A stretch of 64,000 nt of DNA, taken from contig NZ_RHNX01000011.1 of assembly GCF_003946335.1 (NCBI RefSeq), positions 1 through 64,000 of the forward strand. Direction: 5' to 3'. The stretch comes from Levilactobacillus fujinensis (lineage in GTDB: Bacteria; Bacillota; Bacilli; Lactobacillales; Lactobacillaceae). The notes beneath the pieces are model-generated. The model did no database searches. It saw nothing but the letters and a program-made list of their open reading frames with translations, and was not told where the DNA came from. Both the position numbers and the translations under genes were made by a program. This document shows positions 1 through 64,000 of the stretch, piece after piece. The stretch's first letter is position 1, and every line of letters begins with the position of its first letter.

Positions 1-1
1 T

Positions 2-39
2 GGCGCCCTCAAAACCCGAGGACGCCATTCTTCTTTTTT
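2..39 (+). terminator. Rho-independent terminator of an upstream gene
   Basis: A GC-rich stem (GGCG.CCTC paired with GAGG.CGCC, one mismatch) at 2-26 is followed by a T-rich tail at 28-39. It would end a + strand gene lying before the window. The rest of 40-145 shows no gene. Confidence 0.65.
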
Positions 40-145
40 GGTCTAAATTTCAATACGGTCAGTTATTGGGTGCTTACGGGGGAGCGTGATAAAGATAGAA
101 CCAATGACTGCTTAGCTTAGCAATAGAAAGCATGGTTGTGGGTTA

Positions 146-182
146 AAAAAATCATGACCACCGTCAAGAAGTCATGATTTTT
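146..182. terminator. Bidirectional hairpin terminator
   Basis: AAAAATCATGAC at 146-157 pairs with GTCATGATTTTT at 171-182. A-runs and T-runs on both sides allow termination on either strand. It lies just after the stop codon of the minus-strand DUF2075 gene. Confidence 0.75.
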
Positions 183-188
183 AATTTG

Positions 189-1400
189 TTATTTGGCACC
201 TAAAAACTGGCGGAGATGGGCATCATGAGCGTAGATGTAGAGACCTTGGACACCGCGTTTCATAAGGACGTTGACGGCGTTTAAAATGAGTTGTTTCTTG
301 ACAGCTATGAGCTCTTGCTTGTCTGTGATGTCAGCACGGCGCTTGAAGGCTTCAACATCTGTATATCGATCTAGATGAACTTCTAGTTGATCTTGTGGAG
401 AGAGAGTCAGCGGCGGTCCTAGGATGAGGCCGACATAGTTGAGGTCAAATCCCTGACAGGTATAGATGGAACCGACCTCATCAATTGTTTGAGGAAGTTC
501 TGCCCAGGGTGTACTGGTGTAGTTGTATTGATCCCACGGTAAATGGAAGTGACCTTCTGTAATGTAATGCTTACCGCCATCCAGTGTGGAGGGATAGCCG
601 GAAGTTGAAACGATTCGCGAAAGACCAACCTGATTGTTCTTCGCGACAATTGTTTGGCGCATTTGCTCAGCATCATTAAAGATCCGCAGGTCATAATGGG
701 TACCAATGTCCTTGGGTAGGTGGTGCACGTGGCCGTGAGTAAAGTCGTTGATCCAGGTGACAAGCGCATCGCTAGCCTGCATTCGAAATTGATGGGTCAA
801 CCGCACGTGTTGGTGGGGATAAGGCATAAGCAGACGTTCTAGCCGTTCTTCCGTCCAATAACTCTTCATTCGTAGGACTTGCGTCTCATCAAAGACTAGG
901 ATAATAACCTTAGCGGCAGTCAGCAGTGAGCGCAATTGATTATCGCCATAGAAGTTGTTGTAGTGATCCGATTGAGACAACAACAGATGGGCCTCGTCAA
1001 TGACCAGAACGTCAGCTGTGGTTTGTCCCTTTGCCAACTGGTTGATCAGCGTAGTCGGTCGTTGAAAGTCTTTTTTTAACAGGTGAGGTGCCTGACCTGC
1101 AATTTCTCGATATACCTTCAGAATTTCTGGATGGTTGACCAAAAAATAGTTGGTCGTCTGAGTTAACGGACTGTTAGGTTGTGTGCGTGCTGCCGTCTGC
1201 AACTGATTAAAAAGGTGAGCAAGAATCACACTTTTACCAGTTCCAGCGTCACCATAAACCGTAAAGACAGCTGGGCCGGTTTCGTTGACATGGTCGGTCG
1301 TGAAGGCTAAAATTTGGTCGACCAAGTGTTTCTGATCGCGCGTCAGTGGTAGCATGGGCGATATTTTTTCAGTCGCTGCATTAGAGATAAAATGACTCAA
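189..1400 (-). CDS. DUF2075 family P-loop ATPase
   Basis: The 403-residue protein has a Walker A motif GDAGTGKS at residues 50-57 and a Walker B motif VLVIDEAH at 131-138, followed by the DUF2075 region. Members of this family resemble superfamily 1 helicase ATPase cores, and their role in cells is not established. The open frame begins with TTG at 1400; only a weak AGGCG lies upstream. The first in-frame ATG (1355) has no better ribosome site, so the start is uncertain. It is a single-gene unit on the minus strand ending at the hairpin at 146-182. No signal peptide or membrane segment is visible. Family assignment is firm, function is not. Confidence 0.8.
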   Translation of the reverse strand: MSHFISNAATEKISPMLPLTRDQKHLVDQILAFTTDHVNETGPAVFTVYGDAGTGKSVILAHLFNQLQTAARTQPNSPLTQTTNYFLVNHPEILKVYREIAGQAPHLLKKDFQRPTTLINQLAKGQTTADVLVIDEAHLLLSQSDHYNNFYGDNQLRSLLTAAKVIILVFDETQVLRMKSYWTEERLERLLMPYPHQHVRLTHQFRMQASDALVTWINDFTHGHVHHLPKDIGTHYDLRIFNDAEQMRQTIVAKNNQVGLSRIVSTSGYPSTLDGGKHYITEGHFHLPWDQYNYTSTPWAELPQTIDEVGSIYTCQGFDLNYVGLILGPPLTLSPQDQLEVHLDRYTDVEAFKRRADITDKQELIAVKKQLILNAVNVLMKRGVQGLYIYAHDAHLRQFLGAK

Positions 1401-1463
1401 CTTTACGCCTACTTTCTAAAAATAGAATATGATTATTGTACTGCGATTTGTTTGTGAATGAAA

Positions 1464-1489
1464 AGTGCTCGGGATTTCTCCCAAGCACT
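1464..1489 (-). terminator. Terminator of the ABM-domain gene
   Basis: AGTGCT.GGGA pairs with TCCC.AGCACT around a 4-nt loop. Read on the minus strand the stem is followed by TTTTCATT, directly after the stop of the 1501-2010 gene. Confidence 0.7.
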
Positions 1490-1500
1490 AATGGTTAAAT

Positions 1501-2010
1501 TTAGGCTGTGATGTCTGGTGCATCGGGCTTGACCTGGTGATAGTTTGCCGTGTGGAAATGGTTGGCACTCGTAGCATATTGGTCGATAGGCACAAATGAT
1601 GCTGAATGCCGCCAGAGGGAGAAGGCCTCACTGTCGACCCATTGTGTCAGTAAGACATACTCACCAACGTTATGTTCTTTGGTCAAGACGTACATGGCTG
1701 TCATGCCAGCTGGAAGAACATTGCTGGCCAACTGGTTCATTTTGGCATCGAACACCGTCGCGGTGTCATGGTCAAAGGTGAAGTAGGCGAAGCTAAAGAA
1801 GCCCAACCAGTCACGAGATCCCTGGTGCAACTGGACCCGGTAATCTAGGCCACCAGTAAAGATGGTGGGTTCATCGGTGACGTCTAGAAGTTGTAGCCCT
1901 TCGTCGTCCCCAGCGTTTTCCATGAGAATGAGTTGGCGTTGCGGGTTGCGGGCAATGATTTTGGCTAGCAAATCCCGGGTACCGAACGTTAAAGATAATC
2001 TATGAAGCAT
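1501..2010 (-). CDS. Antibiotic biosynthesis monooxygenase (ABM) domain protein
   Basis: The 169-residue protein resembles small ABM/IsdG-fold proteins of lactobacilli. Its C-terminal half contains the characteristic run VLLTQWVDSEAFSLWRHS, where a Trp-containing strand is followed by a helix holding a second Trp. The start at 2010 was chosen because AGGAGGGG lies 6-7 nt before this ATG; a longer frame runs 19 codons further upstream without that support. The family includes heme-degrading and cofactor-free monooxygenases, but I cannot see which substrate this one uses. It is monocistronic and divergent from the hydrolase at 2187. Confidence 0.75.
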   Translation of the reverse strand: MLHRLSLTFGTRDLLAKIIARNPQRQLILMENAGDDEGLQLLDVTDEPTIFTGGLDYRVQLHQGSRDWLGFFSFAYFTFDHDTATVFDAKMNQLASNVLPAGMTAMYVLTKEHNVGEYVLLTQWVDSEAFSLWRHSASFVPIDQYATSANHFHTANYHQVKPDAPDITA

Positions 2011-2186
2011 GCTGACCCCTCCTAACGAATGCGTACAGACTGGGTAATTGGTCAAAATAGTTAGCAATTAATCCAGTCGGAGATAACTACCTTCATTATA
2101 AGGGTTTCTGATTAAAAAGCGAACCGTTTACACGCTGTGTTTTGCGCGCTACACTGGAATATGACGAATGAGAAAGGGTGTTTTTA

Positions 2187-2927
2187 ATGCAATTAACAAT
2201 TTTAGGGTGTTATGGGGGATATCCACATAATGGTGTGGGAACCAGTAGCTACTTATTAACTAGTGGAGACTACCATCTCCTATTAGATTGTGGTTCAGGA
2301 GCCTTATTGGCACTTGAAAAGGTGCTGAATCCGTTACAGTTAAACGCCGTGCTGTTAACGCACTACCATCATGATCATACGGCCGATGTGGGTGTTTTGC
2401 AGTATCTCTGGCAATTGGCACCAGGAAAAAAGGCGGAGCCACTACTGCCAATCTATGGACATACGGCTGACCCGTTAAATTTTGGGAGTTTGACCTGGCC
2501 CAATGCCACGGTGGGTGAAGCTTATAATCCAGCGCAAACATTGGAACTGGGACCGTTTAAAATTGATTTTCTGCCGACCCATCATCCCGTACCGGCCTAT
2601 GCACCGCGTATTACCGAGGTCAAGACGGGGGCGACGTTAGCTTTCACGGCTGATACGGCGGCTTTCGAGGGTATCGCTGAGTGGTCACGCGGAGTCGACG
2701 TGCTCTTAGCGGATACAAACTTCTTTGCCGATCATCAGGGAGTTGCTTGGCATTTGACCTCGACTCAAGCAGGGACGCTAGCCAAGCAAGCCGGGGTTAA
2801 ACGACTCCTATTGACGCATCTGCCGCAAATTGGAAGCTTGGATCAATTGCGACAAGAGGCTCAGGTCGCGGCGGGAGCCACAGTCGATGTTGCCGTAGTA
2901 AAGCCCCAATCTATTTATGATATCTAA
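2187..2927 (+). CDS. MBL-fold metallo-hydrolase (RNase Z/YhfI-like)
   Basis: The 246-residue protein has the metallo-beta-lactamase metal site HYHHDH at residues 59-64, a later Asp in TADTAAF, and a C-terminal THLP histidine. The N-terminal GCYGGYPHNGVGTSSYLL pattern is typical of the YhfI branch of RNase Z-like hydrolases. The ATG at 2187 follows AGAAAGGGTG with usable spacing; an upstream in-frame GTG at 2178 lies inside that ribosome site. No signal peptide is present, so a cytoplasmic Zn-dependent hydrolase is expected. Substrate is unknown; the flexible exosite arm of a true tRNA 3' endonuclease is not evident. Confidence 0.8.
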   Translation: MQLTILGCYGGYPHNGVGTSSYLLTSGDYHLLLDCGSGALLALEKVLNPLQLNAVLLTHYHHDHTADVGVLQYLWQLAPGKKAEPLLPIYGHTADPLNFGSLTWPNATVGEAYNPAQTLELGPFKIDFLPTHHPVPAYAPRITEVKTGATLAFTADTAAFEGIAEWSRGVDVLLADTNFFADHQGVAWHLTSTQAGTLAKQAGVKRLLLTHLPQIGSLDQLRQEAQVAAGATVDVAVVKPQSIYDI

Positions 2928-2999
2928 TTGTTTTTATTCGAATTAAATTAATTGCCCATCATCTTTTTCTAGGCGTAATGATTACTACATGTCTCTATT

Positions 3000-3090
3000 T
3001 ATCAGCTAAATAGTCAGATAGTATAATATTGTTTATTAATTAAAATTACAAAAAGACTTCCATTTTTATGAAAAAATAGTATAATATAAT
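3000..3090 (+). promoter_or_regulatory. Candidate tandem promoters of spx
   Basis: Two TATAAT boxes occur in the very AT-rich gap before spx, at 3022-3027 (with TTATCA 17 nt upstream) and at 3080-3085 (poor -35). Spx genes commonly have several promoters, which fits, but neither box is proven. Confidence 0.4.
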
Positions 3091-3185
3091 TATTAAATAA
3101 TTTATATGCCGTACAGGCTACTCAGGTTGTTCATCGGTTGTCGACCATGATAGTCTAATCGTTTGCTAATGAGAGGGAGGAAAAG

Positions 3186-3593
3186 ATGATGACAGTTATG
3201 CTCTATACATCACCCAGTTGCACGTCTTGTCGTAAGGCTCGGTTATGGTTTGAAGAACACGGAATTGCGTATCGGGAACAGAATATCTTCTCCGAGCCCT
3301 TAACTATAGCTGAAATTAAGTCGATCCTACGGTTAACGGAAAACGGAACGGAAGAGATTATTTCTCGCCGGTCGCGCGTCTACCAAGAATTGACGATTGA
3401 TTTGGACGATTTACCGCTTCGTGACTTGTATGAGCTGATTCGCCAACACCCCGGCATTCTACGCCGACCGATTATGGTGGATGATAAACGGCTCCAAGTT
3501 GGTTTTAATGAAGAAGAAATTCGCCGTTTTCTACCTCGTGAGGTTCGGGCGCTAGAATTAGAACGGGCCCAGCGCCTGGTAAATGGCATCTAA
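3186..3593 (+). CDS. spx: Transcriptional regulator Spx
   Basis: The 135-residue protein starts with a thioredoxin-like strand and a CTSC redox switch (Cys12 and Cys15 counting from the first ATG), followed by the ArsC-like body typical of Spx. Spx binds the RNA polymerase alpha C-terminal domain and reprogrammes transcription under thiol stress; it is normally degraded by ClpXP. GGAGG at 3176-3180 lies 5 nt from the first ATG and 8 nt from the second (3189), so translation may begin at 3189. The next gene, mecA, encodes another Clp-linked regulator; both are stress-proteolysis factors. Lactobacilli often carry several Spx paralogues, so this may be one of several. Confidence 0.9.
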
Positions 3594-3608
3594 TAAGCTT
3601 AATTAGTT

Positions 3609-3658
3609 GCATCTGACCGGATTTGTGAGAAAATATTACTTGCAGTCCGGTTTTTTTG
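3609..3658 (+). terminator. Probable terminator after spx
   Basis: GACCGG (3615-3620) and CCGGTT (3647-3652) flank a long loop and are followed by seven Ts. The stem is short, so confidence is moderate. Confidence 0.45.
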
Positions 3659-3742
3659 TTATGATTACTTTACAAGTAACAAAAAATGACTAGAATGAAA
3701 ATCAAGGACAATACCCAAACCCACGAGAAAGGGGTGTTATTC

Positions 3743-4471
3743 ATGGAAATGGAACGAATCAATGAAAACACGATTCGGGTGGTTATTGGTAACGATGATC
3801 TAAGCGAACGCGGCATTACTGTTTTGGATCTACTGGGTAACCACAAACAGATTGAAGGCTTTTTCTATAGTATTCTAGAAGAGGTCGATGTTGATCACCA
3901 ATTCCAAGACAATGATGCGGTGACCTTCCAGGTTCTACCAAATCGTAATGGTCTAGAATTATTTATTAGTAAGAACGTAGACGAGGATGACGCAGCGGAT
4001 GATAACGGTGCGGACGCGAGTGTTGATAGTGATCACCCCGATCAAGTGTCGGATCAGATTAAGGAGCATTTGTTGGAAAAAGATGATCAGAAAGATTTCT
4101 TCTCAAATTTCAAATCGCAGGCTAGTGACTCCAATGACATTGAAGACTACTTGAACGACGATGGTCAGCAAACGACGACGCGCGTGGTCAAGCTCCACTC
4201 CTTTGAGGATATGATTAGTTTGGCGCGTGTTCTGCATCTTGAAAACGCAGCCTCTAATCTCTACCAATACAACGGGGACTATTACTTAGAATTAATTTTC
4301 TTCGTTAACGAATCGTCTAAAGAGTCCATCAAGGATGAACTAGCGGTAGCGTATGAATATGCGGACCGTAGCAAGGTGGCAGCCGATGTGCTCGCCGAAC
4401 ATGGGAAGTTAATTATGGAACACTCAGCACTGGAACTTACTCGGTTCCATTTCTTAAGCGCTGATAAGTAA
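3743..4471 (+). CDS. mecA: Adaptor protein MecA
   Basis: The 242-residue protein begins MEMERINENTIRVVI and has the MecA layout: an N-terminal substrate-recognition domain (about 1-80), a highly acidic linker rich in Asp (about 83-110) and a C-terminal ClpC-binding domain with the HSFEDMISLAR stretch. MecA delivers unfolded proteins and regulators such as ComK to the ClpC protease. The start at 3743 follows GAGAAAGGGG; the frame is open 19 codons further up but without a ribosome site. Own terminator downstream. Length is normal for lactobacilli. Confidence 0.92.
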   Translation: MEMERINENTIRVVIGNDDLSERGITVLDLLGNHKQIEGFFYSILEEVDVDHQFQDNDAVTFQVLPNRNGLELFISKNVDEDDAADDNGADASVDSDHPDQVSDQIKEHLLEKDDQKDFFSNFKSQASDSNDIEDYLNDDGQQTTTRVVKLHSFEDMISLARVLHLENAASNLYQYNGDYYLELIFFVNESSKESIKDELAVAYEYADRSKVAADVLAEHGKLIMEHSALELTRFHFLSADK

Positions 4472-4486
4472 ATCGTTAATCGGTGG

Positions 4487-4523
4487 ACACCAATGGGGGA
4501 CTTAGGCCTATTGGTGTTTTTTT
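4487..4523 (+). terminator. Terminator after mecA
   Basis: ACACCAAT (4487-4494) pairs with ATTGGTGT (4510-4517), followed by a run of seven Ts. Flanking CGTTAATC and GATTAACG can extend the stem. Confidence 0.85.
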
Positions 4524-4575
4524 GACGATTAACGACGTGAAAAGTAGGCATGGTTACAGACTGGAGTGATTGGCA

Positions 4576-5379
4576 ATGTCCTTGGAACAACTTGAAGCGG
4601 TTCTCTTGTGGATGACGGGTATTATGGCAATCATTGTTGTGGGGACCATCACAATTTATTACTGGTACTCGCGCAAGAGCAGCAATAACTATTTAGAGAA
4701 TCATGAGCTCGAGCTGCGTTACTTTATTCAAAAGCAAGTCGATTTTCGGGGCAATACCACCGGCTATGAGTGCTTGCTACGACAGCACAATGTTGATGGC
4801 TCTTGGTCACTGCCGCAGCAGCTCGATTCATTGCCCCTTCAGCGGGTGATTTTTCTGCTGGAGGATACCTTTAAGGCGCTACCAACGGAACCGATTACCT
4901 TATCCATTAATCTAGAGTATGATCAAATCATCAGTCCTGATTTTCATTATTTCGTTCGCTGGGCCATTTCGAAGATTACGCCGATGAATTTAGCCGTCGA
5001 GTATACAGCAGACCACGTTGATGGGCGAATCAACCGTCGCTTATTTACCAAACGTATTAAAGAAGCTCGCCAATATGGTATGAGGTTTGACGTTGATAAC
5101 GTGGGCTCCACGCTCGGTAATCTTAAAAACATCGAATGGTTATTACCACAAGTTGACTCGTTGAAGTGTTCCATGCGGAGCTTTCGTAAGGAAGACCCGT
5201 CTGTTTGGCTTGACTTGAATCTTCAATTTTGGAACAAGCTTTCTCAAGACAATCACATTCAGTTGATCCTGATGGGAATTGAAGATGAAGCAGATGAAAA
5301 ACTCGCCGAACAACTTAAAATTCGGGTACGACAAGGCTATCACTTTGGTCGTCCAATTAATCCCCGGGAGGAATCGTAA
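4576..5379 (+). CDS. Membrane-anchored degenerate EAL-domain protein
   Basis: The 267-residue protein has one N-terminal membrane helix (about residues 8-30) and an EAL-like domain. The signature EALLR reads ECLLR. The first Asn (SINLEY) and the terminal QGY.FGRP are kept, but the second Glu of the ELTE motif is Tyr-Thr-Ala (VEYTAD), DDFG reads VDNVG, LKID reads LKCS, and the EGVE Glu is lost. From family knowledge these are metal-binding or catalytic positions, so hydrolysis of cyclic di-GMP is unlikely; it may bind the nucleotide or a partner. ATG 4576 has GGAG 9 nt upstream; TTG 4570 is too close. Its stop overlaps the next start by one base, so it is translationally coupled to the exopolysaccharide synthase genes. 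Confidence 0.8.
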   Translation: MSLEQLEAVLLWMTGIMAIIVVGTITIYYWYSRKSSNNYLENHELELRYFIQKQVDFRGNTTGYECLLRQHNVDGSWSLPQQLDSLPLQRVIFLLEDTFKALPTEPITLSINLEYDQIISPDFHYFVRWAISKITPMNLAVEYTADHVDGRINRRLFTKRIKEARQYGMRFDVDNVGSTLGNLKNIEWLLPQVDSLKCSMRSFRKEDPSVWLDLNLQFWNKLSQDNHIQLILMGIEDEADEKLAEQLKIRVRQGYHFGRPINPREES

Positions 5380-5912
5380 TGACACAACAATCACAGCAGG
5401 CAGCAGAAAAGTCTGAACAGGAACGGCAACAGCTATATACCGATGATTATTTTGCGAAGGGCCATTGGGGATTAAAAATCTGGCAAACGGTGGTCGCTAT
5501 TTTCGGATGGCTATGTGTCATTGTCCCCATTGTCGTCACGGTGCTCTCGTTCTGGTCGGCTTATGATCCGCGAGTGCCCCACATTTGGACATATCAAGAG
5601 GGAATTTTTGAAATCAAGTTTATCGGTGTTTTACTCTTATTTTCATTTGTTGTGGTCTCTTTATTTGCCGTGGGGATGACGATTATTCAGAACCGCAAAC
5701 GTGACCGGGTCGTTGAACAGTGGCCAACTTTTAACCCCATCAATCAGCAGAAGCGAGAGAGTGAGCTGGGGCGTTTCATGACGGAGCGGTTCGGTGACCA
5801 GAAGTTTCGAGAAAGTGTGCGTCACTATCAGGTGAAGCCGGAACAGAACTTGGATACGGAACAAATTCATGATTTGTATGCCAAACATGATTTAAACGAC
5901 CTGGACGACTAG
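5379..5912 (+). CDS. Two-helix membrane protein, PgaD-like synthase partner (putative)
   Basis: The 177-residue protein has a charged N-terminus, two strong membrane helices (about 34-60 and 79-104) and a charged cytoplasmic tail. Size, two-helix topology and position directly before a PgaC-like glycosyltransferase match PgaD, the small subunit which with PgaC forms the poly-N-acetylglucosamine synthase. I see no clear sequence motif proving PgaD identity, so this is inferred from topology and context. It starts at an ATG overlapping the upstream stop (TAATG). A function in activating or anchoring the glycosyltransferase is the best guess. Confidence 0.55.
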   Translation: MTQQSQQAAEKSEQERQQLYTDDYFAKGHWGLKIWQTVVAIFGWLCVIVPIVVTVLSFWSAYDPRVPHIWTYQEGIFEIKFIGVLLLFSFVVVSLFAVGMTIIQNRKRDRVVEQWPTFNPINQQKRESELGRFMTERFGDQKFRESVRHYQVKPEQNLDTEQIHDLYAKHDLNDLDD

Positions 5913-5949
5913 CGTGGCAGTAGGTGTGAAGAAGGAGAATTAACAGCTC

Positions 5950-7275
5950 GTGTGGAATATCTTTATCGATAGCATTTTAAAAGCAACTCTGGGACAAACG
6001 CTTCTCAACGTTTTTCTGTTAATTCTCTGCCTGTATCCCGTGGTGGGGTCCTTTTTCTGGTTTGCCGGCGCGCTATCATATCGATTCTTAAAAACCAATA
6101 AGCGAGACGGCGACTGGTCGCCAATTCTTCCGAGTAAGCAACCGATGATTACCATCATGATTCCAGCCCATAACGAAGAAGTCATGATTGAAGAGACCAT
6201 CACCTATTTGTTTGAAGAATTGAATTATGACAATTATGAAGTCTTAGTCATGAATGATGGGTCAACCGACAAGACTGGAGAAATCATTACGCGACTGCAG
6301 GAAAAGTATCCGCGGTTACGGACCGTCGAAATCCTCAAGAACAAAGGGAAGGCCCACGCCTTTAATATTGGCATGTATTTTGCCAAAGGGGAGTACATTC
6401 TAAGCAATGACGCTGACACAATTCCCGAACCGGATGCCTTGATGAAGTATATGAATTTTTTTATGCGCGACCGGGACATGAACACGTCGGCTGTAACGGC
6501 GAACATGGACGTTCAGAATCGCTCAACGCTTTTAGGAAAATCGCAGACAGTCGAATTTTCAAGTATTGTGGGGGTCATCAAGCGCAGCCAGACTGCTATT
6601 AATGATTCAATGTACGCTTACAGTGGGGCCAACACGTTGTACAAGAAGGATTTCTTGATCGATGTTGGTGGTTTCCGGCAGAACCGGGCAACCGAAGATA
6701 TCAGTATTGCTTGGGATCACCAGATGCTGGGGGCCGTGCCACGGTTCGCCCCGAATGTCATCTTCCACATGAACGTGCCAGAAACCATTAAGGACTTGTA
6801 TCATCAGCGCAAACGCTGGGCTCAGGGTGGGACTGAGGTATGGTTGACCAACATCAAAAAATTTTTCCGCCATCCCATCGAGCACCGCTATCAGATTTCG
6901 ATGTTTATCGACTCAACGTTGTCCATCATCTGGTCGTTTTTCTTTACGATCACTTCAGTTGCTTTTATTGCCATGATGCTGTATTTCCTCTTTACAGGGG
7001 ATTTTGAACGGGTCTTTCACGGTATCGTCATTTCCTTTATCTTTGTGACCTTCGAGCTGTTTGCAGGCTTTATGCAGCTTATTGCGGCTCTTTTGTTGGA
7101 CCATCGAGGAGCTAAACTAAAGTACCTGATTTTTGCGCCGTTATATATGCTGTTCTACTGGATGGTTAATCCGGTTACGGTGGTCATGACCTTTATTCCA
7201 GCACTCAAGACAATTCTTGGTTTCGGATCGGGAACGTGGGTCAGTCCGAAGCGGAAGTCGTTGCATAAGGACTGA
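5950..7275 (+). CDS. Family 2 glycosyltransferase, PgaC/IcaA-like exopolysaccharide synthase
   Basis: The 441-residue membrane protein has an N-terminal hydrophobic segment (about 15-47) and a GT-A domain with NDGS (102-105), the metal-binding DADT (154-157), TED (248-250) and the processivity motif QRKRW (286-290). Several membrane helices follow from about 310 to 430. This is the layout of processive inverting synthases such as PgaC, IcaA and hyaluronan or cellulose synthases, which polymerise UDP-sugars and export the chain. Resemblance to poly-N-acetylglucosamine synthase is closest to my eye, but the sugar is not provable. Start is GTG at 5950 with GGAG 12 nt upstream, rather far. It is the last gene of the three-gene operon. 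Confidence 0.82.
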   Translation: MWNIFIDSILKATLGQTLLNVFLLILCLYPVVGSFFWFAGALSYRFLKTNKRDGDWSPILPSKQPMITIMIPAHNEEVMIEETITYLFEELNYDNYEVLVMNDGSTDKTGEIITRLQEKYPRLRTVEILKNKGKAHAFNIGMYFAKGEYILSNDADTIPEPDALMKYMNFFMRDRDMNTSAVTANMDVQNRSTLLGKSQTVEFSSIVGVIKRSQTAINDSMYAYSGANTLYKKDFLIDVGGFRQNRATEDISIAWDHQMLGAVPRFAPNVIFHMNVPETIKDLYHQRKRWAQGGTEVWLTNIKKFFRHPIEHRYQISMFIDSTLSIIWSFFFTITSVAFIAMMLYFLFTGDFERVFHGIVISFIFVTFELFAGFMQLIAALLLDHRGAKLKYLIFAPLYMLFYWMVNPVTVVMTFIPALKTILGFGSGTWVSPKRKSLHKD

Positions 7276-7287
7276 AGTAAGCTGGTA

Positions 7288-7356
7288 TTGTCCAATTTTA
7301 GGCTCTATATCGCTGTGATAACAGGCATAATGAGTGCTTTGAAACTTTCAACCTCA
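7288..7356 (-). repeat. Intergenic repeat family A, partial copy (A1)
   Basis: Read on the minus strand it gives the left part of family A: an ACTCATTATG block, an imperfect TTGT/ACAA palindrome and a CTAAAATTGG block. It lies just after the glycosyltransferase stop. Confidence 0.65.
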
Positions 7357-7418
7357 ATTATTAGTTTTAAGTGGAACCGGTTGCCCGTCTGCGCACATTT
7401 TGGCCATATAAACTTGAA

Positions 7419-7634
7419 TAAGAGACTGGGACATAACTCAAAAAGTTGCTCCTTTCAGAATCTAATGATTTTGAAAGGAGCAACTTTTATTTACACTACT
7501 ATGGTGCTGAAACGTAGGACATAAGACAGTTCGTTGCGCTTAACCCTAGAGCAAAAAATATGTCAGAATCAGACAATAATCTCCACTATCACGTTAATGC
7601 TCGCAAACTAACCGTCTTATGCCCCACTCTCTTA
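7419..7634. repeat. Family C element with inverted ends (MITE-like), C1
   Basis: A 216-nt unit fills the gap between two convergent genes. It begins TAAGAGACTGGGACATAA (7419-7436) and ends with the inverted near-copy (7617-7634, two differences). The right end supplies the TAA stop of dapF. Inside are a strong hairpin (7441-7488), and the blocks at about 7515-7535 and 7592-7618 are also inverted relatives of each other. A second copy of the left half lies at 32677-32830. Confidence 0.7.
7441..7488 (+). terminator. Strong hairpin terminator within element C1
   Basis: A 22-bp stem (7441-7462 with 7467-7488, one mismatch) encloses the loop TAAT. A-rich and T-rich flanks allow termination on both strands, between the convergent glycosyltransferase and dapF genes. 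Confidence 0.8.
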
Positions 7635-8621
7635 CAGGACGGTTTGTTTTGCATGGTGGATAAAAGTTTGATAAGCAGCCTCTTCGTTAGTCGTATCGAT
7701 GTGTGCTTGAGCGAAGCTTCCTGTGCGCAGGTCCTTTTCGGTAAGAGTAACCTTAGCAGTAAATGTTGCGTTACCGATGAGCCGAAGCGTACTGGTCGCC
7801 ACCGTTTTGCCCAACGTAACGTGTGTTTTGACTAATCCGCCAGGGTTTAAGACGGTGAGATCGCTAGTTGGGTCGAACTGCGTTGGGTGTTGCATAGCAA
7901 AGGCTAGACTAGTTGCGGACATCCCCGTTCCACAGGCATTAGTGAAGCCCACACCACGTTCGTATGTCTGGACGAACAGGCGATTAGGACCTAGAATCTT
8001 TGCAAAACTCACGTTGACGCCCTCTGGAAAATAGGAGTTAGGGGCATTTAAGCGCTGTCCCAACTCACCGAGTGTGTCTAATGAAATCTGGTCGACAAAG
8101 CTAATCAAATGGGGATTGGGAACGGCGATGGCCGTAAACGTTTGGTGAGCGGCGAATTCGGGAATGGGCACATTTAAGAGTTCCGGTAACTGGTGGTAGG
8201 CCAAGGGCAGGTCCATAGCCGCCATTGAGATTGGTGCGATTTGGACGCTGAATGCCGGTACATTTGGCGCGAGGTTTGCCGACCGGGTCACGTTGAGATT
8301 GGCCTCTAGGGTAGTAATGCGGAAGCGTGATTTGCCTGTTTTTTCTGCCAGATAACGACTGACGGTACGAAGACCATTACCGCACATTTTAGCTTCACTA
8401 CCATCGGCGTTGAACACGCGCATGGCACCTAGACAATCAGGGATTGTCGACGAGGCAATTACGAGCAAACCGTCGGCACCACCCAGTAGGCCAGTCTGAG
8501 GATGACAGAGCTGGCGAGCTAACCGAGTCAGTGCATTGATGGTCAGTGGTTGTGTGAGCTGGTTCTGGTCGAGTAAGAAAAATTGGTTTCCTGAGCCGTG
8601 AGCTTTAATCAAAGTCAGCAT
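7632..8621 (-). CDS. dapF: Diaminopimelate epimerase
   Basis: The 329-residue enzyme interconverts LL- and meso-diaminopimelate. The two catalytic cysteines are visible: Cys80 in MCGNG and Cys230 in ACGTGMSAT, and the N-terminus SGNQFFLLDQ matches the family. It is slightly longer than the usual 270-280 residues but normal for lactobacilli. Start ATG at 8621 is preceded by GAGGTG within the end of lysC; lysC stops 3 nt upstream, so the two genes are an operon. Meso-DAP feeds both peptidoglycan and lysine. The stop codon coincides with the end of repeat C1. Confidence 0.93.
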   Translation of the reverse strand: MLTLIKAHGSGNQFFLLDQNQLTQPLTINALTRLARQLCHPQTGLLGGADGLLVIASSTIPDCLGAMRVFNADGSEAKMCGNGLRTVSRYLAEKTGKSRFRITTLEANLNVTRSANLAPNVPAFSVQIAPISMAAMDLPLAYHQLPELLNVPIPEFAAHQTFTAIAVPNPHLISFVDQISLDTLGELGQRLNAPNSYFPEGVNVSFAKILGPNRLFVQTYERGVGFTNACGTGMSATSLAFAMQHPTQFDPTSDLTVLNPGGLVKTHVTLGKTVATSTLRLIGNATFTAKVTLTEKDLRTGSFAQAHIDTTNEEAAYQTFIHHAKQTVL

Positions 8622-8624
8622 AGG

Positions 8625-9992
8625 CTACACCTCACTTTTGACAAAGAATGTGTCATAAATATGGCGAACAGCGGCGGGCGCGTCCTTGCGCTGGGTTCCG
8701 ATCATGATTGAGATACGAGAGGCGCCCTGATTGATCATATGAATCGCAATGTTATTTTGGGTGAGTGAGTCAATGATTTTACCCATGGTGTCAATCGTGT
8801 GGGCGATTCCTTCGCCAACAACCATGATGATTGCGTAGTCATCAATCCACTCCAGATAGTCCGGATGGAGTGTCGTACGGATATCGCGGCAGAGACTGTG
8901 GATGGTTGTCGCGTCTAACTTACTACGGTCGAAAATAATGGTGAGATCATCGATTCCAGACGGTATGTGCTCATAGGAAAGGTTATATTTCTGGAAGATC
9001 TCGAGCAATTTTAGGGTGAAGCCAACCTCTTTATTTAGCAGGTAACGGTGGAGATAAAGCGCCGAAAATCGGTCGGAACATGCAATACCCGTGATGGGAT
9101 TAGCGGGATTAAAAAGAAATTGTTCTGGAACGATCAGGGTTCCCGGGGCGGTCGGATTGTTCGTGTTTTTTACGTTCACTGGGATCTGTCCCTGAATGGC
9201 GGGGATGATGGCCTCATCTTGAAAGACCGAGAAGCCGGCGTAAGACAGTTCGCGCATTTCACGGTAGGACATCTTGGTAATCATCGCAGGATGGGGCACG
9301 ATATGGGTGTCGACCGTAAAAATGGCATCGACGTCGGTAAAGTTCTCGTAGAGATCGGCACGGAGACCACGGCTGAGAATGGCTCCGGTAATGTCCGAGC
9401 CACCCCGGGCAAAGGTACAGATGTCACCAGTCTGGTTATAACCGAAAAAGCCGGGGAAGACGATTCGAGTATCTGGTAGGGTCCAACGTGCTAGATTGGC
9501 ATAGGTCATCGGTAGTACGGTAGCGTCATCAGGGGCACCACCGACGAGAAAACCGACCGTCTGGGGGTCTACAAATTTTGCGGGAACCCCTTGCTGATTC
9601 AAAATGGCGGCGAGTAAGATGGCGTTCAACAATTCTCCTTGAGCTTTATAGGTGGCTAGTAGGTGAGCGTTGTCCGCAAACGTTGTTGTGGCTATGTTGT
9701 GGAGGCGGTTCGTGAGGGCAATCATCACCTCATTGGGGAGGTCGAAATAGTCGCTGATGGCCTGGTAACGTGCAAGAATCTGCGTGACGACGGGCGCGGT
9801 TTCTTGATGGGTTATGGCACATTGGGCATATTGAATTAGGAGGTCAGTGACCTTGATATCGGTTGGATTGCGCTTACCGGGAGCAGACGTGACGATGACC
9901 CGGCGTTCCGTGTCAGCATTGAGAATTGAAACAACCTTGGCGACTTGCTCACCAGTGGCTAGGGAGCTGCCGCCGAATTTAACGACTTTCAC
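8625..9992 (-). CDS. lysC: Aspartate kinase
   Basis: The 455-residue protein begins MKVVKFGGSSLA, the nucleotide-binding signature of aspartokinases, and has paired ACT domains in the C-terminal third (about 310-450) for feedback control. It phosphorylates L-aspartate as the first step of the lysine, threonine and methionine branches. GTG 9992 is preferred because GAGG lies 8 nt upstream; another in-frame GTG at 10001 is also possible. It is transcribed divergently from the lysA operon. The 5' leader on this strand is short and shows no L-box, so unlike the other arm it seems not to be controlled by a lysine riboswitch. Confidence 0.93.
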   Translation of the reverse strand: MKVVKFGGSSLATGEQVAKVVSILNADTERRVIVTSAPGKRNPTDIKVTDLLIQYAQCAITHQETAPVVTQILARYQAISDYFDLPNEVMIALTNRLHNIATTTFADNAHLLATYKAQGELLNAILLAAILNQQGVPAKFVDPQTVGFLVGGAPDDATVLPMTYANLARWTLPDTRIVFPGFFGYNQTGDICTFARGGSDITGAILSRGLRADLYENFTDVDAIFTVDTHIVPHPAMITKMSYREMRELSYAGFSVFQDEAIIPAIQGQIPVNVKNTNNPTAPGTLIVPEQFLFNPANPITGIACSDRFSALYLHRYLLNKEVGFTLKLLEIFQKYNLSYEHIPSGIDDLTIIFDRSKLDATTIHSLCRDIRTTLHPDYLEWIDDYAIIMVVGEGIAHTIDTMGKIIDSLTQNNIAIHMINQGASRISIMIGTQRKDAPAAVRHIYDTFFVKSEV

Positions 9993-10129
9993 AGATATCA
10001 CCTCAGAAATATTTAAAAGCTACAGTTATTTTTAACGGCAACTTTAGCATCTGTCGAAATTAAAGCAAGCAATGAAAGTTGAATTCAGTTCGTAAAGTTA
10101 GAAAACACAGCGAATTCGCGACCGATGTC

Positions 10130-10158
10130 TTGACGCTCTGGGTGAATTGCCTTACTCT
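10130..10158 (+). promoter_or_regulatory. Candidate promoter of the lysA operon
   Basis: TTGACG (10130-10135) and TACTCT (10153-10158) are spaced by 17 nt, just upstream of the riboswitch. The -35 is good and the -10 moderate. Confidence 0.5.
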
Positions 10159-10171
10159 GATGTCAATATCT

Positions 10172-10346
10172 AAGAGGTTGCAACCAACAGTAGTACGTAA
10201 GGGAGTCCCTGAGTGGACGATGAGCTTGCGGAAAGGGGCGGTTGCCGAAGCACCAGTTGACTCAGCGACTGGTTAGCTGGGCCGTTGATCTAAGAGGTCA
10301 CGGACTGTCGTAGCAAGATATCTGCTACGGGGTGCTTACGACGAAT
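10172..10346 (+). ncRNA. Lysine riboswitch (L-box) aptamer
   Basis: The conserved L-box landmarks appear in order: AGAGGTTGC at 10173, AGTA soon after, GGAAAGGGGCGG, TTGCCGAAGCACC, AGCTGGGCCGTTG, a GGTCACGGACTGTCG segment and a closing GGGGTGCTT. Lysine binding is expected to favour the downstream terminator (10371-10404) and shut off the + strand operon from lysA to asd. Confidence 0.92.
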
Positions 10347-10370
10347 TCGATTCGGACTGTGAAGTCCTGG

Positions 10371-10404
10371 GATCTCTTTGTTTGTAGGCAAAGAGATCTT
10401 TTTT
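10371..10404 (+). terminator. Riboswitch expression-platform terminator
   Basis: GATCTCTTTG (10371-10380) pairs with CAAAGAGATC (10389-10398), followed by seven Ts. It lies 168 nt before lysA, where an L-box terminator is expected. Confidence 0.92.
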
Positions 10405-10571
10405 GATACTTTGTTAGGGAAGAGTCAAAGGTCGTGTGGCTGAACTGGTCGTACTACAGTTGTAAGGACGCATGGGCCGAAAGGGTGTCAGGCCTGGGCA
10501 CAGGTGTGTTATTTTCGATATTTTAGTCTAATCTGGCTGATAAGGTGGAATTGAAAGGACGTGTGAGGCCA

Positions 10572-11873
10572 ATGGATAAGCAAGCGTTACGGGTAAATGA
10601 GCAAGGTCACTTGGTGTTGGGTGGCGTGGATGCCACACGGCTGGTACAGGCGTACGGGACCCCTCTAGTGGTCTATGATGTTGCCGTTATTCGTCAACAG
10701 ATTCAGGAATTCCAATCTGCTTTGAGACATAGTGGTCTTCGATATCAAATCAGTTATGCCAGTAAGGCCTTCGCAGCGGTGGCGATGTATCAGGTTATTG
10801 ACGAAGAAGGGTTACACGCCGATGTCGTTTCTGGAGGCGAGCTTTATACGGCGTTGCAAGCCGGTTTTCCGGCAAGCAACCTTAGTTTTCACGGAAATAA
10901 TAAGTCGTTGGCCGAGCTTGAAATGGCTGTTGAAAACCACGTTGGTGTCATCGTTCTCGACAATTTTCACGAGATTGATCTGCTAAGACGGGTATTGCTG
11001 GCCCATAAAACCAGTTGCAATGTGATGTTGCGCCTAACGCCAGGAATTACCGCCCACACGCATCGCTATATCCAGACGGGACAGGTCGACAGTAAATTCG
11101 GGTTTGACGTGGATTCCGGCCAGGCAACACGGGCAGTGCAAGAAGTTCTAGCCATACCACAGATGACTATCATTGGCATTCATGCGCACATTGGGTCACA
11201 GATCTTTGGTGTAACTGGCTTTGAGCTGCTGGTCAAAAAGTTAATGGCACTTTCCGCGCAGTGGCGAGATCAGTTGGACTTTACGCCAGGTATTTTAAAT
11301 CTTGGTGGTGGTTTCGGTATCGCTTACACGGCGGCAGATGACCCGTTGACACCAGCTGACTTCATCCAGCACATCGCCATGGCCTTACGAGAAGCAGCAG
11401 ACCAGCATCAGGTGGCGTTACCAGAGATTTGGATTGAGCCAGGTCGGGCCATCGTTGGACCCGCTGGTTACAATCTCTATTCGGTGGGCTCGCGTAAAGA
11501 CATCCCCAATTTGACACCGTATCTCAGCGTCGATGGCGGGATGGGCGACAATATTCGACCGGCTCTGTATCACGCAAAATACGCTGCTGTTTTGGCAAAT
11601 AAAATGGACGCGCCGACCCAAGAGACCGTCCATCTTGCCGGAAAATACTGCGAATCGGGCGACGTCTTGGTCGATCATTTGGCATTACCACGGAGTGAAC
11701 CGGGCGACCTGATTGCCATGCTGGACACCGGGGCCTATGGCTACAGTATGGCCTCTAACTATAATCGTAATCCGCGCCCAGCCGTCATTTTTGTGGAGGA
11801 TGGTCTAGCTAAGGTTGTCGTGCGGCGGGAGACATATGCAGACCTAGTTCGGTTGGATGCACGCTACGAATAA
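10572..11873 (+). CDS. lysA: Diaminopimelate decarboxylase
   Basis: The 433-residue PLP enzyme makes lysine from meso-DAP. The PLP lysine is Lys65 in YASKAF, the phosphate-binding GGGFG follows LNLGG, and the CESGD motif supplies the active-site Cys. The frame is open from a GTG at 10545; ATG 10572 (MDKQALRV) matches the family start, with AAAGGA about 12 nt before it. The exact start is moderately certain. It is first in an operon of seven genes, all downstream of the L-box, with the acetyltransferase gene following after only about 18 nt. Confidence 0.92.
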   Translation: MDKQALRVNEQGHLVLGGVDATRLVQAYGTPLVVYDVAVIRQQIQEFQSALRHSGLRYQISYASKAFAAVAMYQVIDEEGLHADVVSGGELYTALQAGFPASNLSFHGNNKSLAELEMAVENHVGVIVLDNFHEIDLLRRVLLAHKTSCNVMLRLTPGITAHTHRYIQTGQVDSKFGFDVDSGQATRAVQEVLAIPQMTIIGIHAHIGSQIFGVTGFELLVKKLMALSAQWRDQLDFTPGILNLGGGFGIAYTAADDPLTPADFIQHIAMALREAADQHQVALPEIWIEPGRAIVGPAGYNLYSVGSRKDIPNLTPYLSVDGGMGDNIRPALYHAKYAAVLANKMDAPTQETVHLAGKYCESGDVLVDHLALPRSEPGDLIAMLDTGAYGYSMASNYNRNPRPAVIFVEDGLAKVVVRRETYADLVRLDARYE

Positions 11874-11891
11874 TTGAGGGGGAAAACGAAC

Positions 11892-12596
11892 ATGCAGAAA
11901 ATGACAGCAACGGAAATTATTCAGTATATCGGCACCGCCAAAAAGGCGACACCGGCTAAGGTCTATCTGCAAGACACACTTGATTCGGCAATGGTTCCAA
12001 CTGGAGTGAAGTGTTTTACGACGCCTGGGTTAACCATCCTGATTGGAGATTACCAGGCGATTGCGCCGCTGTTAGCCAACCGACCGGCAGAGACATATGA
12101 GGTGGAAGTTGGGGCTCGTAATTCAGCCGTTCCACTACTTGATATGGAAAACATTAACGCCCGCATTGAACCAGGGGCGATGATTCGTGACCAAGTTGAA
12201 ATCGGGGCCCACGCCGTTATCATGATGGGGGCCATCCTCAACATCGGTGCGGTTGTCGGTGCTGGGACCATGATCGACATGGGCGCGGTTCTGGGCGGTA
12301 GAGCCACGGTGGGTGAAGAGTCCCATATCGGTGCGAATGCCGTGCTGGCGGGTGTCATTGAGCCAGCCTCGGCGACACCAGTTTGCGTCGGCAATCGTGT
12401 AACAATCGGCGCCAACGCAGTTATTCTAGAAGGCGTTCAAATCGGGGATGATGCAGTTGTCGGTGCAGGGGCTGTGGTGACAAAGAATGTGGCGCCAGGG
12501 ACCGTGGTGGCTGGCGTTCCGGCGCGGGTCATCAAGGTCAAGGACCAACAGACTATGGCGAAGACGCACATTGAAGACCAGCTGAGGGAGTTGTGA
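11892..12596 (+). CDS. dapH: Tetrahydrodipicolinate N-acetyltransferase
   Basis: The 234-residue protein is a hexapeptide-repeat acetyltransferase: left-handed helix repeats (IGA/VGA/IGD turns) run from about residue 85 to 210. It acetylates tetrahydrodipicolinate, which defines the acetylated DAP route typical of Gram-positives. ATG 11892 follows GGGGG with good spacing; the TTG at 11874 is not supported. Length matches DapH. It is followed after 3 nt by the matching deacetylase, confirming the pathway variant. Confidence 0.92.
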
Positions 12597-12599
12597 GCT

Positions 12600-13745
12600 A
12601 TGTTGACGGAAGCCAAATTGATTCAGATTCGCCGGCAGTTACATCAGATTCCGGAACTGGCTTTACAGGAGACAATGACGCAGGCCTATTTGAAACGAGT
12701 GATTGCGGCGTTACCGCAGACCTATCTGACCGTGAAGACTTCGGCAGACCTGCCCACGGCGTTACTGGTGCGAGTTGCTGGAAGTCAGCCCCAGCGAACG
12801 ATTGGCTATCGAACGGATATCGACGCCTTACCGGTCACGGAACATAACGGCCTGGCTTTTCAGTCGACACATCCGGGCATCATGCATGCTTGTGGTCATG
12901 ACGTACACATGACAGTGGCCTTGGGGCTCCTCAGCTATTTTGCCGATCAGCAACCGCGCGACGACCTAGTCTTCTTTTTCCAACCCGCGGAAGAAAGTGA
13001 GAGTGGGGGAAAACTCGCTTATGATCGGGGGCTATTGACCGGGAAATTTCGGCCCGATGAGTTCTATGGCCTGCATGACCACCCAGATTTACCGGCTGGG
13101 ACCATTGGTTGTCAGTTAGGAACACTTTTCGCTGGTACAAGTGAAGTCAACTTGATCATTCACGGAACGAGCGGCCACGCGGCATTTCCCCAAAAGGCTA
13201 ATGATGCCATCGTGATTGCGGCGAGTCTGGTCATGCAACTACAGACTATCGTGGCACGTAACGTTGATCCCACGGCCTGTGGTGTGTTGACGATTGGTAA
13301 AATTACCGCCGGGACCATTCGCAATGTAATTGCCGGCGAGGCACGGCTAGAGGGCACGATTCGTGGATTGACGCAGGATATGATCAGCTTCATTCAACAG
13401 CGGGTGCGTGAGATTGCGGCCGGTGTCGCCTTGACCTACCAGGCACGAATCGATGTGAGCTTTAATCAGGGCGGCTACTATCCGGTTGAAAATGATCCAA
13501 CGTTGACGACTAATTTTATTCGGTATATGCAGACTGCCACGGACGTTGACTTTCAGACAACGCCACCAGCAATGACGGGTGAGGACTTTGGTTACCTACT
13601 AGCCAAAATTCCGGGAACCATGTTTTGGTTGGGCGTCGACAGTCCAGGAGGGCTCCACGCCGCTAATTTCCAACCGAATGAAGCTTCGATTTTTAAAGGA
13701 GTAACCGCAATTCGTGGATTCTTATGTGACCGAATGACCCAGTGA
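12600..13745 (+). CDS. N-acetyldiaminopimelate deacetylase
   Basis: The 381-residue M20-family amidohydrolase has the metal ligands in HACGHDVH (about 97-104), PAEES (about 131-135) and MTGEDFG near the C-terminus. In this operon context it removes acetate from N-acetyl-LL-DAP rather than acting as a general aminoacylase. The closely related HipO/AmhX enzymes look alike, so the assignment leans on neighbours dapH and the aminotransferase. Start ATG at 12600; GGGAG just before the dapH stop serves as ribosome site. Confidence 0.88.
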   Translation: MLTEAKLIQIRRQLHQIPELALQETMTQAYLKRVIAALPQTYLTVKTSADLPTALLVRVAGSQPQRTIGYRTDIDALPVTEHNGLAFQSTHPGIMHACGHDVHMTVALGLLSYFADQQPRDDLVFFFQPAEESESGGKLAYDRGLLTGKFRPDEFYGLHDHPDLPAGTIGCQLGTLFAGTSEVNLIIHGTSGHAAFPQKANDAIVIAASLVMQLQTIVARNVDPTACGVLTIGKITAGTIRNVIAGEARLEGTIRGLTQDMISFIQQRVREIAAGVALTYQARIDVSFNQGGYYPVENDPTLTTNFIRYMQTATDVDFQTTPPAMTGEDFGYLLAKIPGTMFWLGVDSPGGLHAANFQPNEASIFKGVTAIRGFLCDRMTQ

Positions 13746-13756
13746 AGGAGTGAGCG

Positions 13757-14647
13757 ATGATGTTTACCAATGCTGATCTGATTACGGCGATCATTACGCC
13801 GTTTACGAATGATGGCCGTGCAATTAACTACACGGCGCTTGAAAAATTAACGAATCATTTGCTGGATACAGGAACTAAGGGGTTTGTCATTGGCGGGACG
13901 ACAGGCGAGACGCCGACGTTGAGCGAAACGGAAAAGTTGACACTTTATCTGCGGTTTGCGCAAATCGTAAACGGTCGAGTACCGATCATTGCTGGTGCTG
14001 GCAGTAACAATACGGCTGGGACGATAGACTTTGTCCAAAAGTTGGCACAGATTGCTGGTATCGACATGGCCTTGGTTGTAGTGCCGTACTATAACAAGCC
14101 TAACCAGCGGGGGATGCAGGCCCATTTCAAAGCCGTGGCCGATGCGTCCTCTTTGCCCATCATGATGTATAACATTCCGGGTCGTACTGGCGTCCTGATG
14201 GCCAAAGAAACTATTGTTGAGTTGGCCCAGTATCCGAATATTGCCGGCGTGAAGCAGTGCCATACCATGGCGGATTTTGAGTACATCGTTGAACACGCTC
14301 CCAGTGATTTCATGGTGTACAGCGGAGAAGACAGTCAAGCCCTCTTCGCAAAGGTTGTGGGGGGCAGTGGCGTAATCTCCGTGGCGGCCCATCTCTATGG
14401 TACCGAAATCAGACAGATGTTTGATGCATTGACTAAGGGAGATTACCGGACGGCCGGCGCGTTGCAGCGAGAACTAACCCCCAAGATGGCGGCCCTCTTC
14501 ATGTATCCGTCGCCATCGCCGGTCAAGGCACTACTCAACGATCAAGGCTACGATGTGGGGACGTGCCGGCTACCGGTACTGCCACTGAATGCGGCAGAAA
14601 AGGCGGCATTGTATCACGCCTTAGCGTTAAAGGGGGCGATGGCGTGA
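13757..14647 (+). CDS. dapA: 4-hydroxy-tetrahydrodipicolinate synthase
   Basis: The 296-residue (beta/alpha)8 lyase condenses pyruvate with aspartate semialdehyde. [10 protein letters not shown] near residue 45, the proton-relay Tyr in YNIPGRTG and the Schiff-base Lys in GVKQ are all present. Two adjacent ATGs (13757 and 13760) follow GGAGTGAG; either may be used. The end overlaps the dapB start, so the pair is translationally coupled. Confidence 0.93.
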
Positions 14648-15420
14648 TCTCAGTAATCATTGCGGGATTCAACGGTACAATGGGACAAAAGGCGGTGCAG
14701 CTGATCACAGCAAGTCCGGAATTTCAGTTGGCCGGGGCCTACAATCCCCACGTCACAAGTCGCCGCGCCACAGATTATGGCTTAGATGGTGCGGTCAGCA
14801 TTTACAATGATCTCCAGCAGATCACTACGCCAGCCGACGTGTGGCTCGATTTCAGCACACCCGGTGGGGTCGCCAATAATGCACAATTTGCGATTACACA
14901 GGGGATGCACCCAGTGATTGGCACCAGTGGATTAACCGCTGAGCAGCAACATCGGTTGCAGGCCACGGCTAACGCCCGGCAACTAGGTGGCATCATCGCC
15001 CCAAACTTTGGCGTGACAGCGGTGCTCATGATGAAATTCGCTCAGCAGGCCGCGACCTATCTCAAACGCGCAGAAATCGTAGAATATCACCACGAGGACA
15101 AGCTCGACGCACCCTCTGGAACGGCACTGAACACGGCCCGATTGATCTATGCTGCTCAGCAAGCTGACGAACCGCAACCATCGTCAGAGCAAGATCTGTT
15201 GGGTACCCGTGGTGGCGATTACCACGGCATCAAGATTCACGCCGTACGGTTGCCAGGTTTTGTGGCCGACGAGGAGGTTATCTTCGGTGGTCCCGGGGAG
15301 ACGTTGACTATCAAGCAGAGCACGACCGACCGACAGTCGTTTATGGCTGGAGTGAAGTTAGCGATTACGGCGGTCATGCAGCGACAGGACTTGGTGATTG
15401 GGCTAGAAAATATCTTATAA
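14644..15420 (+). CDS. dapB: 4-hydroxy-tetrahydrodipicolinate reductase
   Basis: The 258-residue protein opens with the dinucleotide-binding [10 protein letters not shown] and has the catalytic [15 protein letters not shown] stretch at about 140-155. It reduces the product of DapA with NAD(P)H. A longer frame runs upstream to 14563 but overlaps dapA extensively; the GTG at 14644 is preferred because AAGGGGG lies about 9 nt before it and it starts the glycine-rich strand correctly. It overlaps the dapA stop by 4 nt. Confidence 0.92.
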
Positions 15421-15446
15421 GGCGAGAAGATTAAGGGGGAATCGGT

Positions 15447-16634
15447 TTGCCAGAATTAGATGCTAGGCTTAAAACAATCGTTAATCACAAAATTCAGGCG
15501 ATGGGTGCATCTCAGATTCGTGCCTTCGCCCAGAAGTTTGATCAGATTCCAGGAATTATCAAATTGACCTTGGGTGAGCCGGATTTTAATGTTCCAGAAC
15601 ACGTCAAGGATGCCGCCATGCGGAGCATTCAAGACAACAAGTCACACTATACGAATCAGCGAGGAATTCTAGAACTACGGCAGGCCATCAGTCACTATCT
15701 CCAGCAACGTTTTCGGGTCGCCTACAATGCTGATACGGAAATCGTGGCGACGGTCGGGGCTTCAGAGGCTATCTTTAGCGTACTGGGAGGGTTGATCAAC
15801 CCGGGTGATAAAGTCTTGGTGGCCACCCCAACCTTTGCACTGTACTGGCCGGTTATCGCAATCTTTGGTGGAATCCCAATTCAGGTCGATACCACGACTG
15901 ATGGGTTTCGACTGACGGGTGACCACTTGCAAGCAGTTCTTGACCGGGAAGGGGCGGACACGGTCAAAGCCGTGATTTTAAACTTCCCGGGGAATCCCAC
16001 GGGCGTCACCTATGACCGCGCGCAATTGCAAGATGTGGCCGATGTTGTAAAGCGTCAGGGGTTGTACGTGATTACTGACGAAATTTATGCGGAACTCACA
16101 TACGATCGCCCACATACGGCCATGGCGGAACTTCTGCCGGAACAGACGATTTTGATCAATGGCTTATCCAAATCACACGCTATGACAGGGTATCGAATCG
16201 GCTACTTTGCCGGTCCGGCCGAGGTGATCTCAACCATCAGCAAGCTCCACGGATTTGTGGTGACTTGTCCTTCTAATGCAGCTCAGTATGCGGCATTAGA
16301 GGCATTGACTCATGGACTGGATGATTCAAAACAGATGCGGCAAACGTACCAGCAGCGGCGGGACTACGTGGTGCCCGAACTCAATCGACTAGGCTATGCG
16401 ACGATGATGCCGGCGGGGGCCTTCTATGCGTTTGCGAAGATTCCCCCGGAGTTCGGTCTAGATTCCGTCACATTTGCGACCAGGCTGGCGGAAGAAGCTT
16501 TGGTGGGTGTTACACCGGGAAGCTGCTTTGGTGCCGGCGGTGAAGGCTATGTGCGCCTATCCTACGCTTCTTCTATGACGGATCTTAAAGAAGCCATGCG
16601 GCGATTAGCGGTCTTCACGGCGCAGTTACGGTAG
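15447..16634 (+). CDS. N-acetyl-LL-diaminopimelate aminotransferase (class I/II)
   Basis: The 395-residue fold-type I PLP enzyme has the LGEPDFNVP N-terminal signature, NFPGNPTG, TDEIYAEL, the PLP lysine in NGLSKSHAMTGYRIGY and a C-terminal RLSYA arginine. Family members include aromatic and alanine aminotransferases; placement between dapB and asd and next to acetyl-route genes supports the N-acetyl-DAP step (PatA-type). The TTG start at 15447 follows AAGGGGGA with 6-nt spacing. Confidence 0.85.
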   Translation: MPELDARLKTIVNHKIQAMGASQIRAFAQKFDQIPGIIKLTLGEPDFNVPEHVKDAAMRSIQDNKSHYTNQRGILELRQAISHYLQQRFRVAYNADTEIVATVGASEAIFSVLGGLINPGDKVLVATPTFALYWPVIAIFGGIPIQVDTTTDGFRLTGDHLQAVLDREGADTVKAVILNFPGNPTGVTYDRAQLQDVADVVKRQGLYVITDEIYAELTYDRPHTAMAELLPEQTILINGLSKSHAMTGYRIGYFAGPAEVISTISKLHGFVVTCPSNAAQYAALEALTHGLDDSKQMRQTYQQRRDYVVPELNRLGYATMMPAGAFYAFAKIPPEFGLDSVTFATRLAEEALVGVTPGSCFGAGGEGYVRLSYASSMTDLKEAMRRLAVFTAQLR

Positions 16635-16665
16635 CACGTTTTAACTAAAAATGGGGGATGATGGG

Positions 16666-17730
16666 ATGCAGGAAGGATTTACAGTTGCTATTTTAGGGGC
16701 AACGGGTGCTGTGGGAACCCGAATGGTGCAGCAGTTGGCCCAGTCGACAATTCCAGTGAAGACAGTCAAACTATTGGCGTCGGCCCGTTCTGCGGGGAAG
16801 CTTTTGTCATTTAAAGGACGCGCACTGAGGGTCGCAGCGACGACAGCTGAGTCGTTTGCAGGCATCGATCTGGTCTTGGCCTCCGCCGGGAGCACGGTGT
16901 CGCAACGATTCTTGCCAATTGCAGTTGAACAGGGTGCGGTCTGTGTTGACAATACCAGTGCTTTTCGAATGGATCCGACCGTGCCGTTAGTCGTCCCAGA
17001 GGTCAATAAAGAGATCTTACGACAGCATCACGGCATCATTGCGAATCCAAACTGTTCGACGATTCAAATGATGGTGGCATTAAACCCGATTCGCCGGGCG
17101 ATAGGGCTGAAACAAATCATCGTCTCGACGTATCAGGCAGCGTCAGGGGCCGGACAGTCGGGGTTGGACGAGTTTTATCAAGAAGCCAGAGATTATCTGG
17201 ATGAGCAACCCATGACGGCCGAGATTTTTCCAATCAAGGGTGATCATCAGCACTACCCGTTGGCCTTCAATCTATTACCGCAGATTGATATATTAGAGGA
17301 CAACTTATATTCGCATGAAGAGTGGAAAATGATTCATGAGACGAAGAAGATCATGTTGGGCGATATGAATGCCAGCGACATCAAAGTCACAGCGACCTGT
17401 GTGCGAGTACCAGTGCCATTCAGTCACGGTGAATCTATCTGGATTGACACTGGAAAGCCAGACGCGACGGTTGACCAAGTACGACAGGCCTTAGCGAATG
17501 CTCCAGGGGTCGTGCTGCAAGATGATCCGCGACATCAATTGTATCCGCAACCATTAAATGCAACCGGAACGCGTGAGACCTATGTTGGCCGAATTCGTCC
17601 AGACTTAGAGAATCCAGGTGCTTTTAACCTGTGGGTCGTGGCGGATAATTTGTTGAAAGGGGCGGCATGGAATACCGTTCAGGTTGCGGAATGCTTGGTG
17701 ACGGATGGACTGGTTCATGCGCCAGCTTGA
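16666..17730 (+). CDS. asd: Aspartate-semialdehyde dehydrogenase
   Basis: The 354-residue enzyme has the NADP-binding ILGATGAVG, the active-site Cys in NPNCSTIQ and the Gln-Ala-Ala-Ser-Gly stretch TYQAASGAGQSG. It reduces aspartyl phosphate to aspartate semialdehyde. The ATG at 16666 is preferred over 16651 because GGGGG at 16653-16657 is then 8 nt upstream. It is the last gene of the lysine operon and supplies the dapA substrate; with lysC it links the cluster to aspartate. Confidence 0.92.
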   Translation: MQEGFTVAILGATGAVGTRMVQQLAQSTIPVKTVKLLASARSAGKLLSFKGRALRVAATTAESFAGIDLVLASAGSTVSQRFLPIAVEQGAVCVDNTSAFRMDPTVPLVVPEVNKEILRQHHGIIANPNCSTIQMMVALNPIRRAIGLKQIIVSTYQAASGAGQSGLDEFYQEARDYLDEQPMTAEIFPIKGDHQHYPLAFNLLPQIDILEDNLYSHEEWKMIHETKKIMLGDMNASDIKVTATCVRVPVPFSHGESIWIDTGKPDATVDQVRQALANAPGVVLQDDPRHQLYPQPLNATGTRETYVGRIRPDLENPGAFNLWVVADNLLKGAAWNTVQVAECLVTDGLVHAPA

Positions 17731-17775
17731 TTGTGCCCGTCTTCAAACACTGAATTCCATGGAGTTGCTAAAGTT
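17731..17775. repeat. Repeat family D, copy 1
   Basis: The block with CCCGTC, then ACTGAATTCCAT right after the asd stop recurs at 34305-34352. In both places a minus-oriented family A copy follows, so D may be an outer part of family A. Confidence 0.5.
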
Positions 17776-17830
17776 TAAGCGTAATTCAATAACGATTTTA
17801 TAGGTACACTCCATATGCTGCATCAGGATA

Positions 17831-17988
17831 ACCACGTAGGCCGAGAGGTCAGCAGATATGGGATCAGGCGCGTTCACACCGTTTCTAGCCCCTGCCGACC
17901 GGTAAAGCGATGACTGGACGACATTGCCCAATTTTAGGGCCAGTATCGTTGCGATAACAGTCATAATGAGTGTTGTGGAGCTTTCAAG
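17831..17988 (-). repeat. Intergenic repeat family A copy (A2), internally shortened
   Basis: Read on the minus strand the left blocks (ACTCATTATG, the TTGC/GCAA-type palindrome, CTAAAATTGGGCAA, CATCGC, CCGGTCGGCAG) run directly into the right arm CCTGATCCCATATCTGC. The middle section present in other copies is missing. Confidence 0.7.
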
Positions 17989-18006
17989 CTTCGAAATAAG
18001 ATTCGA

Positions 18007-18048
18007 AAAGACACAATCAAGTCCAAACGGGGACTTGATTGTGTCTTT
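18007..18048. terminator. Bidirectional terminator between asd and mnmM
   Basis: A perfect 18-bp stem joins 18007-18024 and 18031-18048 around a 6-nt loop, with A/T runs at both ends. It lies 3 nt past the stop of the minus-strand methyltransferase and would serve both converging transcripts. Confidence 0.88.
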
Positions 18049-18051
18049 CAG

Positions 18052-18618
18052 TTACCGCCGTTCGATTGCTAACAGAAACGGTGGCGTATGAATTTGATTA
18101 ATAAAACCATAACGCAGAACCTGATAGATTTTTTGTGGAAGTTTCTGACAAAAGTCAATGACGGCATCACGTTCGGTCGGGCCACCGGGATGACCAGCAT
18201 AGACAACCAAGATAATGCGGCCGCCGCGTGGCAGATGAGGCAATAAGGCTTTGACTGCCGTTAATGTTGTTGCGGGGCGAGTAATCACTGACTTGTCACC
18301 CCCCGGCAGATAGCCGAGATTGAAGACAGCCGCTGCGATGCGGTCATTTGGCGCCAGAAGGGTACCGACATTTTCATGGCCAGTGGCGTGCAGGTCGACT
18401 TGAGCACCCAGACCGGTTAGGGTGAGCTGCTGTTGTGTTTCATCGAGCGCCGCTTGCTGGATATCAAAACCAATGACGTGACCAGACTTACCAACCAGAT
18501 TTGCTAGGAAAATTGTGTCGTAGCCCTGACCCACGGTGGCGTCAACGACCGTATCGCCGGGACCTACGCATTCCGTGAGCAACGTATGACTATAAGTTAA
18601 AGCATTTGGTAAATTCAT
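18052..18618 (-). CDS. mnmM: Class I SAM-dependent methyltransferase, MnmM/YtqB type
   Basis: The 188-residue protein is a minimal Rossmann methyltransferase: the SAM motif DATVGQGYDT at about 26-35, an acidic strand end GFDIQ, and NLGYLPGGDKSVIT in the catalytic loop position. These features match the YtqB family, which in Bacillus methylates the aminomethyl-uridine at tRNA position 34 (MnmM). The gene begins immediately after the PAP2 gene stop, so the two share a minus-strand operon. Family fit is good; the exact tRNA role is by homology. Confidence 0.78.
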   Translation of the reverse strand: MNLPNALTYSHTLLTECVGPGDTVVDATVGQGYDTIFLANLVGKSGHVIGFDIQQAALDETQQQLTLTGLGAQVDLHATGHENVGTLLAPNDRIAAAVFNLGYLPGGDKSVITRPATTLTAVKALLPHLPRGGRIILVVYAGHPGGPTERDAVIDFCQKLPQKIYQVLRYGFINQIHTPPFLLAIERR

Positions 18619-19257
18619 TTATAATGCATCTCCATAACGCGTGAGAAACCATTGACTGACCGTTAATAGGAAGAACCCTAATGACCAGCCCGCAACCACG
18701 TCACTGGGGTAGTGGACCCCGACGTAGACTCGGGATAGGCCAATGCAGACGATCCAAAGGCCCAGAACCAATGTGCCAAACCAGCGCCAATTATGATGCT
18801 GCCGCAGGGACCAACCCAGTAGAACAATCAAGGATCCCCACAGGAGCATAGCTGTAATGGCGTGCCCACTGGGAAAGCTGTACGAGCTAGCAGCGACTAA
18901 CCGGTTAACGGTTGGCCGTGGGCGTTGAACGATGTTTTTAATGATGGTATTCCCCAGCCCGGCCCAGATTAGTACGTTGAATGCCAAGAAGAGTGCGCCA
19001 CGGTAATGGCGGGCGATGACTAGTACGGCCACAAGTAACAGTGTGACCCAGGTCACGGGCTTCGGATTGCCAGACTTGGTTACCCAGATAATGGTTTGCG
19101 TTAAGCCGTGTGGCAAGGGATGGCGTACCCAGCCGATGATCAGCTGGTCAAATGCCTTGATCCAAGGCTGCTGCAAAGTAACTCCGAGTAAGTCAATGAG
19201 AAATAAGATGCCCGCGGCCCAAGTAAAGCGCCAGCGGGTTTTTGAAATGGTCGTCAA
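18619..19257 (-). CDS. PAP2-family lipid phosphatase
   Basis: The 212-residue protein has about six membrane helices and the three PAP2 motifs: KNIVQRPRP (K-x6-RP), PSGH, and SRVYVGVHYPSD (SR-x5-H-x3-D). Such PgpB/BcrC-like enzymes dephosphorylate lipid phosphates such as undecaprenyl pyrophosphate or phosphatidylglycerol phosphate; which one is not visible. It starts with TTG at 19257 preceded by AGGAGG with 7-nt spacing. It is directly upstream of mnmM. Confidence 0.85.
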   Translation of the reverse strand: MTTISKTRWRFTWAAGILFLIDLLGVTLQQPWIKAFDQLIIGWVRHPLPHGLTQTIIWVTKSGNPKPVTWVTLLLVAVLVIARHYRGALFLAFNVLIWAGLGNTIIKNIVQRPRPTVNRLVAASSYSFPSGHAITAMLLWGSLIVLLGWSLRQHHNWRWFGTLVLGLWIVCIGLSRVYVGVHYPSDVVAGWSLGFFLLTVSQWFLTRYGDAL

Positions 19258-20055
19258 AGGTTGACCTCCTAGATGATTATAATAATTTTAGTATAGCACA
19301 GTGTTCTGAAAGGACCGGATTTGATTTTGGAAAGTATTGAGACAAGCCTCGTGAAAATATTGCAGAAACTACACGAGACGTTTCAAAGTAGCGTGCCATT
19401 GGCCTAATATGCGTTTTGATTCAGCATTTTATGGGGTAATCTAACTCTTGTCTTTTAGCAACTGATTTGTTGTGACCGATGTGTCATTCAATATATGCTT
19501 AAAGGCAAAGTAAAAACTAGATGGTTTTGAAGAGTGAGAATGTCAGTATAGCAACAACTTGGCAATGTATCTGAAGGATGAAAGTTCTAAAATACTCATT
19601 ATGATTGTTGTCACAACGATACGGAGACTAAAGTTGGGCAACGTCATCCAACTATTAGTAAACGTATACGAAGCTTATCCATGATCAAATGGCTCTATAT
19701 GAACAGAAAAATAGATAGAGAAGAGATGAAACCAGATTACAATAATGATGACGGTGGTCGCGTAACGCTCCCTGTATGTGATGTGCTATTTTGGATTCTT
19801 GTTAAGGTAAGACTGATTACCGATTTCCAGTAAAAACGATAGTTAAGTTTACAGCGAAGAAATCTAAAGGGTCGTTTCAGCAATTTTGGGTCATCACACG
19901 GTGTCACAGAAAGAATTGGCCAGAACCACGGCGCTACCAGGTATGCGGTTAGCGGTCTTATTTTTCGGTTTACTGAATTATTCCCCAAGAAATCAGTGTG
20001 GCCCTTGCTTTTCCTTAGGGGGTTTGCTAAGATGAAAATAATCTGATTAGACAAA
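19258..20055. other. Long gene-free region upstream of the leuS leader
   Basis: No protein gene is supported here. It contains the PAP2 promoter side, a possible decayed family A middle segment near 19335-19375 (GCCTCGTGAAAATATTG), the clear family A left part at 19560-19650, and otherwise unexplained AT-rich sequence. Open frames on the minus strand through 19737-20365 would be antisense to the leuS T-box and look like chance. Confidence 0.5.
19560..19650 (+). repeat. Intergenic repeat family A, left part (A3)
   Basis: The copy carries ACTCATTATGATTGTTG, the palindrome TTGTTGTCACAACGA and CTAAAGTTGGGCAAC, then loses similarity. Confidence 0.65.
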
Positions 20056-20059
20056 GACA

Positions 20060-20285
20060 TTGATGAGAAGTAGTAGTTTAATGGGGTATTCAGCAAGCGG
20101 ATGGTCGCTGTAAATCCGTTATCCTGTGGGACGAACTTGTCTCTGAGTCTTCTCCGCTGCAAGGTGGGCGTTTGGCGACGTTATCAGCCGGAATGAGCCT
20201 CGGTACAAGACCGGGGAAATGTAGGTGGTACCGCGCTAACACGCCCTGCAGAAGTCGTTTTATGGACTTCTGGGGGCTTTTTTTC
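20060..20285 (+). ncRNA. T-box leader of leuS
   Basis: The invariant T-box AGGTGGTACCGCG is at 20223-20235 and the terminator stem is 20243-20277 with a T-run to 20284. Stem I begins near 20062, where GAGAAG pairs with CTTCTC (20149-20154). Leu codons CTT (20136) and CTC (20141) occur in the 3' strand before that helix; I cannot decide which is the specifier. Uncharged tRNA-Leu should permit read-through into leuS. Confidence 0.9.
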
Positions 20286-20323
20286 TGGCTCGGCGTTGAA
20301 AATGAGAAAGGGAGCGAAGAATT

Positions 20324-22753
20324 TTGGCATACAAACACCAAATTATTGAGCATAAGTGGCAACATTACTGGCGGGTCAACGAAACGTTTAAGACCGCTGA
20401 CACTTCAAGCAAACCAAAGTATTACGTTATGGATATGTTCCCATATCCTTCTGGGCAAGGTCTGCACGTGGGACATCCTGAAGGTTACACGGCGACCGAT
20501 ATCATGGCGCGCTTGAAGCGGATGCAGGGTTTTAACGTCTTGCACCCAATGGGCTGGGATGCATTTGGTCTCCCCGCTGAACAATATGCCTTGAAGACTG
20601 GGCACAACCCAAAGGACTTCACCGCGCACAATATTAAGAACTTTAAACGTCAAATTCGTTCACTCGGTTTTTCTTACGATTGGAGTCGTGAGGTCAACAC
20701 GACCGACGAATCCTTCTACAAGTGGACGCAATGGATTTTTGAACAAATGTACAAGAAGGGTCTTGCTTACGAAGACAAGATCATGGTTAACTGGGCCCCT
20801 GACTTCATGGGTGGAACCGTTGTGGCTAACGAAGAAGTTATTGATGGTAAGACGGAACGGGGTGGGTATCCCGTTTACCGTGTACCAATGCGTCAATGGG
20901 TTCTGAAAATCACGGCGTATGCTGACCGATTACTTGATGATTTGGATGACCTGGACTGGCCAGACAGCATCAAGGAAATGCAACGTAACTGGATTGGCCG
21001 TTCTGAAGGTGCCAGCGTCTTCTTCCCGGTTGACGGGCAAGAAGACACCAAGGTTGAAGTTTATACGACGCGTCCTGACACGTTGTTTGGGGCAACCTAC
21101 ATGGTGCTGGCTCCGGAACATGCTTTGGTCGATCAAATTACGACGTCAGAACACGCTGCTGAAGTGAAGGCTTACAAGGAAGCTATCGACAGTAAGTCTG
21201 ACCTTGAACGGACCGACTTAAACAAGGACAAGACGGGGGTCTTCACTGGTGCTTACGGTATCAACCCGTTGAGTGGTAAGAAGCTGCCAATCTGGATCGG
21301 TGATTACGTGCTGGCCTCTTATGGGACCGGAGCAATCATGGCCGTTCCAGCACATGATGACCGGGACAACGAATTTGCGCAGAAGTTTAATCTGCCAATC
21401 ATCCAAGTCATTGCGGGCGCTGAGGATACCGACGTTCAAAAGGCTGCTTACATTGGCGACGGTGAACACATCAATTCTGACTTCTTGAATGGGATGAACA
21501 AGAAGGATGCCATTGCTGCGGCCATTAACTGGCTGGAAGAACACAAGGCTGGGCATAAAAAGGTCAATTTCCGGTTACGTGACTGGATCTTCTCGCGGCA
21601 ACGTTATTGGGGTGAACCAATTCCAGTTATTCATTGGGAAGATGGCGAAACCACATTGGTTCCAGAAGACCAGTTGCCACTGAAGCTACCAGCTGCTAAG
21701 CAACTTGAACCTTCTGGGACTGGTGAAAGCCCACTGGCAAACCTGGACGACTGGGTAAATGTCGTGGACGAAAACGGACGTAAGGGGAAACGCGAAACCA
21801 ATACCATGCCGCAATGGGCTGGAAGTTCATGGTACTTCTTGCGTTACATTGATCCACATAACGATCAAGCGATTGCTGATCCGGAAAAGTTGAAATACTG
21901 GATGCCAGTCGATCTGTATATTGGTGGGGCAGAACATGCCGTCTTGCATTTACTGTACGCGCGATTCTGGCACAAGTTCCTCTACGATCTCGGTGTGGTC
22001 CCAACTAAGGAACCATTCCAGAAGTTGGTGAACCAAGGGATGATCTTGGGAACCAATCACGAAAAGATGTCCAAGTCGAAGGGCAACGTCATCAATCCTG
22101 ATGAAATCGTCGAGAAATTTGGTGCCGACACGCTGCGACTGTACGAAATGTTTATGGGACCATTAGAGGCTTCCAAACCATGGAGTACGGAAGGAATCAA
22201 CGGGTCTCGTCGTTGGCTGGATCGCGTTTGGCGGCTCTTGATCGATGACAATAATCATCTGCGTGACCGAGTCACGATGATTAACGATGGCACGTTAGAT
22301 AAGATCTATAACCAAACCGTGAAGACGGTGAGCGAAGACCTTGAAGCTATGCGGTTTAACGTTGCGATTTCGCAGTTGATGGTTTTTGTCAACGAAGCTT
22401 ACAAGGCGGATAGCCTGCCATTGATCTACATGGAAGGGTTCGTCAAGATGATCTCACCAATTGTGCCACATATCGCCGAAGAGCTGTGGGCCTTGATGGG
22501 TCATGACGACACGATTGCTTATGCCAAATGGCCAACGTACGATGCCAAGCAATTGGTTGAGGACGTGGTTGAAATGGTCGTTCAAGTCAACGGAAAGGTT
22601 CGTGCGCATCTGAAGGTTGCTAAGGATGCGGCTAAGGATGACATTGAAGCCCAAGCATTGGCTGACGAAACGGTCAAGGTGCATACGGATGGCAAGACGG
22701 TTCGTAAGGTCATTGTGGTCCCAGGGAAACTGGTCAACATTGTTGCAAACTAA
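20324..22753 (+). CDS. leuS: Leucyl-tRNA synthetase
   Basis: The 809-residue class I synthetase has the HIGH motif as HVGH in GLHVGHPEG near residue 47, the KMSKS loop in EKMSKSKGN at about 583, and an intervening editing domain rich in Asp/Thr (about 225-400). It charges tRNA-Leu. It starts with TTG at 20324 after GGGAGCGAAG. Length is typical. Expression is governed by the T-box just upstream; the transcript probably runs through repeat A4 to the terminator at 22957-23002. Confidence 0.97.
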
Positions 22754-22766
22754 GCTAAACTAACTA

Positions 22767-22945
22767 AAAGTTGAAAGTTTCAAAACGTGTGTTATGACGG
22801 TGGTAACAGCGATTTCGAGACTGAAGTTGGGCAACTTAGTGCAGTTATCACCTTACCAGCCGGTAGATACGGGTTGGAACGGGACGAACACAACTTGAAG
22901 CCGCGAAAATATCGAGTTTCCAAGCTTGGTTTTCAGCTGCTTTAG
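22767..22945 (+). repeat. Intergenic repeat family A, long copy (A4)
   Basis: This copy sits in the leuS 3' untranslated region before the terminator. It shows the full left-to-middle order: AAAGTTTCAAAAC, the GTTATGACGG block, GGGCAACTTAG, CACCTTACCAGCCGGTAGATA, GGTTGGAACGGGACGAACAC, AACTTGAAGCCGCGAAAATA, CAAGCTTGGTTTTC. The right arm is absent. Confidence 0.8.
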
Positions 22946-22956
22946 CAAATTAAAAT

Positions 22957-23002
22957 GAAGTGTCGGTAACTTTCCAAATGGTGAGCTACCGGCACTTTTT
23001 AG
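22957..23002 (+). terminator. Terminator of leuS
   Basis: AAGTGTCGGTA pairs with TACCGGCACTT (one wobble) around a loop of about 17 nt, then Ts. It is separated from the leuS stop by repeat A4. Confidence 0.75.
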
Positions 23003-23152
23003 TTGGCAAAAATTACGGTTAGGGAGATAATTCGTGGCGATTTATGAGGAAGACGATTCTTGGAAATAAAACTAGATTAGTGAATTGCTACCGAATTTGG
23101 GATAGCAAAGTCCCTATTCTGTAAGCCAAGGATAATGAGGGAAGGGATTCTC

Positions 23153-23911
23153 GTGTGGCGTAAGTTAAATATTCTCAGTCGTTTTGAATTGCGACAGACC
23201 TGGGATGACAAGATGGTCTTATTTTATACGCTGATTGCACCCGTGGTTTTCTTTGTGATTACGGATCTTAGCTCAAACGGCCATCCATTTGGTGTTCATG
23301 ATTTGGCCTCACAGCTACTAGCCTATTGGGTCTACATTGTATTAGTGGGCGTTTTAAATGGGTTTCAGTTTACTCTGATTGGTATGCGCGAATCGAATTT
23401 TCTAAAGATGTTTACGGTGATTGCCGGTGATAAGCGATTGATCTTCTTCAGCAATCTTATTGTGCAGGTTCTATTTATTGAAGTTGAAGTCTTCTTTTTT
23501 GATTTAGTCGTGTTGGGCTTGAATCCGGCATCATTAACCTTACTCCCCATGATGGCGGGGGGATTACTGTTAAATGTGATCCTGATTCCAATCGTTGTGG
23601 GTTTCACGAACTTTCTACTGATTCTTCCCCTGCGCGTCAATCTAGTGTCTCTGATAACCGCGGGATATATCTTTGTGGGGATGTTTCTGATCAGCCCGGG
23701 GCTAGGATTAGCTCCCTGGATCAATGAGGTTCTAGCAGCCTTCAACCCTTGCTCATACATGATTCAATTCTACAGCGTGGGACTAGATATCCTGAGACGG
23801 GTAACGTTACTGCATGTCGGTTTGTTGACCGGAGTAGCGGTGTTTTACTTGCTCATTGGCTACTACCCAGTACGTCACATGAAGCTACAGTCGAATACGA
23901 ATCGTTACTGA
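23153..23911 (+). CDS. ABC-2 type transporter permease
   Basis: The 252-residue protein has a short charged N-terminus and about six membrane helices, starting with MVLFYTLIAPVVFFVI; this is the topology of ABC-2 exporter permeases. Two starts are possible: GTG 23153 with GAGGGAAGGG upstream, preferred here, or ATG 23135 with AAGGA only 3 nt away. The matching ATPase gene lies downstream at 24141 but is separated by a 229-nt gap holding repeat A5. The substrate (drug, peptide or polysaccharide) cannot be inferred. Confidence 0.8.
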   Translation: MWRKLNILSRFELRQTWDDKMVLFYTLIAPVVFFVITDLSSNGHPFGVHDLASQLLAYWVYIVLVGVLNGFQFTLIGMRESNFLKMFTVIAGDKRLIFFSNLIVQVLFIEVEVFFFDLVVLGLNPASLTLLPMMAGGLLLNVILIPIVVGFTNFLLILPLRVNLVSLITAGYIFVGMFLISPGLGLAPWINEVLAAFNPCSYMIQFYSVGLDILRRVTLLHVGLLTGVAVFYLLIGYYPVRHMKLQSNTNRY

Positions 23912-24102
23912 CATCTAAAACGGCTGTACTAAAATTGGGCTGAATGGTGGTCTCTTTGCCTTACTGGCCGGCAGATATAGACTGGAAGGGGATAAGCACC
24001 ACTTGAAGCCTCGAAAATGTCGCGCTGACAAACTTGGTTTTCTACAAGCCACCCACCGAATAAGCAGAATGACGTATCTAAGCCCATAATTGGCAACACT
24101 TG
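23912..24102 (+). repeat. Intergenic repeat family A copy inside an ABC operon (A5)
   Basis: It begins right after the permease stop and shows CTAAAATTGGGC, CTTACTGGCCGGCAGATATAGACTGG, CTTGAAGCCTCGAAAAT, AACTTGGTTTTCTAC and a right arm with GAATAAGCAGAATGACG and AAGCCCATAATTGGCAAC. Confidence 0.75.
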
Positions 24103-24140
24103 GTAGCGGACAATATAGCACTCTAAACGGGAGGTCAGTC

Positions 24141-24812
24141 ATGCGAATCCAAGATTTTTCATATCAATTACCAGATGACCGGATACTATTTGATCATTTA
24201 ACGGCTGACTTTGAGCCGGGTAAAGTTAATATTCTTTTGGGCGTAAACGGCGTGGGGAAGACGACGCTACTCGATTTTATTGCTGGCGTCAGTGAGCGAA
24301 AGGGCTTACCGTTTAAGGGCTTCCCTGAGATGTCACGAATCGCTTATCAGATGCAGGGAGCCCCATTTACGGGATCAGCCAAGGTCATGGAAGCTATTCA
24401 AATGATGGTGAACTTAGATCAACCGACCGCTGATTTTGATAGCAATCAGTTGCCGGAAAGTCTAAGGGAGATTGCCAATAGTCGCTTTCGTGATCTCTCT
24501 GGGGGGCAACGGCGACTGGTTATTTTGGAAGGGATTTGTCTGCTCCAGCGCGATCTCTATTTATTTGATGAACCGGAAAGTGGTTTGGACGTTAAGGTTG
24601 CTGCACAGATGATGTCCCAGATTACGGCCTTAGCTGATAAGGGGAAGACAGTGATTATGACGACTCACCAGTTTCGCAATCTTCCTGAGAGAAATGTTCA
24701 ACTGCTGGTGCTCGCTGGCAAGTGTATTGCCTTCACGGGGACGCCGGCCAAGTTGATGGCAGAGACTAACACGCAGAGTCTGGAAGACGCGTATCTGAAG
24801 ACGGATTCTTAG
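24141..24812 (+). CDS. ABC transporter ATP-binding protein
   Basis: The 223-residue ATPase has Walker A GVNGVGKTT (about 36-44), the signature LSGGQRR (about 130-136), Walker B LYLFDEPESGLD (about 150-161) and the H-loop His in TTHQ. The start at 24141 follows GGGAGG; the frame open from 24090 overlaps repeat A5 and is not used. It presumably energises the permease encoded at 23153. The gene ends before a strong terminator. Confidence 0.9.
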   Translation: MRIQDFSYQLPDDRILFDHLTADFEPGKVNILLGVNGVGKTTLLDFIAGVSERKGLPFKGFPEMSRIAYQMQGAPFTGSAKVMEAIQMMVNLDQPTADFDSNQLPESLREIANSRFRDLSGGQRRLVILEGICLLQRDLYLFDEPESGLDVKVAAQMMSQITALADKGKTVIMTTHQFRNLPERNVQLLVLAGKCIAFTGTPAKLMAETNTQSLEDAYLKTDS

Positions 24813-24847
24813 AGATAGCCCTTGAGGTTAGAGGTAAGAATTATACT

Positions 24848-24894
24848 AAAAAGCTGGTTGAGAAAAATCTGCGGATTTTTCTCAACCAGCTTTT
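24848..24894 (+). terminator. Terminator of the ABC exporter genes
   Basis: AAAAAGCTGGTTGAG plus AAAAATC pairs with the complementary GATTTTTCTCAACCAGCTTTT (24874-24894), leaving a 4-nt loop. It is nearly symmetrical, so it may act on both strands. Confidence 0.88.
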
Positions 24895-24991
24895 ACATTG
24901 GAGACTTACGTCACGGCCTCTATTTGAGCATCTAAATGGGAACCTAGAAGACGCTTGGGCCTTCAGGCGAGCCGAAAGCGGAAGAATTCTC

Positions 24992-25080
24992 GCAGCAAGC
25001 GGAATCTCTGGCAGCTGGAGTGTGACAATCTTTACTGACTTAGGGGTGACAATTCTTACTGTTGCAAGAGTAATGTTCGC
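24992..25080 (+). repeat. Intergenic repeat family B copy (B1)
   Basis: Landmarks are CAGCAAGCGGAATCTCTGGCAG, then TTTACTGACTTAGGGGTGAC and AATTCTTACTGTTGCAAGAGTA. It lies between the exporter terminator and the flavodoxin-like gene, in a gap with no other feature. Confidence 0.65.
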
Positions 25081-25124
25081 CGCCTAACCGCCTTTATTCG
25101 GCGCTCTTCTGTCATTGTCTGAGA

Positions 25125-25892
25125 TTAACGTCGCCGATGTCGCACGAACGTAAAGAAGTGTAGGAGACTGGCTAAGAGTACGTAGAAGATGATGACAAAG
25201 CTAACGTACGTGATCCAAAACTTACCGGCCGCAAAGACACCGAACCACCACGCTTGTAAGCCCATGGTGACGAGGGCCATGACGGCAATCATGGCGAACA
25301 GCAATAAGTAACGTTTCAAGGTATTATCATCCTTTCGTGGTCGGTTGGCGATTTTCTTGGCCCAACGTTGACATTCTGCTAATTTTTCTGGTCGAGGAGC
25401 ATGGGTACCACCCCAAGTGCCCGTGCCAACGAATTCACCGACCTTGATCAAGCCGGCACCAGTTAAAACGCGGTCGATGGTCACGAAGGTCTGATCCGTG
25501 ATTCCGGTGAAAAAGTTTTCGGTGGAACTGATAAAACAAGTCGTCATGCTCAGGTAGTGCCGGTCCTTATACTTGCCAGGTAAGGTATCGGCCACGGAGT
25601 TCATCCGCACTAACCGAAACCGCATACAGTCGAAGAACTGTTTCATCACACCCGAGAGACCACCCCAATATGTAGGTGCACAGACAATCCAAAAGTCACT
25701 GGTTGCCATTTTGTCCTCGATTTCATCTAACGCCGGACAAGCCTTTTCTTTGGTGTCAGGATAAATATCATAATCCCGTAGAAAAACAGTCTCGACAGTG
25801 GCATCGGATGGTAAATTATCGGTGACAGCCTGCAAGTAGCTGGCCGTGATTCCATTCCGCTCATGACTTCCTAATAACGCCAAATAACGCAC
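25125..25892 (-). CDS. Flavodoxin-like NAD(P)H oxidoreductase with C-terminal membrane helices
   Basis: Residues 1-170 form a flavodoxin-type fold: LLGSHERNGITASYLQ is the FMN phosphate loop and APTYWGGLSGVMKQFFD the second flavin contact region. The C-terminal 60 residues contain two strong hydrophobic helices (about 194-213 and 222-247), absent from soluble NADPH-dependent FMN reductases, so the domain is probably tethered to the inner face of the membrane. The start is GTG at 25892 with GAGG 8 nt upstream. It is monocistronic. Electron acceptor is unknown. Confidence 0.75.
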   Translation of the reverse strand: MRYLALLGSHERNGITASYLQAVTDNLPSDATVETVFLRDYDIYPDTKEKACPALDEIEDKMATSDFWIVCAPTYWGGLSGVMKQFFDCMRFRLVRMNSVADTLPGKYKDRHYLSMTTCFISSTENFFTGITDQTFVTIDRVLTGAGLIKVGEFVGTGTWGGTHAPRPEKLAECQRWAKKIANRPRKDDNTLKRYLLLFAMIAVMALVTMGLQAWWFGVFAAGKFWITYVSFVIIFYVLLASLLHFFTFVRHRRR

Positions 25893-26159
25893 AGTAATCG
25901 CCTCACAATATTAAATCATCACTAAGTTGCGTACAATAAGTATACCGCATTTACTGGGGGAATGAGGATTAGGGATTTTCCTAAAATCAATGAAAATTGT
26001 GAAATTAAATGGTTAGATGACGCTGAAGTATGGTTATTGGTTAGCGCAACTGGTGATAGGGGCTTTAAAGCGGCTGCGGTGAGCGCTAAAATGATCACGT
26101 AAGCTTGCTGATTATTTTGCGTTGCACAAAGTAAACGAATCAGCAAGGATAGAAAAAAG

Positions 26160-26290
26160 GTCTAAAGAGTCCAAATACCCATCATGATTGTGTAATAATG
26201 CTAGTGTAACTAAAATTAGGCAACTTAAGTCGTTGCTTTATGGCTGGCAGGAGGTAGCCGAGAGCAGCCGTATTTGGCTATTCTTGAACC
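26160..26290 (+). repeat. Intergenic repeat family A, degraded copy (A6)
   Basis: CATCATGATTGT, a broken palindrome region, CTAAAATTAGGCAACTTAAGTCG and TTATGGCTGGCAGGAGGTAG can be aligned to family A. The gap 25893-26160 before it holds the promoter region of the flavodoxin-like gene and a doubtful 74-codon minus frame; nothing else is visible. Confidence 0.55.
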
Positions 26291-26301
26291 TAAAACCCAA
26301 A

Positions 26302-26332
26302 TAAAAACCCTCACGGCAGAAGCCTGTGAGGG
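26302..26332 (-). terminator. Terminator of the 106-aa protein gene
   Basis: CCCTCAC.GGC pairs with GCC.GTGAGGG and on the minus strand is followed by TTTTTATTT. Confidence 0.8.
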
Positions 26333-26340
26333 ACAAGACG

Positions 26341-26661
26341 TTAGAGAATTTCGGTGAGAATGGCGAAGAAGCGTTGGGAAATGATTTCCCCTTGACCTGC
26401 CTTAGAGAGTTTATACTTCAGTAAGTGGCGGTCAATTTCGTGGAAGAAAACGTTGGCCATAGTCTGATAATCGCTATCGTTGGTTTGGTCGATGCGTTTA
26501 AAAGCCCGCCAGGTTGAGTAGATCAACTGAGCGTCGGAAACGTCTGCCAGTTCTGGAAAATGTGCGCGGATATTCTTGGTCATCGTAATGACCTGTTTGG
26601 CCCGCTCGGGGGACATTTCCATCTTCGGTGCCGTGGTTGCACCGGCTGTTGCTTGCGTCAT
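26341..26661 (-). CDS. Conserved hypothetical protein, 106 aa
   Basis: I do not recognise this protein. It is soluble and mostly helical, with a low-complexity Thr/Ala-rich first 15 residues and then a charged region with SPERAKQVITMTKNIRAHFPEL, a WRAFKRID motif and a C-terminal FFAILTEIL. AAGGAGG 9 nt before the ATG at 26661 and a dedicated terminator argue that it is a real gene. It is divergent from the MurJ-type flippase gene, with about 240 nt of shared promoter region. Confidence 0.7.
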   Translation of the reverse strand: MTQATAGATTAPKMEMSPERAKQVITMTKNIRAHFPELADVSDAQLIYSTWRAFKRIDQTNDSDYQTMANVFFHEIDRHLLKYKLSKAGQGEIISQRFFAILTEIL

Positions 26662-26905
26662 ATTGGCATTCCTCCTTGAATAAGTTCTGAATTCTTCCTA
26701 CTTTCAGCATACCACTGTTAGTCGTATCCGGTAAGCAATGTCAGCTGGTTTCAGCGAATTTAGAGGAGGTTCTCCCAAATCTTTAACGAAACCTGATAAT
26801 TTTTAAGAAAAAGCTATGGTATAATGTTGGTTTGATTAGCTTAGATTCGGTAAGGGCCTAAGTAATAGGAACGTTTAATTTTACAAATTGAAAGTAGGGT
26901 GTCAA

Positions 26906-28546
26906 ATGGCGGCAAAGTCTGGTAATTCTGGCAATCAAGCTGACGCACAAGAACAGATGGTAGCGGGCTCTGCGTGGATGACGGGGGGAAGTATCTTTTC
27001 GCGAATCCTGGGCGCAGTTTATATTATTCCCTGGAACATCTGGTTCGGCGCCTTTTATCTCCAAGGAAATGCGTTGTACGGAAAAGGGTACAATATCTAT
27101 AGCTTCTTCCTGATTGCTGCAATTGCGGGGGTGCCCTCGGCGATTGCAAAACAAGTGGCGCACTACAATGCGTTGAATGAATACGGTATTAGTGTCCGCC
27201 TGTATAAGCGGGGCTTGGAAATTGCCATTATGACCGGAATTGTGATTGCCGCACTGATGTACTTCGGTGCGCCGCTCTTTACAGGAGGGGATGACAACCT
27301 GATTCCAGTTCTGCACTCGTTGGCGTGGGCAATTCTGATCATCCCAACGATGAGTCTAACTAGGGGATATTTCCAAGGATTTCAGCAAATGGCACCTTCC
27401 GCCATTTCACAATTCGTTGAACAACTTGTTCGTGTCCTGTACATGTTACTTTCTGCCTACGTGATCATGCGGGTTCTGAAGGGAAACTGGATCACCGCGG
27501 TTTCGCAATCCACTTTGGCTGCCGCAATGGGGGCACTAGGTGGTCTACTGGTTTTGGGCATTTATTATTGGCGACGCCGGCGGCATTTCCGTTCGTTGGT
27601 CCGGAACAGTAATAATCAAATGGTTGTGCCTGCATCACAACTCTATCGTGAAATTATTGCGCAAGCCGTCCCATTCGTGGTCTTAGGTGCTGGGATTACG
27701 ATTTTTCAACTGATCGACCAGTATACTTTTGCACCCATTATGCATATGGCTGGGAATTATTCAGCAGCTTACTTAAATGATTTATTCGCGCTGTTTGGGG
27801 TTAATGCCAACAAATTAATTATGATTACGATTTCCTTAGCATCGGCTTTGGCCGTGACGGTCGTGCCGCTACTCTCTGAAGCCTATACGCGGGGAGATAA
27901 AAAATCAATTTCAGACCAATTATCTAATGCATTTTTGATGTTTGAATTCGTCATGATTCCCAGTGCATTAGGGATGTCTGCCGTAGCACGACCTTTGAAC
28001 TTGGTTTTCTACGGTCGGGCACACGAGGCGCTAGCGGCATCGATTTTGGCATTCTCCTCGTACCTTTCGATTCTGTTGGGGCTGTACACGGTAGTTTCAG
28101 CGCTCATGCAAGGAATCTCGCAAAATAAGCGTGCTGTACGGTATTTTATCGTTGGGACAATTGTTAAATTTATCGTGCAGTGGCCGCTGGTTTACTTCTT
28201 TGGGGCATTCGGCCCCTTACTGGCGACAGGTTGTGGATTTTTGGTTACGTGTTATCTGATTATTCATTCGTTGGACGCTCAATTTGGTATCAACTACACG
28301 CAGATTGCGAAGAAGACGAATGGAATTTTACTGACGTCAATCGGGACGTACCTCTTGGCCAAGGCAATTACCTTCCTGGGTAGCTTTAGCGGGAGCGAAG
28401 GTCGAATTGTAAACTTCCTGATTGTGGCAGTGGCGGCGCTGATCGGTGGCTATTTCTACGTTTACGTGGTCTTGAAGAGCCGATTAGCAGATGCCATTAT
28501 GGGCTCCCGAGTCGCGGGGTTACGGCGGCGGTTGCATATTCACTAG
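26906..28546 (+). CDS. murJ: MurJ/YtgP-type lipid II flippase
   Basis: The 546-residue MOP-superfamily membrane protein has about 14 helices and the polysaccharide-transporter N-terminus GSAWMTGGSIFSRILGAVY. Its neighbour is an RsuA-like gene; in Bacillus, ytgP lies beside the rsuA homologue ytzG, which supports the YtgP (MurJ) assignment over Wzx or SpoVB paralogues. The ATG at 26906 was chosen over TTG at 26888, which lies within the ribosome-binding region. It would move lipid-linked peptidoglycan precursor across the membrane. Confidence 0.8.
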   Translation: MAAKSGNSGNQADAQEQMVAGSAWMTGGSIFSRILGAVYIIPWNIWFGAFYLQGNALYGKGYNIYSFFLIAAIAGVPSAIAKQVAHYNALNEYGISVRLYKRGLEIAIMTGIVIAALMYFGAPLFTGGDDNLIPVLHSLAWAILIIPTMSLTRGYFQGFQQMAPSAISQFVEQLVRVLYMLLSAYVIMRVLKGNWITAVSQSTLAAAMGALGGLLVLGIYYWRRRRHFRSLVRNSNNQMVVPASQLYREIIAQAVPFVVLGAGITIFQLIDQYTFAPIMHMAGNYSAAYLNDLFALFGVNANKLIMITISLASALAVTVVPLLSEAYTRGDKKSISDQLSNAFLMFEFVMIPSALGMSAVARPLNLVFYGRAHEALAASILAFSSYLSILLGLYTVVSALMQGISQNKRAVRYFIVGTIVKFIVQWPLVYFFGAFGPLLATGCGFLVTCYLIIHSLDAQFGINYTQIAKKTNGILLTSIGTYLLAKAITFLGSFSGSEGRIVNFLIVAVAALIGGYFYVYVVLKSRLADAIMGSRVAGLRRRLHIH

Positions 28547-28558
28547 GAGGACGTTGAG

Positions 28559-29248
28559 ATGAACATTGAACGGTACTTAACGGAACATCGACAGGGAACG
28601 CCACTACAAATTCTGCGGTTACTACGACAGGGTCGGGTGACGGTCAATTCAGACGTTATTGATTCACCCCGTACAACGGTGGTCGAGGCGGATAACGTCC
28701 GCGTTGACGGGATGACCGTCACCGGTCGTCAGCCACAATACCTCGTCTTCAATAAACCAGTTGGATTTCAATTGAGCATGGATCCCACGATGCCACATAG
28801 TCTAGGAAGCTTGCTAAATGCTTTTGACCAACCACGACAATTAGATGCGTTGGCTGATCTGCCAAAGGAAGCCGTGGGACTGGTACTGACCAGTGACGAT
28901 GTGCGCTTTCTGACCGATGTGACGGGTCAAAACTGGCCAAGTCGATTTCAGGTTCAAGTCAGTGGAACCGTGGTGCCGACACTAGCACCCAATCAAGCCT
29001 TTCAGGATGTGACGATGCAGGTCGATCAGGTTCATCAGCAGGTGACAGTCGCTTTAACCACGATCGACAGTGCCATGGCGGTGGCAGCTCTAGAGAAATT
29101 GCCAGATGTTCTTGGTCCCGTCGAACGTTTGGCAGTTGGACCATTGCGACTGCCAGTCGACTTACCGGTAGGTGCGTACCGTGGCTTACTGCCAACCGAG
29201 ATTGATGAGTTGACGGGACCACTAGACGAAAAAATAAAGACTAACTAA
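28559..29248 (+). CDS. RsuA-like pseudouridine synthase, probably degenerate
   Basis: The 229-residue protein has an N-terminal S4 RNA-binding domain (about 1-55) and an RsuA-type fold with YLVFNKPVGF. Alignment by eye of its GLVLTSDD with GLVLMTDD of RsuA puts Pro at the catalytic Asp of the RLD motif (the sequence reads ADLPKEAVG). Other nearby Asp residues exist, but the conserved spacing is broken. So it may lack pseudouridylation activity yet still bind 16S rRNA. ATG at 28559 follows AGGAGG 12 nt after the murJ stop; the two form an operon ending in the terminator at 29248. Confidence 0.75.
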   Translation: MNIERYLTEHRQGTPLQILRLLRQGRVTVNSDVIDSPRTTVVEADNVRVDGMTVTGRQPQYLVFNKPVGFQLSMDPTMPHSLGSLLNAFDQPRQLDALADLPKEAVGLVLTSDDVRFLTDVTGQNWPSRFQVQVSGTVVPTLAPNQAFQDVTMQVDQVHQQVTVALTTIDSAMAVAALEKLPDVLGPVERLAVGPLRLPVDLPVGAYRGLLPTEIDELTGPLDEKIKTN

Positions 29249-29296
29249 AAATAGGAGTCCCGGCTATCGAAAAATGATAGGGGACGCCTATTTTTT
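29248..29296 (+). terminator. Terminator of murJ operon
   Basis: AAATAGGAGTCCC.GCTATC pairs with GATAG.GGGACGCCTATTT, followed by Ts. The remaining gap to 29475 shows no feature. Confidence 0.88.
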
Positions 29297-29475
29297 AACG
29301 ACCTAAAAGCAGATGACTAGCGTTGGGGTCGGTCTGAAAATTGGCCGCTTGGGCATCGGTACACGTTATGATTCAAAGAAAGAATGTAAATTGTCGGGTT
29401 ACTTTGGCAATATTTGGATAGGGTTTACCTTAGGCAAAACGCTTGCCGTAGAAGCGCTTCAATGTAACTAATGCA

Positions 29476-30306
29476 CTAACCTAGTCCCTCATGTTGCTTC
29501 ATGAACTGTGGTAAGACATCGATAATTTGGTGGGGGAGAACCACATACTGGGTTCGTGCCAGTTCCTCGGCGATGGCACTGTGGCTGTAGACGGCAGCGA
29601 GGACAGCATCCGTTTTGTTGGTAAACTGAGCGACAAAACCACCGACCATACCAGCCAGGGTGTCACCCATGCCACCAGTTGCTTGAGCGGGTGTTCCCAA
29701 TGGATTTTCGTAGGCGGCAGTTGGTGTGTAGATTTGTGTTCGATGTGATTTGAGTACGACCGTGGCGCTCAAATGGTTGACGATCGGTTGGTTCTTTTCC
29801 GGCGTCTGTTCGGCAATCGCGATACCGCTGAGGCGTTGCCATTCCATTTGATGGGGGGTAAAAATCAGGTGTGCTTGTGGCAAGGCAAGCTGATGTTGGG
29901 CAACCAAAGTAATGGCTGACCCGTCAATGACTAGCGTTTGGGTGGCTTGAACGACGCTAAAGACGTTGTTCAGAATGGCGAGTGATTGCGGACTGGTACC
30001 GAGTCCCGGCCCGATGACGATAACATCGGTGCCTTTGATCAGCTCCTGCGTTTGGGCTAAGTCATTGAAGTCGGCGAACATAGCTTCCGGTAGGCGGGCG
30101 TGTAAACTTCCCTGATTACTGGGGTCGGTGATTGTCGTGACCAGACCAGCACCGGCGTAAACAGCCGCGGCACTGGCCATGAGAATGGCACCGCCAAAGT
30201 TTCGATTACCGCCAATTAAGGTGATTCGCCCATATGTTCCCTTGTAGCTATTAGCGGGACGTTGCCGAATCGTTTGCGTTAAAATTTCTGTGGATAGAGT
30301 TTGCAT
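29476..30306 (-). CDS. nnrD: ADP-dependent (S)-NAD(P)H-hydrate dehydratase
   Basis: The 276-residue protein is the ribokinase-fold half of the YjeF/CARKD family: GGNRNFGGAILMA near the N-terminus and the catalytic ATGGMGDTLAG near residue 219-229. It repairs hydrated NAD(P)H using ADP in bacteria. The epimerase half seen fused in many bacteria is absent here, as is usual in lactobacilli. ATG at 30306 follows GAGGAGG. It is divergent from pepV. Confidence 0.9.
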   Translation of the reverse strand: MQTLSTEILTQTIRQRPANSYKGTYGRITLIGGNRNFGGAILMASAAAVYAGAGLVTTITDPSNQGSLHARLPEAMFADFNDLAQTQELIKGTDVIVIGPGLGTSPQSLAILNNVFSVVQATQTLVIDGSAITLVAQHQLALPQAHLIFTPHQMEWQRLSGIAIAEQTPEKNQPIVNHLSATVVLKSHRTQIYTPTAAYENPLGTPAQATGGMGDTLAGMVGGFVAQFTNKTDAVLAAVYSHSAIAEELARTQYVVLPHQIIDVLPQFMKQHEGLG

Positions 30307-30443
30307 GGTGAAGGCCTCCTCGTTTCAGTTTTAGTATAGCATGTTCGTTCATGAAATCGGCTTACATTCGGGCGCGGGTATGCTAAAATCAAAGGTAAGT
30401 ATTCTTGGACGTTTGGTCCGAATAAAATGAAGGAGGTCCAATC

Positions 30444-31844
30444 ATGGCAATTGATTGGCAACAGCTAGCTGAAAAGTACCGAAAGGATTATATCGCAGAC
30501 TTAACTACCCTGGTTGGTATCGACAGCTCTCGTGACGACTCTAAGGCCACCAAAGACTACCCATTAGGCCCTGGTCCGGCCAAAGCACTGATTGCATTTT
30601 TAGGGTTAGCCGAACGTGACGGATTTAAGACGAAAAATTTAGATAATCTGGCGGGTTACGTGGAGTATGGCGAGGGCGATGAGACCTTAGCGATTCTTGG
30701 ACACGCCGACGTCATGCCGGCCGGAAAAGGGTGGCACACGGATCCCTTTACACTGACTGCTAAGGATGGCAACTTGTATGGTCGGGGAACTTCCGACGAC
30801 AAAGGCCCGGCTTTAGCCGCCTACTATGGCTTGAAAATGTTAAAGGAACAAGGTATTCTGCCTAAAATTAAGATTCGTTTCATTATTGGGACCGACGAAG
30901 AAAGTGACTGGACGGGGATGAACCACTACCTCGACTTAGAACCAGCGCCAACCTTGGGTTTCTCACCTGACGCCGAATTCCCACTGATCAACGGTGAAAA
31001 GGGGAACGTGACCTTCACGTCGACCTTTACTGGCACGAATGGTAATGGCCTAGTTTTACGCGAGTTCGACGCTGGGTTGCGAGAAAATATGGTGCCACGG
31101 GATGCCGAAGCAACGGTTGAAAATGGCGACGAGGTACAATTGACCGCCGACTTTGATAAGTTCTTGGCAGCTGCTCCAGTTACGGGTGACGTGACGGCCG
31201 ATGCTGCTGGTTTACATCTCCATGTAATCGGTAAAGCGGCCCACGGAATGGAGCCGAAGAACGGCATCAACGCGGGGACCTACCTGGCAACCTTCTTGGC
31301 TGCACAAGACTTTGGCGGCGATGCAGCGGATTTCTTGGGCCTGTTGGCCAACCAGTTACACGATGATTCACGGGCTAATAAACTCGGCATGGCTTACACC
31401 GATAAGGTTATGGGAGATTTGACGATGAACGTCGGTATCATGACCTTTACGGCTGATGAGGGTGGTTTGATCAACACCAACTTCCGTTACCCAACTGGGA
31501 CCGGTGCCGCTGACATTCAGGCTGGTTTGGCAAAGGCCACGGCTGACATGAACGTGACATTGAAGCAGGGCCGTGAAATGGTCCCACACTATGTTGACCC
31601 ATCTGACCCGATCGTGGCAACGTTGATGGATGTTTATCGGCAGCAAACTGGTGATACGACTGCCCAACCAGAAGTCGTTGGTGGGGGAACTTATGGCCGT
31701 TTGATGAAGCGTGGTGTCGCATTTGGGGCCTTGTTCCCTGGAACGCAGGACACGATGCATCAGGCCGATGAATTCCAACCAGAAGCGGACTTATTAAAGG
31801 CGATGGCTATTTATGGTCAGGCAATCTTCGAATTGACCAAATAA
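30444..31844 (+). CDS. pepV: Dipeptidase PepV
   Basis: The 466-residue M20 metallopeptidase has the Zn ligands of the PepV group: GHADVMPAGKGW (His near 89), GRGTSDDKGP (bridging Asp near 119), GTDEESDW (Glu pair near 153) and SPDAEFPLI. It cleaves a broad range of dipeptides in the cytosol and serves peptide nutrition. AAGGAGG lies 7 nt before the ATG. The universal stress protein gene follows after about 34 nt, possibly in the same transcript. Confidence 0.95.
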   Translation: MAIDWQQLAEKYRKDYIADLTTLVGIDSSRDDSKATKDYPLGPGPAKALIAFLGLAERDGFKTKNLDNLAGYVEYGEGDETLAILGHADVMPAGKGWHTDPFTLTAKDGNLYGRGTSDDKGPALAAYYGLKMLKEQGILPKIKIRFIIGTDEESDWTGMNHYLDLEPAPTLGFSPDAEFPLINGEKGNVTFTSTFTGTNGNGLVLREFDAGLRENMVPRDAEATVENGDEVQLTADFDKFLAAAPVTGDVTADAAGLHLHVIGKAAHGMEPKNGINAGTYLATFLAAQDFGGDAADFLGLLANQLHDDSRANKLGMAYTDKVMGDLTMNVGIMTFTADEGGLINTNFRYPTGTGAADIQAGLAKATADMNVTLKQGREMVPHYVDPSDPIVATLMDVYRQQTGDTTAQPEVVGGGTYGRLMKRGVAFGALFPGTQDTMHQADEFQPEADLLKAMAIYGQAIFELTK

Positions 31845-31878
31845 GGTCGTGAGAATGACCGGCAAAGGAGTGGTAGAG

Positions 31879-32385
31879 ATGACCGAAGGATATAAACGGA
31901 TTTTAGTGGGAGTTGATGGTTCCCGCCAAGCACGCCGCGCAGTTGAAAAAGCCATTGCGGTTGCGGTACGGAATCAAGCTGAATTAATCATTGTGACCAT
32001 TATGAGCGGCGGTGACTATGTGGGCCTGGGTAACAATACCGAAGTTGGGTTTGGTTACGTTGACCAGCAGGTGATGGACGAAGCGCGTCAACGCCTCGAA
32101 CAAATTGTCGATAAATACCGTAAAAGGGCTCAGGATGCCGGTGTTAAAGAAGTTGTGACTGCCGTTTACTACGGGCATGCCAAGGTCGACTTGGCCCGGA
32201 CATTACCTAAAGAATATCAGGCGGACTTAGTTATGCTGGGTGCGACAGGGGTCAACGTGGTTGAACGGATGTTAATGGGGTCCACGGCAAGCTATGTGGT
32301 CAGTAACGCCATCTGTGACGTCATCGTGGTTCGGACAGATATTAATAACCAGGCCACTAATCTGAAACATTTGCCGATGGACTAG
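31879..32385 (+). CDS. Universal stress protein, UspA family
   Basis: The 168-residue protein has the Usp fold with RILVGVDGSRQA at the N-terminus and the ATP-binding pattern GATGVNVVERMLMGSTASYV (G-2x-G-9x-G-S). It therefore probably binds ATP. Start 31879 is preceded by AAAGGAG; the ORF extension to 31849 lacks a ribosome site. Role in this organism is unknown beyond general stress adaptation. Downstream is a dense set of repeats rather than a terminator of its own. Confidence 0.9.
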   Translation: MTEGYKRILVGVDGSRQARRAVEKAIAVAVRNQAELIIVTIMSGGDYVGLGNNTEVGFGYVDQQVMDEARQRLEQIVDKYRKRAQDAGVKEVVTAVYYGHAKVDLARTLPKEYQADLVMLGATGVNVVERMLMGSTASYVVSNAICDVIVVRTDINNQATNLKHLPMD

Positions 32386-32399
32386 GGCTAAGACCTAAA

Positions 32400-32580
32400 G
32401 ATTAAAAGTGTCAAAACACCCATTATGCCTGTTGTAGCAACGATATTGTGGCCAAAATTAGGCAACTTAGTCCCGGCATCGCCTTGCCGACCGGCAGATA
32501 TGGATTGGAACGGTACGAACACAACTTGAAGCCGTGAAAGTACTGAGTCTTCAGGCTTGATTTTCTACTAAGCCAGCGGC
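32400..32580 (+). repeat. Intergenic repeat family A, long copy (A7)
   Basis: It shows the full left and middle blocks: AAAAGTGTCAAAACACCCATTATG, CTAAAATTAGGCAACTTAG style, CATCGCCTTGCCGACCGGCAGATATGG, TTGGAACGG, CAACTTGAAGCCG, and CTTGATTTTCTACTAAGCCAGC. It passes directly into family B. Confidence 0.8.
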
Positions 32581-32672
32581 ATCCTTGACAGCCGTAGTAC
32601 GGACATTTTCACTAATTTAGTCGTGACATTTCTCACTGTTGCAGCGTAAAATGAACATTTTGGCTGTCAACC
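32573..32672 (+). repeat. Intergenic repeat family B copy (B2)
   Basis: Landmarks are AGCCAGCGGCATCCTTGACAG, TTTTCACTAATTTAGTCGTGAC and TTCTCACTGTTGCAGCGTAAAATG. It abuts A7, so A and B may be parts of one larger ancestral unit. Confidence 0.65.
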
Positions 32673-32676
32673 TTCA

Positions 32677-32830
32677 GCTAAGACTAAAAACTGGGATATA
32701 ATTTAAAAAGTTGCTCTTTTCAGAATCGTTAGGTTCTGAAAGGAGCAACTTTTATTTACGCCATTATGGTGACGAAACGTGCATTATAAGGCAGTTTGTT
32801 GTGCTTAACCCGATAGCAAAAGTTATGCCA
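32677..32830 (+). repeat. Family C element, left half copy (C2)
   Basis: ACTGGGATATAA is followed by the 22-bp hairpin (32706-32727 with 32732-32753), TTTATTTACG, GGTGACGAAACGT, and GTTGTGCTTAACCC, all matching 7430-7555. Two stem positions differ from C1 as G.U-tolerant changes, so the fold is kept. The hairpin can act as terminator for the usp transcript. Confidence 0.75.
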
Positions 32831-32839
32831 GCTGGCATA

Positions 32840-33030
32840 CGGAATCATAATGTAAGCTGAGAGGTCGCCAGTTTCAGGTACGTTGTTCTGCTTAGTCGGC
32901 ATTTTGGGCTGGCCTAGCAGAAAATCAAGCTTGTAGATACGTGGTTTTCAAGGCGTGAAGCCGGGTTCACGCCGTTTCAGTCCATAACTGGTGGTCGGCA
33001 AGGTGAAAAGGCCACCGTGTTGCCCAATCG
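32840..33030 (-). repeat. Intergenic repeat family A, long inverted copy (A8)
   Basis: Read on the minus strand it has GGGCAACACGG, CACCTTGCCGACC, ATGGACTGAAACGG, ACGCCTTGAAAACC, CAAGCTTGATTTTCTGCTAGGCCAGC and then the right arm with GACTAAGCAGAACAACG. It ends against the nucleoside hydrolase stop codon and is inverted with respect to A7. Confidence 0.75.
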
Positions 33031-33972
33031 TTAGTAATTGCGAGTCGCGGATTTGGCGAGGGTGTCGAAGTGGTCGTAGAACTGGACCTTGTCGACCTGC
33101 GTGACGAGGGTGACGGGACGGCCGGTTGGTGTGATGAATGTGCGACCCGCGCCATGTCCCGTGGTAAGGACGTCACTGTGAACGACTGTGGCGTCGACAA
33201 TTTCTGGGTAACGGCTGGTTAACGTAGTGAGGACATCCCACAGGTAGTAAGTGGAATCGGCCTCAAATGCCATGACTAAGGAGTAGCCATAACCAATCAG
33301 GTCCATAGCGGGATAGCGGCGAAGCTCAGCCCAGTGTTGGCGAAGGTCGGCCGTTAGCGGGATCTGGTCGGTACTTTCCAGACCGACCATTTGAATGTCG
33401 ATATCGGTGTCCCAGACGGTCTTAACGGCCTCGGGATCCCAAAAGGCATTCCATTCCATGGTGCCATCTTGGTCGGGCTCACTGACGTTTCCTTGGTTAT
33501 TCATCGTGCCACCCATCCAGTAAAGTTTATCGATCTTAGTCGTAATGGTGGGGTCGATCGCCAAGGCCCGGGCTAAGTCAGTCAGAGGGCCAGTCATCAC
33601 GAGAGTCGTTTTACCGGGTGTCTGTTGGAGTTTTTCAATCATATCGAGATGCGCGGGCTTTTCGGCCGACGGGGTGGAAATGAAGCCCCGTTCGTTGAGC
33701 ACCGGAAAGTTATCAAATGAGTAGGCCGATAATCGCCAGTTTTGTGGAAATTGGTGGACAGGTCGCGAATTCGACGTTGCTACCGCTAGCTGTTGCTGTG
33801 ACTGGCCGAACAGATCGATAATCTTACGTGAAGCTGAGACGGCGGGTTCCACGTAGGAATCAGCACCAACTACGCCGACGCCGGTCAAATTGATATCGGG
33901 CATCTGAAGAAGGAGCAGTAGGGAAACGAGGTCATCAACATTACCATCATGATTGAAATAGACATTTTGCAA
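33031..33972 (-). CDS. Nucleoside hydrolase (IUNH family), divergent subgroup
   Basis: The 313-residue protein has the nucleoside hydrolase fold. The Ca-binding motif DxDPGxDD reads NHDGNVDD at residues 8-15: the catalytic Asp and the Asp pair remain, while the first Asp, Pro and Gly are replaced. VMTGPLTDLARAL corresponds to the conserved GPLTNLA region. It would hydrolyse a ribonucleoside or related N-glycoside; substrate cannot be told. It starts with TTG at 33972, with AAGGAG 9 nt upstream, and stops at the end of repeat A8. Confidence 0.85.
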   Translation of the reverse strand: MQNVYFNHDGNVDDLVSLLLLLQMPDINLTGVGVVGADSYVEPAVSASRKIIDLFGQSQQQLAVATSNSRPVHQFPQNWRLSAYSFDNFPVLNERGFISTPSAEKPAHLDMIEKLQQTPGKTTLVMTGPLTDLARALAIDPTITTKIDKLYWMGGTMNNQGNVSEPDQDGTMEWNAFWDPEAVKTVWDTDIDIQMVGLESTDQIPLTADLRQHWAELRRYPAMDLIGYGYSLVMAFEADSTYYLWDVLTTLTSRYPEIVDATVVHSDVLTTGHGAGRTFITPTGRPVTLVTQVDKVQFYDHFDTLAKSATRNY

Positions 33973-34187
33973 GCCAAAACACTCCTTATATGATTACAAA
34001 TTCTCAAAAGTATAGCATATAAGTTCGTGATTTAACAGCTAAAACAGGTAAAAATTTATTTTTAGGCAAAGGTAAAACGTAAAACCCGAAATATAAATCG
34101 ATTTACCCTTTTAAAAAATACTAATCAAATTAAAGTCAATATTAGTTTGTTGGCTGACCTGTTTTACTGGGAAGCAGAAAACTAAAA

Positions 34188-34297
34188 TATTCACGTTACG
34201 CTTGCGATTGTGGGAAGGATCACGGTTAAATTAATGAAAACAGCCGGCCAGGGATTTCGCTGGCTGTGGGGAATGTCTCCGGTCAAAGAACTGGCGC
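34188..34297 (-). repeat. Intergenic repeat family B copy (B3)
   Basis: Read on the minus strand it has CAGCGAAATCCCTGGC, TTAATTTAACCGTGATCC and CGTAACGTGA blocks. The segment to 34297 (GGAATGTCTCCGGTCAAAGAAC on the + strand) matches the flank of copy B4 at 40862-40890. The AT-rich stretch 33973-34187 before it is the nucleoside hydrolase promoter side, with nothing else visible. Confidence 0.6.
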
Positions 34298-34304
34298 CCG
34301 GCTC

Positions 34305-34420
34305 AGATTGTCCCCGTCAATTTCAAGTACTGAATTCCATACGGTCGCTTCAGCTTGAACATGAATCATTAGCGTTGTAACGACAGTCATAACAGGCATC
34401 TGGGATACATTAAACCTTCA
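34305..34420 (-). repeat. Repeat family D copy 2 joined to a family A left part (A9)
   Basis: CCCCGTC with AAGTACTGAATTCCAT matches 17731-17775, and then CATTAGCGTTGTAACGACAG with TCATAACAGG matches the reverse of the family A left blocks. Confidence 0.55.
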
Positions 34421-34434
34421 GAAGACAACAAAAA

Positions 34435-34460
34435 GAGCCAACAAATTCTATTGTTAGCTC
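34435..34460 (-). terminator. Terminator of the PepSY-like gene
   Basis: GAGCCAACAA pairs with TTGTTAGCTC (one mismatch), and the minus-strand read ends in TTTTTG. Confidence 0.75.
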
Positions 34461-34483
34461 CAAAATGGATTTTAAATTAAGGT

Positions 34484-34810
34484 TTAAAGTCGATGAATGT
34501 CGAGGACACTACCGGTTTTGGCGTCGGCAATAAACTGGTATTGGACTAATTGGTCGTCCTCATAACGGGTGATACCACCGTAATAAGCTTCCGTCTTCAC
34601 CGCGAATTTTTGAAACGGTACAGCATGTTTCTCAATCCACGCACCTTCGATTGGAGTTTCTTGTCGGAATTGCCGTTTGACTTGATCCAAGATGTTATCG
34701 GGATCCAAACGAGAAAAGCCACCGAAAAGTCGCGTGATGAAAATGCCCATCAGGCCTCCGAGCACACCGGTGAGACTTAATTGATACAATTGTCCATTTT
34801 TAGCAGTCAT
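34484..34810 (-). CDS. Small membrane-anchored protein with PepSY-like C-terminus
   Basis: The 108-residue protein has one hydrophobic segment (about 8-30, GVLGGLMGIFITRLFGGF) and a soluble part whose end, YYGGITRYEDDQLVQYQFIADAKTG followed by SVLD, resembles the PepSY repeat pattern. I do not know its function. AAGGAGG precedes the ATG at 34810 and it has its own terminator. It is divergent from the thioredoxin gene. The PepSY link is by pattern only. Confidence 0.65.
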   Translation of the reverse strand: MTAKNGQLYQLSLTGVLGGLMGIFITRLFGGFSRLDPDNILDQVKRQFRQETPIEGAWIEKHAVPFQKFAVKTEAYYGGITRYEDDQLVQYQFIADAKTGSVLDIHRL

Positions 34811-34987
34811 GCTACCGCCTCCTTAAGCAGGTTAATGTTGGGCACTACTCCCATCACTTCTGCCACCAGTATAACAATGATTGCCGCGAAGTTCCCGTAA
34901 AAAGACAAAAATCGTGTAAATTCCTTTTGGCATGCTATAATAGTTCTTGTGTAACTTTCAAAACTAAAAACAAAGGAGTGCTTATTC

Positions 34988-35320
34988 ATGGAACAATTAC
35001 CCAAGATGTCTGCCGCTGAATTAAAGGATGTTGTCAAAGACGGCAAGACCATGTTATTCTTCTCCGCGACCTGGTGCCCAGACTGCGCGTTTATTAAGCC
35101 AGCAATGCCAGAAATCGAAGCGGAATATTCTGACTTTAAGTTCATCGCCGTTGATCGTGATGAAAACATCGATTTGGCCATTGAACTTAATGTATTTGGC
35201 ATTCCTAGTTTCATTGCTTACGCCGATGGTGAAGAGATTGGCCGGTTGGTGAACAAAGATCGTAAGACTAAAGCAGAGGTAGAAGAATTTATTAATTCTT
35301 TGGCAACCAACGCCGACTAA
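34988..35320 (+). CDS. Thioredoxin-family protein (YtpP-like)
   Basis: The 110-residue protein has a thioredoxin fold with the active site WCPDC (Cys30 and Cys33) and the cis-proline region FGIPS. The CPDC centre differs from the CGPC of thioredoxin itself. It opens a block whose order (thioredoxin-like, tRNA-binding protein, DNA translocase, murC) matches ytpP-ytpR-sftA-murC of Bacillus. It probably acts as a dithiol oxidoreductase in the cytosol. An extended -10 (TGCTATAAT at 34933-34941) and AAAGGAG precede it. Confidence 0.88.
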   Translation: MEQLPKMSAAELKDVVKDGKTMLFFSATWCPDCAFIKPAMPEIEAEYSDFKFIAVDRDENIDLAIELNVFGIPSFIAYADGEEIGRLVNKDRKTKAEVEEFINSLATNAD

Positions 35321-35342
35321 ACCCGTTGGAAAGGATTCAGAC

Positions 35343-35981
35343 ATGTTAATTTCTAGTTACAATCCCCAAGAATTAGGGGATACCTTGATTGTTATCGTGG
35401 CGCAGGATTCTACTGAACAAGCGCACACGGTACGAGACAATATTGCGCGTATTTATGACTCAGCCACTGAGAAAACGCTCGGGTACAATTTCCTTGCTAT
35501 TTCCGAGATTTTACCGGATATCAGTGGACTGGGCCAAATTCACCTATCAGCTGACGACGTGGCGGCTTTGAATGCGGCTTTGGAAGATGCTGGTTTTGCA
35601 GGTGAGTTAGTTGCCGAAACCAGTTCACGCTTTGTCGTGGGTTACGTGAAGACTGCCGATCCTCATCCCGACTCCGACCACCTGTTGGTAACGGAGACGG
35701 TTGTGGATAACGATGAGTCTTTACAGATTGTCAGTGGTTCACCTAACATGCAGGCTGACATCAAAGTAGTTGTTGCGAAGGTGGGCGCCATGATGCCAAA
35801 TGGGCTGATTATTTGGCCAGGCGAATTACGTGGCGTTACCAGCAACGGCATGATTTGCTCCGGTCGCGAGCTGGGATTAGCTAACGCACCACAAAAACCA
35901 GGTGCTTTAATTCTGCCCGATGACTATGAAGTGGGCAAACCGTTTGATTTTGAACGGGGCCAAACTATTTTTAAAGCTTAA
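35343..35981 (+). CDS. ytpR: YtpR-family tRNA-binding domain protein
   Basis: The 212-residue protein has an N-terminal DUF4479-like part (1-90) and a C-terminal OB-fold tRNA-binding domain (about 95-205) similar to the PheT N-terminus and EMAP II: SGSPNMQADIKVVVAKVGA followed by GVTSNGMICSGRELGL. It probably binds structured RNA; a cell role is not established. It lies 22 nt after the thioredoxin gene and is followed by a terminator. Confidence 0.88.
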   Translation: MLISSYNPQELGDTLIVIVAQDSTEQAHTVRDNIARIYDSATEKTLGYNFLAISEILPDISGLGQIHLSADDVAALNAALEDAGFAGELVAETSSRFVVGYVKTADPHPDSDHLLVTETVVDNDESLQIVSGSPNMQADIKVVVAKVGAMMPNGLIIWPGELRGVTSNGMICSGRELGLANAPQKPGALILPDDYEVGKPFDFERGQTIFKA

Positions 35982-35991
35982 GAAACATTAC

Positions 35992-36027
35992 AAAGTGGGT
36001 CAGACCTTGTCGTCTACCCACTTTTTT
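35992..36027 (+). terminator. Terminator after ytpR
   Basis: AAAGTGGGT pairs with ACCCACTTT, followed by Ts. Confidence 0.82.
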
Positions 36028-36345
36028 GTGTACAATAGTGTAGAGTAACTGTGTGTGGCCTAGGCTGTGACGATAAGGACTAATTTAAGTTGTCAGAAGT
36101 ACCGTCTAGCTGGGATTTTGCAAGTTAGCTAAGAAAAAAAGAGTTGTTTCTTGTGAAATTTACCAGTTGCCTTCAATGAACACAAGGTTAACCGTCCCTA
36201 AAGTCGTGTTATTCAAGGGCGTTAGGCAACTTAAATAAAAAAATCATTTGAAAATTCAGGGAATGAGTATAGCGACCGCTTTAGGTGGTCTCTCCTCCCG
36301 TAGTAAAGAAGCGGTAAGTTTTGCGCTTATCAAGGAGGAAGCAAC
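36028..36345. other. Gene-free leader region before sftA
   Basis: No protein gene is supported. A possible hairpin GACCGCTTTAGGTGGTC lies near 36273. The sftA ribosome site AAGGAGG is at about 36331-36338. No repeat family could be aligned with confidence. Confidence 0.4.
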
Positions 36346-39180
36346 ATGGAGCATTATGATGGACCGGCTTTTTACCGGAAATTTCCAGTAGAACCGACCC
36401 CTGAAGAACTTGAAGATACAACGAATGAACGGGCCCAGCGACAAGTTAAGGAACGTAAAGCCCGTAACGATCGCCTACGGCTGCGTGAAAACCAGCAGAA
36501 GCAATCAGCAACGTCAGAAAAAAATCGATCGGTAGTAGTATCACCAAGTACACAGTCGAAAACGACAGCAGAAAAATCGACAACCAGTATGGGAAACTAT
36601 CGGCCGTTTCAGGTAACGGCAATTCCTAAGCAGCTTCACTGGACGCGACCAACATTAGAATCGCGACGTCGATATCAGCGGCTAGTTGCTAGTCTACATA
36701 AAAGTGACGCGAGCTTCTTTTTGTTTGGACGCGCTGAGGATGCAGATTTACCCACTACCACGATCAATGCTCCGATGAAAAATAGGGTATCTGCACCTAT
36801 CAAAACGCAAGAATCGGTAGTGAAACATGAGGTGACACCAGCGACACCTGTTAGTTTAACGGTGACGGCCACACATGAATCGAAGGTCCCCGTAACATTG
36901 GCCACAGATACGTCAATGGTGACTGAAAAATCAACGGCTGTTTCAGAACCGATTACTACCGAAAAGTCGATGACAGCTGAACCAGCACCAACTGAGATCT
37001 TCTATCCAACGGCACCAATTGCGGCGGCAGAAAATGGTGTGGAGTCAGAAAGCGATGCTGAAGTCGCGTCTGAGGCGACTTCTGAATCAGAGACTAAACT
37101 GAAGATGGATTCAGAACCAGAAGTAAGCGCTGAACAAATTCCGCGTAAATCGTCTGAAAACTTAATGGCGAAAGACACCGATATAGCGAGTGATAACGGG
37201 CAAGTAACAGGTAAGATGCCGGCTAAACAAGCGTCTGAGGTGGCTTATTTGCCCGTGGGTTCGGCTGATAGTCCAACTACACAACAAGGTTCATCATCTG
37301 CTGCTAAGGAAGAAACGCGACGGGTAACACCAGCGGTTGATGAGAAGATTAATGACACCGCCACCACTGCGGCTACCGTTGCCAAAAAACCCGCTGAAGT
37401 GGGTGAGTTCTTGGCACGAGCCGTGGCTGATGCTGAGCAGACTAGCGAGTCACCGGTGGCAAAAACAGGAGCCCCTCAAGTTACTTCCACAGTGGCCAGT
37501 GAGGAGGGGAGGGGAACTGAAACCACAATTTCAGGTGAGAAAGCCGCACAATCCATTGCGGGCGATCAGCCAAAAGTTACACCATCTAAGCCGAAAGCTA
37601 AGTCTAGTCGTGGTTTAGGTCATTCTCTGGGTGATATCATGCAAGAGGAAGGCAATGATCAACGTAATTTGGCACTTTTTGACCGGCCAACTCCCACACC
37701 AGTCGAACCAGAGGTCGAAGCGGACACTGATCGTGGCTACCATTTTCCGGATTTAAGCTTATTACCTAATCCTGTGGTACCAGACGAAGAGGCTTTGGAC
37801 GAATGGATCGAACATCAGGCAGAGGTGTTAGACGCCACGTTAAGTGCCTTCCACGTCGACGCGCACGTGACTGACTGGACGGTCGGCCCCACGGTTACCC
37901 AGTTTCAGATTAGCCTAGCGCTGGGGGTCAAGGTCAATAAGATCACGAACCTGAACGATGATTTGAAGCTCGCCTTGGCTGCGAAGGATATTCGTATCGA
38001 AGCACCGATTCCTGGAAAAACAACGGTCGGAATTGAAATTCCTAATTTAAAATCTCGTCCCGTCATGTTGTCGGAAATTCTGAATTCAGAGGCCTTTAAG
38101 AAGAGCGAGTCACCATTGACTGTGGCCCTCGGCGTTGATTTATTTGGGAAACCACAAGTGACGGACTTGCGTAAAATGCCACATGGCCTGATTGCCGGGG
38201 CAACTGGCTCAGGGAAGAGTGTGTTCATCAACTCCTTACTCCTGTCGATCTTGTACAAGGCCACGCCCAAACAGGTCAAACTCCTGTTAATTGATCCGAA
38301 GGCCGTGGAAATGGCGCCTTACGATGCCCTACCACATTTGTTGTCACCAGTGATTTCTGACCCCAAAGCCGCTGCAGCAGCTTTGAAATGGGTCGTGAGC
38401 GAAATGGATGAACGTTACGAGAAATTAGCGGCAGCCGGTGTTCGGAACATTGAGCAATTCAATGATCGCGCCGATGCTAACGACGAACCTGCTTTAAAGA
38501 TGCCCTACATTGTGATCATTATCGATGAATTGGCTGATTTGATGATGATGGCGGCGAGTGAAGTTCAGGATTACATTGTCCGTATCACGCAAAAGGCCCG
38601 GGCCGCCGGAATTCATTTACTAGTCGCCACGCAACGACCAAGTGTTGATATCGTGACCGGGACCATTAAGAATAATATTCCAACGCGAATTGCGTTCATG
38701 GTTTCCAGTCAGATTGACTCCCGAACTATCTTAGACACTGCGGGAGCCGAAAACTTACTTGGACGTGGGGATATGCTATATTTGGGGAACGGTGCCAGTC
38801 AGCCGATGCGGCTGCAAGGGGCCTTTGTCGAATCCGAAGTGGATGCCGTCACAGACTTTGTGCGAACACAGGGCCAGCCCCACTATGCTTTTGAGCCCAA
38901 GGGTTTACTGCAACGGGAGACCGCTGAAGAAAATCAGGACGAGCTCTTACCGAAAGTTCTGGACTATATTGCCCAAGAAAAATCGGTCTCTACGTCTAAA
39001 CTCCAACGTGTCTTCTCCATTGGCTACAATCGTGCGGCCAATCTGATCGACGATTTGGAGCAGCACCACTACGTTTCGCCGCAACATGGTTCAAAGCCAC
39101 GCGAGGTTTATTTAACACCCGAAGACTTAGGAAAAAAGTTGCCGGAACCTCATGACCAGGGTGCACCATTCTCATCTTAG
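36346..39180 (+). CDS. sftA: DNA translocase, SftA/FtsK type
   Basis: The 944-residue protein has no membrane helices at its N-terminus, unlike FtsK or SpoIIIE, which indicates the soluble SftA type. Residues about 1-470 are low-complexity, rich in Thr, Ser, Ala, Glu and Lys, and probably disordered. The motor follows, with Walker [11 protein letters not shown] near 617-626, Walker [13 protein letters not shown] near 725 and [14 protein letters not shown]-terminal winged-helix gamma domain (about 865-930) would recognise polar DNA motifs. It clears chromosomal DNA from the division septum. AAGGAGG precedes the ATG. Confidence 0.92.
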
Positions 39181-39233
39181 CTTGAATAGTCCTCACGTGT
39201 CTTTAATTGCCCAGTTCTTTTATGGGGGTGGGG

Positions 39234-39246
39234 GATATGCTAAAAT
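39234..39246 (+). promoter_or_regulatory. Extended -10 promoter before murC
   Basis: ATATGCTAAAAT provides a TG-extended -10 without a clear -35. The same ATGCTAAAAT occurs before pepV (about 30379-30388). Confidence 0.4.
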
Positions 39247-39319
39247 GAGAATAGAGTCACTCGATCGGTTGGGGGGACCAGTGGCCTTTGCCGAAGAGAG
39301 TAGAAAAGAGGATCATTTA

Positions 39320-40651
39320 ATGGATAACGCAACGGTGTATCACTTTGTTGGAATTAAGGGATCAGGGATGAGTGCCCTCGCTCTGATTTTGCATGATAAG
39401 GGTTTTAAGGTTCAAGGTTCAGATATTACGCAGTACACGTTTACCCAACGCGGCTTGGAACAGGCTGGAATCGATGTCATGGCATTTGACGAAGCCAATA
39501 TTCACGAGGGTTTAACGGTGATTGCTGGGAATTCCTTTACGGATGACCATCCTGAAATCAAGAAGGCTCGCGAAATGGGTTTACCTGTTTACCGCTACCA
39601 TGAATTCTTAGGCCACTTGATTGAAGGCTATACGAGTATCGGGGTTGCTGGTGCGCATGGGAAGACTAGTACGACTGGGTTGTTGGCGCACGTCCTGAGT
39701 GGTGTGGCACCAACGTCTTACTTGATTGGTGATGGTACTGGGAAGGGGACGCCTAATGCGCGTTTCTTCGTATACGAAGCCGATGAATACCGACGTCACT
39801 TCTTGGCTACCAAGCCAGACTACGCCATCATGACCAACATTGATTTTGATCACCCTGACTACTACACCGGCATCGATGATGTTTACAGTGCGTTTGAAAC
39901 TTGGTCCAACCAGGTCAAGAAGGGAATCTTTGCTTGGGGAGACGATCCTGAATTACGTAAGCTCAAGACCGATGTGCCCGTTTACTACTACGGGACGGGC
40001 GACAGAGATGACTTTCAGGCTAAAAACATCAAGCGCTCGACGACTGGATCTACCTTTGATGTTTACCATGAAGATGAATTCTTAGGTAACTTTGAAATTC
40101 ATTTGTATGGGGAACATAACGTATTGAATAGTTTAGCTGTGATTGCTGTGGCTTACTTTGAAAAGGTCAATATGGACGAAATCAAACATGAATTGGTTGA
40201 TTTCAAGGGAGTTAAGCGTCGGTTTACGGAACGTAAGTTAGCTGACATGACCATCATTGACGACTATGCTCACCATCCATCAGAGATTAAAGCAACGTTG
40301 GATGCTGCTCGGCAAAAGTATCCGGACAAGGAAATTATTGCCGTGTTCCAGCCACATACGTTTAGTCGGACGATTGCTCTGATGGACGATTTTGCGAAGA
40401 GCCTGAACTTGGCGGACAAGGTCTTCTTGACCAACATCTTCAGTTCAGCTCGTGAAACGCAAGGGGCGGTTTCTAGTAAAGACTTAGCTGCTAAGATTGT
40501 TAAGGGTGGCGAAATTCTGACCGTTGATAATATGTCACCACTACTGGACTTCCACGATGCTGTAGTTGTTTTCATGGGTGCCGGTGACGTTCAGAAGTAC
40601 GAACGTGCTTACGAAGAATTACTGAGCCACCTATCATTAAAGAATAACTAA
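39320..40651 (+). CDS. murC: UDP-N-acetylmuramate-L-alanine ligase
   Basis: The 443-residue Mur ligase has the N-terminal [14 protein letters not shown] loop, ATP-binding [10 protein letters not shown] (about 109-118), the central EADEYRRHF and the C-terminal [13 protein letters not shown]. It adds L-alanine to UDP-MurNAc in the cytosol. The frame is open further upstream, even overlapping sftA, but ATG 39320 with AAAGAGG upstream matches the family start. Position after sftA is conserved in Bacillus. Confidence 0.95.
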
Positions 40652-40662
40652 ATTAAAAACTG

Positions 40663-40709
40663 AAGGTCAGTGACTATAGCGGAAAGCCGTGATGGTCACT
40701 GACCTTTTT
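40663..40709 (+). terminator. Terminator of murC
   Basis: AAGGTCAGTGAC pairs with GTCACTGACCTT, then five Ts. Confidence 0.88.
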
Positions 40710-40756
40710 AGGCAGAATTCATTCGGTGATACGCAAACTAAGGGTTGAAAGCTGAG

Positions 40757-40890
40757 GTTGAAAGCCATATTGTTCACCTTACTCTTGCGACAGTAGAAAT
40801 TATCACCGCTAAATTAATGGAACCGGTCATACGTCGTCCACTAGGGATTCCGCTTGCTGTGGGGGAACACCTCCAGCCAAAGGACGGCTT
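40757..40890 (-). repeat. Intergenic repeat family B copy (B4)
   Basis: Read on the minus strand it has CAGCAAGCGGAATCCCTAG, CATTAATTTAGCGGTGATAA and TTCTACTGTCGCAAGAGTAAG. The next + strand segment shares GTGGGGGAACACCTCC-like sequence with B3. The rest of the gap to 41091 shows only the ribosome site of the next gene. Confidence 0.65.
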
Positions 40891-41091
40891 CCACTGGCTT
40901 TGATGATATGTCACTCGGGTAACCGGAGTGCAGTAATTTTCCACGATAAGGTTTTCATCGAAACGCTGGTTTTCACGACTGATTACTTGTGTTTATCGTC
41001 AGATTTGATAGAATATATTCAATAAACCCAGAAACTGGTCGCCACTCGTGGCGGCTAAGTCGGGAATTGATTTGAAAAAAGGAGCGTTTCA

Positions 41092-41802
41092 ATGAACAAC
41101 TTTGATCAGCAGCCCCGCGCAACAGTTAACACCGAGGTTGGCTTAAATGCCTTTCTAACCAAGATGTTTGGATGGATGGGCTTAGCAGTTTTAATTTCCG
41201 CCGCTACGGCCTTCGTGATGGCAACGCAATTTAGTGGTGCCGTCCAGAGTCTAAGTCGTGGTGGTTTGTTGTTACCAATCATCGTCTGGTTCATCTTACC
41301 ATTCGTGATTAGTGGTCAATCGATGAAACGTCCGACTGTCGCGTTCGTTGGCTTAATGGTTTATGCGGTCGTCACCGGGATTGTTATTTCGACGTACTCG
41401 TTGTATTACTCAAATGCATCGATGACCGCTGCTTTCGTTTCCAGTGCAGCCATCTTTATTAGCATGGCTGGTTTCGGAATCTTTACCAAAAGAGATTTGA
41501 CTAAGCTGGGAACTCAGGCAACCGCCGCTTTAATTGGGGTTATCGTTGCCGTGCTCGTGAACGCCTTCTTGGTGAAGAGCATCATGGTCTCCCTGATTTT
41601 CTCAGTGATTACGGTTATCATCTTTGCGGTCTTGACCGCTTGGGACACGCAACGCATGCAAAAAATGTACCTGCAGTACGGTGATCAGGTCTCTACGACC
41701 GGACTGGCCGTCAATGGGGCTTTGCAACTGTACTTGGACTTCGTTAACTTGTTCTTACAACTCTTACAAATTTTCGGTATCTTTGGTGGCGGTCGCGACT
41801 AA
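41092..41802 (+). CDS. BAX inhibitor-1 (YccA/YbhL) family membrane protein
   Basis: The 236-residue protein has seven membrane helices and the family features: an N-terminal FLTKMFGWMGLAVLISA and a C-terminal AWDTQRMQKMYLQYG followed by ALQLYLDFVNLFLQLL. Bacterial homologues such as BsYetJ conduct calcium in a pH-dependent way through a di-aspartyl site; whether this one does is not known. AAAGGAG precedes the ATG. Single-gene unit with its own terminator. Confidence 0.9.
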   Translation: MNNFDQQPRATVNTEVGLNAFLTKMFGWMGLAVLISAATAFVMATQFSGAVQSLSRGGLLLPIIVWFILPFVISGQSMKRPTVAFVGLMVYAVVTGIVISTYSLYYSNASMTAAFVSSAAIFISMAGFGIFTKRDLTKLGTQATAALIGVIVAVLVNAFLVKSIMVSLIFSVITVIIFAVLTAWDTQRMQKMYLQYGDQVSTTGLAVNGALQLYLDFVNLFLQLLQIFGIFGGGRD

Positions 41803-41819
41803 ACGAACCGTTGTACGTC

Positions 41820-41854
41820 AGAAGTATTGGGCTTGAACCAATACTTCTTTTTTT
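41820..41854 (+). terminator. Terminator of the BI-1 gene
   Basis: AGAAGTATTGG pairs with CCAATACTTCT around GCTTGAA, followed by Ts. Confidence 0.9.
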
Positions 41855-42003
41855 ATGGCTTCGGATTGTACCTTTTTTTTGGTAAAATAGGGACGGAACG
41901 TTTAGCGGTACATTCAAAGCGACCGACTAAACGATGACGACTGTATGTTACCTGAACTAAACTACTCGAGTACGAAAAAAACAAGGCTCGAAAGGAGCGC
42001 CAC

Positions 42004-44664
42004 ATGGCAGAGAAACGATTATTATTAATTGATGGGAACAGTGTCACCTTTAAGGCCTTCTTCGCGTTATATACGGCTTTAGGCAAGTTCACTAACAGCG
42101 AAGGCTTACACACGAACGCTATCTATGGTTTTAACACGATGTTGGAGACCATGCTGGATACGGTGAAGCCAACGCACGCCTTAGTTGCGTTTGACGCCGG
42201 GAAGACGACTTTCCGAACGAAAATGTACGACGATTACAAGGGTGGTCGGGCAAAGACGGCACCGGAATTGTCCGAACAATTTCCATATGTGAAAGAACTC
42301 TTAACTGCTCGGGGAATTCAGACTTATGAGCTGCCCGATTATGAGGCTGACGATATTATTGGGACACTGGCAAAACAGGCTGAAGACGCTGGGTTTACCA
42401 CGACCATTGTGACCGGAGATCGTGATTTAACGCAGTTGACTGATGACCACACCACGGTTTCCATTTCCAAGAAAGGTGTTAGTGATATCGAACACTATAC
42501 ACCGGCTTACGTGAAGGAAAAGATGGGGGTTACTCCCGCTCAAATCATTGATATCAAGGGCCTTCAAGGCGATAATTCTGATAATTATCCTGGTGTGACG
42601 GGGGTCGGACCTAAGCGTGCCGTTGCTCTGATTGGAAAGTATGGTAGTATTGAAAATCTGTACGATCATATTGACGAGATTACGGCTAAAAAGCTTAAAG
42701 AACACTTGGTGGCGGACCACGAGCAAGCGCTTTTGTCGAAAAAATTAGCCACGATTTTACGGAATGCACCGGTTGAAAAGAAGGTTGCGGACTTAACCTA
42801 TCAGGGTGATGATCAAGAAAAGCTGGTCGAGTTCTATCAACGCATGAACTTCAACCAATTTCTGAGTAAAATGAGTGTGGCTGGCGAAGTGCCGACTGCA
42901 ACGCCAGGTTTGAAGGACGTTCAGTTCACGGTACTTAAGGCGGACAATTTGAGCGACTTACCTGCATTTACGGATGGCTGCGAATTCTATCTGGAAATGT
43001 TGGATGAAAATTACCATACGGCCCATCTCGATGGCTTTGTCGTTGGTGATAAAGACCAGTGGTGGGTCAGCCGTGACGTTCAGCTCCTGCAGCAAGCACC
43101 GTTGAAGGCGTTACTTGAATCGGCCGAGGTTAAAAAGCAGGTTTTCGATGCGAAACGAACTTACGTTGGCTTAAAGCGGTTAGACATTACGCTGGCCGGC
43201 ATCGACTGTGACCTTTTACTCTGCTCTTATTTGCTGAACACTTATGACAACAGTAACGACCTTGGTCGCGTTGCCATGGAGCACGGTTATCACCAGGTGG
43301 CGACCGATGAAGATGTCTACGGGAAGGGTGCCAAGGCGGCGATTCCAGCCGACGATGTTGATTTCTTCTCCCACCTCGCCAGAAAGGCACGGGCAATTGA
43401 AAGCTTGCGGCCACACCTATTTAAGGGATTAGAGGAAAATGAACAGACAAAACTCTATCGAGATATCGAGTTGCCAATGGCCTTTGTTTTAGCGCGAATG
43501 GAAGTTGCTGGAATTACGGTTCAAGCTAGCGAATTGGAAGCCATGGGTAGTAAATTTACCGAACAATTGGCTGAAATTGAACAGACGATTTATAACGAAG
43601 CCGGTGAAGAATTCAACATTGGCTCGCCGAAGCAGTTAGGTCACATCCTTTTTGAGAAAATGGGCCTACCTGCAATTAAGAAGACAAAGACTGGCTATTC
43701 GACGGCAGTCGGTGTGCTGGAAAAATTAGCGGCGGAAGCGCCAATTGCGGAAAATATTCTGAAATATCGGAAGATTGCGAAGATTCAGTCGACTTACGTG
43801 GAGGGTCTACTGAAGGTCATTCATCCCGATGATCACAAGGTACACACCCGTTATCTGCAAACGTTGACGCAGACCGGACGGTTGTCCTCGGTTGATCCGA
43901 ACCTGCAAAATATTCCCGTACGTAACGAAGAGGGCCGGGCAATTCGAAAGGCATTTGTTCCCCGCCATCCAGGTTGGCAGATTTTTTCGTCTGACTATTC
44001 CCAAATTGAGTTGCGGGTCTTAGCCCACATGAGTCATGATGCTAACATGCAGGAAGCCTTTCGCGAAGGCGAAGATATTCATGCGGCAACGGCACGACGA
44101 ATTTTTAGAATGGGACCAGACGAAGAGGTGACACCAAATATTCGGCGCCAGGCCAAGGCCGTTAACTTTGGAATCGTATACGGCATCAGTGACTTTGGTT
44201 TGTCACAAAACATCGGTATTAGTCGGAAGCAGGCCAAAAACTTTATTGATACTTACTTTGAAGAATATCCTGGTGTTAAGGCCTACACAGAGCGCATGGT
44301 TCAGCAGGCACATGAATTAGGTTACGTCGAAACGATTGCGCACCGCCGGCGGTATTTGCCAGACATCAACTCGCGGAACTTCAATCAGCGCTCCTTTGCC
44401 GAACGAACGGCAATGAATACGCCTATTCAAGGAAGTGCGGCCGATATCATTAAGATTGCAATGATTCGGATGGAAGATGCTATTAAGGATATGCAGGCCA
44501 CCATGTTGCTTCAGGTTCACGATGAGTTGATCTTTGAAGCCCCAGCGGAAGAAATTGAAACGCTGGCTAAATTAGTGCCAAGTGTGATGGATTCTGCCAT
44601 TGACTTAGAGATTCCGTTGAAGGTAGAAAGTCACTACGGACCTACCTGGTACGACGCTAAGTAG
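42004..44664 (+). CDS. polA: DNA polymerase I
   Basis: The 886-residue enzyme has an N-terminal 5'-3' exonuclease (about 1-295), a middle domain at about 310-480 and a C-terminal polymerase with motif A DYSQIELR, motif B KAVNFGIVYGIS and motif C QVHDELI. The Asp-x-Glu metal site expected at the start of a working 3'-5' proofreading domain is missing (the stretch reads CEFYLEML), as in Bacillus and most lactobacilli, so it probably lacks proofreading. It repairs gaps and removes RNA primers. mutM follows after 20 nt in an operon. Confidence 0.96.
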   Translation: MAEKRLLLIDGNSVTFKAFFALYTALGKFTNSEGLHTNAIYGFNTMLETMLDTVKPTHALVAFDAGKTTFRTKMYDDYKGGRAKTAPELSEQFPYVKELLTARGIQTYELPDYEADDIIGTLAKQAEDAGFTTTIVTGDRDLTQLTDDHTTVSISKKGVSDIEHYTPAYVKEKMGVTPAQIIDIKGLQGDNSDNYPGVTGVGPKRAVALIGKYGSIENLYDHIDEITAKKLKEHLVADHEQALLSKKLATILRNAPVEKKVADLTYQGDDQEKLVEFYQRMNFNQFLSKMSVAGEVPTATPGLKDVQFTVLKADNLSDLPAFTDGCEFYLEMLDENYHTAHLDGFVVGDKDQWWVSRDVQLLQQAPLKALLESAEVKKQVFDAKRTYVGLKRLDITLAGIDCDLLLCSYLLNTYDNSNDLGRVAMEHGYHQVATDEDVYGKGAKAAIPADDVDFFSHLARKARAIESLRPHLFKGLEENEQTKLYRDIELPMAFVLARMEVAGITVQASELEAMGSKFTEQLAEIEQTIYNEAGEEFNIGSPKQLGHILFEKMGLPAIKKTKTGYSTAVGVLEKLAAEAPIAENILKYRKIAKIQSTYVEGLLKVIHPDDHKVHTRYLQTLTQTGRLSSVDPNLQNIPVRNEEGRAIRKAFVPRHPGWQIFSSDYSQIELRVLAHMSHDANMQEAFREGEDIHAATARRIFRMGPDEEVTPNIRRQAKAVNFGIVYGISDFGLSQNIGISRKQAKNFIDTYFEEYPGVKAYTERMVQQAHELGYVETIAHRRRYLPDINSRNFNQRSFAERTAMNTPIQGSAADIIKIAMIRMEDAIKDMQATMLLQVHDELIFEAPAEEIETLAKLVPSVMDSAIDLEIPLKVESHYGPTWYDAK

Positions 44665-44684
44665 GGTAAAAGGAGAGACGGTTT

Positions 44685-45545
44685 ATGCCAGAATTACCAG
44701 AAGTTGAAACGGTTCGGCGCGGATTGAATCGGTTGGTGGCCGGAGCCACCGTTGAATATGTCGAGGTTTTTTATCCCAAGATGGTCACCCCAGACCGCGA
44801 CGAGTTCACGGCTGAATTAATTGGGCGGCAGATTGAACGGATTGACCGACGGGGGAAATACCTGCTATTTCGGTTCAGTGGTGACCTCACGATGGTGTCT
44901 CACCTGCGAATGGAAGGCAAGTATGATGTTCAACCCGAGGGCAGTCCGATCACCAAGCACACCCACGTGGTCTTTCATTTGAAAGATGACCGGGAGCTCC
45001 GGTATACGGATACCCGTAAGTTTGGTCGCATGCGACTAGTGCCAACGGGACAAGAAGCCGAGATGATGCCATCACTGGCTAAAATGGGGCCAGAGCCGAC
45101 CGAGAAAACACTGACGTTAGCTTATATGCAAACGATTTTTGGGAAATCTCATAAAGTGGTCAAACCCTTTTTACTTGATCAGTCACGAATTGCTGGCTTA
45201 GGAAATATCTATGCCGATGAAGTGCTGTGGTTGTCAAAGATCAATCCATTGACGCCGGCCAATGAGTTGACCAAAGCCCAATTGGAGACGTTACGACGGA
45301 ACATCATTGCGGAAATGGCGCTAGCAATTCAGGGCCATGGGACTACCGTTCATTCATTCTCTACGGCGTTTGGCGAGGCCGGGCAGTTCCAGAACCATCT
45401 GCACGTCTATGGTCGCGAGGGCGAACCATGCGAGCGCTGTGGGACCGAGATTGAGAAAATCAAGGTTGCCCAACGCGGGACGCATTTCTGTCCACAGTGT
45501 CAGCCGTTGCCCAAGGCAGCTTTGGAGGCGTTCGATCGTGACTGA
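44685..45545 (+). CDS. mutM: Formamidopyrimidine-DNA glycosylase
   Basis: The 286-residue protein starts MPELPEVET, giving the catalytic Pro2 and Glu3, and has GRKFGRM-like DNA contacts, the GLGNIYADEVLW helix-two-turn-helix and a C-terminal zinc finger with CERC and CPQC. It removes oxidised purines such as 8-oxoguanine. AAAGGAG precedes the ATG. Its end overlaps the coaE start by 8 nt; the polA-mutM-coaE order is conserved in Firmicutes. Confidence 0.96.
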   Translation: MPELPEVETVRRGLNRLVAGATVEYVEVFYPKMVTPDRDEFTAELIGRQIERIDRRGKYLLFRFSGDLTMVSHLRMEGKYDVQPEGSPITKHTHVVFHLKDDRELRYTDTRKFGRMRLVPTGQEAEMMPSLAKMGPEPTEKTLTLAYMQTIFGKSHKVVKPFLLDQSRIAGLGNIYADEVLWLSKINPLTPANELTKAQLETLRRNIIAEMALAIQGHGTTVHSFSTAFGEAGQFQNHLHVYGREGEPCERCGTEIEKIKVAQRGTHFCPQCQPLPKAALEAFDRD

Positions 45546-46137
45546 GGTATGGGGATTGACTGGTGGCATTGCGACCGGGAAATCGACCGTTAGTGCCTGG
45601 CTAAAAGCGGCGGGGTTACCCGTGATCGATGCCGACGTGATTGCCCGTGAAGTGGTGGCACCGGGAACGCCGGGTTTGCAGCAGATTGCCGCGGCCTTTG
45701 GCAGATTGTATCTGACGGCAGGTGAGTTGGATCGCAAGAAACTCGGCCAATTGGTTTTCCATGATCCAACGCAGTTAAAACGGCTTGAGGCCATTACGAC
45801 GCCACTGATTCAAACCGAGATTCAACGGCAATTAGCGAATTACCGACAGGAGAAGGTACCCGTTGTCATCATCGACGCACCAACCTTCTTTGAATCTGGC
45901 TATCTCGAAGCATTTACGGATCACGTCATGGTAGTGGCAACGGATGTGGCCACGCAAAAATGCCGCCTGATGGCGCGAAATCAGCTTTCGGCGGATGATG
46001 CCCAGGCCCGAATGGATCGGCAATGGCCAATTGAAAAGAAGGTCGCCCACGCAACCGTTGTCATTGATAACGGGGGAACGATTGCCGAAACGCGTCAACA
46101 AGTGGTAAAATGGCTTGACATGAAGAACCTAAAATAA
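45538..46137 (+). CDS. coaE: Dephospho-CoA kinase
   Basis: The 199-residue P-loop kinase begins VWGLTGGIATGKSTV (Walker A at about 8-15), then has IDADVIAREVV and a C-terminal Arg-containing lid. It makes CoA from dephospho-CoA. The GTG at 45538 was chosen: GGAGG lies 9 nt upstream and the longer frame from 45337 is only an out-of-frame read of mutM. Overlap with mutM suggests translational coupling. Confidence 0.92.
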   Translation: MTEVWGLTGGIATGKSTVSAWLKAAGLPVIDADVIAREVVAPGTPGLQQIAAAFGRLYLTAGELDRKKLGQLVFHDPTQLKRLEAITTPLIQTEIQRQLANYRQEKVPVVIIDAPTFFESGYLEAFTDHVMVVATDVATQKCRLMARNQLSADDAQARMDRQWPIEKKVAHATVVIDNGGTIAETRQQVVKWLDMKNLK

Positions 46138-46139
46138 AA

Positions 46140-46320
46140 TTAGAATTGGTGGTATTGTGTGTCATTCACTTTACTGGTCGGTAGATATGAACTGGAGCGG
46201 TGCGAGCACACCTTGAAGCCTCGAGAGTGCCGAGCCTGTAAGGATGGCTTTTGCTAAACCATCAAGAATACCGACCGAGTAGAACGACGCAGTTAAGCTC
46301 ATATTTGCCGAGTCTTGGTT
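46140..46320 (+). repeat. Intergenic repeat family A, middle and right arm (A10)
   Basis: CTTTACTGGTCGGTAGATATGAACTGGAGCGG, CTTGAAGCCTCGAGAGTGCC and a right arm with CCGACCGAGTAGAACGACG and AAGCTCATATTTGCC. It occupies most of the coaE-nrdR gap; the rest of that gap up to 46459 shows no other feature. Confidence 0.7.
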
Positions 46321-46459
46321 TACACAGAATGTAAGGTGTGCAATGTATCTGTAGCTTTGAACTGTTGGTTATAGAGTTAGTGCGACCAGCCTATACAATT
46401 TTAAAAATGTATTTGATGATGAGAGAAAAACGGAAATAAATTTAGCGAGGTGACCAAAT

Positions 46460-46960
46460 ATGCAGTGTCCACACTGTCATCATAACGGATCACGGGTCGT
46501 CGATAGTCGGCCTACCGACGATGGTCGGGTAATCCGTCGGCGCCGTGAGTGTGAGAGCTGCGGCTTTCGATTCACGACATTTGAGCGGGTCGAAGTGACT
46601 CCTCTACTGGTAATCAAGAAAAATGGAACGCGGGAAGAGTTTAATCGTGAAAAAATTCTAAAGGGGATTATTCGCTCGGCCGAAAAGCGACCGGTGGGGA
46701 TGGATGTCATGACCGATATTGTCGATAGTGTTGAGAACAAGATTCGCGCATTAGGCGTCAATGAGATTTCCAGTCAGTTGATTGGGGAGTATGTGATGGA
46801 TAAGCTGGTTGACGTCGATGAGATTGCCTACATTCGGTTTGCCAGTGTTTATCGACAATTCAAGGATACTGGTGTGTTCTTTAACGAACTTAAGGATATG
46901 CTTGATAAAGACAAAGAAAAGGCTAAAAAAGAATCGAATGGGCAAAGCGAGGCGAAGTAG
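46460..46960 (+). CDS. nrdR: Transcriptional repressor NrdR
   Basis: The 166-residue protein has an N-terminal zinc ribbon (CPHC at 3-6 and CESC at about 31-34) and an ATP-cone domain (about 46-136). NrdR represses ribonucleotide reductase genes in response to nucleotide pools. GAGGTG precedes the ATG. It is followed after 3 nt by dnaB, as in Bacillus and relatives, coupling dNTP control to the replication initiation genes. Confidence 0.95.
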
Positions 46961-46963
46961 GGT

Positions 46964-48328
46964 ATGGAAGATTCCTGGCACCAATTGAAGCCTAAGACCG
47001 GCTTTACGGTTCGGGTAAATGGTCGTATCAGTGATCTGAGTTGGCAAACGTTGACCCAACTCTACCAGCCCATTATGGGACCGAGTGCCGTAGGGCTCTT
47101 CTCGGCCCTTTTTTGGCTACCAAGTCCGGGAACCTATCAACGGCATACCACGCTGTTGGCGGTCCTTGGTCTGGATCTGGAGCACTTTTATGATGCGCGT
47201 ATTCGCCTAGAAGCCACGGGGCTATTGACAACTAAGGTAACCACTCAGGATGAGCTGACGGGTTTTGTTTATGAATTACACGCACCCTTAGCCCCGGCCG
47301 CCTTCTTTAAGGATGACCTGCTCAGCGTTCAACTGCTGGGAGTCGTGGGCGAGGAAATGTACCAGCAGCTGGTTACGACAAATGTGCCCCGGCTGGCAAC
47401 AATGCCTAACGAAAAAGACATTACGAAGAACTTTCTGGAAGTTTTTCATGTGGACGGGCAGGAGCTAAATGAGCTTCCAGCAGCCATCACGACAGGTCGG
47501 CAACGTTTAACGGAGGCAACACCGACTCCTGTCTTGTCCACTGATACTGAACCGGGTTTCGATTTTAAATTGCTGGGAGAAATTCTCGAGCATTCATTTA
47601 TCGACACACGAGCAGTTCAAGCGAACCGGCAACTGTTACTGACCGAACATGTGACCTATGGTTTAGATGAGGTCACGATGGCGCGTTATGTGGGTGAGGC
47701 TACGGACCTGGCGACAAATAAGTTTGATACGGAAACGTTTAAGCGAATCGTTGCACAGCATTTCGGGCAACCACGACGGACGACAGTACCGATAACGGAT
47801 AAGTCGAAGCCAGTCGAATCAACGATTGGGACGACCACGTCTGCGGAACAAGCCTTGATCAAGGTGGCCACGACGACGGCACCGGCAGTCTTTCTACAGG
47901 CCATTAAGCAGAAAAATGGTGGCTTTGTGACGGATGGGGAGCAGCGTATCGTCCGTGATTTAGTTAGCCGCCAGCTTTTCTCGGAGGCGGTCTTGAATCT
48001 TATGATCTATCACGTTTTGGTCGATGAAGATAAGCCAACGTTAAATAAAAATCTGTTAGATACGATTGCTAACGACTGGAGCAAGGCCAAGGTCGATACT
48101 CCCCAGTTAGCTATTCAAAAGATTCGTGAGCGGCAGCGGGCTGCAAGTCAACCGCGCAAGTCGCGGAATCGCCAGCCAACGGTAAAGGAAACCTTGCCAG
48201 ATTGGGCCAAAAAACCGGCGGCCGCGGCAACAACGTCGACTGCCAAGCTATCGACCGAGCAGCAGCAGCGCCTACAAGAGCGAATTGCAAAACTTAAAGA
48301 GAACCGCGAATCAGGGAAGGAGGACTAA
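46964..48328 (+). CDS. dnaB: Replication initiation and membrane attachment protein DnaB
   Basis: The 454-residue protein shows the Firmicute DnaB primosome layout: an N-terminal domain (about 1-130), a linker with Thr/Pro-rich sequence (about 175-190) and a C-terminal DnaD-like DNA-binding region (about 310-385), then a charged tail ending with a Gln-rich stretch. With DnaD and DnaI it loads the replicative helicase at the origin. It lies between nrdR and dnaI in the standard Firmicute order. Confidence 0.9.
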   Translation: MEDSWHQLKPKTGFTVRVNGRISDLSWQTLTQLYQPIMGPSAVGLFSALFWLPSPGTYQRHTTLLAVLGLDLEHFYDARIRLEATGLLTTKVTTQDELTGFVYELHAPLAPAAFFKDDLLSVQLLGVVGEEMYQQLVTTNVPRLATMPNEKDITKNFLEVFHVDGQELNELPAAITTGRQRLTEATPTPVLSTDTEPGFDFKLLGEILEHSFIDTRAVQANRQLLLTEHVTYGLDEVTMARYVGEATDLATNKFDTETFKRIVAQHFGQPRRTTVPITDKSKPVESTIGTTTSAEQALIKVATTTAPAVFLQAIKQKNGGFVTDGEQRIVRDLVSRQLFSEAVLNLMIYHVLVDEDKPTLNKNLLDTIANDWSKAKVDTPQLAIQKIRERQRAASQPRKSRNRQPTVKETLPDWAKKPAAAATTSTAKLSTEQQQRLQERIAKLKENRESGKED

Positions 48329-48331
48329 CCC

Positions 48332-49258
48332 ATGGAAGATCTCAGTAAAACGATGCAGCAACTCATGAATCAACGCCACTTAAACGACAACTACCGCCAA
48401 TTGATGGATAAAGTCTACGCAGATCCACAGGTCATCCAGTTTTATCATGAGCATCAAGCAGAGCTGGCAGCAGACGTGATGACCCGATCGGCAGCAAAAC
48501 TTTATGAATTTGTGAGCGAAAGGGAAAAATTAGCAAAGGGGGGCGTGACCTTTGCAACGGGGTACGAACCACAGTTACTTGTGTCGAATCACCTTATTGA
48601 TGTTGCTTACGTGCCCACAGTTGAAACACAAGAAAAGCAGGCTCAACAAGCACTACGCCAACGGGTCAAGTCGATTGCGATGCCAAAGAATATTCGGGAT
48701 GCCAGTCTGACTGAATTTGACCAGGATGCTGATCGTGCGGAGGCCTTGATGGCAGTGTTGGACTTTAAAGATGCCTATGAAGCGAGTCCGAAACGTCGCC
48801 ACCAAGCCTTATATTTGGCTGGTAGCTTTGGCGTGGGGAAAACTTATTTACTGGCAGCCTTAGCGAATGAATTGGCTACAGACGGATTTTCCAGCACGCT
48901 AGTTCACTTTCCAAGTTTTGCAGTCGAGATGAAGAATTCGATTGCCAAAAACGGTGTGGCTGATAAACTCGATGCTTTGAAGAATGCACCGGTCTTAATG
49001 ATTGACGATATCGGGGCAGATGCAATGTCCGCATGGGTTCGTGACGATATTCTCGGTGTCATTTTGGAGTACCGGATGCAAGAGGAATTACCTACGTTTT
49101 TTAGTTCTAATTTCTCTATGCAGCAATTAGAGACGGAACATTTACGAATTTCAACGCGTGGGGATGATGAGCCACTGAAGGCCCAACGCCTGATGCAGCG
49201 AATTCGTTTCCTAGCCCGTGAAATTACGATGGTTGGTGTCAATCGACGGCCACAATAG
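48332..49258 (+). CDS. dnaI: Primosomal helicase loader DnaI
   Basis: The 308-residue protein has an N-terminal helicase-interaction domain (about 1-130) and a C-terminal AAA+ ATPase with Walker A GSFGVGKTY near 165-173 and Walker B VLMIDDIGAD near 221-230. It loads the replicative helicase onto single-stranded DNA. AAGGAGG precedes the ATG 3 nt after the dnaB stop, completing the nrdR-dnaB-dnaI operon. Confidence 0.93.
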   Translation: MEDLSKTMQQLMNQRHLNDNYRQLMDKVYADPQVIQFYHEHQAELAADVMTRSAAKLYEFVSEREKLAKGGVTFATGYEPQLLVSNHLIDVAYVPTVETQEKQAQQALRQRVKSIAMPKNIRDASLTEFDQDADRAEALMAVLDFKDAYEASPKRRHQALYLAGSFGVGKTYLLAALANELATDGFSSTLVHFPSFAVEMKNSIAKNGVADKLDALKNAPVLMIDDIGADAMSAWVRDDILGVILEYRMQEELPTFFSSNFSMQQLETEHLRISTRGDDEPLKAQRLMQRIRFLAREITMVGVNRRPQ

Positions 49259-49274
49259 GGTTAGTTTTTGCCTC

Positions 49275-49330
49275 TCTGGAGACTAGAACGGGGTGAACAA
49301 TAGACCTGAGTCCAAATCTGTTAGAATCTT
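49275..49330 (+). repeat. Family A right arm fragment
   Basis: GGGGTGAACAATAGACCTG followed by AGTCCAAATCTG resembles the family A right arm (CCTGAGTCCATATCTG). No left part is visible. Confidence 0.45.
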
Positions 49331-49417
49331 GGTTGACAGCGGAAACAACTTGAGAGATGTGTGATTTCGCGTTTTTCAGACGAACTAGAAACGGATTTTT
49401 TGGCTGACGGCTCTCCT

Positions 49418-49500
49418 GCAGCAAGTGGAATCCCTGGCAGCCATAGTGCGATCATTGGCTATCGATCTTGAACAAATTCCCTGTCAGTGCTTGACAACTT
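49418..49500 (+). repeat. Family B fragment (B5)
   Basis: CAGCAAGTGGAATCCCTGGCAGCC starts like B1, and TGACAACTTTCACTG appears further on. It sits just ahead of the thrS leader. Confidence 0.5.
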
Positions 49501-49534
49501 TCACTGGCAAGTGTTTAATAGTCAATGAAACCAA

Positions 49535-49778
49535 GAAGAGCTATGACGAAAGACATGGTGTTGGCGGGATCGTTCACAGGAAGAGTTGGCCTAGCTTGGA
49601 AGCCGACTCAGCGACCGCAAACATTACCGCTTTCCTCAGCTGTCGAAAGGAAATTTTCGGCCGGTCCGTTCCGTTATCGACGACTAGAGTTCACGGGAGT
49701 AGTCTCGTGAAAAATATCGGGTGGAACCACGTTATTGACGTCCCCAGTGCCTATTTAATAGGTGCTGGGGACTTTTTG
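49535..49778 (+). ncRNA. T-box leader of thrS
   Basis: The T-box GGGTGGAACCACG is at 49719-49731, and the terminator GTCCCCAGTGCCTATT with AATAGGTGCTGGGGAC and Ts spans 49739-49776. Stem I base: AGCTATGACGAAAG (49539-49552) pairs with CTTTCCTCAGCT (49630-49641). The Thr codon ACC at 49626-49628, followed by a purine just before that helix, is the likely specifier. Confidence 0.9.
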
Positions 49779-49819
49779 CGTCGACGACCATCCAAAAATC
49801 AATGAGGGAGATCATAATT

Positions 49820-51763
49820 ATGGCAGATATTTCAATCAAATTCCCTGATGGTAAAGCGAAAGCATTTCCAGAAGGGTCAACGCCCGCTGACGTTGCCAAG
49901 TCTATTTCCATCAGTTTAGCAAAGAAGGCCGTTGCCGCTAAGTTAGATGGCAAAGTGGTCGATTACTTGACGCCACTGGCCGGTGATGGTGCTATTGAAA
50001 TCATCACGAAGGACAGCGACGAAGGGTTGAGCGTTTTGCGGAACACGACTGCCGCATTACTGCGGATCGCCTTGAAGAAGGAATTCCCAGCCATTCGTTT
50101 GGGTGAAGTTAGTGCTGACGAAGACGGGTTCTTCGTGGATACCGACAAGGATGATCAACAAGTTAGCGTTGACGAATTAGACGCCTTAGCTGTGATCGTT
50201 GAAAAATTAATTAGTGACAAACTGCCTATCGAACGGGTCTCCTTGAACAAGGACGACGCTTTAGCCGCTGCTAAAGACGATCCTTACACGACTGAATTGA
50301 TCAATGCCGTTGTTGGCGACGCCGTTTCTTTCCTGAAAATCGGTGACTACCAAATTCTCAGTGATGGTGCCCAATTAGTCAACACGGGTGACGTCAAGAA
50401 GTTCAAGTTGCTCTCCGTTGCCGGTGCTTACTGGCAAGGCAAGTCCTCAAACCCAATGCTCCAACGGATTTATGGGACGGCCTTCTACAAGCAAGCTGAC
50501 TTGGATGCCGACTTAGTTAAGCGTCAAGAAGCCCATGACCGTGACCACCGTGTCATTGGGAATCAACTCGACTTATTCTTTGTTGATCCTAAGGTTGGTG
50601 CCGGGTTACCTTACTGGATGCCAAACGGTGCCACGATTCGGCGAACCATCGAACGTTATATCATCGACAAGGAAGTTGCTAACGGTTACCAACATGTTTA
50701 CACGCCAGTCCTTGCTAACTTGGATCTGTATAAGCAATCCGGTCACTGGGCCCACTACCGTGAAGATATGTTTCCACCAATGGATATGGGTGATGGCGAA
50801 CAACTCGAATTGCGGCCAATGAACTGCCCAAGCCACATTCAAATTTATAACCACCACATCCGTTCTTACCGTGAATTGCCATTACGGATCGCTGAATTAG
50901 GGATGATGCACCGTTACGAAAAGTCCGGTGCCCTGAGTGGTCTGCAACGAGTTCGTGAAATGACCTTGAACGATGGTCACACGTTCGTTGCACCAGAACA
51001 AATCCAAGATGAATTCAAGAGTATCCTGGACTTGATGGTTAAGGTTTACAATGACTTTGATATCAAGGATTACACGTTCCGTCTGAGCTACCGTGACCCT
51101 AAGAACACGGAAAAGTACTTCGATGATGACGAAATGTGGAACAACGCACAAAAGATGTTGAAGGGTGCCATGGATGACCTTGGCTTACCTTACGTTGAAG
51201 CCGAAGGGGAAGCTGCCTTCTACGGTCCTAAGTTAGACGTGCAAACGAAGACGGCTCTTGGAAACGAAGAAACGCTTTCAACGATTCAATTGGACTTCAT
51301 GCTGCCAGAACGCTTCGACTTACACTATGTCGGTGCCGATGGTGAAGAACACCGTCCAGTTATGATTCACCGTGGCTTGGTTTCAACGATGGAACGGTTC
51401 ACCGCTTATCTGACTGAAATCTACAAGGGGGCTTTCCCAACTTGGTTAGCGCCTAAGCAAGTAACCATCATTCCTGTTTCCGAAGAAAAGCATGGTGCTT
51501 ACGCCGATAAATTGGCTGCCGAATTAAAGGCTGCTGATGTCCGGGTCAACGTCGACAAGCGTGGTGAAAAGATGGGTTACCTGATTCGTGATGCCCAAAC
51601 GCATAAGATTCCATACACGTTGGTTGTTGGTGAAGACGAAATGGCTAACGGGACGGTCTCTGTACGGAAGTATGGGGAAGACAATAGTGAGTCCATGAGT
51701 AGTGATGCCTTCGTCAAGGAAATCTTAGGCGATATTGCTTCTTATAGCCGCGAAGAAAAGTAA
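49820..51763 (+). CDS. thrS: Threonyl-tRNA synthetase
   Basis: The 647-residue class II synthetase has an N-terminal TGS domain (1-65), a second editing-type domain (about 70-225), the catalytic core with RPMNCPSH (the zinc Cys) and a C-terminal anticodon-binding domain (about 545-640). It charges tRNA-Thr. The frame is open from 49802, but ATG 49820 has GAGGGAG upstream and fits the family. Control is by the T-box just upstream. Confidence 0.97.
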
Positions 51764-51816
51764 AACTAACTTTAAGATCAAGAATGTAGCTGGTTCTTGA
51801 CACATATATCATAAAG

Positions 51817-51855
51817 GGAAACGGGGACGCTAAATTGGCGGCCTCGTTTTCTTTA
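51817..51855 (+). terminator. Probable terminator of thrS
   Basis: AAACGGGG.CGC pairs imperfectly with GCG.CCTCGTTTT, then TTTCTTT. Wobbles reduce certainty. Confidence 0.6.
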
Positions 51856-52023
51856 GCTAGAGAGTCATGAGGAGAAGTGGTAACGTAGTTCATAGAGTTG
51901 TTTAGAGGACCCGTGGACGAATGGCGTCGAATGATTACGGTGGTGACAGCCGTGCGGACGAAGTGGAGACGTTTTGGGAAGCGACCGAAGAGCGTATCTA
52001 TATCTAAGAAGGAAGATGTTAGG

Positions 52024-53508
52024 ATGTCACAGCCAAGAACCAACGTGCTTGCCGTGACGATTGCTATTTACGTGGCAACATTTGTGAGCGCGATTGAAGG
52101 GACCATCGTATCGACCGCCCTACCCACAATTGTCGGAAATCTACATGGTGTTGCGTTGATGAACTGGGTCTTTTCAATTTACTTACTGGCCACCGCGATG
52201 GTGACGCCAATCTATGGCAAACTCGCCGATGTGATCGGCCGTAAACCAATCATGCAGTTTGGACTAGCCGTGTTCATTGTGGGGTCGGCGATGAGCGGAC
52301 TGGCTACGAGCATGCCAGTCTTAATTTTTTGGCGGGCGATTCAAGGAATTGGAGCAGGTGCCTTACTTCCAGTCTCAATGACGATTATTGCTGATATTTA
52401 TTCGATTGAAAAACGGGCAAAAATCTTAGGAATTACGAACTCCGCGTGGGGAATTGCGGCAGTGCTAGCACCTTTACTGGGTGGTGTCATCATCGACAAA
52501 CTCAGCTGGCACTGGATTTTCTTCATTAACGTGCCAATTGGATTAATCACCATGTTATTATTTCAATTATACTTACACGAACCTAAGCGGCAGCGAACGG
52601 AGAGTATCGATTATTTGGGGAGCTTCTGGTTGATGTTATGCTTGCTTAGCCTGATGTTGAGTTTTCAAGTGCTTAGCAGTCACCCCATCATCTGGGCGGG
52701 ATTCATCGGTGGGTTGGTAATCAGCACTGTCAGTCTGATATTATTCGTTCGGCGAGAAAAACGGGCGGTCGACCCGATTATCTCGCTAGAACTCTTTAAG
52801 AATCGGCCATTCATCGTGCAAAATACGATTGCGGCGTTGATCAATGGCTACTTAATGGCACTGACGGTTTACGTGCCGACCTGGGGCCAAGGCCTTCATG
52901 GTGTTTCCGCTTCGGAGGCTGGTTTAGCGTTAACACCGAACTCATTGATGTGGGTCGTGGGGGCCTTTGCAACGAGTTGCTTTTTGGCGCGTTGGACGCC
53001 CCGACGGATCTTATACTTTAGCCTGTCTTTTATCTTAGTAGCGGGTTTAGCGTTAGCTTTATTACCGATGCAGGCGTCGTTTGGCTGGTTCTTCATCATT
53101 ACGGCAGTCAACGGCTTTGGCTTTGGGATTGCTATGACAACAACCACGCTGACTTCTCAGCGCTTGGTCTCGGCTGAAAATGTCGGGGTGGCGACCTCAT
53201 TCAACACGTTAGGTCGGACGATTGGCCAAACTCTGATGGTTTCTATTTTTGGAATTATCCTAAACACGGGGATGCAGCAGGGAATCACGCGTTCTGCGGG
53301 GACAAGTATGGCGATGATGAATCGCCTGATCAACCCACAGACGGCGAGTGATTTGCCGGAGAATTTATTGCCAACCCTGCGGCATATCCTGTATAATGGC
53401 TTGCATTGGGTTTATGTGATTGGGTTTGTCATCGTTGTGTTGACATTTGTCATTAACCGGCTGGATCATAGCAATCAGGTTTTGGGTAGTGGGGCGCCTG
53501 ATGACTAA
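52024..53508 (+). CDS. MFS multidrug exporter, DHA2 (EmrB/QacA) family
   Basis: The 494-residue protein has about 14 membrane helices. Motif C-type SAWGIAAVLAPLLGG, the DHA2 first-helix pattern FVSAIEGTIVSTALPTI and the loop GKLADVIGRKP (motif A) are present. Members export drugs or metabolites with a proton gradient. ATG 52024 follows AAGGA at about 10-nt spacing; a longer frame to 51898 includes a basic non-hydrophobic segment and is not preferred. No regulator gene is next to it. Confidence 0.85.
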   Translation: MSQPRTNVLAVTIAIYVATFVSAIEGTIVSTALPTIVGNLHGVALMNWVFSIYLLATAMVTPIYGKLADVIGRKPIMQFGLAVFIVGSAMSGLATSMPVLIFWRAIQGIGAGALLPVSMTIIADIYSIEKRAKILGITNSAWGIAAVLAPLLGGVIIDKLSWHWIFFINVPIGLITMLLFQLYLHEPKRQRTESIDYLGSFWLMLCLLSLMLSFQVLSSHPIIWAGFIGGLVISTVSLILFVRREKRAVDPIISLELFKNRPFIVQNTIAALINGYLMALTVYVPTWGQGLHGVSASEAGLALTPNSLMWVVGAFATSCFLARWTPRRILYFSLSFILVAGLALALLPMQASFGWFFIITAVNGFGFGIAMTTTTLTSQRLVSAENVGVATSFNTLGRTIGQTLMVSIFGIILNTGMQQGITRSAGTSMAMMNRLINPQTASDLPENLLPTLRHILYNGLHWVYVIGFVIVVLTFVINRLDHSNQVLGSGAPDD

Positions 53509-53559
53509 TCGAGGCAACTGTCAGAACGGCCGATTTTCTGAAAAACTAAGAAACACCCG

Positions 53560-53588
53560 TTGACATGAAACGGGCTAGCTGGTATGAT
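53560..53588 (+). promoter_or_regulatory. Promoter of the infC operon
   Basis: TTGACA (53560-53565) and TATGAT (53583-53588) are 17 nt apart. This is close to consensus. Confidence 0.85.
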
Positions 53589-53599
53589 GGTTAAGTTGA

Positions 53600-53734
53600 G
53601 AAATTAAGCAGAGGCTTCCGCTTCTCGCCTTATGACGTAGGTTATTGGGCTGGATATGCACGTTATCTAATCATTTAGATTGGATTTTGGTGCGGGAGCC
53701 GTTTGATTTTCATCAAAGGTTCCCGCATTTTTTT
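53600..53734 (+). promoter_or_regulatory. infC-rpmI-rplT leader with attenuator
   Basis: A structured leader of about 190 nt precedes infC. It ends in a long stem TGCGGGA...TCCCGCA (53691-53727) with an inner TTTGAT/ATCAAA helix and a seven-T tail. In Bacillus the operon is controlled by L20 binding its leader and causing early termination; the same is plausible here, but I could not confirm the L20 site. Confidence 0.7.
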
Positions 53735-53783
53735 GTGAGTGAGATTTCTGCAGTTCTCGAGATTATTTTGGAGGTGGATTACC

Positions 53784-54302
53784 ATAGCAAACGACACGAT
53801 TGTCAACGAGGGGATTCGCGCACGCGAAGTTCGATTGATTGCCGGCGACGGTGAACAATTGGGTATTAAGTCTAAGCAAGAAGCTTTGCAGATTGCTGAA
53901 GACGCTAACCTCGATTTAGTTTTGGTTGCACCGAAAGCTAAGCCACCAGTAGCCCGAATCATGGACTACGGGAAATACCGCTTTGAGTTGCAAAAGAAGC
54001 AACGCGAAGCTCGTAAAAAGCAAAAAGTGATCAGTGTCAAAGAAGTACGGCTCAGCCCTACGATTGATACCAACGACTTTAACACCAAGCTGAAGAACGC
54101 TAAGAAGTTCTTGGGTAAGGGTGAAAAGGTTCGGGTCTCAATTCGGTTTAAGGGTCGGGCAATTACGCATAAGGACATTGGTCGTGAGGTGCTCAACCGG
54201 ATGGCTCAGGAAACTTCTGACGTCGCTACAGTTGAACAACGGCCAAAGATGGATGGTCGCAGCATGTTTCTCATGTTGTCACCCATCGCTGAGAATAAGT
54301 AA
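53784..54302 (+). CDS. infC: Translation initiation factor IF-3
   Basis: The 172-residue protein has the IF-3 N-domain ([12 protein letters not shown]), the lysine-rich linker (about 75-95) and the C-domain ending RSMFLMLSP. No ATG or GTG lies at the start: after GGAGG (53770-53774) the frame reads ATT-ACC-ATA-GCA. ATA at 53784 has 9-nt spacing, ATT at 53778 only 3 nt. IF-3 genes commonly use AUU or other rare starts, which lets IF-3 repress its own translation. It is first in the infC-rpmI-rplT operon. Confidence 0.9.
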
Positions 54303-54348
54303 TTGATTGGGTAGCCTAGCTACCGATTTAAGGAGGATATTTCGTATT

Positions 54349-54543
54349 ATGCCAAAGATGAAGACTAACCGCGCCGCAGCTAAGCGTTTTAAAGTAACTG
54401 CCAAGGGCGGTATCAAGAGTGCCAACGCATACACGTCTCACCGTTTCCACGGTAAGACCAAGAAGCAACGCCGGAACCTTCGTGGTACCCGGATGATGAA
54501 CGAAACGACCATCAAGACTTACCGCGCACTTTTACAAAAGTAA
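54349..54543 (+). CDS. rpmI: Ribosomal protein bL35
   Basis: The 64-residue, very basic protein begins MPKMKTNRAAAKRFK, the bL35 signature. AAGGAGG lies 12 nt upstream of the ATG. It is the middle gene of the infC-rpmI-rplT operon. Codon use is strongly biased, as expected for a ribosomal protein. Confidence 0.97.
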   Translation: MPKMKTNRAAAKRFKVTAKGGIKSANAYTSHRFHGKTKKQRRNLRGTRMMNETTIKTYRALLQK

Positions 54544-54613
54544 GCCGGTCACTAATTTTTCGGGTCGACGAAATGTCGACATAATGTTTGAATTGATTTA
54601 GGAGGAAAAGATT

Positions 54614-54973
54614 ATGCCACGAGTTAAAGGCGGTACTGTTACACGCGCACGTCGCAAAAAGGTTTTAAAGTTAGCTAAGGGTTACCGTGGTTCTAAGCAC
54701 CGTTTATTTAAGGTAGCTAAGGACCAAGTCATGAAGGGCCGTCAATACGCCTTCCGTGACCGCAAAGCTACGAAGCGTAACTTCCGTAAGCTTTGGATTG
54801 CCCGGATCAACGCAGCAGCTCGGATGAATGGTCTGAGCTACAGCAAGTTGATGCACGGTTTGAAGTTAGCCAACATTGACGTTAACCGGAAGATGTTAGC
54901 CGACTTAGCAGTTAACGATGCTAGTGCTTTCACTGCTTTGGCTGACCAAGCTAAAGAAGCATTGGCTGCTTAA
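54614..54973 (+). CDS. rplT: Ribosomal protein bL20
   Basis: The 119-residue protein begins [19 protein letters not shown] and has the basic N-terminal extension and C-terminal globular domain of bL20, which binds 23S rRNA early in assembly. In Bacillus it is the autoregulator of this operon. AGGAGG precedes the ATG. Confidence 0.97.
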
Positions 54974-54991
54974 TTCAGTTAATGATAAAGG

Positions 54992-55017
54992 GACTTCGCG
55001 TATGCGGGGTCTTTTTT
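54992..55017 (+). terminator. Terminator of infC-rpmI-rplT
   Basis: GACTTCGC pairs with GCGGGGTC (two G.U pairs) around GTAT, then six Ts. Confidence 0.8.
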
Positions 55018-55034
55018 ATTAGCCATCACTGGCA

Positions 55035-55245
55035 ACACTAGCCATGAAGCTGGCGGCATAGTGTTGTCTTTGCTTTACTGGTCGGTAGATATGGGCTGAA
55101 AAGGGTGCGGGTGCAATTTGAAGCTTCGAAAACCGGGAGTCTTCAAGTCTGTCGTTCAACTAAGCCAGTAGGCAGTTCACAGCTCACCGACTGACTGAGT
55201 AGAACGACACGCCTGAGTCCATATCTAGCAACTATGGTGCAATAA
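55035..55245 (+). repeat. Intergenic repeat family A with both hairpin arms (A11)
   Basis: The left arm TAGATATGG (after CTTTACTGGTCGG) at about 55086 can pair with CCATATCTA in the right arm at about 55219, after GAGTAGAACGACACGCCTGAG. Middle blocks TTGAAGCTTCGAAAA and CTTCAAGTCTG are present. It fills the gap before yqeG. Confidence 0.75.
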
Positions 55246-55377
55246 ATTTTAACCGATCCGAATCGTAAACTTAAGGAATCTCAGCCGTTGATGGTGGTAA
55301 AATTGATTTGGATTGCGTATAATAAAAAGCTAGACATGCCATTATTGGCAAATGGACGAAGGGGGGCAGTCACCCGC

Positions 55378-55920
55378 ATGGTTTCTCAATTTAAACCCAC
55401 GTGGATGGTTACGAACATATACGATTTGACACCTAAGCAACTGCGTGAAAACGGGGTCCGAGCAGTCTTGACAGATCTGGACAATACGTTGATTGCTTGG
55501 AATAATCCGGACGGAACACCCGAGTTACGGCATTGGTTAACGTTGCTCGAATTGGCCGGCATTCGGGTCATCGTTGTGTCGAATAACAGCCGTGCGCGGG
55601 TAGATCGCGCGGTCGCACCGTTTAACCTCCCGTATATTCATCGGGCGTTAAAACCGTTATCGTGGGGATTGAGACGCGCTTTGCGGCGGTGGCACCTTCG
55701 TCGCGATGAAGTCATCATGGTCGGCGATCAATTACTGACGGATGTGTGGTCTGCCCATCACACGGGCATTCGTAGCGTATTGGTCAAACCCATTTTAAAA
55801 TCTGATGCGTGGATTACCAAAGGCAATCGCGTGTTGGAAAAAGTTGTGATGTGGCGGTTGCGCCACGATTATCCAGAATTAACTTGGCAGGAGGATCTTA
55901 ATGAACGAAAAGCACACTGA
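55378..55920 (+). CDS. yqeG: HAD-superfamily phosphatase YqeG
   Basis: The 180-residue protein has HAD motif I DLDNTLIAW (about 32-40), motif II Ser/Asn in VVSNNS and motif IV VGDQLLTDV. It is the small IIIA-type HAD phosphatase that leads the yqe operon in Firmicutes. ATG 55378 was chosen; a GGGGGG ribosome site lies about 12 nt before it. TATAAT at about 55317 is a likely -10. It overlaps yqeH by 20 nt. A PGP phosphatase role is reported for related proteins; not shown here. Confidence 0.88.
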   Translation: MVSQFKPTWMVTNIYDLTPKQLRENGVRAVLTDLDNTLIAWNNPDGTPELRHWLTLLELAGIRVIVVSNNSRARVDRAVAPFNLPYIHRALKPLSWGLRRALRRWHLRRDEVIMVGDQLLTDVWSAHHTGIRSVLVKPILKSDAWITKGNRVLEKVVMWRLRHDYPELTWQEDLNERKAH

Positions 55921-57043
55921 ACCCGTTTTAGTTGACGGTGAGCCACTCCACTGTATTGGCTGTGGCGCGGAGATTCAAACGACGGACAAGACGGCACCCG
56001 GATACACGCCGCAGTCGGCATTAGATAAAGGCATGGAGAACCAAGAAGTGTATTGCCAACGGTGCTTCAGGTTACGGCATTACAACGAGATTGTTCCCGT
56101 GGGACTGACTGACGATGATTTCCTACACCTATTGACGCAGATTCAAGATGCAAATGCGTTGATTGTGTACGTCGTGGACATCTTTGATTTCAACGGAAGT
56201 GTGATTCCAGGACTTCACCGGTTTGTGGGGAATAATCCCATTTTACTAGTGGGGAACAAGGAAGACCTCTTACCGCGTTCTTTGAAACGCAGCAAGTTAC
56301 AAGACTGGTTACGGCAACGGGCCAACGAACAAGGATTGCGGCCAATCGATGTGACGCTGTTGAGTGCCAAAACCAACCAGTCCGTTGATCAGTTATTACA
56401 AATGATCAACAAGTACCGGGGTGATCGTGATGTCTACGTGGTCGGGGTAACTAACGTTGGTAAGTCCACGTTGATCAACCAGATCATTCGTCAAAACACT
56501 GGGGTCAAGGACCTAATCACGACGTCACGGTTCCCGGGAACCACGTTGGATAAGATTGAGTTACCCCTAGACGATGATCACGTCTTGGTTGATACACCTG
56601 GGATTATTCAAAACGAGCAAATGGCCCATTTCCTAGATGGAAAAGATTTGAAACTTGTGACGCCCCAAAAGCAGATCAAGCCCAAAGTTTACCAACTAGA
56701 GAGTCAACAAACGCTTTTCTTAGGTGGAATTGCACGCTTTGACTACACAAATGGTCGCAAAAATGGGTTTACGGCATACTTTGAAAATAACTTGTACATT
56801 CACCGAACAAAGCTGGAAAATGCCGATGATTTTTATGCGCGGCAATTAGGCCAGTTACTGACACCGCCACATGCTGACGATAAGGACGATTTTCCACCGT
56901 TAGTGGCACATGAATTCAAGACCACCGAGAAGAGCGACTTGGTTTTTGAAGGATTGGGCTGGATCAGTTTGCCTGCCGGGGTCAATGTGACCGGTTGGGC
57001 CCCCACCGGTGTTGGTGTTTTACTACGACGAGCAATGATTTAA
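55901..57043 (+). CDS. yqeH: Ribosome biogenesis GTPase YqeH
   Basis: The 380-residue protein is a circularly permuted GTPase: an N-terminal zinc finger (CIGC and CQRC, about 18-55) is followed by the motif order NKED (G4), SAK (G5), then GVTNVGKST (G1) and DTPG (G3). YqeH is needed for 30S subunit assembly. AGGAGG precedes the ATG within the end of yqeG. The aroE gene found here in Bacillus is missing, as in other lactobacilli. Confidence 0.94.
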   Translation: MNEKHTEPVLVDGEPLHCIGCGAEIQTTDKTAPGYTPQSALDKGMENQEVYCQRCFRLRHYNEIVPVGLTDDDFLHLLTQIQDANALIVYVVDIFDFNGSVIPGLHRFVGNNPILLVGNKEDLLPRSLKRSKLQDWLRQRANEQGLRPIDVTLLSAKTNQSVDQLLQMINKYRGDRDVYVVGVTNVGKSTLINQIIRQNTGVKDLITTSRFPGTTLDKIELPLDDDHVLVDTPGIIQNEQMAHFLDGKDLKLVTPQKQIKPKVYQLESQQTLFLGGIARFDYTNGRKNGFTAYFENNLYIHRTKLENADDFYARQLGQLLTPPHADDKDDFPPLVAHEFKTTEKSDLVFEGLGWISLPAGVNVTGWAPTGVGVLLRRAMI

Positions 57044-57060
57044 TAATGGAGGAATAAAAC

Positions 57061-57369
57061 TTGTTACGAGGCAAACAAAAACGATATTTACGCGCACATG
57101 CACACACCATGCACCCACTTTTTTCCGTGGGTAAGAATGGGTTAACGCAAGCTTGGTTGGATCAATTGACCGGGGCGTTAGAGAATCGCGAATTAATTAA
57201 AATCAATCTCCAACAGAGTGCAGAAGTTTCCGTTGACGAAACGAAAGCATTTATCGAAGACAACACCAATATTCAAGTTGTCCAAACGATTGGTCGGGTA
57301 CTTGTCTTGTACCGGGTCGCAACGGATGAAGAAAATCAAAAGATTTCAGCAGTCGTTGAAAATATGTAG
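57061..57369 (+). CDS. yhbY: Ribosome assembly RNA-binding protein YhbY
   Basis: The 102-residue CRM-domain protein has KQKRYLRAHAHTMHPLFSVGK and the GXXG-like loop at about 20-26. It binds pre-ribosomal RNA of the large subunit. The start is TTG at 57061 with GGAGG about 9 nt upstream. Confidence 0.9.
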   Translation: MLRGKQKRYLRAHAHTMHPLFSVGKNGLTQAWLDQLTGALENRELIKINLQQSAEVSVDETKAFIEDNTNIQVVQTIGRVLVLYRVATDEENQKISAVVENM

Positions 57370-57384
57370 GGAGGTTTGACTGTC

Positions 57385-58017
57385 GTGGTCAAGATTTTAG
57401 AACGAACGAGTACGCAGGTCGCTACAGAGATGGCGGCTACGGCGAAGAAACGTCGCATCGGTATTCTGGGTGGAACATTTAATCCGCCCCATTTAGGACA
57501 TCTGGTGATTGCGGACCAAGTGGCAACTCAGCTTGGTTTAGATCGCGTTTTATTTATGCCTGACGCTGAGCCACCGCACGTTGACCGGAAATTAACAATT
57601 CCGGCTAAGGATCGCGTGGCGATGGTTAAGGCGGCCATTGCGGACAATCCGCGGTTTGATTTAGAGTTAACGGAAGTTGCGCGTGGCGGTCGCAGTTATT
57701 CTTACGACACCATGTTACAATTGACGCAGGCTCACCCAGAGAACCAATATTACTTTATTATCGGTGGGGACATGGTGGCTTATTTGCCGAAATGGTACCG
57801 CATTGATGAGTTAGTCAAATTGGTCCAGTTTGTGGGTGTCTGCCGTCAAGGTTTTACGCGTGAATCGCCGTATCCCGTGCTGTGGGTCGATGTGCCCCAA
57901 ATCGGGATCAGCTCGACGATGGTCAGAGATCAGGTTCGGCGCGGCCAGTCCGTGCGTTATCTGGTGCCGACCATGGTCGACCTCTATATAAAGGAGCATC
58001 TGTTATATCGTGACTGA
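57385..58017 (+). CDS. nadD: Nicotinate-nucleotide adenylyltransferase
   Basis: The 210-residue nucleotidyltransferase has GGTFNPPHLGH (HxGH motif) at about 29-39 and ISSTMVR near the C-terminus. It forms NaAD in NAD synthesis. GTG 57385 is preferred because GGAGG is 10 nt upstream; TTG 57376 is too close. A further in-frame ATG sits at 57430, so the N-terminal extension of about 15 residues is not certain. It overlaps yqeK by 8 nt. Confidence 0.9.
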   Translation: MVKILERTSTQVATEMAATAKKRRIGILGGTFNPPHLGHLVIADQVATQLGLDRVLFMPDAEPPHVDRKLTIPAKDRVAMVKAAIADNPRFDLELTEVARGGRSYSYDTMLQLTQAHPENQYYFIIGGDMVAYLPKWYRIDELVKLVQFVGVCRQGFTRESPYPVLWVDVPQIGISSTMVRDQVRRGQSVRYLVPTMVDLYIKEHLLYRD

Positions 58018-58615
58018 ACGAACGTATACAGAAAATATTTTTGCTGGGACACGGCAGGACTTACTTGACCGAATCGAGCAGCATTTGCGGCCTAAGCGTT
58101 TTGCCCATGTCCAACGGGTGGAACGGACGGCTGTGAAGTTGGCACGGGCCAACGACGTGGACGAGGAGAAGGCCAGCATTGCGGGGCTGACTCATGACTA
58201 TGCCAAACAACGACCGGACGAGGATTTTATTGCGGCCATTAAACAGTATCATCTGGATCCGGAGCTGTTAAATTATGGCAATGCGATTTGGCATGGGGTG
58301 GTCGGTGCTGAGCTGGTCAAACATGAGTTGGGTATTTATGATGAAGATATTCTGAATGCAATCCGACATCATACGACTGGCGCGGTTTATATGTCGCCCC
58401 TCGAACAAATTGTGTACATGGCTGATTACATTGAGCCCGGTCGTGATTTTCCCGATGTGGATGAGGCCCGTAAAATCACCGCGCAAGACCTGGGCGCTGG
58501 CGTGGCGTTTCAAACGAAACATACGTTAGCCTACCTAATTGAAAACAACCAAAAAATTTATCCCAAAACTATTGATACCTACAATGCGTGGGTACCGCGT
58601 TATCTCAACGTTTGA
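58010..58615 (+). CDS. yqeK: HD-domain Ap4A hydrolase YqeK
   Basis: The 201-residue HD-superfamily phosphohydrolase has the metal ligands in KRFAHVQRVE, GLTHDYAK and NAIRHHTTG. YqeK enzymes split diadenosine tetraphosphate symmetrically. It starts with GTG at 58010 inside the nadD end, indicating coupled translation. The yqeK-rsfS-yqeM order is conserved. Confidence 0.9.
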   Translation: MTERTYTENIFAGTRQDLLDRIEQHLRPKRFAHVQRVERTAVKLARANDVDEEKASIAGLTHDYAKQRPDEDFIAAIKQYHLDPELLNYGNAIWHGVVGAELVKHELGIYDEDILNAIRHHTTGAVYMSPLEQIVYMADYIEPGRDFPDVDEARKITAQDLGAGVAFQTKHTLAYLIENNQKIYPKTIDTYNAWVPRYLNV

Positions 58616-58628
58616 GAGGAGTACTTGC

Positions 58629-58985
58629 ATGGAAAGCAAAGAAATTTTAAAAATCGCAGTAAAAGCCGCTGAAGACAAGCGTGCAGAGGAAATGACCGCT
58701 TTAGATATGACTAAGGTGAGTTTGATGGCAGATTACTTCCTGATTATGGAGGCTAATTCTAACCGTCAAGTTCAAGCTATTGCGGACGAAATTACTGACC
58801 AAATGAATGCCAATGATGTTGCTATTCGCGACGTTGAAGGTAAAAACGAAGCCACTTGGATCTTAATTGATTTAGGCGACGTGGTCGTTCACGTCTTCCA
58901 AAAGGAGCAAAGAAGTCACTACAACTTAGAAAAGTTGTGGTCTGATGCCCCAGAAGTTGATCTGGGCCAATGGGTTGAAGCATGA
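58629..58985 (+). CDS. rsfS: Ribosome silencing factor RsfS
   Basis: The 118-residue protein carries the RsfS core: DMTKVSLMADYFLIMEANSNRQ and WILIDLGDVVVHVF. It binds uL14 and blocks subunit joining when nutrients are short. ATG 58629 follows AGAGGAG; the longer frame overlaps yqeK and is not supported. Confidence 0.95.
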   Translation: MESKEILKIAVKAAEDKRAEEMTALDMTKVSLMADYFLIMEANSNRQVQAIADEITDQMNANDVAIRDVEGKNEATWILIDLGDVVVHVFQKEQRSHYNLEKLWSDAPEVDLGQWVEA

Positions 58986-59728
58986 TCTATCAATCCTTCG
59001 CTGAGCTTTACGACGAATTATTCGATCCAGCCATGTACGATCAGTGGCTGGATTTTGTCGCCGCTAGGGTTGCCCCAACCAGCGGATCACTCCTTGACCT
59101 TGCATGTGGGAGTGGACGCCTGGGTGTCCTGTTAGCCAAGGCTGGCTACGACGTGAGTGGTTTGGATCTGTCAGAAGATATGCTCGCATTAGCCGCGAAG
59201 CATGCTGAAGAAGACCACGTGATCATGCCATTAATTGCCGGTAACATGTTGGATCTGAGTGGGTTAGAGAGCACGTTCCAAACGGTGACCTGCTTTGCCG
59301 ACTCATTCTGCTATTTGACTGACCTCGATGAAGTGACACAGGCCTTTACGCAGGTTCGTGATCATTTGAACGTCGGTGGCAAGTTTCTATTCGACGTGAT
59401 TACGCCGCACCAGACGGATGACGTTTATCCCGGGTACATGTACAATTACGTTGATGATACGCGGGCCTTCGTTTGGACTAGTTATGGAATCGAAGACGAA
59501 GAACACGCGGCCGAACACGACCTGGCTTTCTTCACGTTGAATAAAGAAACCGGGGAGTACCGCAAAGTAACGGAATTACACCATGAACGCACGTATCCAT
59601 TAGTTGACTATCAGGCTGCCTTAAAGGAAGCGGGGTTGACGGTGAACCGAGTCAGTGCTGACTTTGGGAATAGCGACGTGGCGACCGATACGACTCGTTG
59701 GTTCTTCGAGGTCACACGGGAGGCCTAG
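58982..59728 (+). CDS. yqeM: Class I SAM-dependent methyltransferase YqeM
   Basis: The 248-residue protein has the SAM site LLDLACGSGRLGVLLA (about 37-52) and GLDLSEDML. It overlaps rsfS by 4 nt (ATGA). The substrate is unknown; the gene is conserved in this place across Bacilli. Confidence 0.88.
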   Translation: MIYQSFAELYDELFDPAMYDQWLDFVAARVAPTSGSLLDLACGSGRLGVLLAKAGYDVSGLDLSEDMLALAAKHAEEDHVIMPLIAGNMLDLSGLESTFQTVTCFADSFCYLTDLDEVTQAFTQVRDHLNVGGKFLFDVITPHQTDDVYPGYMYNYVDDTRAFVWTSYGIEDEEHAAEHDLAFFTLNKETGEYRKVTELHHERTYPLVDYQAALKEAGLTVNRVSADFGNSDVATDTTRWFFEVTREA

Positions 59729-59730
59729 GC

Positions 59731-60879
59731 ATGACGTTACAGGCAGTGGGAATCATTGCAGAGTATAACCCATTTCACAATGGCCACCGCTATCAGATTG
59801 AGCAGGCCCGCGCACAAACGGGAGCGGATGTGGTTGTGGCGGCCATGAGTGGGAACTGGGTCCAGCGCGGCGAACCAGCATTAATGGATAAGTGGCAACG
59901 GACGCAAGCGGCTTTGGCCGGTGGCGTTGATTTAGTCGTGGAACTGCCCGGTGCGGCAGCCTTGCAGCCAGCACATTTATTTGCAAGCGGTGGTGTAAGC
60001 CTCTTAGCGGCGCTCCAATGCCATTGGTTGGCATTCGGAACCGAACACCCGGAGATGGATTACGAGCGGCTGATGGCCCATTTACCGACTGATTCGGCAA
60101 CGTTTAAACGCTTTGATCAAACGTATGCTTCACTTTTTCAGGGATATCTGCGTGAACAAACGGGGATTACGCTGAATGCGGCCAATGATATTTTAGGATT
60201 CTTCTATGCGCTCGCGAATCGTCGTCAGGGCAATCCATTGACTTTGGTCCCGTTGCCGAGAAAAGGGAGTCAGCACAATGATTCTCTGATTGCGTCGGCA
60301 ACGGTCTTTGCAAGTGCCACTGCAGTACGTTCTGCGGCCCTAAGTGGGGAGTGGTCGGCAGTTGTGCCGGTCGTTCCCACAACGACCTTAGACCTGCTAC
60401 AGGCGGCGCAATTGACGAGCTGGAAAGATTTTTGGCCGTTACTGCGCTATCAGTTGGTTAGCGGTGATGTGGCTGATTTGCGTCAAGTGTATCAAATCAC
60501 CGAGGGTGTCGAGTACCGGTTGAAGAAGGCTGCGGTGACTAGTGAGAGTTTTACGGCGTTTATGCACGCTGTCAAGACGAAACGTTACACCTACACACGG
60601 TTACAACGACAATCGGCCTATCTGCTATTACAGGCTAAGCCGGCTGAAATGCAGCCGCAACCGCAGTACTTACGGGTATTGGGTTATTCAACGGCTGGTC
60701 AAGCATACCTACATCAGATCAAAAAGCAGGTGAGCCTTCCACTGATTAGTCGTGCAGACCGGGATTGGCAAAAGGGTCCCGGCGAATTTGATGATCGGTT
60801 GGGCGCGCTACGAACCTTAATTACGGGAGAAAAACAAGATTATGGTCGAATCCCGGTGAAAAAAACGATTTCAGAGTGA
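59731..60879 (+). CDS. tmcAL: tRNA(Met) cytidine acetate ligase
   Basis: The 382-residue protein opens VGIIAEYNPFHNGH, the nucleotidyltransferase HxGH motif, then has MSGNWVQRGEPA and GVDLVVELPG as in YlbM/TmcAL. TmcAL activates acetate with ATP to make N4-acetylcytidine at position 34 of elongator tRNA-Met. ATG 59731 follows GGGAGG; the extension to 59698 is not used. It starts 3 nt after the yqeM stop. Confidence 0.9.
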   Translation: MTLQAVGIIAEYNPFHNGHRYQIEQARAQTGADVVVAAMSGNWVQRGEPALMDKWQRTQAALAGGVDLVVELPGAAALQPAHLFASGGVSLLAALQCHWLAFGTEHPEMDYERLMAHLPTDSATFKRFDQTYASLFQGYLREQTGITLNAANDILGFFYALANRRQGNPLTLVPLPRKGSQHNDSLIASATVFASATAVRSAALSGEWSAVVPVVPTTTLDLLQAAQLTSWKDFWPLLRYQLVSGDVADLRQVYQITEGVEYRLKKAAVTSESFTAFMHAVKTKRYTYTRLQRQSAYLLLQAKPAEMQPQPQYLRVLGYSTAGQAYLHQIKKQVSLPLISRADRDWQKGPGEFDDRLGALRTLITGEKQDYGRIPVKKTISE

Positions 60880-60896
60880 CTATCAAGGAAATTACC

Positions 60897-60925
60897 TTGA
60901 CATCACATTTTTTGACAGGTATAAT
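60897..60925 (+). promoter_or_regulatory. Consensus promoter of yceD
   Basis: Perfect TTGACA (60897-60902) and TATAAT (60920-60925) are spaced by exactly 17 nt, about 28 nt upstream of the yceD ATG. It marks a new strong transcription unit leading to rpmF. Confidence 0.92.
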
Positions 60926-60952
60926 TTATCACGTTGCATTGGAGGGATTGCG

Positions 60953-61504
60953 ATGAAATGGTCGTTGACCGAGCTCCGCAAGAATTACCGGAATGATCCG
61001 CTAACGTTTGATGAGACGCTGAATTTAAAAGCGGATTTGATGGAACGTTATGGCGATGATGTTTTAGATTTGAGCGCCGTTCACGCTAAGGGAATTGTTT
61101 CCGTCGTGGCCGGTGACGTTGTCGTTGATGCCCAGGTAACCGCGGACTTAACGGTCCCGTCTAGCCGCTCGCTTGAGCCGGTAGACTTACCCGTAGATTT
61201 CAAAATGACGGAATTTTATGTTTCCGACCCTGCCGCAACGCAACGGTATGAAAAGACCGACGTTGTGATGGTGGTGAAGGATGACCAGATCGATATTGAA
61301 AAGGCCATCGGGGATAACATTATTTTACAGATTCCGATGCACATTCTTTCAAAAGCTGAACAGCAGGGTGCTGAGATGCCAACTGGTGACGACTGGGAAG
61401 TCGTTGCTGAGGCTGACCTTGCTAAGGTTGAGAAGGAAAATCAATCAGTTGATCCACGTCTTGCAAAGCTAAAAGATTTCTTCCCTGATCAGGATGATCA
61501 ATAA
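60953..61504 (+). CDS. yceD: YceD/DUF177 family protein
   Basis: The 183-residue protein matches DUF177 (YceD): a central beta-rich part and the C-terminal acidic segment with DPRLAKLKDFF. It has no Cys ligands for zinc. In plants and bacteria the family is tied to 23S rRNA accumulation and is nearly always followed by rpmF, as here. GGAGG precedes the ATG. Confidence 0.88.
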   Translation: MKWSLTELRKNYRNDPLTFDETLNLKADLMERYGDDVLDLSAVHAKGIVSVVAGDVVVDAQVTADLTVPSSRSLEPVDLPVDFKMTEFYVSDPAATQRYEKTDVVMVVKDDQIDIEKAIGDNIILQIPMHILSKAEQQGAEMPTGDDWEVVAEADLAKVEKENQSVDPRLAKLKDFFPDQDDQ

Positions 61505-61570
61505 TCTTCTTTGTAAGCCTTAAAAATTTTTTCACTAGTGGATATAATTTATTTGAAGGAGGTGTTTTCT

Positions 61571-61759
61571 TTGGCTGTACCTAAGCGGAAAACGTCTAAG
61601 ACGAAAAAGGCTATGCGTCGTGGTCACATTAAGTTAACGATGCCTAATTTAACTGCTTGCCCTAACTGTGGTGAATTACGTAAGTCACACATGGTTTGCC
61701 CAAGTTGTGGTTTCTACGATGGCCGTCAGGTCGTTGCGGTTAAGAACGCAAACAACTAA
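61571..61759 (+). CDS. rpmF: Ribosomal protein bL32
   Basis: The 62-residue basic protein begins with a TTG start followed by [18 protein letters not shown] and has a zinc ribbon CPNC...CPSC, the Cys-containing form. GGAGGTG lies 6-7 nt before the TTG; the frame extends upstream but with no support. A TATAAT at about 61543 could be a second promoter. Confidence 0.95.
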
Positions 61760-61772
61760 TTCAATTTAGTTT

Positions 61773-61813
61773 AAAAGCTCCCATGAAGTCCGCGGCTTCT
61801 GGGGGCTTTTTTG
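61773..61813 (+). terminator. Terminator of yceD-rpmF
   Basis: AAAGCTCCC with AGTCC pairs with GG.CTTCTGGGGGCTTT, followed by Ts. Confidence 0.82.
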
Positions 61814-61844
61814 TGGCAATGTAAACAAATATGGTAAGGTGACT

Positions 61845-62135
61845 GCGCAACGGTTGCCGGCTGGTAAGGCGATGATTGGACAAGACTGGCTTTTATCCTA
61901 CGTTTCAGCAATGTAAATTCGGAAATACCAAGGGAGTCTGAGGTTTTATTCTAGGCCCTTAATTTCTAGGTTCAGTATCGTTGTGACAACAATCGTAAGT
62001 CATATTTTTATTCGTCCTTCACCCGTAATAATACAGCGCAAAATGGACTCTAAACTCGAATGGTAACAAGCGTGGTGCCTATTCACCGTGGGGGCTAGTG
62101 CCAGTTGAAGCCCCCCGAGGTTGCTAATTTGTATG
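61845..62135 (-). repeat. Broken family A repeat (A12)
   Basis: On the minus strand, ATGATTGTTG-like blocks with the palindrome TTGTTGTCACAACGA (61980-62000) and CATCGCCTTACCAGCCGG (61852-61875) are family A parts, separated by about 60 nt of unrelated sequence. A TTGAAGCCCCCCGAGG block near 62115 is in + orientation. The copy looks rearranged. The remaining gap to 62235 shows no gene. Confidence 0.5.
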
Positions 62136-62235
62136 TTCGTATGAAGAGCCTGCATTAATTTTAACTTTTAGTTTGGGGACTATCTAAATTTTCGCGTATA
62201 ATGTAGCCTACGAAGAGAAACTGAGGAGTGAGATC

Positions 62236-63045
62236 GTGGCAATCAAATTAATCGCAACCGACCTGAACGGGACGTTGCTACACGGGGATCAGAGTTATAA
62301 TCAGGAATTACTGCAGGTAACGTTGCGTCACTTGGCAGCAAAGGGCATCACCTTGGTTCTGTCGTCGGGAAATCAGTATGCACATTTGCAACAGCTGTTT
62401 GCACCAGTCATGGCGGATAACTTAGCGGTCGTTGCAGAGAATGGTGCCTCAATCTACTTAAAGGGTCAACAGGTCTTTGATGGTAGTTTGACGCCAGAGC
62501 AGGTCCAGCATTTTGTGACGGTCGACTGGCAACGGGACTACCTGCGGGCGTCCTATCTGATTCTGGTTGGCCAGCAAGGGTCCTATACGCAGACTGGTGC
62601 GCCACAAGCCTTAATTGACGCTGCCGAGAAGTTCTATGATCATTTACAGCAGGTTGACGATCTCAGTATGGTGACGGATCGGATTAAGAAAATTAGTGTC
62701 TCGACAACGTCAAAACAGTCACGTCAATTGGTCACGCAGATAAACGCTGATTTTGATGGCGAGTTACGCGCACATGACAGCGGTTATGGCGTGGCGGACG
62801 TGGTTGCGGGTAATGTGGGCAAGTTACAGGCTGTGCAGTGGTTAGCACAGCGATTTAATGTCAATTCTGATGAGATTATGGCATTCGGTGATGGTGCGAA
62901 TGATGTCCCCTTACTCCAATTTGTCGGAGAGGGTTGGGCAATGTGTAATGCTAAACCCGAGATTCAAGCCGCGGCAACGCACACGACGGCGATCGATAAT
63001 GACCATGATGGCGTTTTGAAGACAATTACTGAGCGAATTTTGTAA
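62236..63045 (+). CDS. Cof-type HAD-IIB hydrolase
   Basis: The 269-residue protein is a Cof-like HAD phosphatase with a type IIB cap and the C-terminal motif IV GDGANDVPLL. Motif I reads DLNGTLL where DxDGT is usual, so the second, acid-base Asp is Asn. Motif II is SSGNQ, as in many Cof relatives with reduced conservation. The start is GTG at 62236 after GGAG. It has the normal length and presumably dephosphorylates a small phosphate ester, perhaps with altered activity. Confidence 0.85.
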   Translation: MAIKLIATDLNGTLLHGDQSYNQELLQVTLRHLAAKGITLVLSSGNQYAHLQQLFAPVMADNLAVVAENGASIYLKGQQVFDGSLTPEQVQHFVTVDWQRDYLRASYLILVGQQGSYTQTGAPQALIDAAEKFYDHLQQVDDLSMVTDRIKKISVSTTSKQSRQLVTQINADFDGELRAHDSGYGVADVVAGNVGKLQAVQWLAQRFNVNSDEIMAFGDGANDVPLLQFVGEGWAMCNAKPEIQAAATHTTAIDNDHDGVLKTITERIL

Positions 63046-63128
63046 GGCTAACGCCCGAACAGGGTACTTATATCGTCATTCCCCATATGAGATGGGTATA
63101 CTGCTCGATAGTGAGGGCGGTGATAGGT

Positions 63129-63326
63129 GTGAAACGCGTGTTATTAGTTGCTGTGGCGACGATAGCAATCTTTGGTGATGGCTGGGGACTCATTGACTTG
63201 GGCGATCAGACTAAGTCGGCGGCGGTCTCCGATTCACGGCTAGTCGTGCGGCCGGATCAACAACGACTGGCGCAGATAACACATTTTAAGGCTAGCGAGA
63301 CAGGCCAACGCCAACTATTTAAATGA
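63129..63326 (+). CDS. Small exported or membrane-anchored protein, 65 aa
   Basis: The frame starting GTG 63129 gives a basic start (VKR), a hydrophobic run VLLVAVATIAIFG and a hydrophilic tail ending in RQLFK. It looks like a small secreted or anchored protein. The ribosome site is weak (GAGG 11 nt upstream), so it might not be translated. I do not recognise it. It lies between a HAD phosphatase and the FMN-binding protein gene, and is followed by a terminator-like hairpin. Confidence 0.45.
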   Translation: MKRVLLVAVATIAIFGDGWGLIDLGDQTKSAAVSDSRLVVRPDQQRLAQITHFKASETGQRQLFK

Positions 63327-63339
63327 AATTTTGACTTGG

Positions 63340-63373
63340 GACTGTGACGATTGTGTCGCGGTCTTATTTTTTG
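63340..63373 (+). terminator. Terminator after the small protein gene
   Basis: GACTGTGAC pairs with GTCGCGGTC (two G.U pairs), followed by TTATTTTTTG. Confidence 0.65.
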
Positions 63374-63551
63374 TATGTTTGTTTGTAGATTGTTAAAACG
63401 TAGATTTCAGCCCATACGAATTGTCTCACGGTTAGCCAGCGTGGTAGTATCTTGGGTAAGATTCTTAACTATCTTAGCCAGTTTGTAAACGGTTCTTCAC
63501 ATTAACTTCATGATTTCTTTCTATACTTCAAGTCAAAATGAGGTGAGTGAA

Positions 63552-64000
63552 ATGAAAAGATTAATTCAAAGCTGTTTAGCTCTAATTATCACGGTCGCCA
63601 TCATTATCGATGGGTACCTCCTCTTCTTCAAAAATCGTAATGCCACTGCCCAGTCCACGACACAGACGTCGACAAGTGCTGCAAGTTTCTCGCAGAAAGC
63701 TTCCTCGGCTAGTCAGAGTAGCTCTGCTCGTCAGAAGTATCAAAATGGAACGTATACGGGGAAAGCCACAGCTACCCAGTGGGGCGATGTGCAGGTCCAA
63801 ACCGTCATCAAAAATGGCAAGATTACGAGCGTTAAAGTCCTTGAGTATCCGAATGATAATGGTCACGACAAGGAGATTAATGCACAGGCACTGCCGACTT
63901 ATAAGGCAGAAACTTTGAAAAAGCAGAGTGCCAAAATTCAGTTAGTGTCCGGTGCCAGCGAGACCTATAAGGGGTTCACCGGATCCCTACAGAACGCTTT
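63552..64000 (+). CDS. FMN-binding domain protein, secreted or anchored (partial)
   Basis: The gene starts at ATG 63552 after GAGGTGAG and is still open at the window end, giving 149 residues. It has a hydrophobic N-terminal segment (LIQSCLALIITVAIIIDGYLLFF), a Ser/Thr-rich linker (about 35-62) and an FMN_bind domain beginning YQNGTYTGKA, with SGASET near residue 136, the S/T-G-A-x-x-T motif where FMN is attached through phosphate to Thr by ApbE. No lipobox Cys at the right place is clear, so a single N-terminal anchor is more likely than a lipoprotein. Such proteins carry flavin outside the membrane for electron transfer. Confidence 0.85.
   Translation, partial: MKRLIQSCLALIITVAIIIDGYLLFFKNRNATAQSTTQTSTSAASFSQKASSASQSSSARQKYQNGTYTGKATATQWGDVQVQTVIKNGKITSVKVLEYPNDNGHDKEINAQALPTYKAETLKKQSAKIQLVSGASETYKGFTGSLQNA

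What the first reader, a model, noticed from the sequence alone, without database searches (positions are those of the whole stretch)
22767..24102. Dispersed degenerate intergenic repeat (family A) in about a dozen gaps
Similar non-coding sequence occurs at about 7288, 17831, 19560, 22767, 23912, 26160, 32400, 32840, 34340, 46140, 55035 and 61845, in both orientations. Blocks recur in fixed order: ACTCATTATG, palindrome TTGTTGTCACAACGA, CTAAAATTGGGCAA, CATCGCCTTACC, CGGCAGATATGG, CAACTTGAAGCC, CAAGCTTGGTTTTC. No open frame is shared and copies end at gene borders. I know no named element with this layout. At this density the genome would hold hundreds of copies (inference).
Basis: partly seen in the sequence, partly recalled or inferred. 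Interest (0 to 1): 0.75.

Follow-up and report, generated by a model that had tools for sequence, protein, structure and literature searches.

The report
Jumping DNA carrying twin folded RNAs
The scattered repeats are remains of a short jumping DNA element, present in an estimated few hundred copies in this lactic acid bacterium, whose interior holds two back-to-back copies of a folded RNA that is conserved across several lactobacillus genera and matches no RNA family in the library searched.

Summary
In detail: all 12 listed places carry the repeat (two weakly), and at least 3 more were missed. Most are fragments of an element of about 550-630 nt. Intact copies end in 14-nt inverted repeats (CTRAAGGTTGAAAG); 25 of 48 TIR-bounded elements have flanking direct repeats of 7 nt or more (1.4% in shuffled flanks). 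An IS4-family insertion sequence in a congener has the same ends and an 8-bp duplication, so the elements are best read as MITEs mobilised by it in trans. The new part is the interior: two inverted copies of a ~180-nt structured motif. In a 40-sequence cross-genus alignment, 468 cells (49 of 53 pairs) change on both sides, against at most 116 cells when slid. G-U exceeds A-C on the motif's own strand, pointing to RNA. Neighbouring motifs under 600 nt apart are divergent in 33 of 34 cases. The motif occurs in 45 of 201 Lactobacillaceae genomes (9 of 40 genera) and matches no Rfam family. Against a simple MITE reading: ten Companilactobacillus pairs showed no such ends, and the window's genome has no match to this transposase. 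The RNA's function is inferred, not shown.

The parts
32395..32677 (+). complete, internally deleted copy (283 nt) from CTAAAGATTA to CAACCTTCAG; the right half of domain I and most of domain III are missing
   Evidence: (L131 1506-1788)
32388..32394 (.). target-site duplication CTAAGAC, left
32678..32684 (.). target-site duplication CTAAGAC, right
22766..22947 (+). left-end fragment (model 2-183) between the leuS stop codon and a terminator-like hairpin; absent at that site in the relative L031
23903..24096 (+). fragment with domain I (model from 21)
7288..7355 (-). left-end fragment (model 3-70)
17727..17992 (-). copy lacking the core hairpin (model 2-125 joined to 213-360)
19572..19655 (+). 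left-end fragment (model 1-84)
   Evidence: (R1 E 1e-5)
26157..26250 (+). left-end fragment (model 3-102); not reported by the second model
   Evidence: E 1e-6; not
32842..33030 (-). domain I fragment (model 62-260)
34176..34414 (-). right-side fragment including domain III remains
   Evidence: (R1 E 0.014)
   Evidence: (R1 E 0.0087)
46155..46329 (+). domain I fragment (model 84-254)
55033..55232 (+). domain I fragment (model 66-238)
61855..62007 (-). two short weak pieces (model 71-101 and 19-61); not reported by the second model
   Evidence: E 2e-5 and 3e-4; not

Best explanation
Family A is a MITE-like non-autonomous transposon. Intact copies in this genome are about 550-630 nt, start CT(A/G)AAGGTTGAAAG, end with the reverse complement and duplicate about 7-8 bp on insertion. 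An IS4-family insertion sequence with the same ends moves them in trans (inferred from shared ends and duplication length; not shown by experiment). Between the ends lie two inverted, paralogous copies of one structured motif of about 160-185 nt (domain I on the minus strand, domain III on the plus strand), with 5' ends facing each other and 3' ends outward. Covariation and the G-U/A-C asymmetry say that each motif is kept as a folded RNA (or single-stranded DNA) on its own strand. My inference for its function: it acts in cis in transcripts that read into the element. With a divergent pair, RNA entering from either side acquires one motif in sense, so the function is independent of insertion orientation; a likely role is protecting or processing RNA at gene 3' ends, which makes insertions tolerable and so lets copies accumulate. 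Shown: TIRs, duplications, a site without the insert in a relative, an IS with the same ends, covariation, divergent pairing. Inferred: mobilisation in trans (about 0.9), RNA rather than ssDNA (about 0.75), the 3'-end role (about 0.3).
For: TIR pattern 78+92 sites in the own genome against 2+2 for the reversed control, a stricter form in 23 of 35 genus genomes. 25 of 48 TIR pairs (at 45 places, three being overlapping choices of end) have a perfect flanking direct repeat of 7-9 nt, against 1.4% with shuffled flanks. Site without the insert at leuS in L031. IS in L380: 1559 bp, perfect TIRs, duplication CTGATTAA, 450-aa transposase matching NF049925 (IS4 family, 470 bits, cut-off 250); the TIR (0-2 mismatches) lies beside relatives 68-85% identical to that transposase in L396, L397, L401-L404 and the L. 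plantarum plasmid locus L410. Covariation: A1 23 of 39 pairs and 155 cells with both-side changes (slid: 4-8 pairs, 4-25 cells); A3 49 of 53 pairs and 468 cells (slid: 27-35 pairs, 70-116 cells), score 0.635 against at most 0.126. Fold z -11.8, -4.3, -7.3. A3 alifold -60.0 forward, -34.0 reverse; G-U 57 against A-C 24 in pairs found on both strands, p 3e-4; domain I, read on the plus strand, shows the mirror, 11 against 29, p 0.006. Of neighbouring motif hits under 600 nt apart 33 of 34 are divergent (14 pairs, 20, one place in both; the exception is a weak extra hit in L298).
Against: 23 of 48 TIR pairs show no such repeat. Of 33 motif-pair loci scanned de novo for TIR plus duplication only L288, L328 and weakly L330 gave a result; none of the 10 Companilactobacillus pairs (L311-L319, L290), none of the two from the own genus (L284, L285) and 2 of 9 from L. 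xiangfangensis did, so these ends do not explain those copies. The transposase has no match at E<=1e-20 in the window's genome. In A1, on pairs found on both strands, G-U and A-C are equal (19 and 18). Both counted structures came from the same alignments, which favours them over slid versions, and the counts are not corrected for phylogeny. No transcript data were available. The motifs are not AT-rich as MITEs usually are (GC 0.44-0.69). The IS interior does not match the element model, so the element is not a simple internal deletion of this IS. The window's own complete copy does not fold significantly better than shuffles (z -1.47, 16 of 200 as good).
Confidence: 0.82

Rival explanations
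1. The folding is a DNA matter: the motifs are hairpin or cruciform sites at each transposon end, read by the transposase, and the paired changes come from template switching that corrects quasi-palindromes rather than from selection on RNA.
For: Inverted placement near both ends; domain III also matches the model on its antisense strand; G-U equals A-C within A1.
Against: Across genera G-U exceeds A-C (57 to 24) and the sense strand folds much better. Unpaired positions are kept, for example the fully conserved A108 and G129 facing each other inside a helix, which template correction should erase. The IS with the same ends has no match to the element model.
Confidence: 0.2
2. The motif is a bidirectional transcription terminator spread between genes.
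For: Places in convergent gaps 16 of 46 against 59 of 281 gaps (p 0.057); divergent gaps avoided, 4 of 46 against 64 of 281 (p 0.03). Terminator-like sites within 90 nt downstream in 11 of 64 motif hits against 18 of 320 random stretches.
Against: Only 2 of 64 motif hits have TTTT within 12 nt of their 3' end; the conserved branched fold is far more than a terminator needs.
Confidence: 0.12
3. The RNA acts in trans, as a guide or cofactor for the transposase or as a regulatory small RNA with many copies.
For: RNA-like conservation across genera; mobile elements with a functional RNA exist (IS110 bridge RNA, PMC11208160, title and start of abstract in the listing only).
Against: Hundreds of decaying copies, the pairing and the absence of a transposase match from the window's genome fit a cis role better; no target-matching segment was looked for.
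Confidence: 0.25
4. REP/BIME-like repeats moved by a Y1 (HUH) transposase.
For: BIMEs are also inverted pairs of structured repeats (recalled).
Against: No Y1_Tnp match in 6 of 9 genomes searched (G000, G060, G269, G268, G271, G257), all six of which hold 23 or more copies by model count or estimate; target duplications do not fit Y1 transposition (recalled).
Confidence: 0.03

Closest known systems
MITEs, e.g. QMITE2 of Coxiella burnetii (PMC10969869, passages seen)
   Same: TIRs, 7-9 bp direct repeats, short core, strongly folded predicted transcript, preference for intergenic regions
   Different: here the core holds two inverted copies of a motif that covaries across genera; not AT-rich; about 600 nt
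BOX, RUP and SPRITE of Streptococcus pneumoniae (PMC3049150, passages seen)
   Same: dispersed intergenic repeats with predicted RNA folds; BOX is modular
   Different: that paper finds them less frequent in S. mitis and very infrequent in other streptococci; here the motif spans 9 genera, with many both-side changes and divergent pairing. No sequence comparison with BOX or RUP was made
Correia elements, REP/BIME, ERIC (passages in PMC3049150 and PMC2267715)
   Same: small intergenic repeats, some reported to affect mRNA processing or stability
   Different: different lengths and ends (from the passages); no Y1 transposase in 6 of 9 genomes tested
IS4-family insertion sequence with transposase NF049925
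   Same: same 14-nt TIR and 8-bp duplication
   Different: 1559 bp with a transposase gene; interior without match to the element model
IS110 bridge RNA (PMC11208160, title and abstract start in a listing only)
   Same: mobile element with a structured RNA
   Different: IS110 encodes its recombinase (recalled); no recombinase gene was seen in this element

Membership tests
MITE | terminal inverted repeats | tested here: met
MITE | target-site duplications | tested here: met
   25 of 48 TIR pairs, 1.4% in shuffled flanks; not found in 10 Companilactobacillus pairs
MITE | no transposase gene inside | tested here: met
   no ORF of 90 aa or more inside the complete window copy; other copies were not scanned for ORFs
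MITE | ends shared with an autonomous element | tested here: met
   IS in L380, relatives
MITE | AT-rich (typical, not defining) | tested here: not met
   motif GC 0.44-0.69; window GC 0.48
MITE | moved in trans by that transposase | not testable with these tools
   needs a transposition assay
any Rfam 15 RNA family | covariance-model match at gathering score | tested here: not met
   gathering scan of the window finds only a lysine riboswitch and an L20 leader, 14 loci with intact copies, list only matches below gathering score
tRNA/tmRNA | ARAGORN match | tested here: not met
   0 in 8 loci
REP/BIME with RAYT | Y1 transposase in the genome | tested here: not met
   absent in 6 of 9 genomes
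intrinsic terminator | U-run after the hairpin | tested here: not met
   2 of 64
BOX element | boxA-boxB-boxC sequence modules | not tested
   no BOX sequence was compared

The most novel reading that the evidence does not exclude
A divergent pair of a new structured RNA class is itself the selfish or useful unit. It has spread through Lactobacillaceae genomes by more than one route, borrowing the ends of an IS4-family transposon in this genus and in Lactiplantibacillus and spreading without them in Companilactobacillus, because the RNA gives a function (orientation-independent RNA processing, or a role in mobility) that natural selection keeps.
Probability: 0.35. Interest if true: 0.9.

Novelty: new variant of a known kind. 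Interest (0 to 1): 0.75.

Why it matters
MITEs are usually seen as decaying transposon ends with incidental folds. Here a MITE-sized element carries a fold whose pairs are kept across genera, in an estimated few hundred copies per genome, in food-associated bacteria that can be grown in the laboratory. That makes it testable why a non-coding transposon keeps a complex RNA, and adds a structured RNA family absent from Rfam 15.

Tried and rejected
Searched without result: Rfam, tRNA (95), plasmids and phages by blastn with one element from the genus and one from Lactiplantibacillus (49, 50, 96, 97), and literature on the repeat (18, 31, 32, 60, 61, 66, 91, 124). The negative plasmid and phage results are at blastn sensitivity only.

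Two exact TIR matches in viral contigs (51) do not hold the element (52). ORFs near orphan TIRs (77) did not at first show the partner. Of the 64 transposase loci only L380 has the TIRs around its transposase gene; the other six with a TIR-like site (L347, L350, L374, L378, L381, L388) were not examined further. G032:C141, looked at as a possible autonomous element with a long spacer, turned out to be separate copies (74, 75). The tree of motif copies (99) does not cleanly separate left and right copies across genera.

Full report
Observation. The same profile finds nothing in 80 control loci from other bacteria; a second, genus-wide profile no longer reports the places at 26157 and 61855. In 464 kb of this genome (the window plus 20 stretches of 20 kb at round positions, taken on contigs that had shown a match, so perhaps somewhat rich) there are 52 merged places, 12 of them in the window: 0.11 per kb, or about 340 per genome. 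The own genome is G000, 3,007,089 bases in 103 contigs.

The unit. Aligning own-genome matches showed that the 175-nt core seen first continues to the right, and intact copies run 552-626 nt. Their ends are inverted repeats CT(A/G)AAGGTTGAAAG. That pattern with up to two mismatches occurs 78+92 times in the genome against 2+2 for the reversed control, and a stricter form in 23 of 35 genomes of the genus, the own one included. Of 48 TIR pairs (45 places) in the DNA fetched by then, 25 have a perfect flanking direct repeat of 7-9 nt, against 1.4% with shuffled flanks. The window holds one such copy, 32395-32677, with CTAAGAC on both sides. At leuS, the relative L031 (LeuRS 95% identical) has about 30 nt between stop codon and a terminator-like hairpin, while the window has a 182-nt fragment there. 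Several copies lack the same inner hairpins, for example model positions 92-128 joined to 213-245, or 368 to 530.

The mobilising partner. Among 64 transposase loci looked at (Y1, IS256, ISL3 and IS4-type), 7 have a TIR-like site and one, L380 in congener G018, has perfect TIRs 1559 bp apart around a 450-aa transposase, with the duplication CTGATTAA. The protein is an IS4-family transposase (NF049925, 470 bits, cut-off 250). At E<=1e-20 matches are found in 14 of 35 genus genomes, many of them fragments, but not in G000. Relatives 68-85% identical (L396, L397, L401-L404, and the decayed copy on an L. plantarum plasmid, L410) have the same TIR nearby; relatives near 50% identity (L398, L411, L412) have CTGAAACTTGAAAG instead. 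So ends and transposase change together, and family A carries the ends of one subgroup. The IS interior has no match to the element model.

The interior. In 39 near-full-length copies, 12 from the own genome and 27 from nine other genomes of the genus (G001, G002, G010, G011, G018, G023, G025, G027, G028), two regions hold most consensus pairs. Domain III in 42 sequences (36 from the genus, 6 from Lactiplantibacillus xiangfangensis): 39 pairs, 23 with changes on both sides, 96.3% of cells paired, no slid version above 45.5%. Its covariance model R1 also hits domain I, on the opposite strand (L174 E 1e-11, L133 2e-9, L200 4e-7, L019 7e-6): the element contains two inverted paralogs. Across genera (A3, 40 sequences, 57% mean column identity, MAFFT without structure) 49 of 53 pairs have both-side changes, 468 such cells against 123 in shuffles; slid versions give 27-35 pairs and 70-116 cells. 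The structures were predicted on the same alignments, and these counts do not correct for phylogeny. In L255, L256, L259, L260 and L261 the fold is a long closing stem, a three-way junction with hairpin P2, a second stem and a second three-way junction with hairpins P3 and P4; the single-sequence folds of L019, L174 and L244 differ in part.

Strand. Domain III folds better on the plus strand (-30 against -16) and domain I on the minus strand (-82 against -54). On A3 the sense strand gives -60, the reverse -34, and in pairs predicted on both strands G-U outnumbers A-C 57 to 24. Within A1 alone the two are equal, 19 and 18, perhaps because copies drift after insertion; domain I, read on the plus strand, shows 11 to 29, the mirror image. 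This favours selection on the motif's own strand, as RNA or ssDNA.

Arrangement. Leaving out hits that overlap a stronger hit on the other strand, neighbouring motif hits under 600 nt apart are divergent in 14 of 14 cases and 20 of 21 (the exception is an extra weak same-strand hit in L298), with one place in both calls: 33 of 34. They are not all independent: L291-L293 look like the same two sites in three species, and several regions were fetched because hits lay close together, some divergent and some in tandem. In the capped list a further look gives 22 of 22 divergent, three of them places already counted (L241, L290 and the like). In five elements of the genus (L019, L133, L174, L200, L291) the two motifs of one element are 53% identical while each is 86% or 78% identical across species; L284, L285 and L298 were left out of that figure. 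Gaps between divergent genes are avoided (4 of 46 against 64 of 281, p 0.03) and convergent gaps perhaps favoured (16 of 46 against 59 of 281, p 0.057); of 52 places 3 lay in ORFs and 3 at an edge.

Distribution. R1 at E<=1e-4 matches 45 of 201 Lactobacillaceae genomes, 9 of 40 genera; at most 13 candidates per genome were scored there. That the family is Lactobacillaceae follows from G173 being the S. angelensis genome. In 23 named genomes 8 match: Companilactobacillus hulinensis 114, Lactiplantibacillus xiangfangensis 113 (115 candidates scored in each), C. tucceti 30, L. daowaiensis 26, Pediococcus damnosus 24, C. jidongensis 23, C. musae 15, Secundilactobacillus angelensis 6; the other 15 (including three Lentilactobacillus, two Enterococcus, Bacillus and Listeria) have none. 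TIR plus duplication recur in L. xiangfangensis (L241, by eye; L328) and in L288 (genus g55), but in 33 motif-pair loci scanned only three gave any result, and none of 10 from Companilactobacillus. Neighbouring copies about 3.7 kb apart in G007, G009 and G032 suggest old insertions kept by descent; their flanks were not compared.

Mechanism and limits. Transposition by an IS4-type transposase in trans explains ends, duplications, the site without insert and spread in this genus. It does not explain why the interior keeps an RNA fold, nor the Companilactobacillus copies. A divergent pair guarantees that RNA entering from either side contains one sense motif; I infer a cis role at gene 3' ends. 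The motif is no intrinsic terminator (2 of 64 with a U-run). No expression data were available, the window's species and genus are unnamed, and no claim of absence from print goes beyond the nine paper searches.

Noticed in passing
window 7425-7620 and 32690-32831: A second repeat family of about 196 nt with a 48-nt inverted repeat; blastn at E<=1e-4 finds 9 more places in 8 of the 20 other own-genome stretches (L116, L119 twice, L121-L126).
   Followed up: partly
window 10164-10345: Lysine riboswitch (RF00168, E 8e-23).
   Followed up: no
window 53600-53740: Ribosomal protein L20 leader (RF00558, E 2e-10).
   Followed up: no
own-genome copies, e.g. L158, L159, L166, L125:13483-13992: Recurrent internal deletions whose ends lie near hairpin bases (model about 92-128 to 213-245, and 368 to 530), as if whole hairpins were excised.
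   Followed up: partly
L411, L412, L398: A sister IS4-family subgroup (about 50% identical transposase) has TIR CTGAAACTTGAAAG; in L411 the flanks repeat TAAACCTAA. MITEs with that TIR were not looked for.
   Followed up: no
L311, L320, L321, L290: Seen by eye: spacers of over about 100 nt between the two motifs can contain a terminator-like hairpin with a T-run.
   Followed up: no
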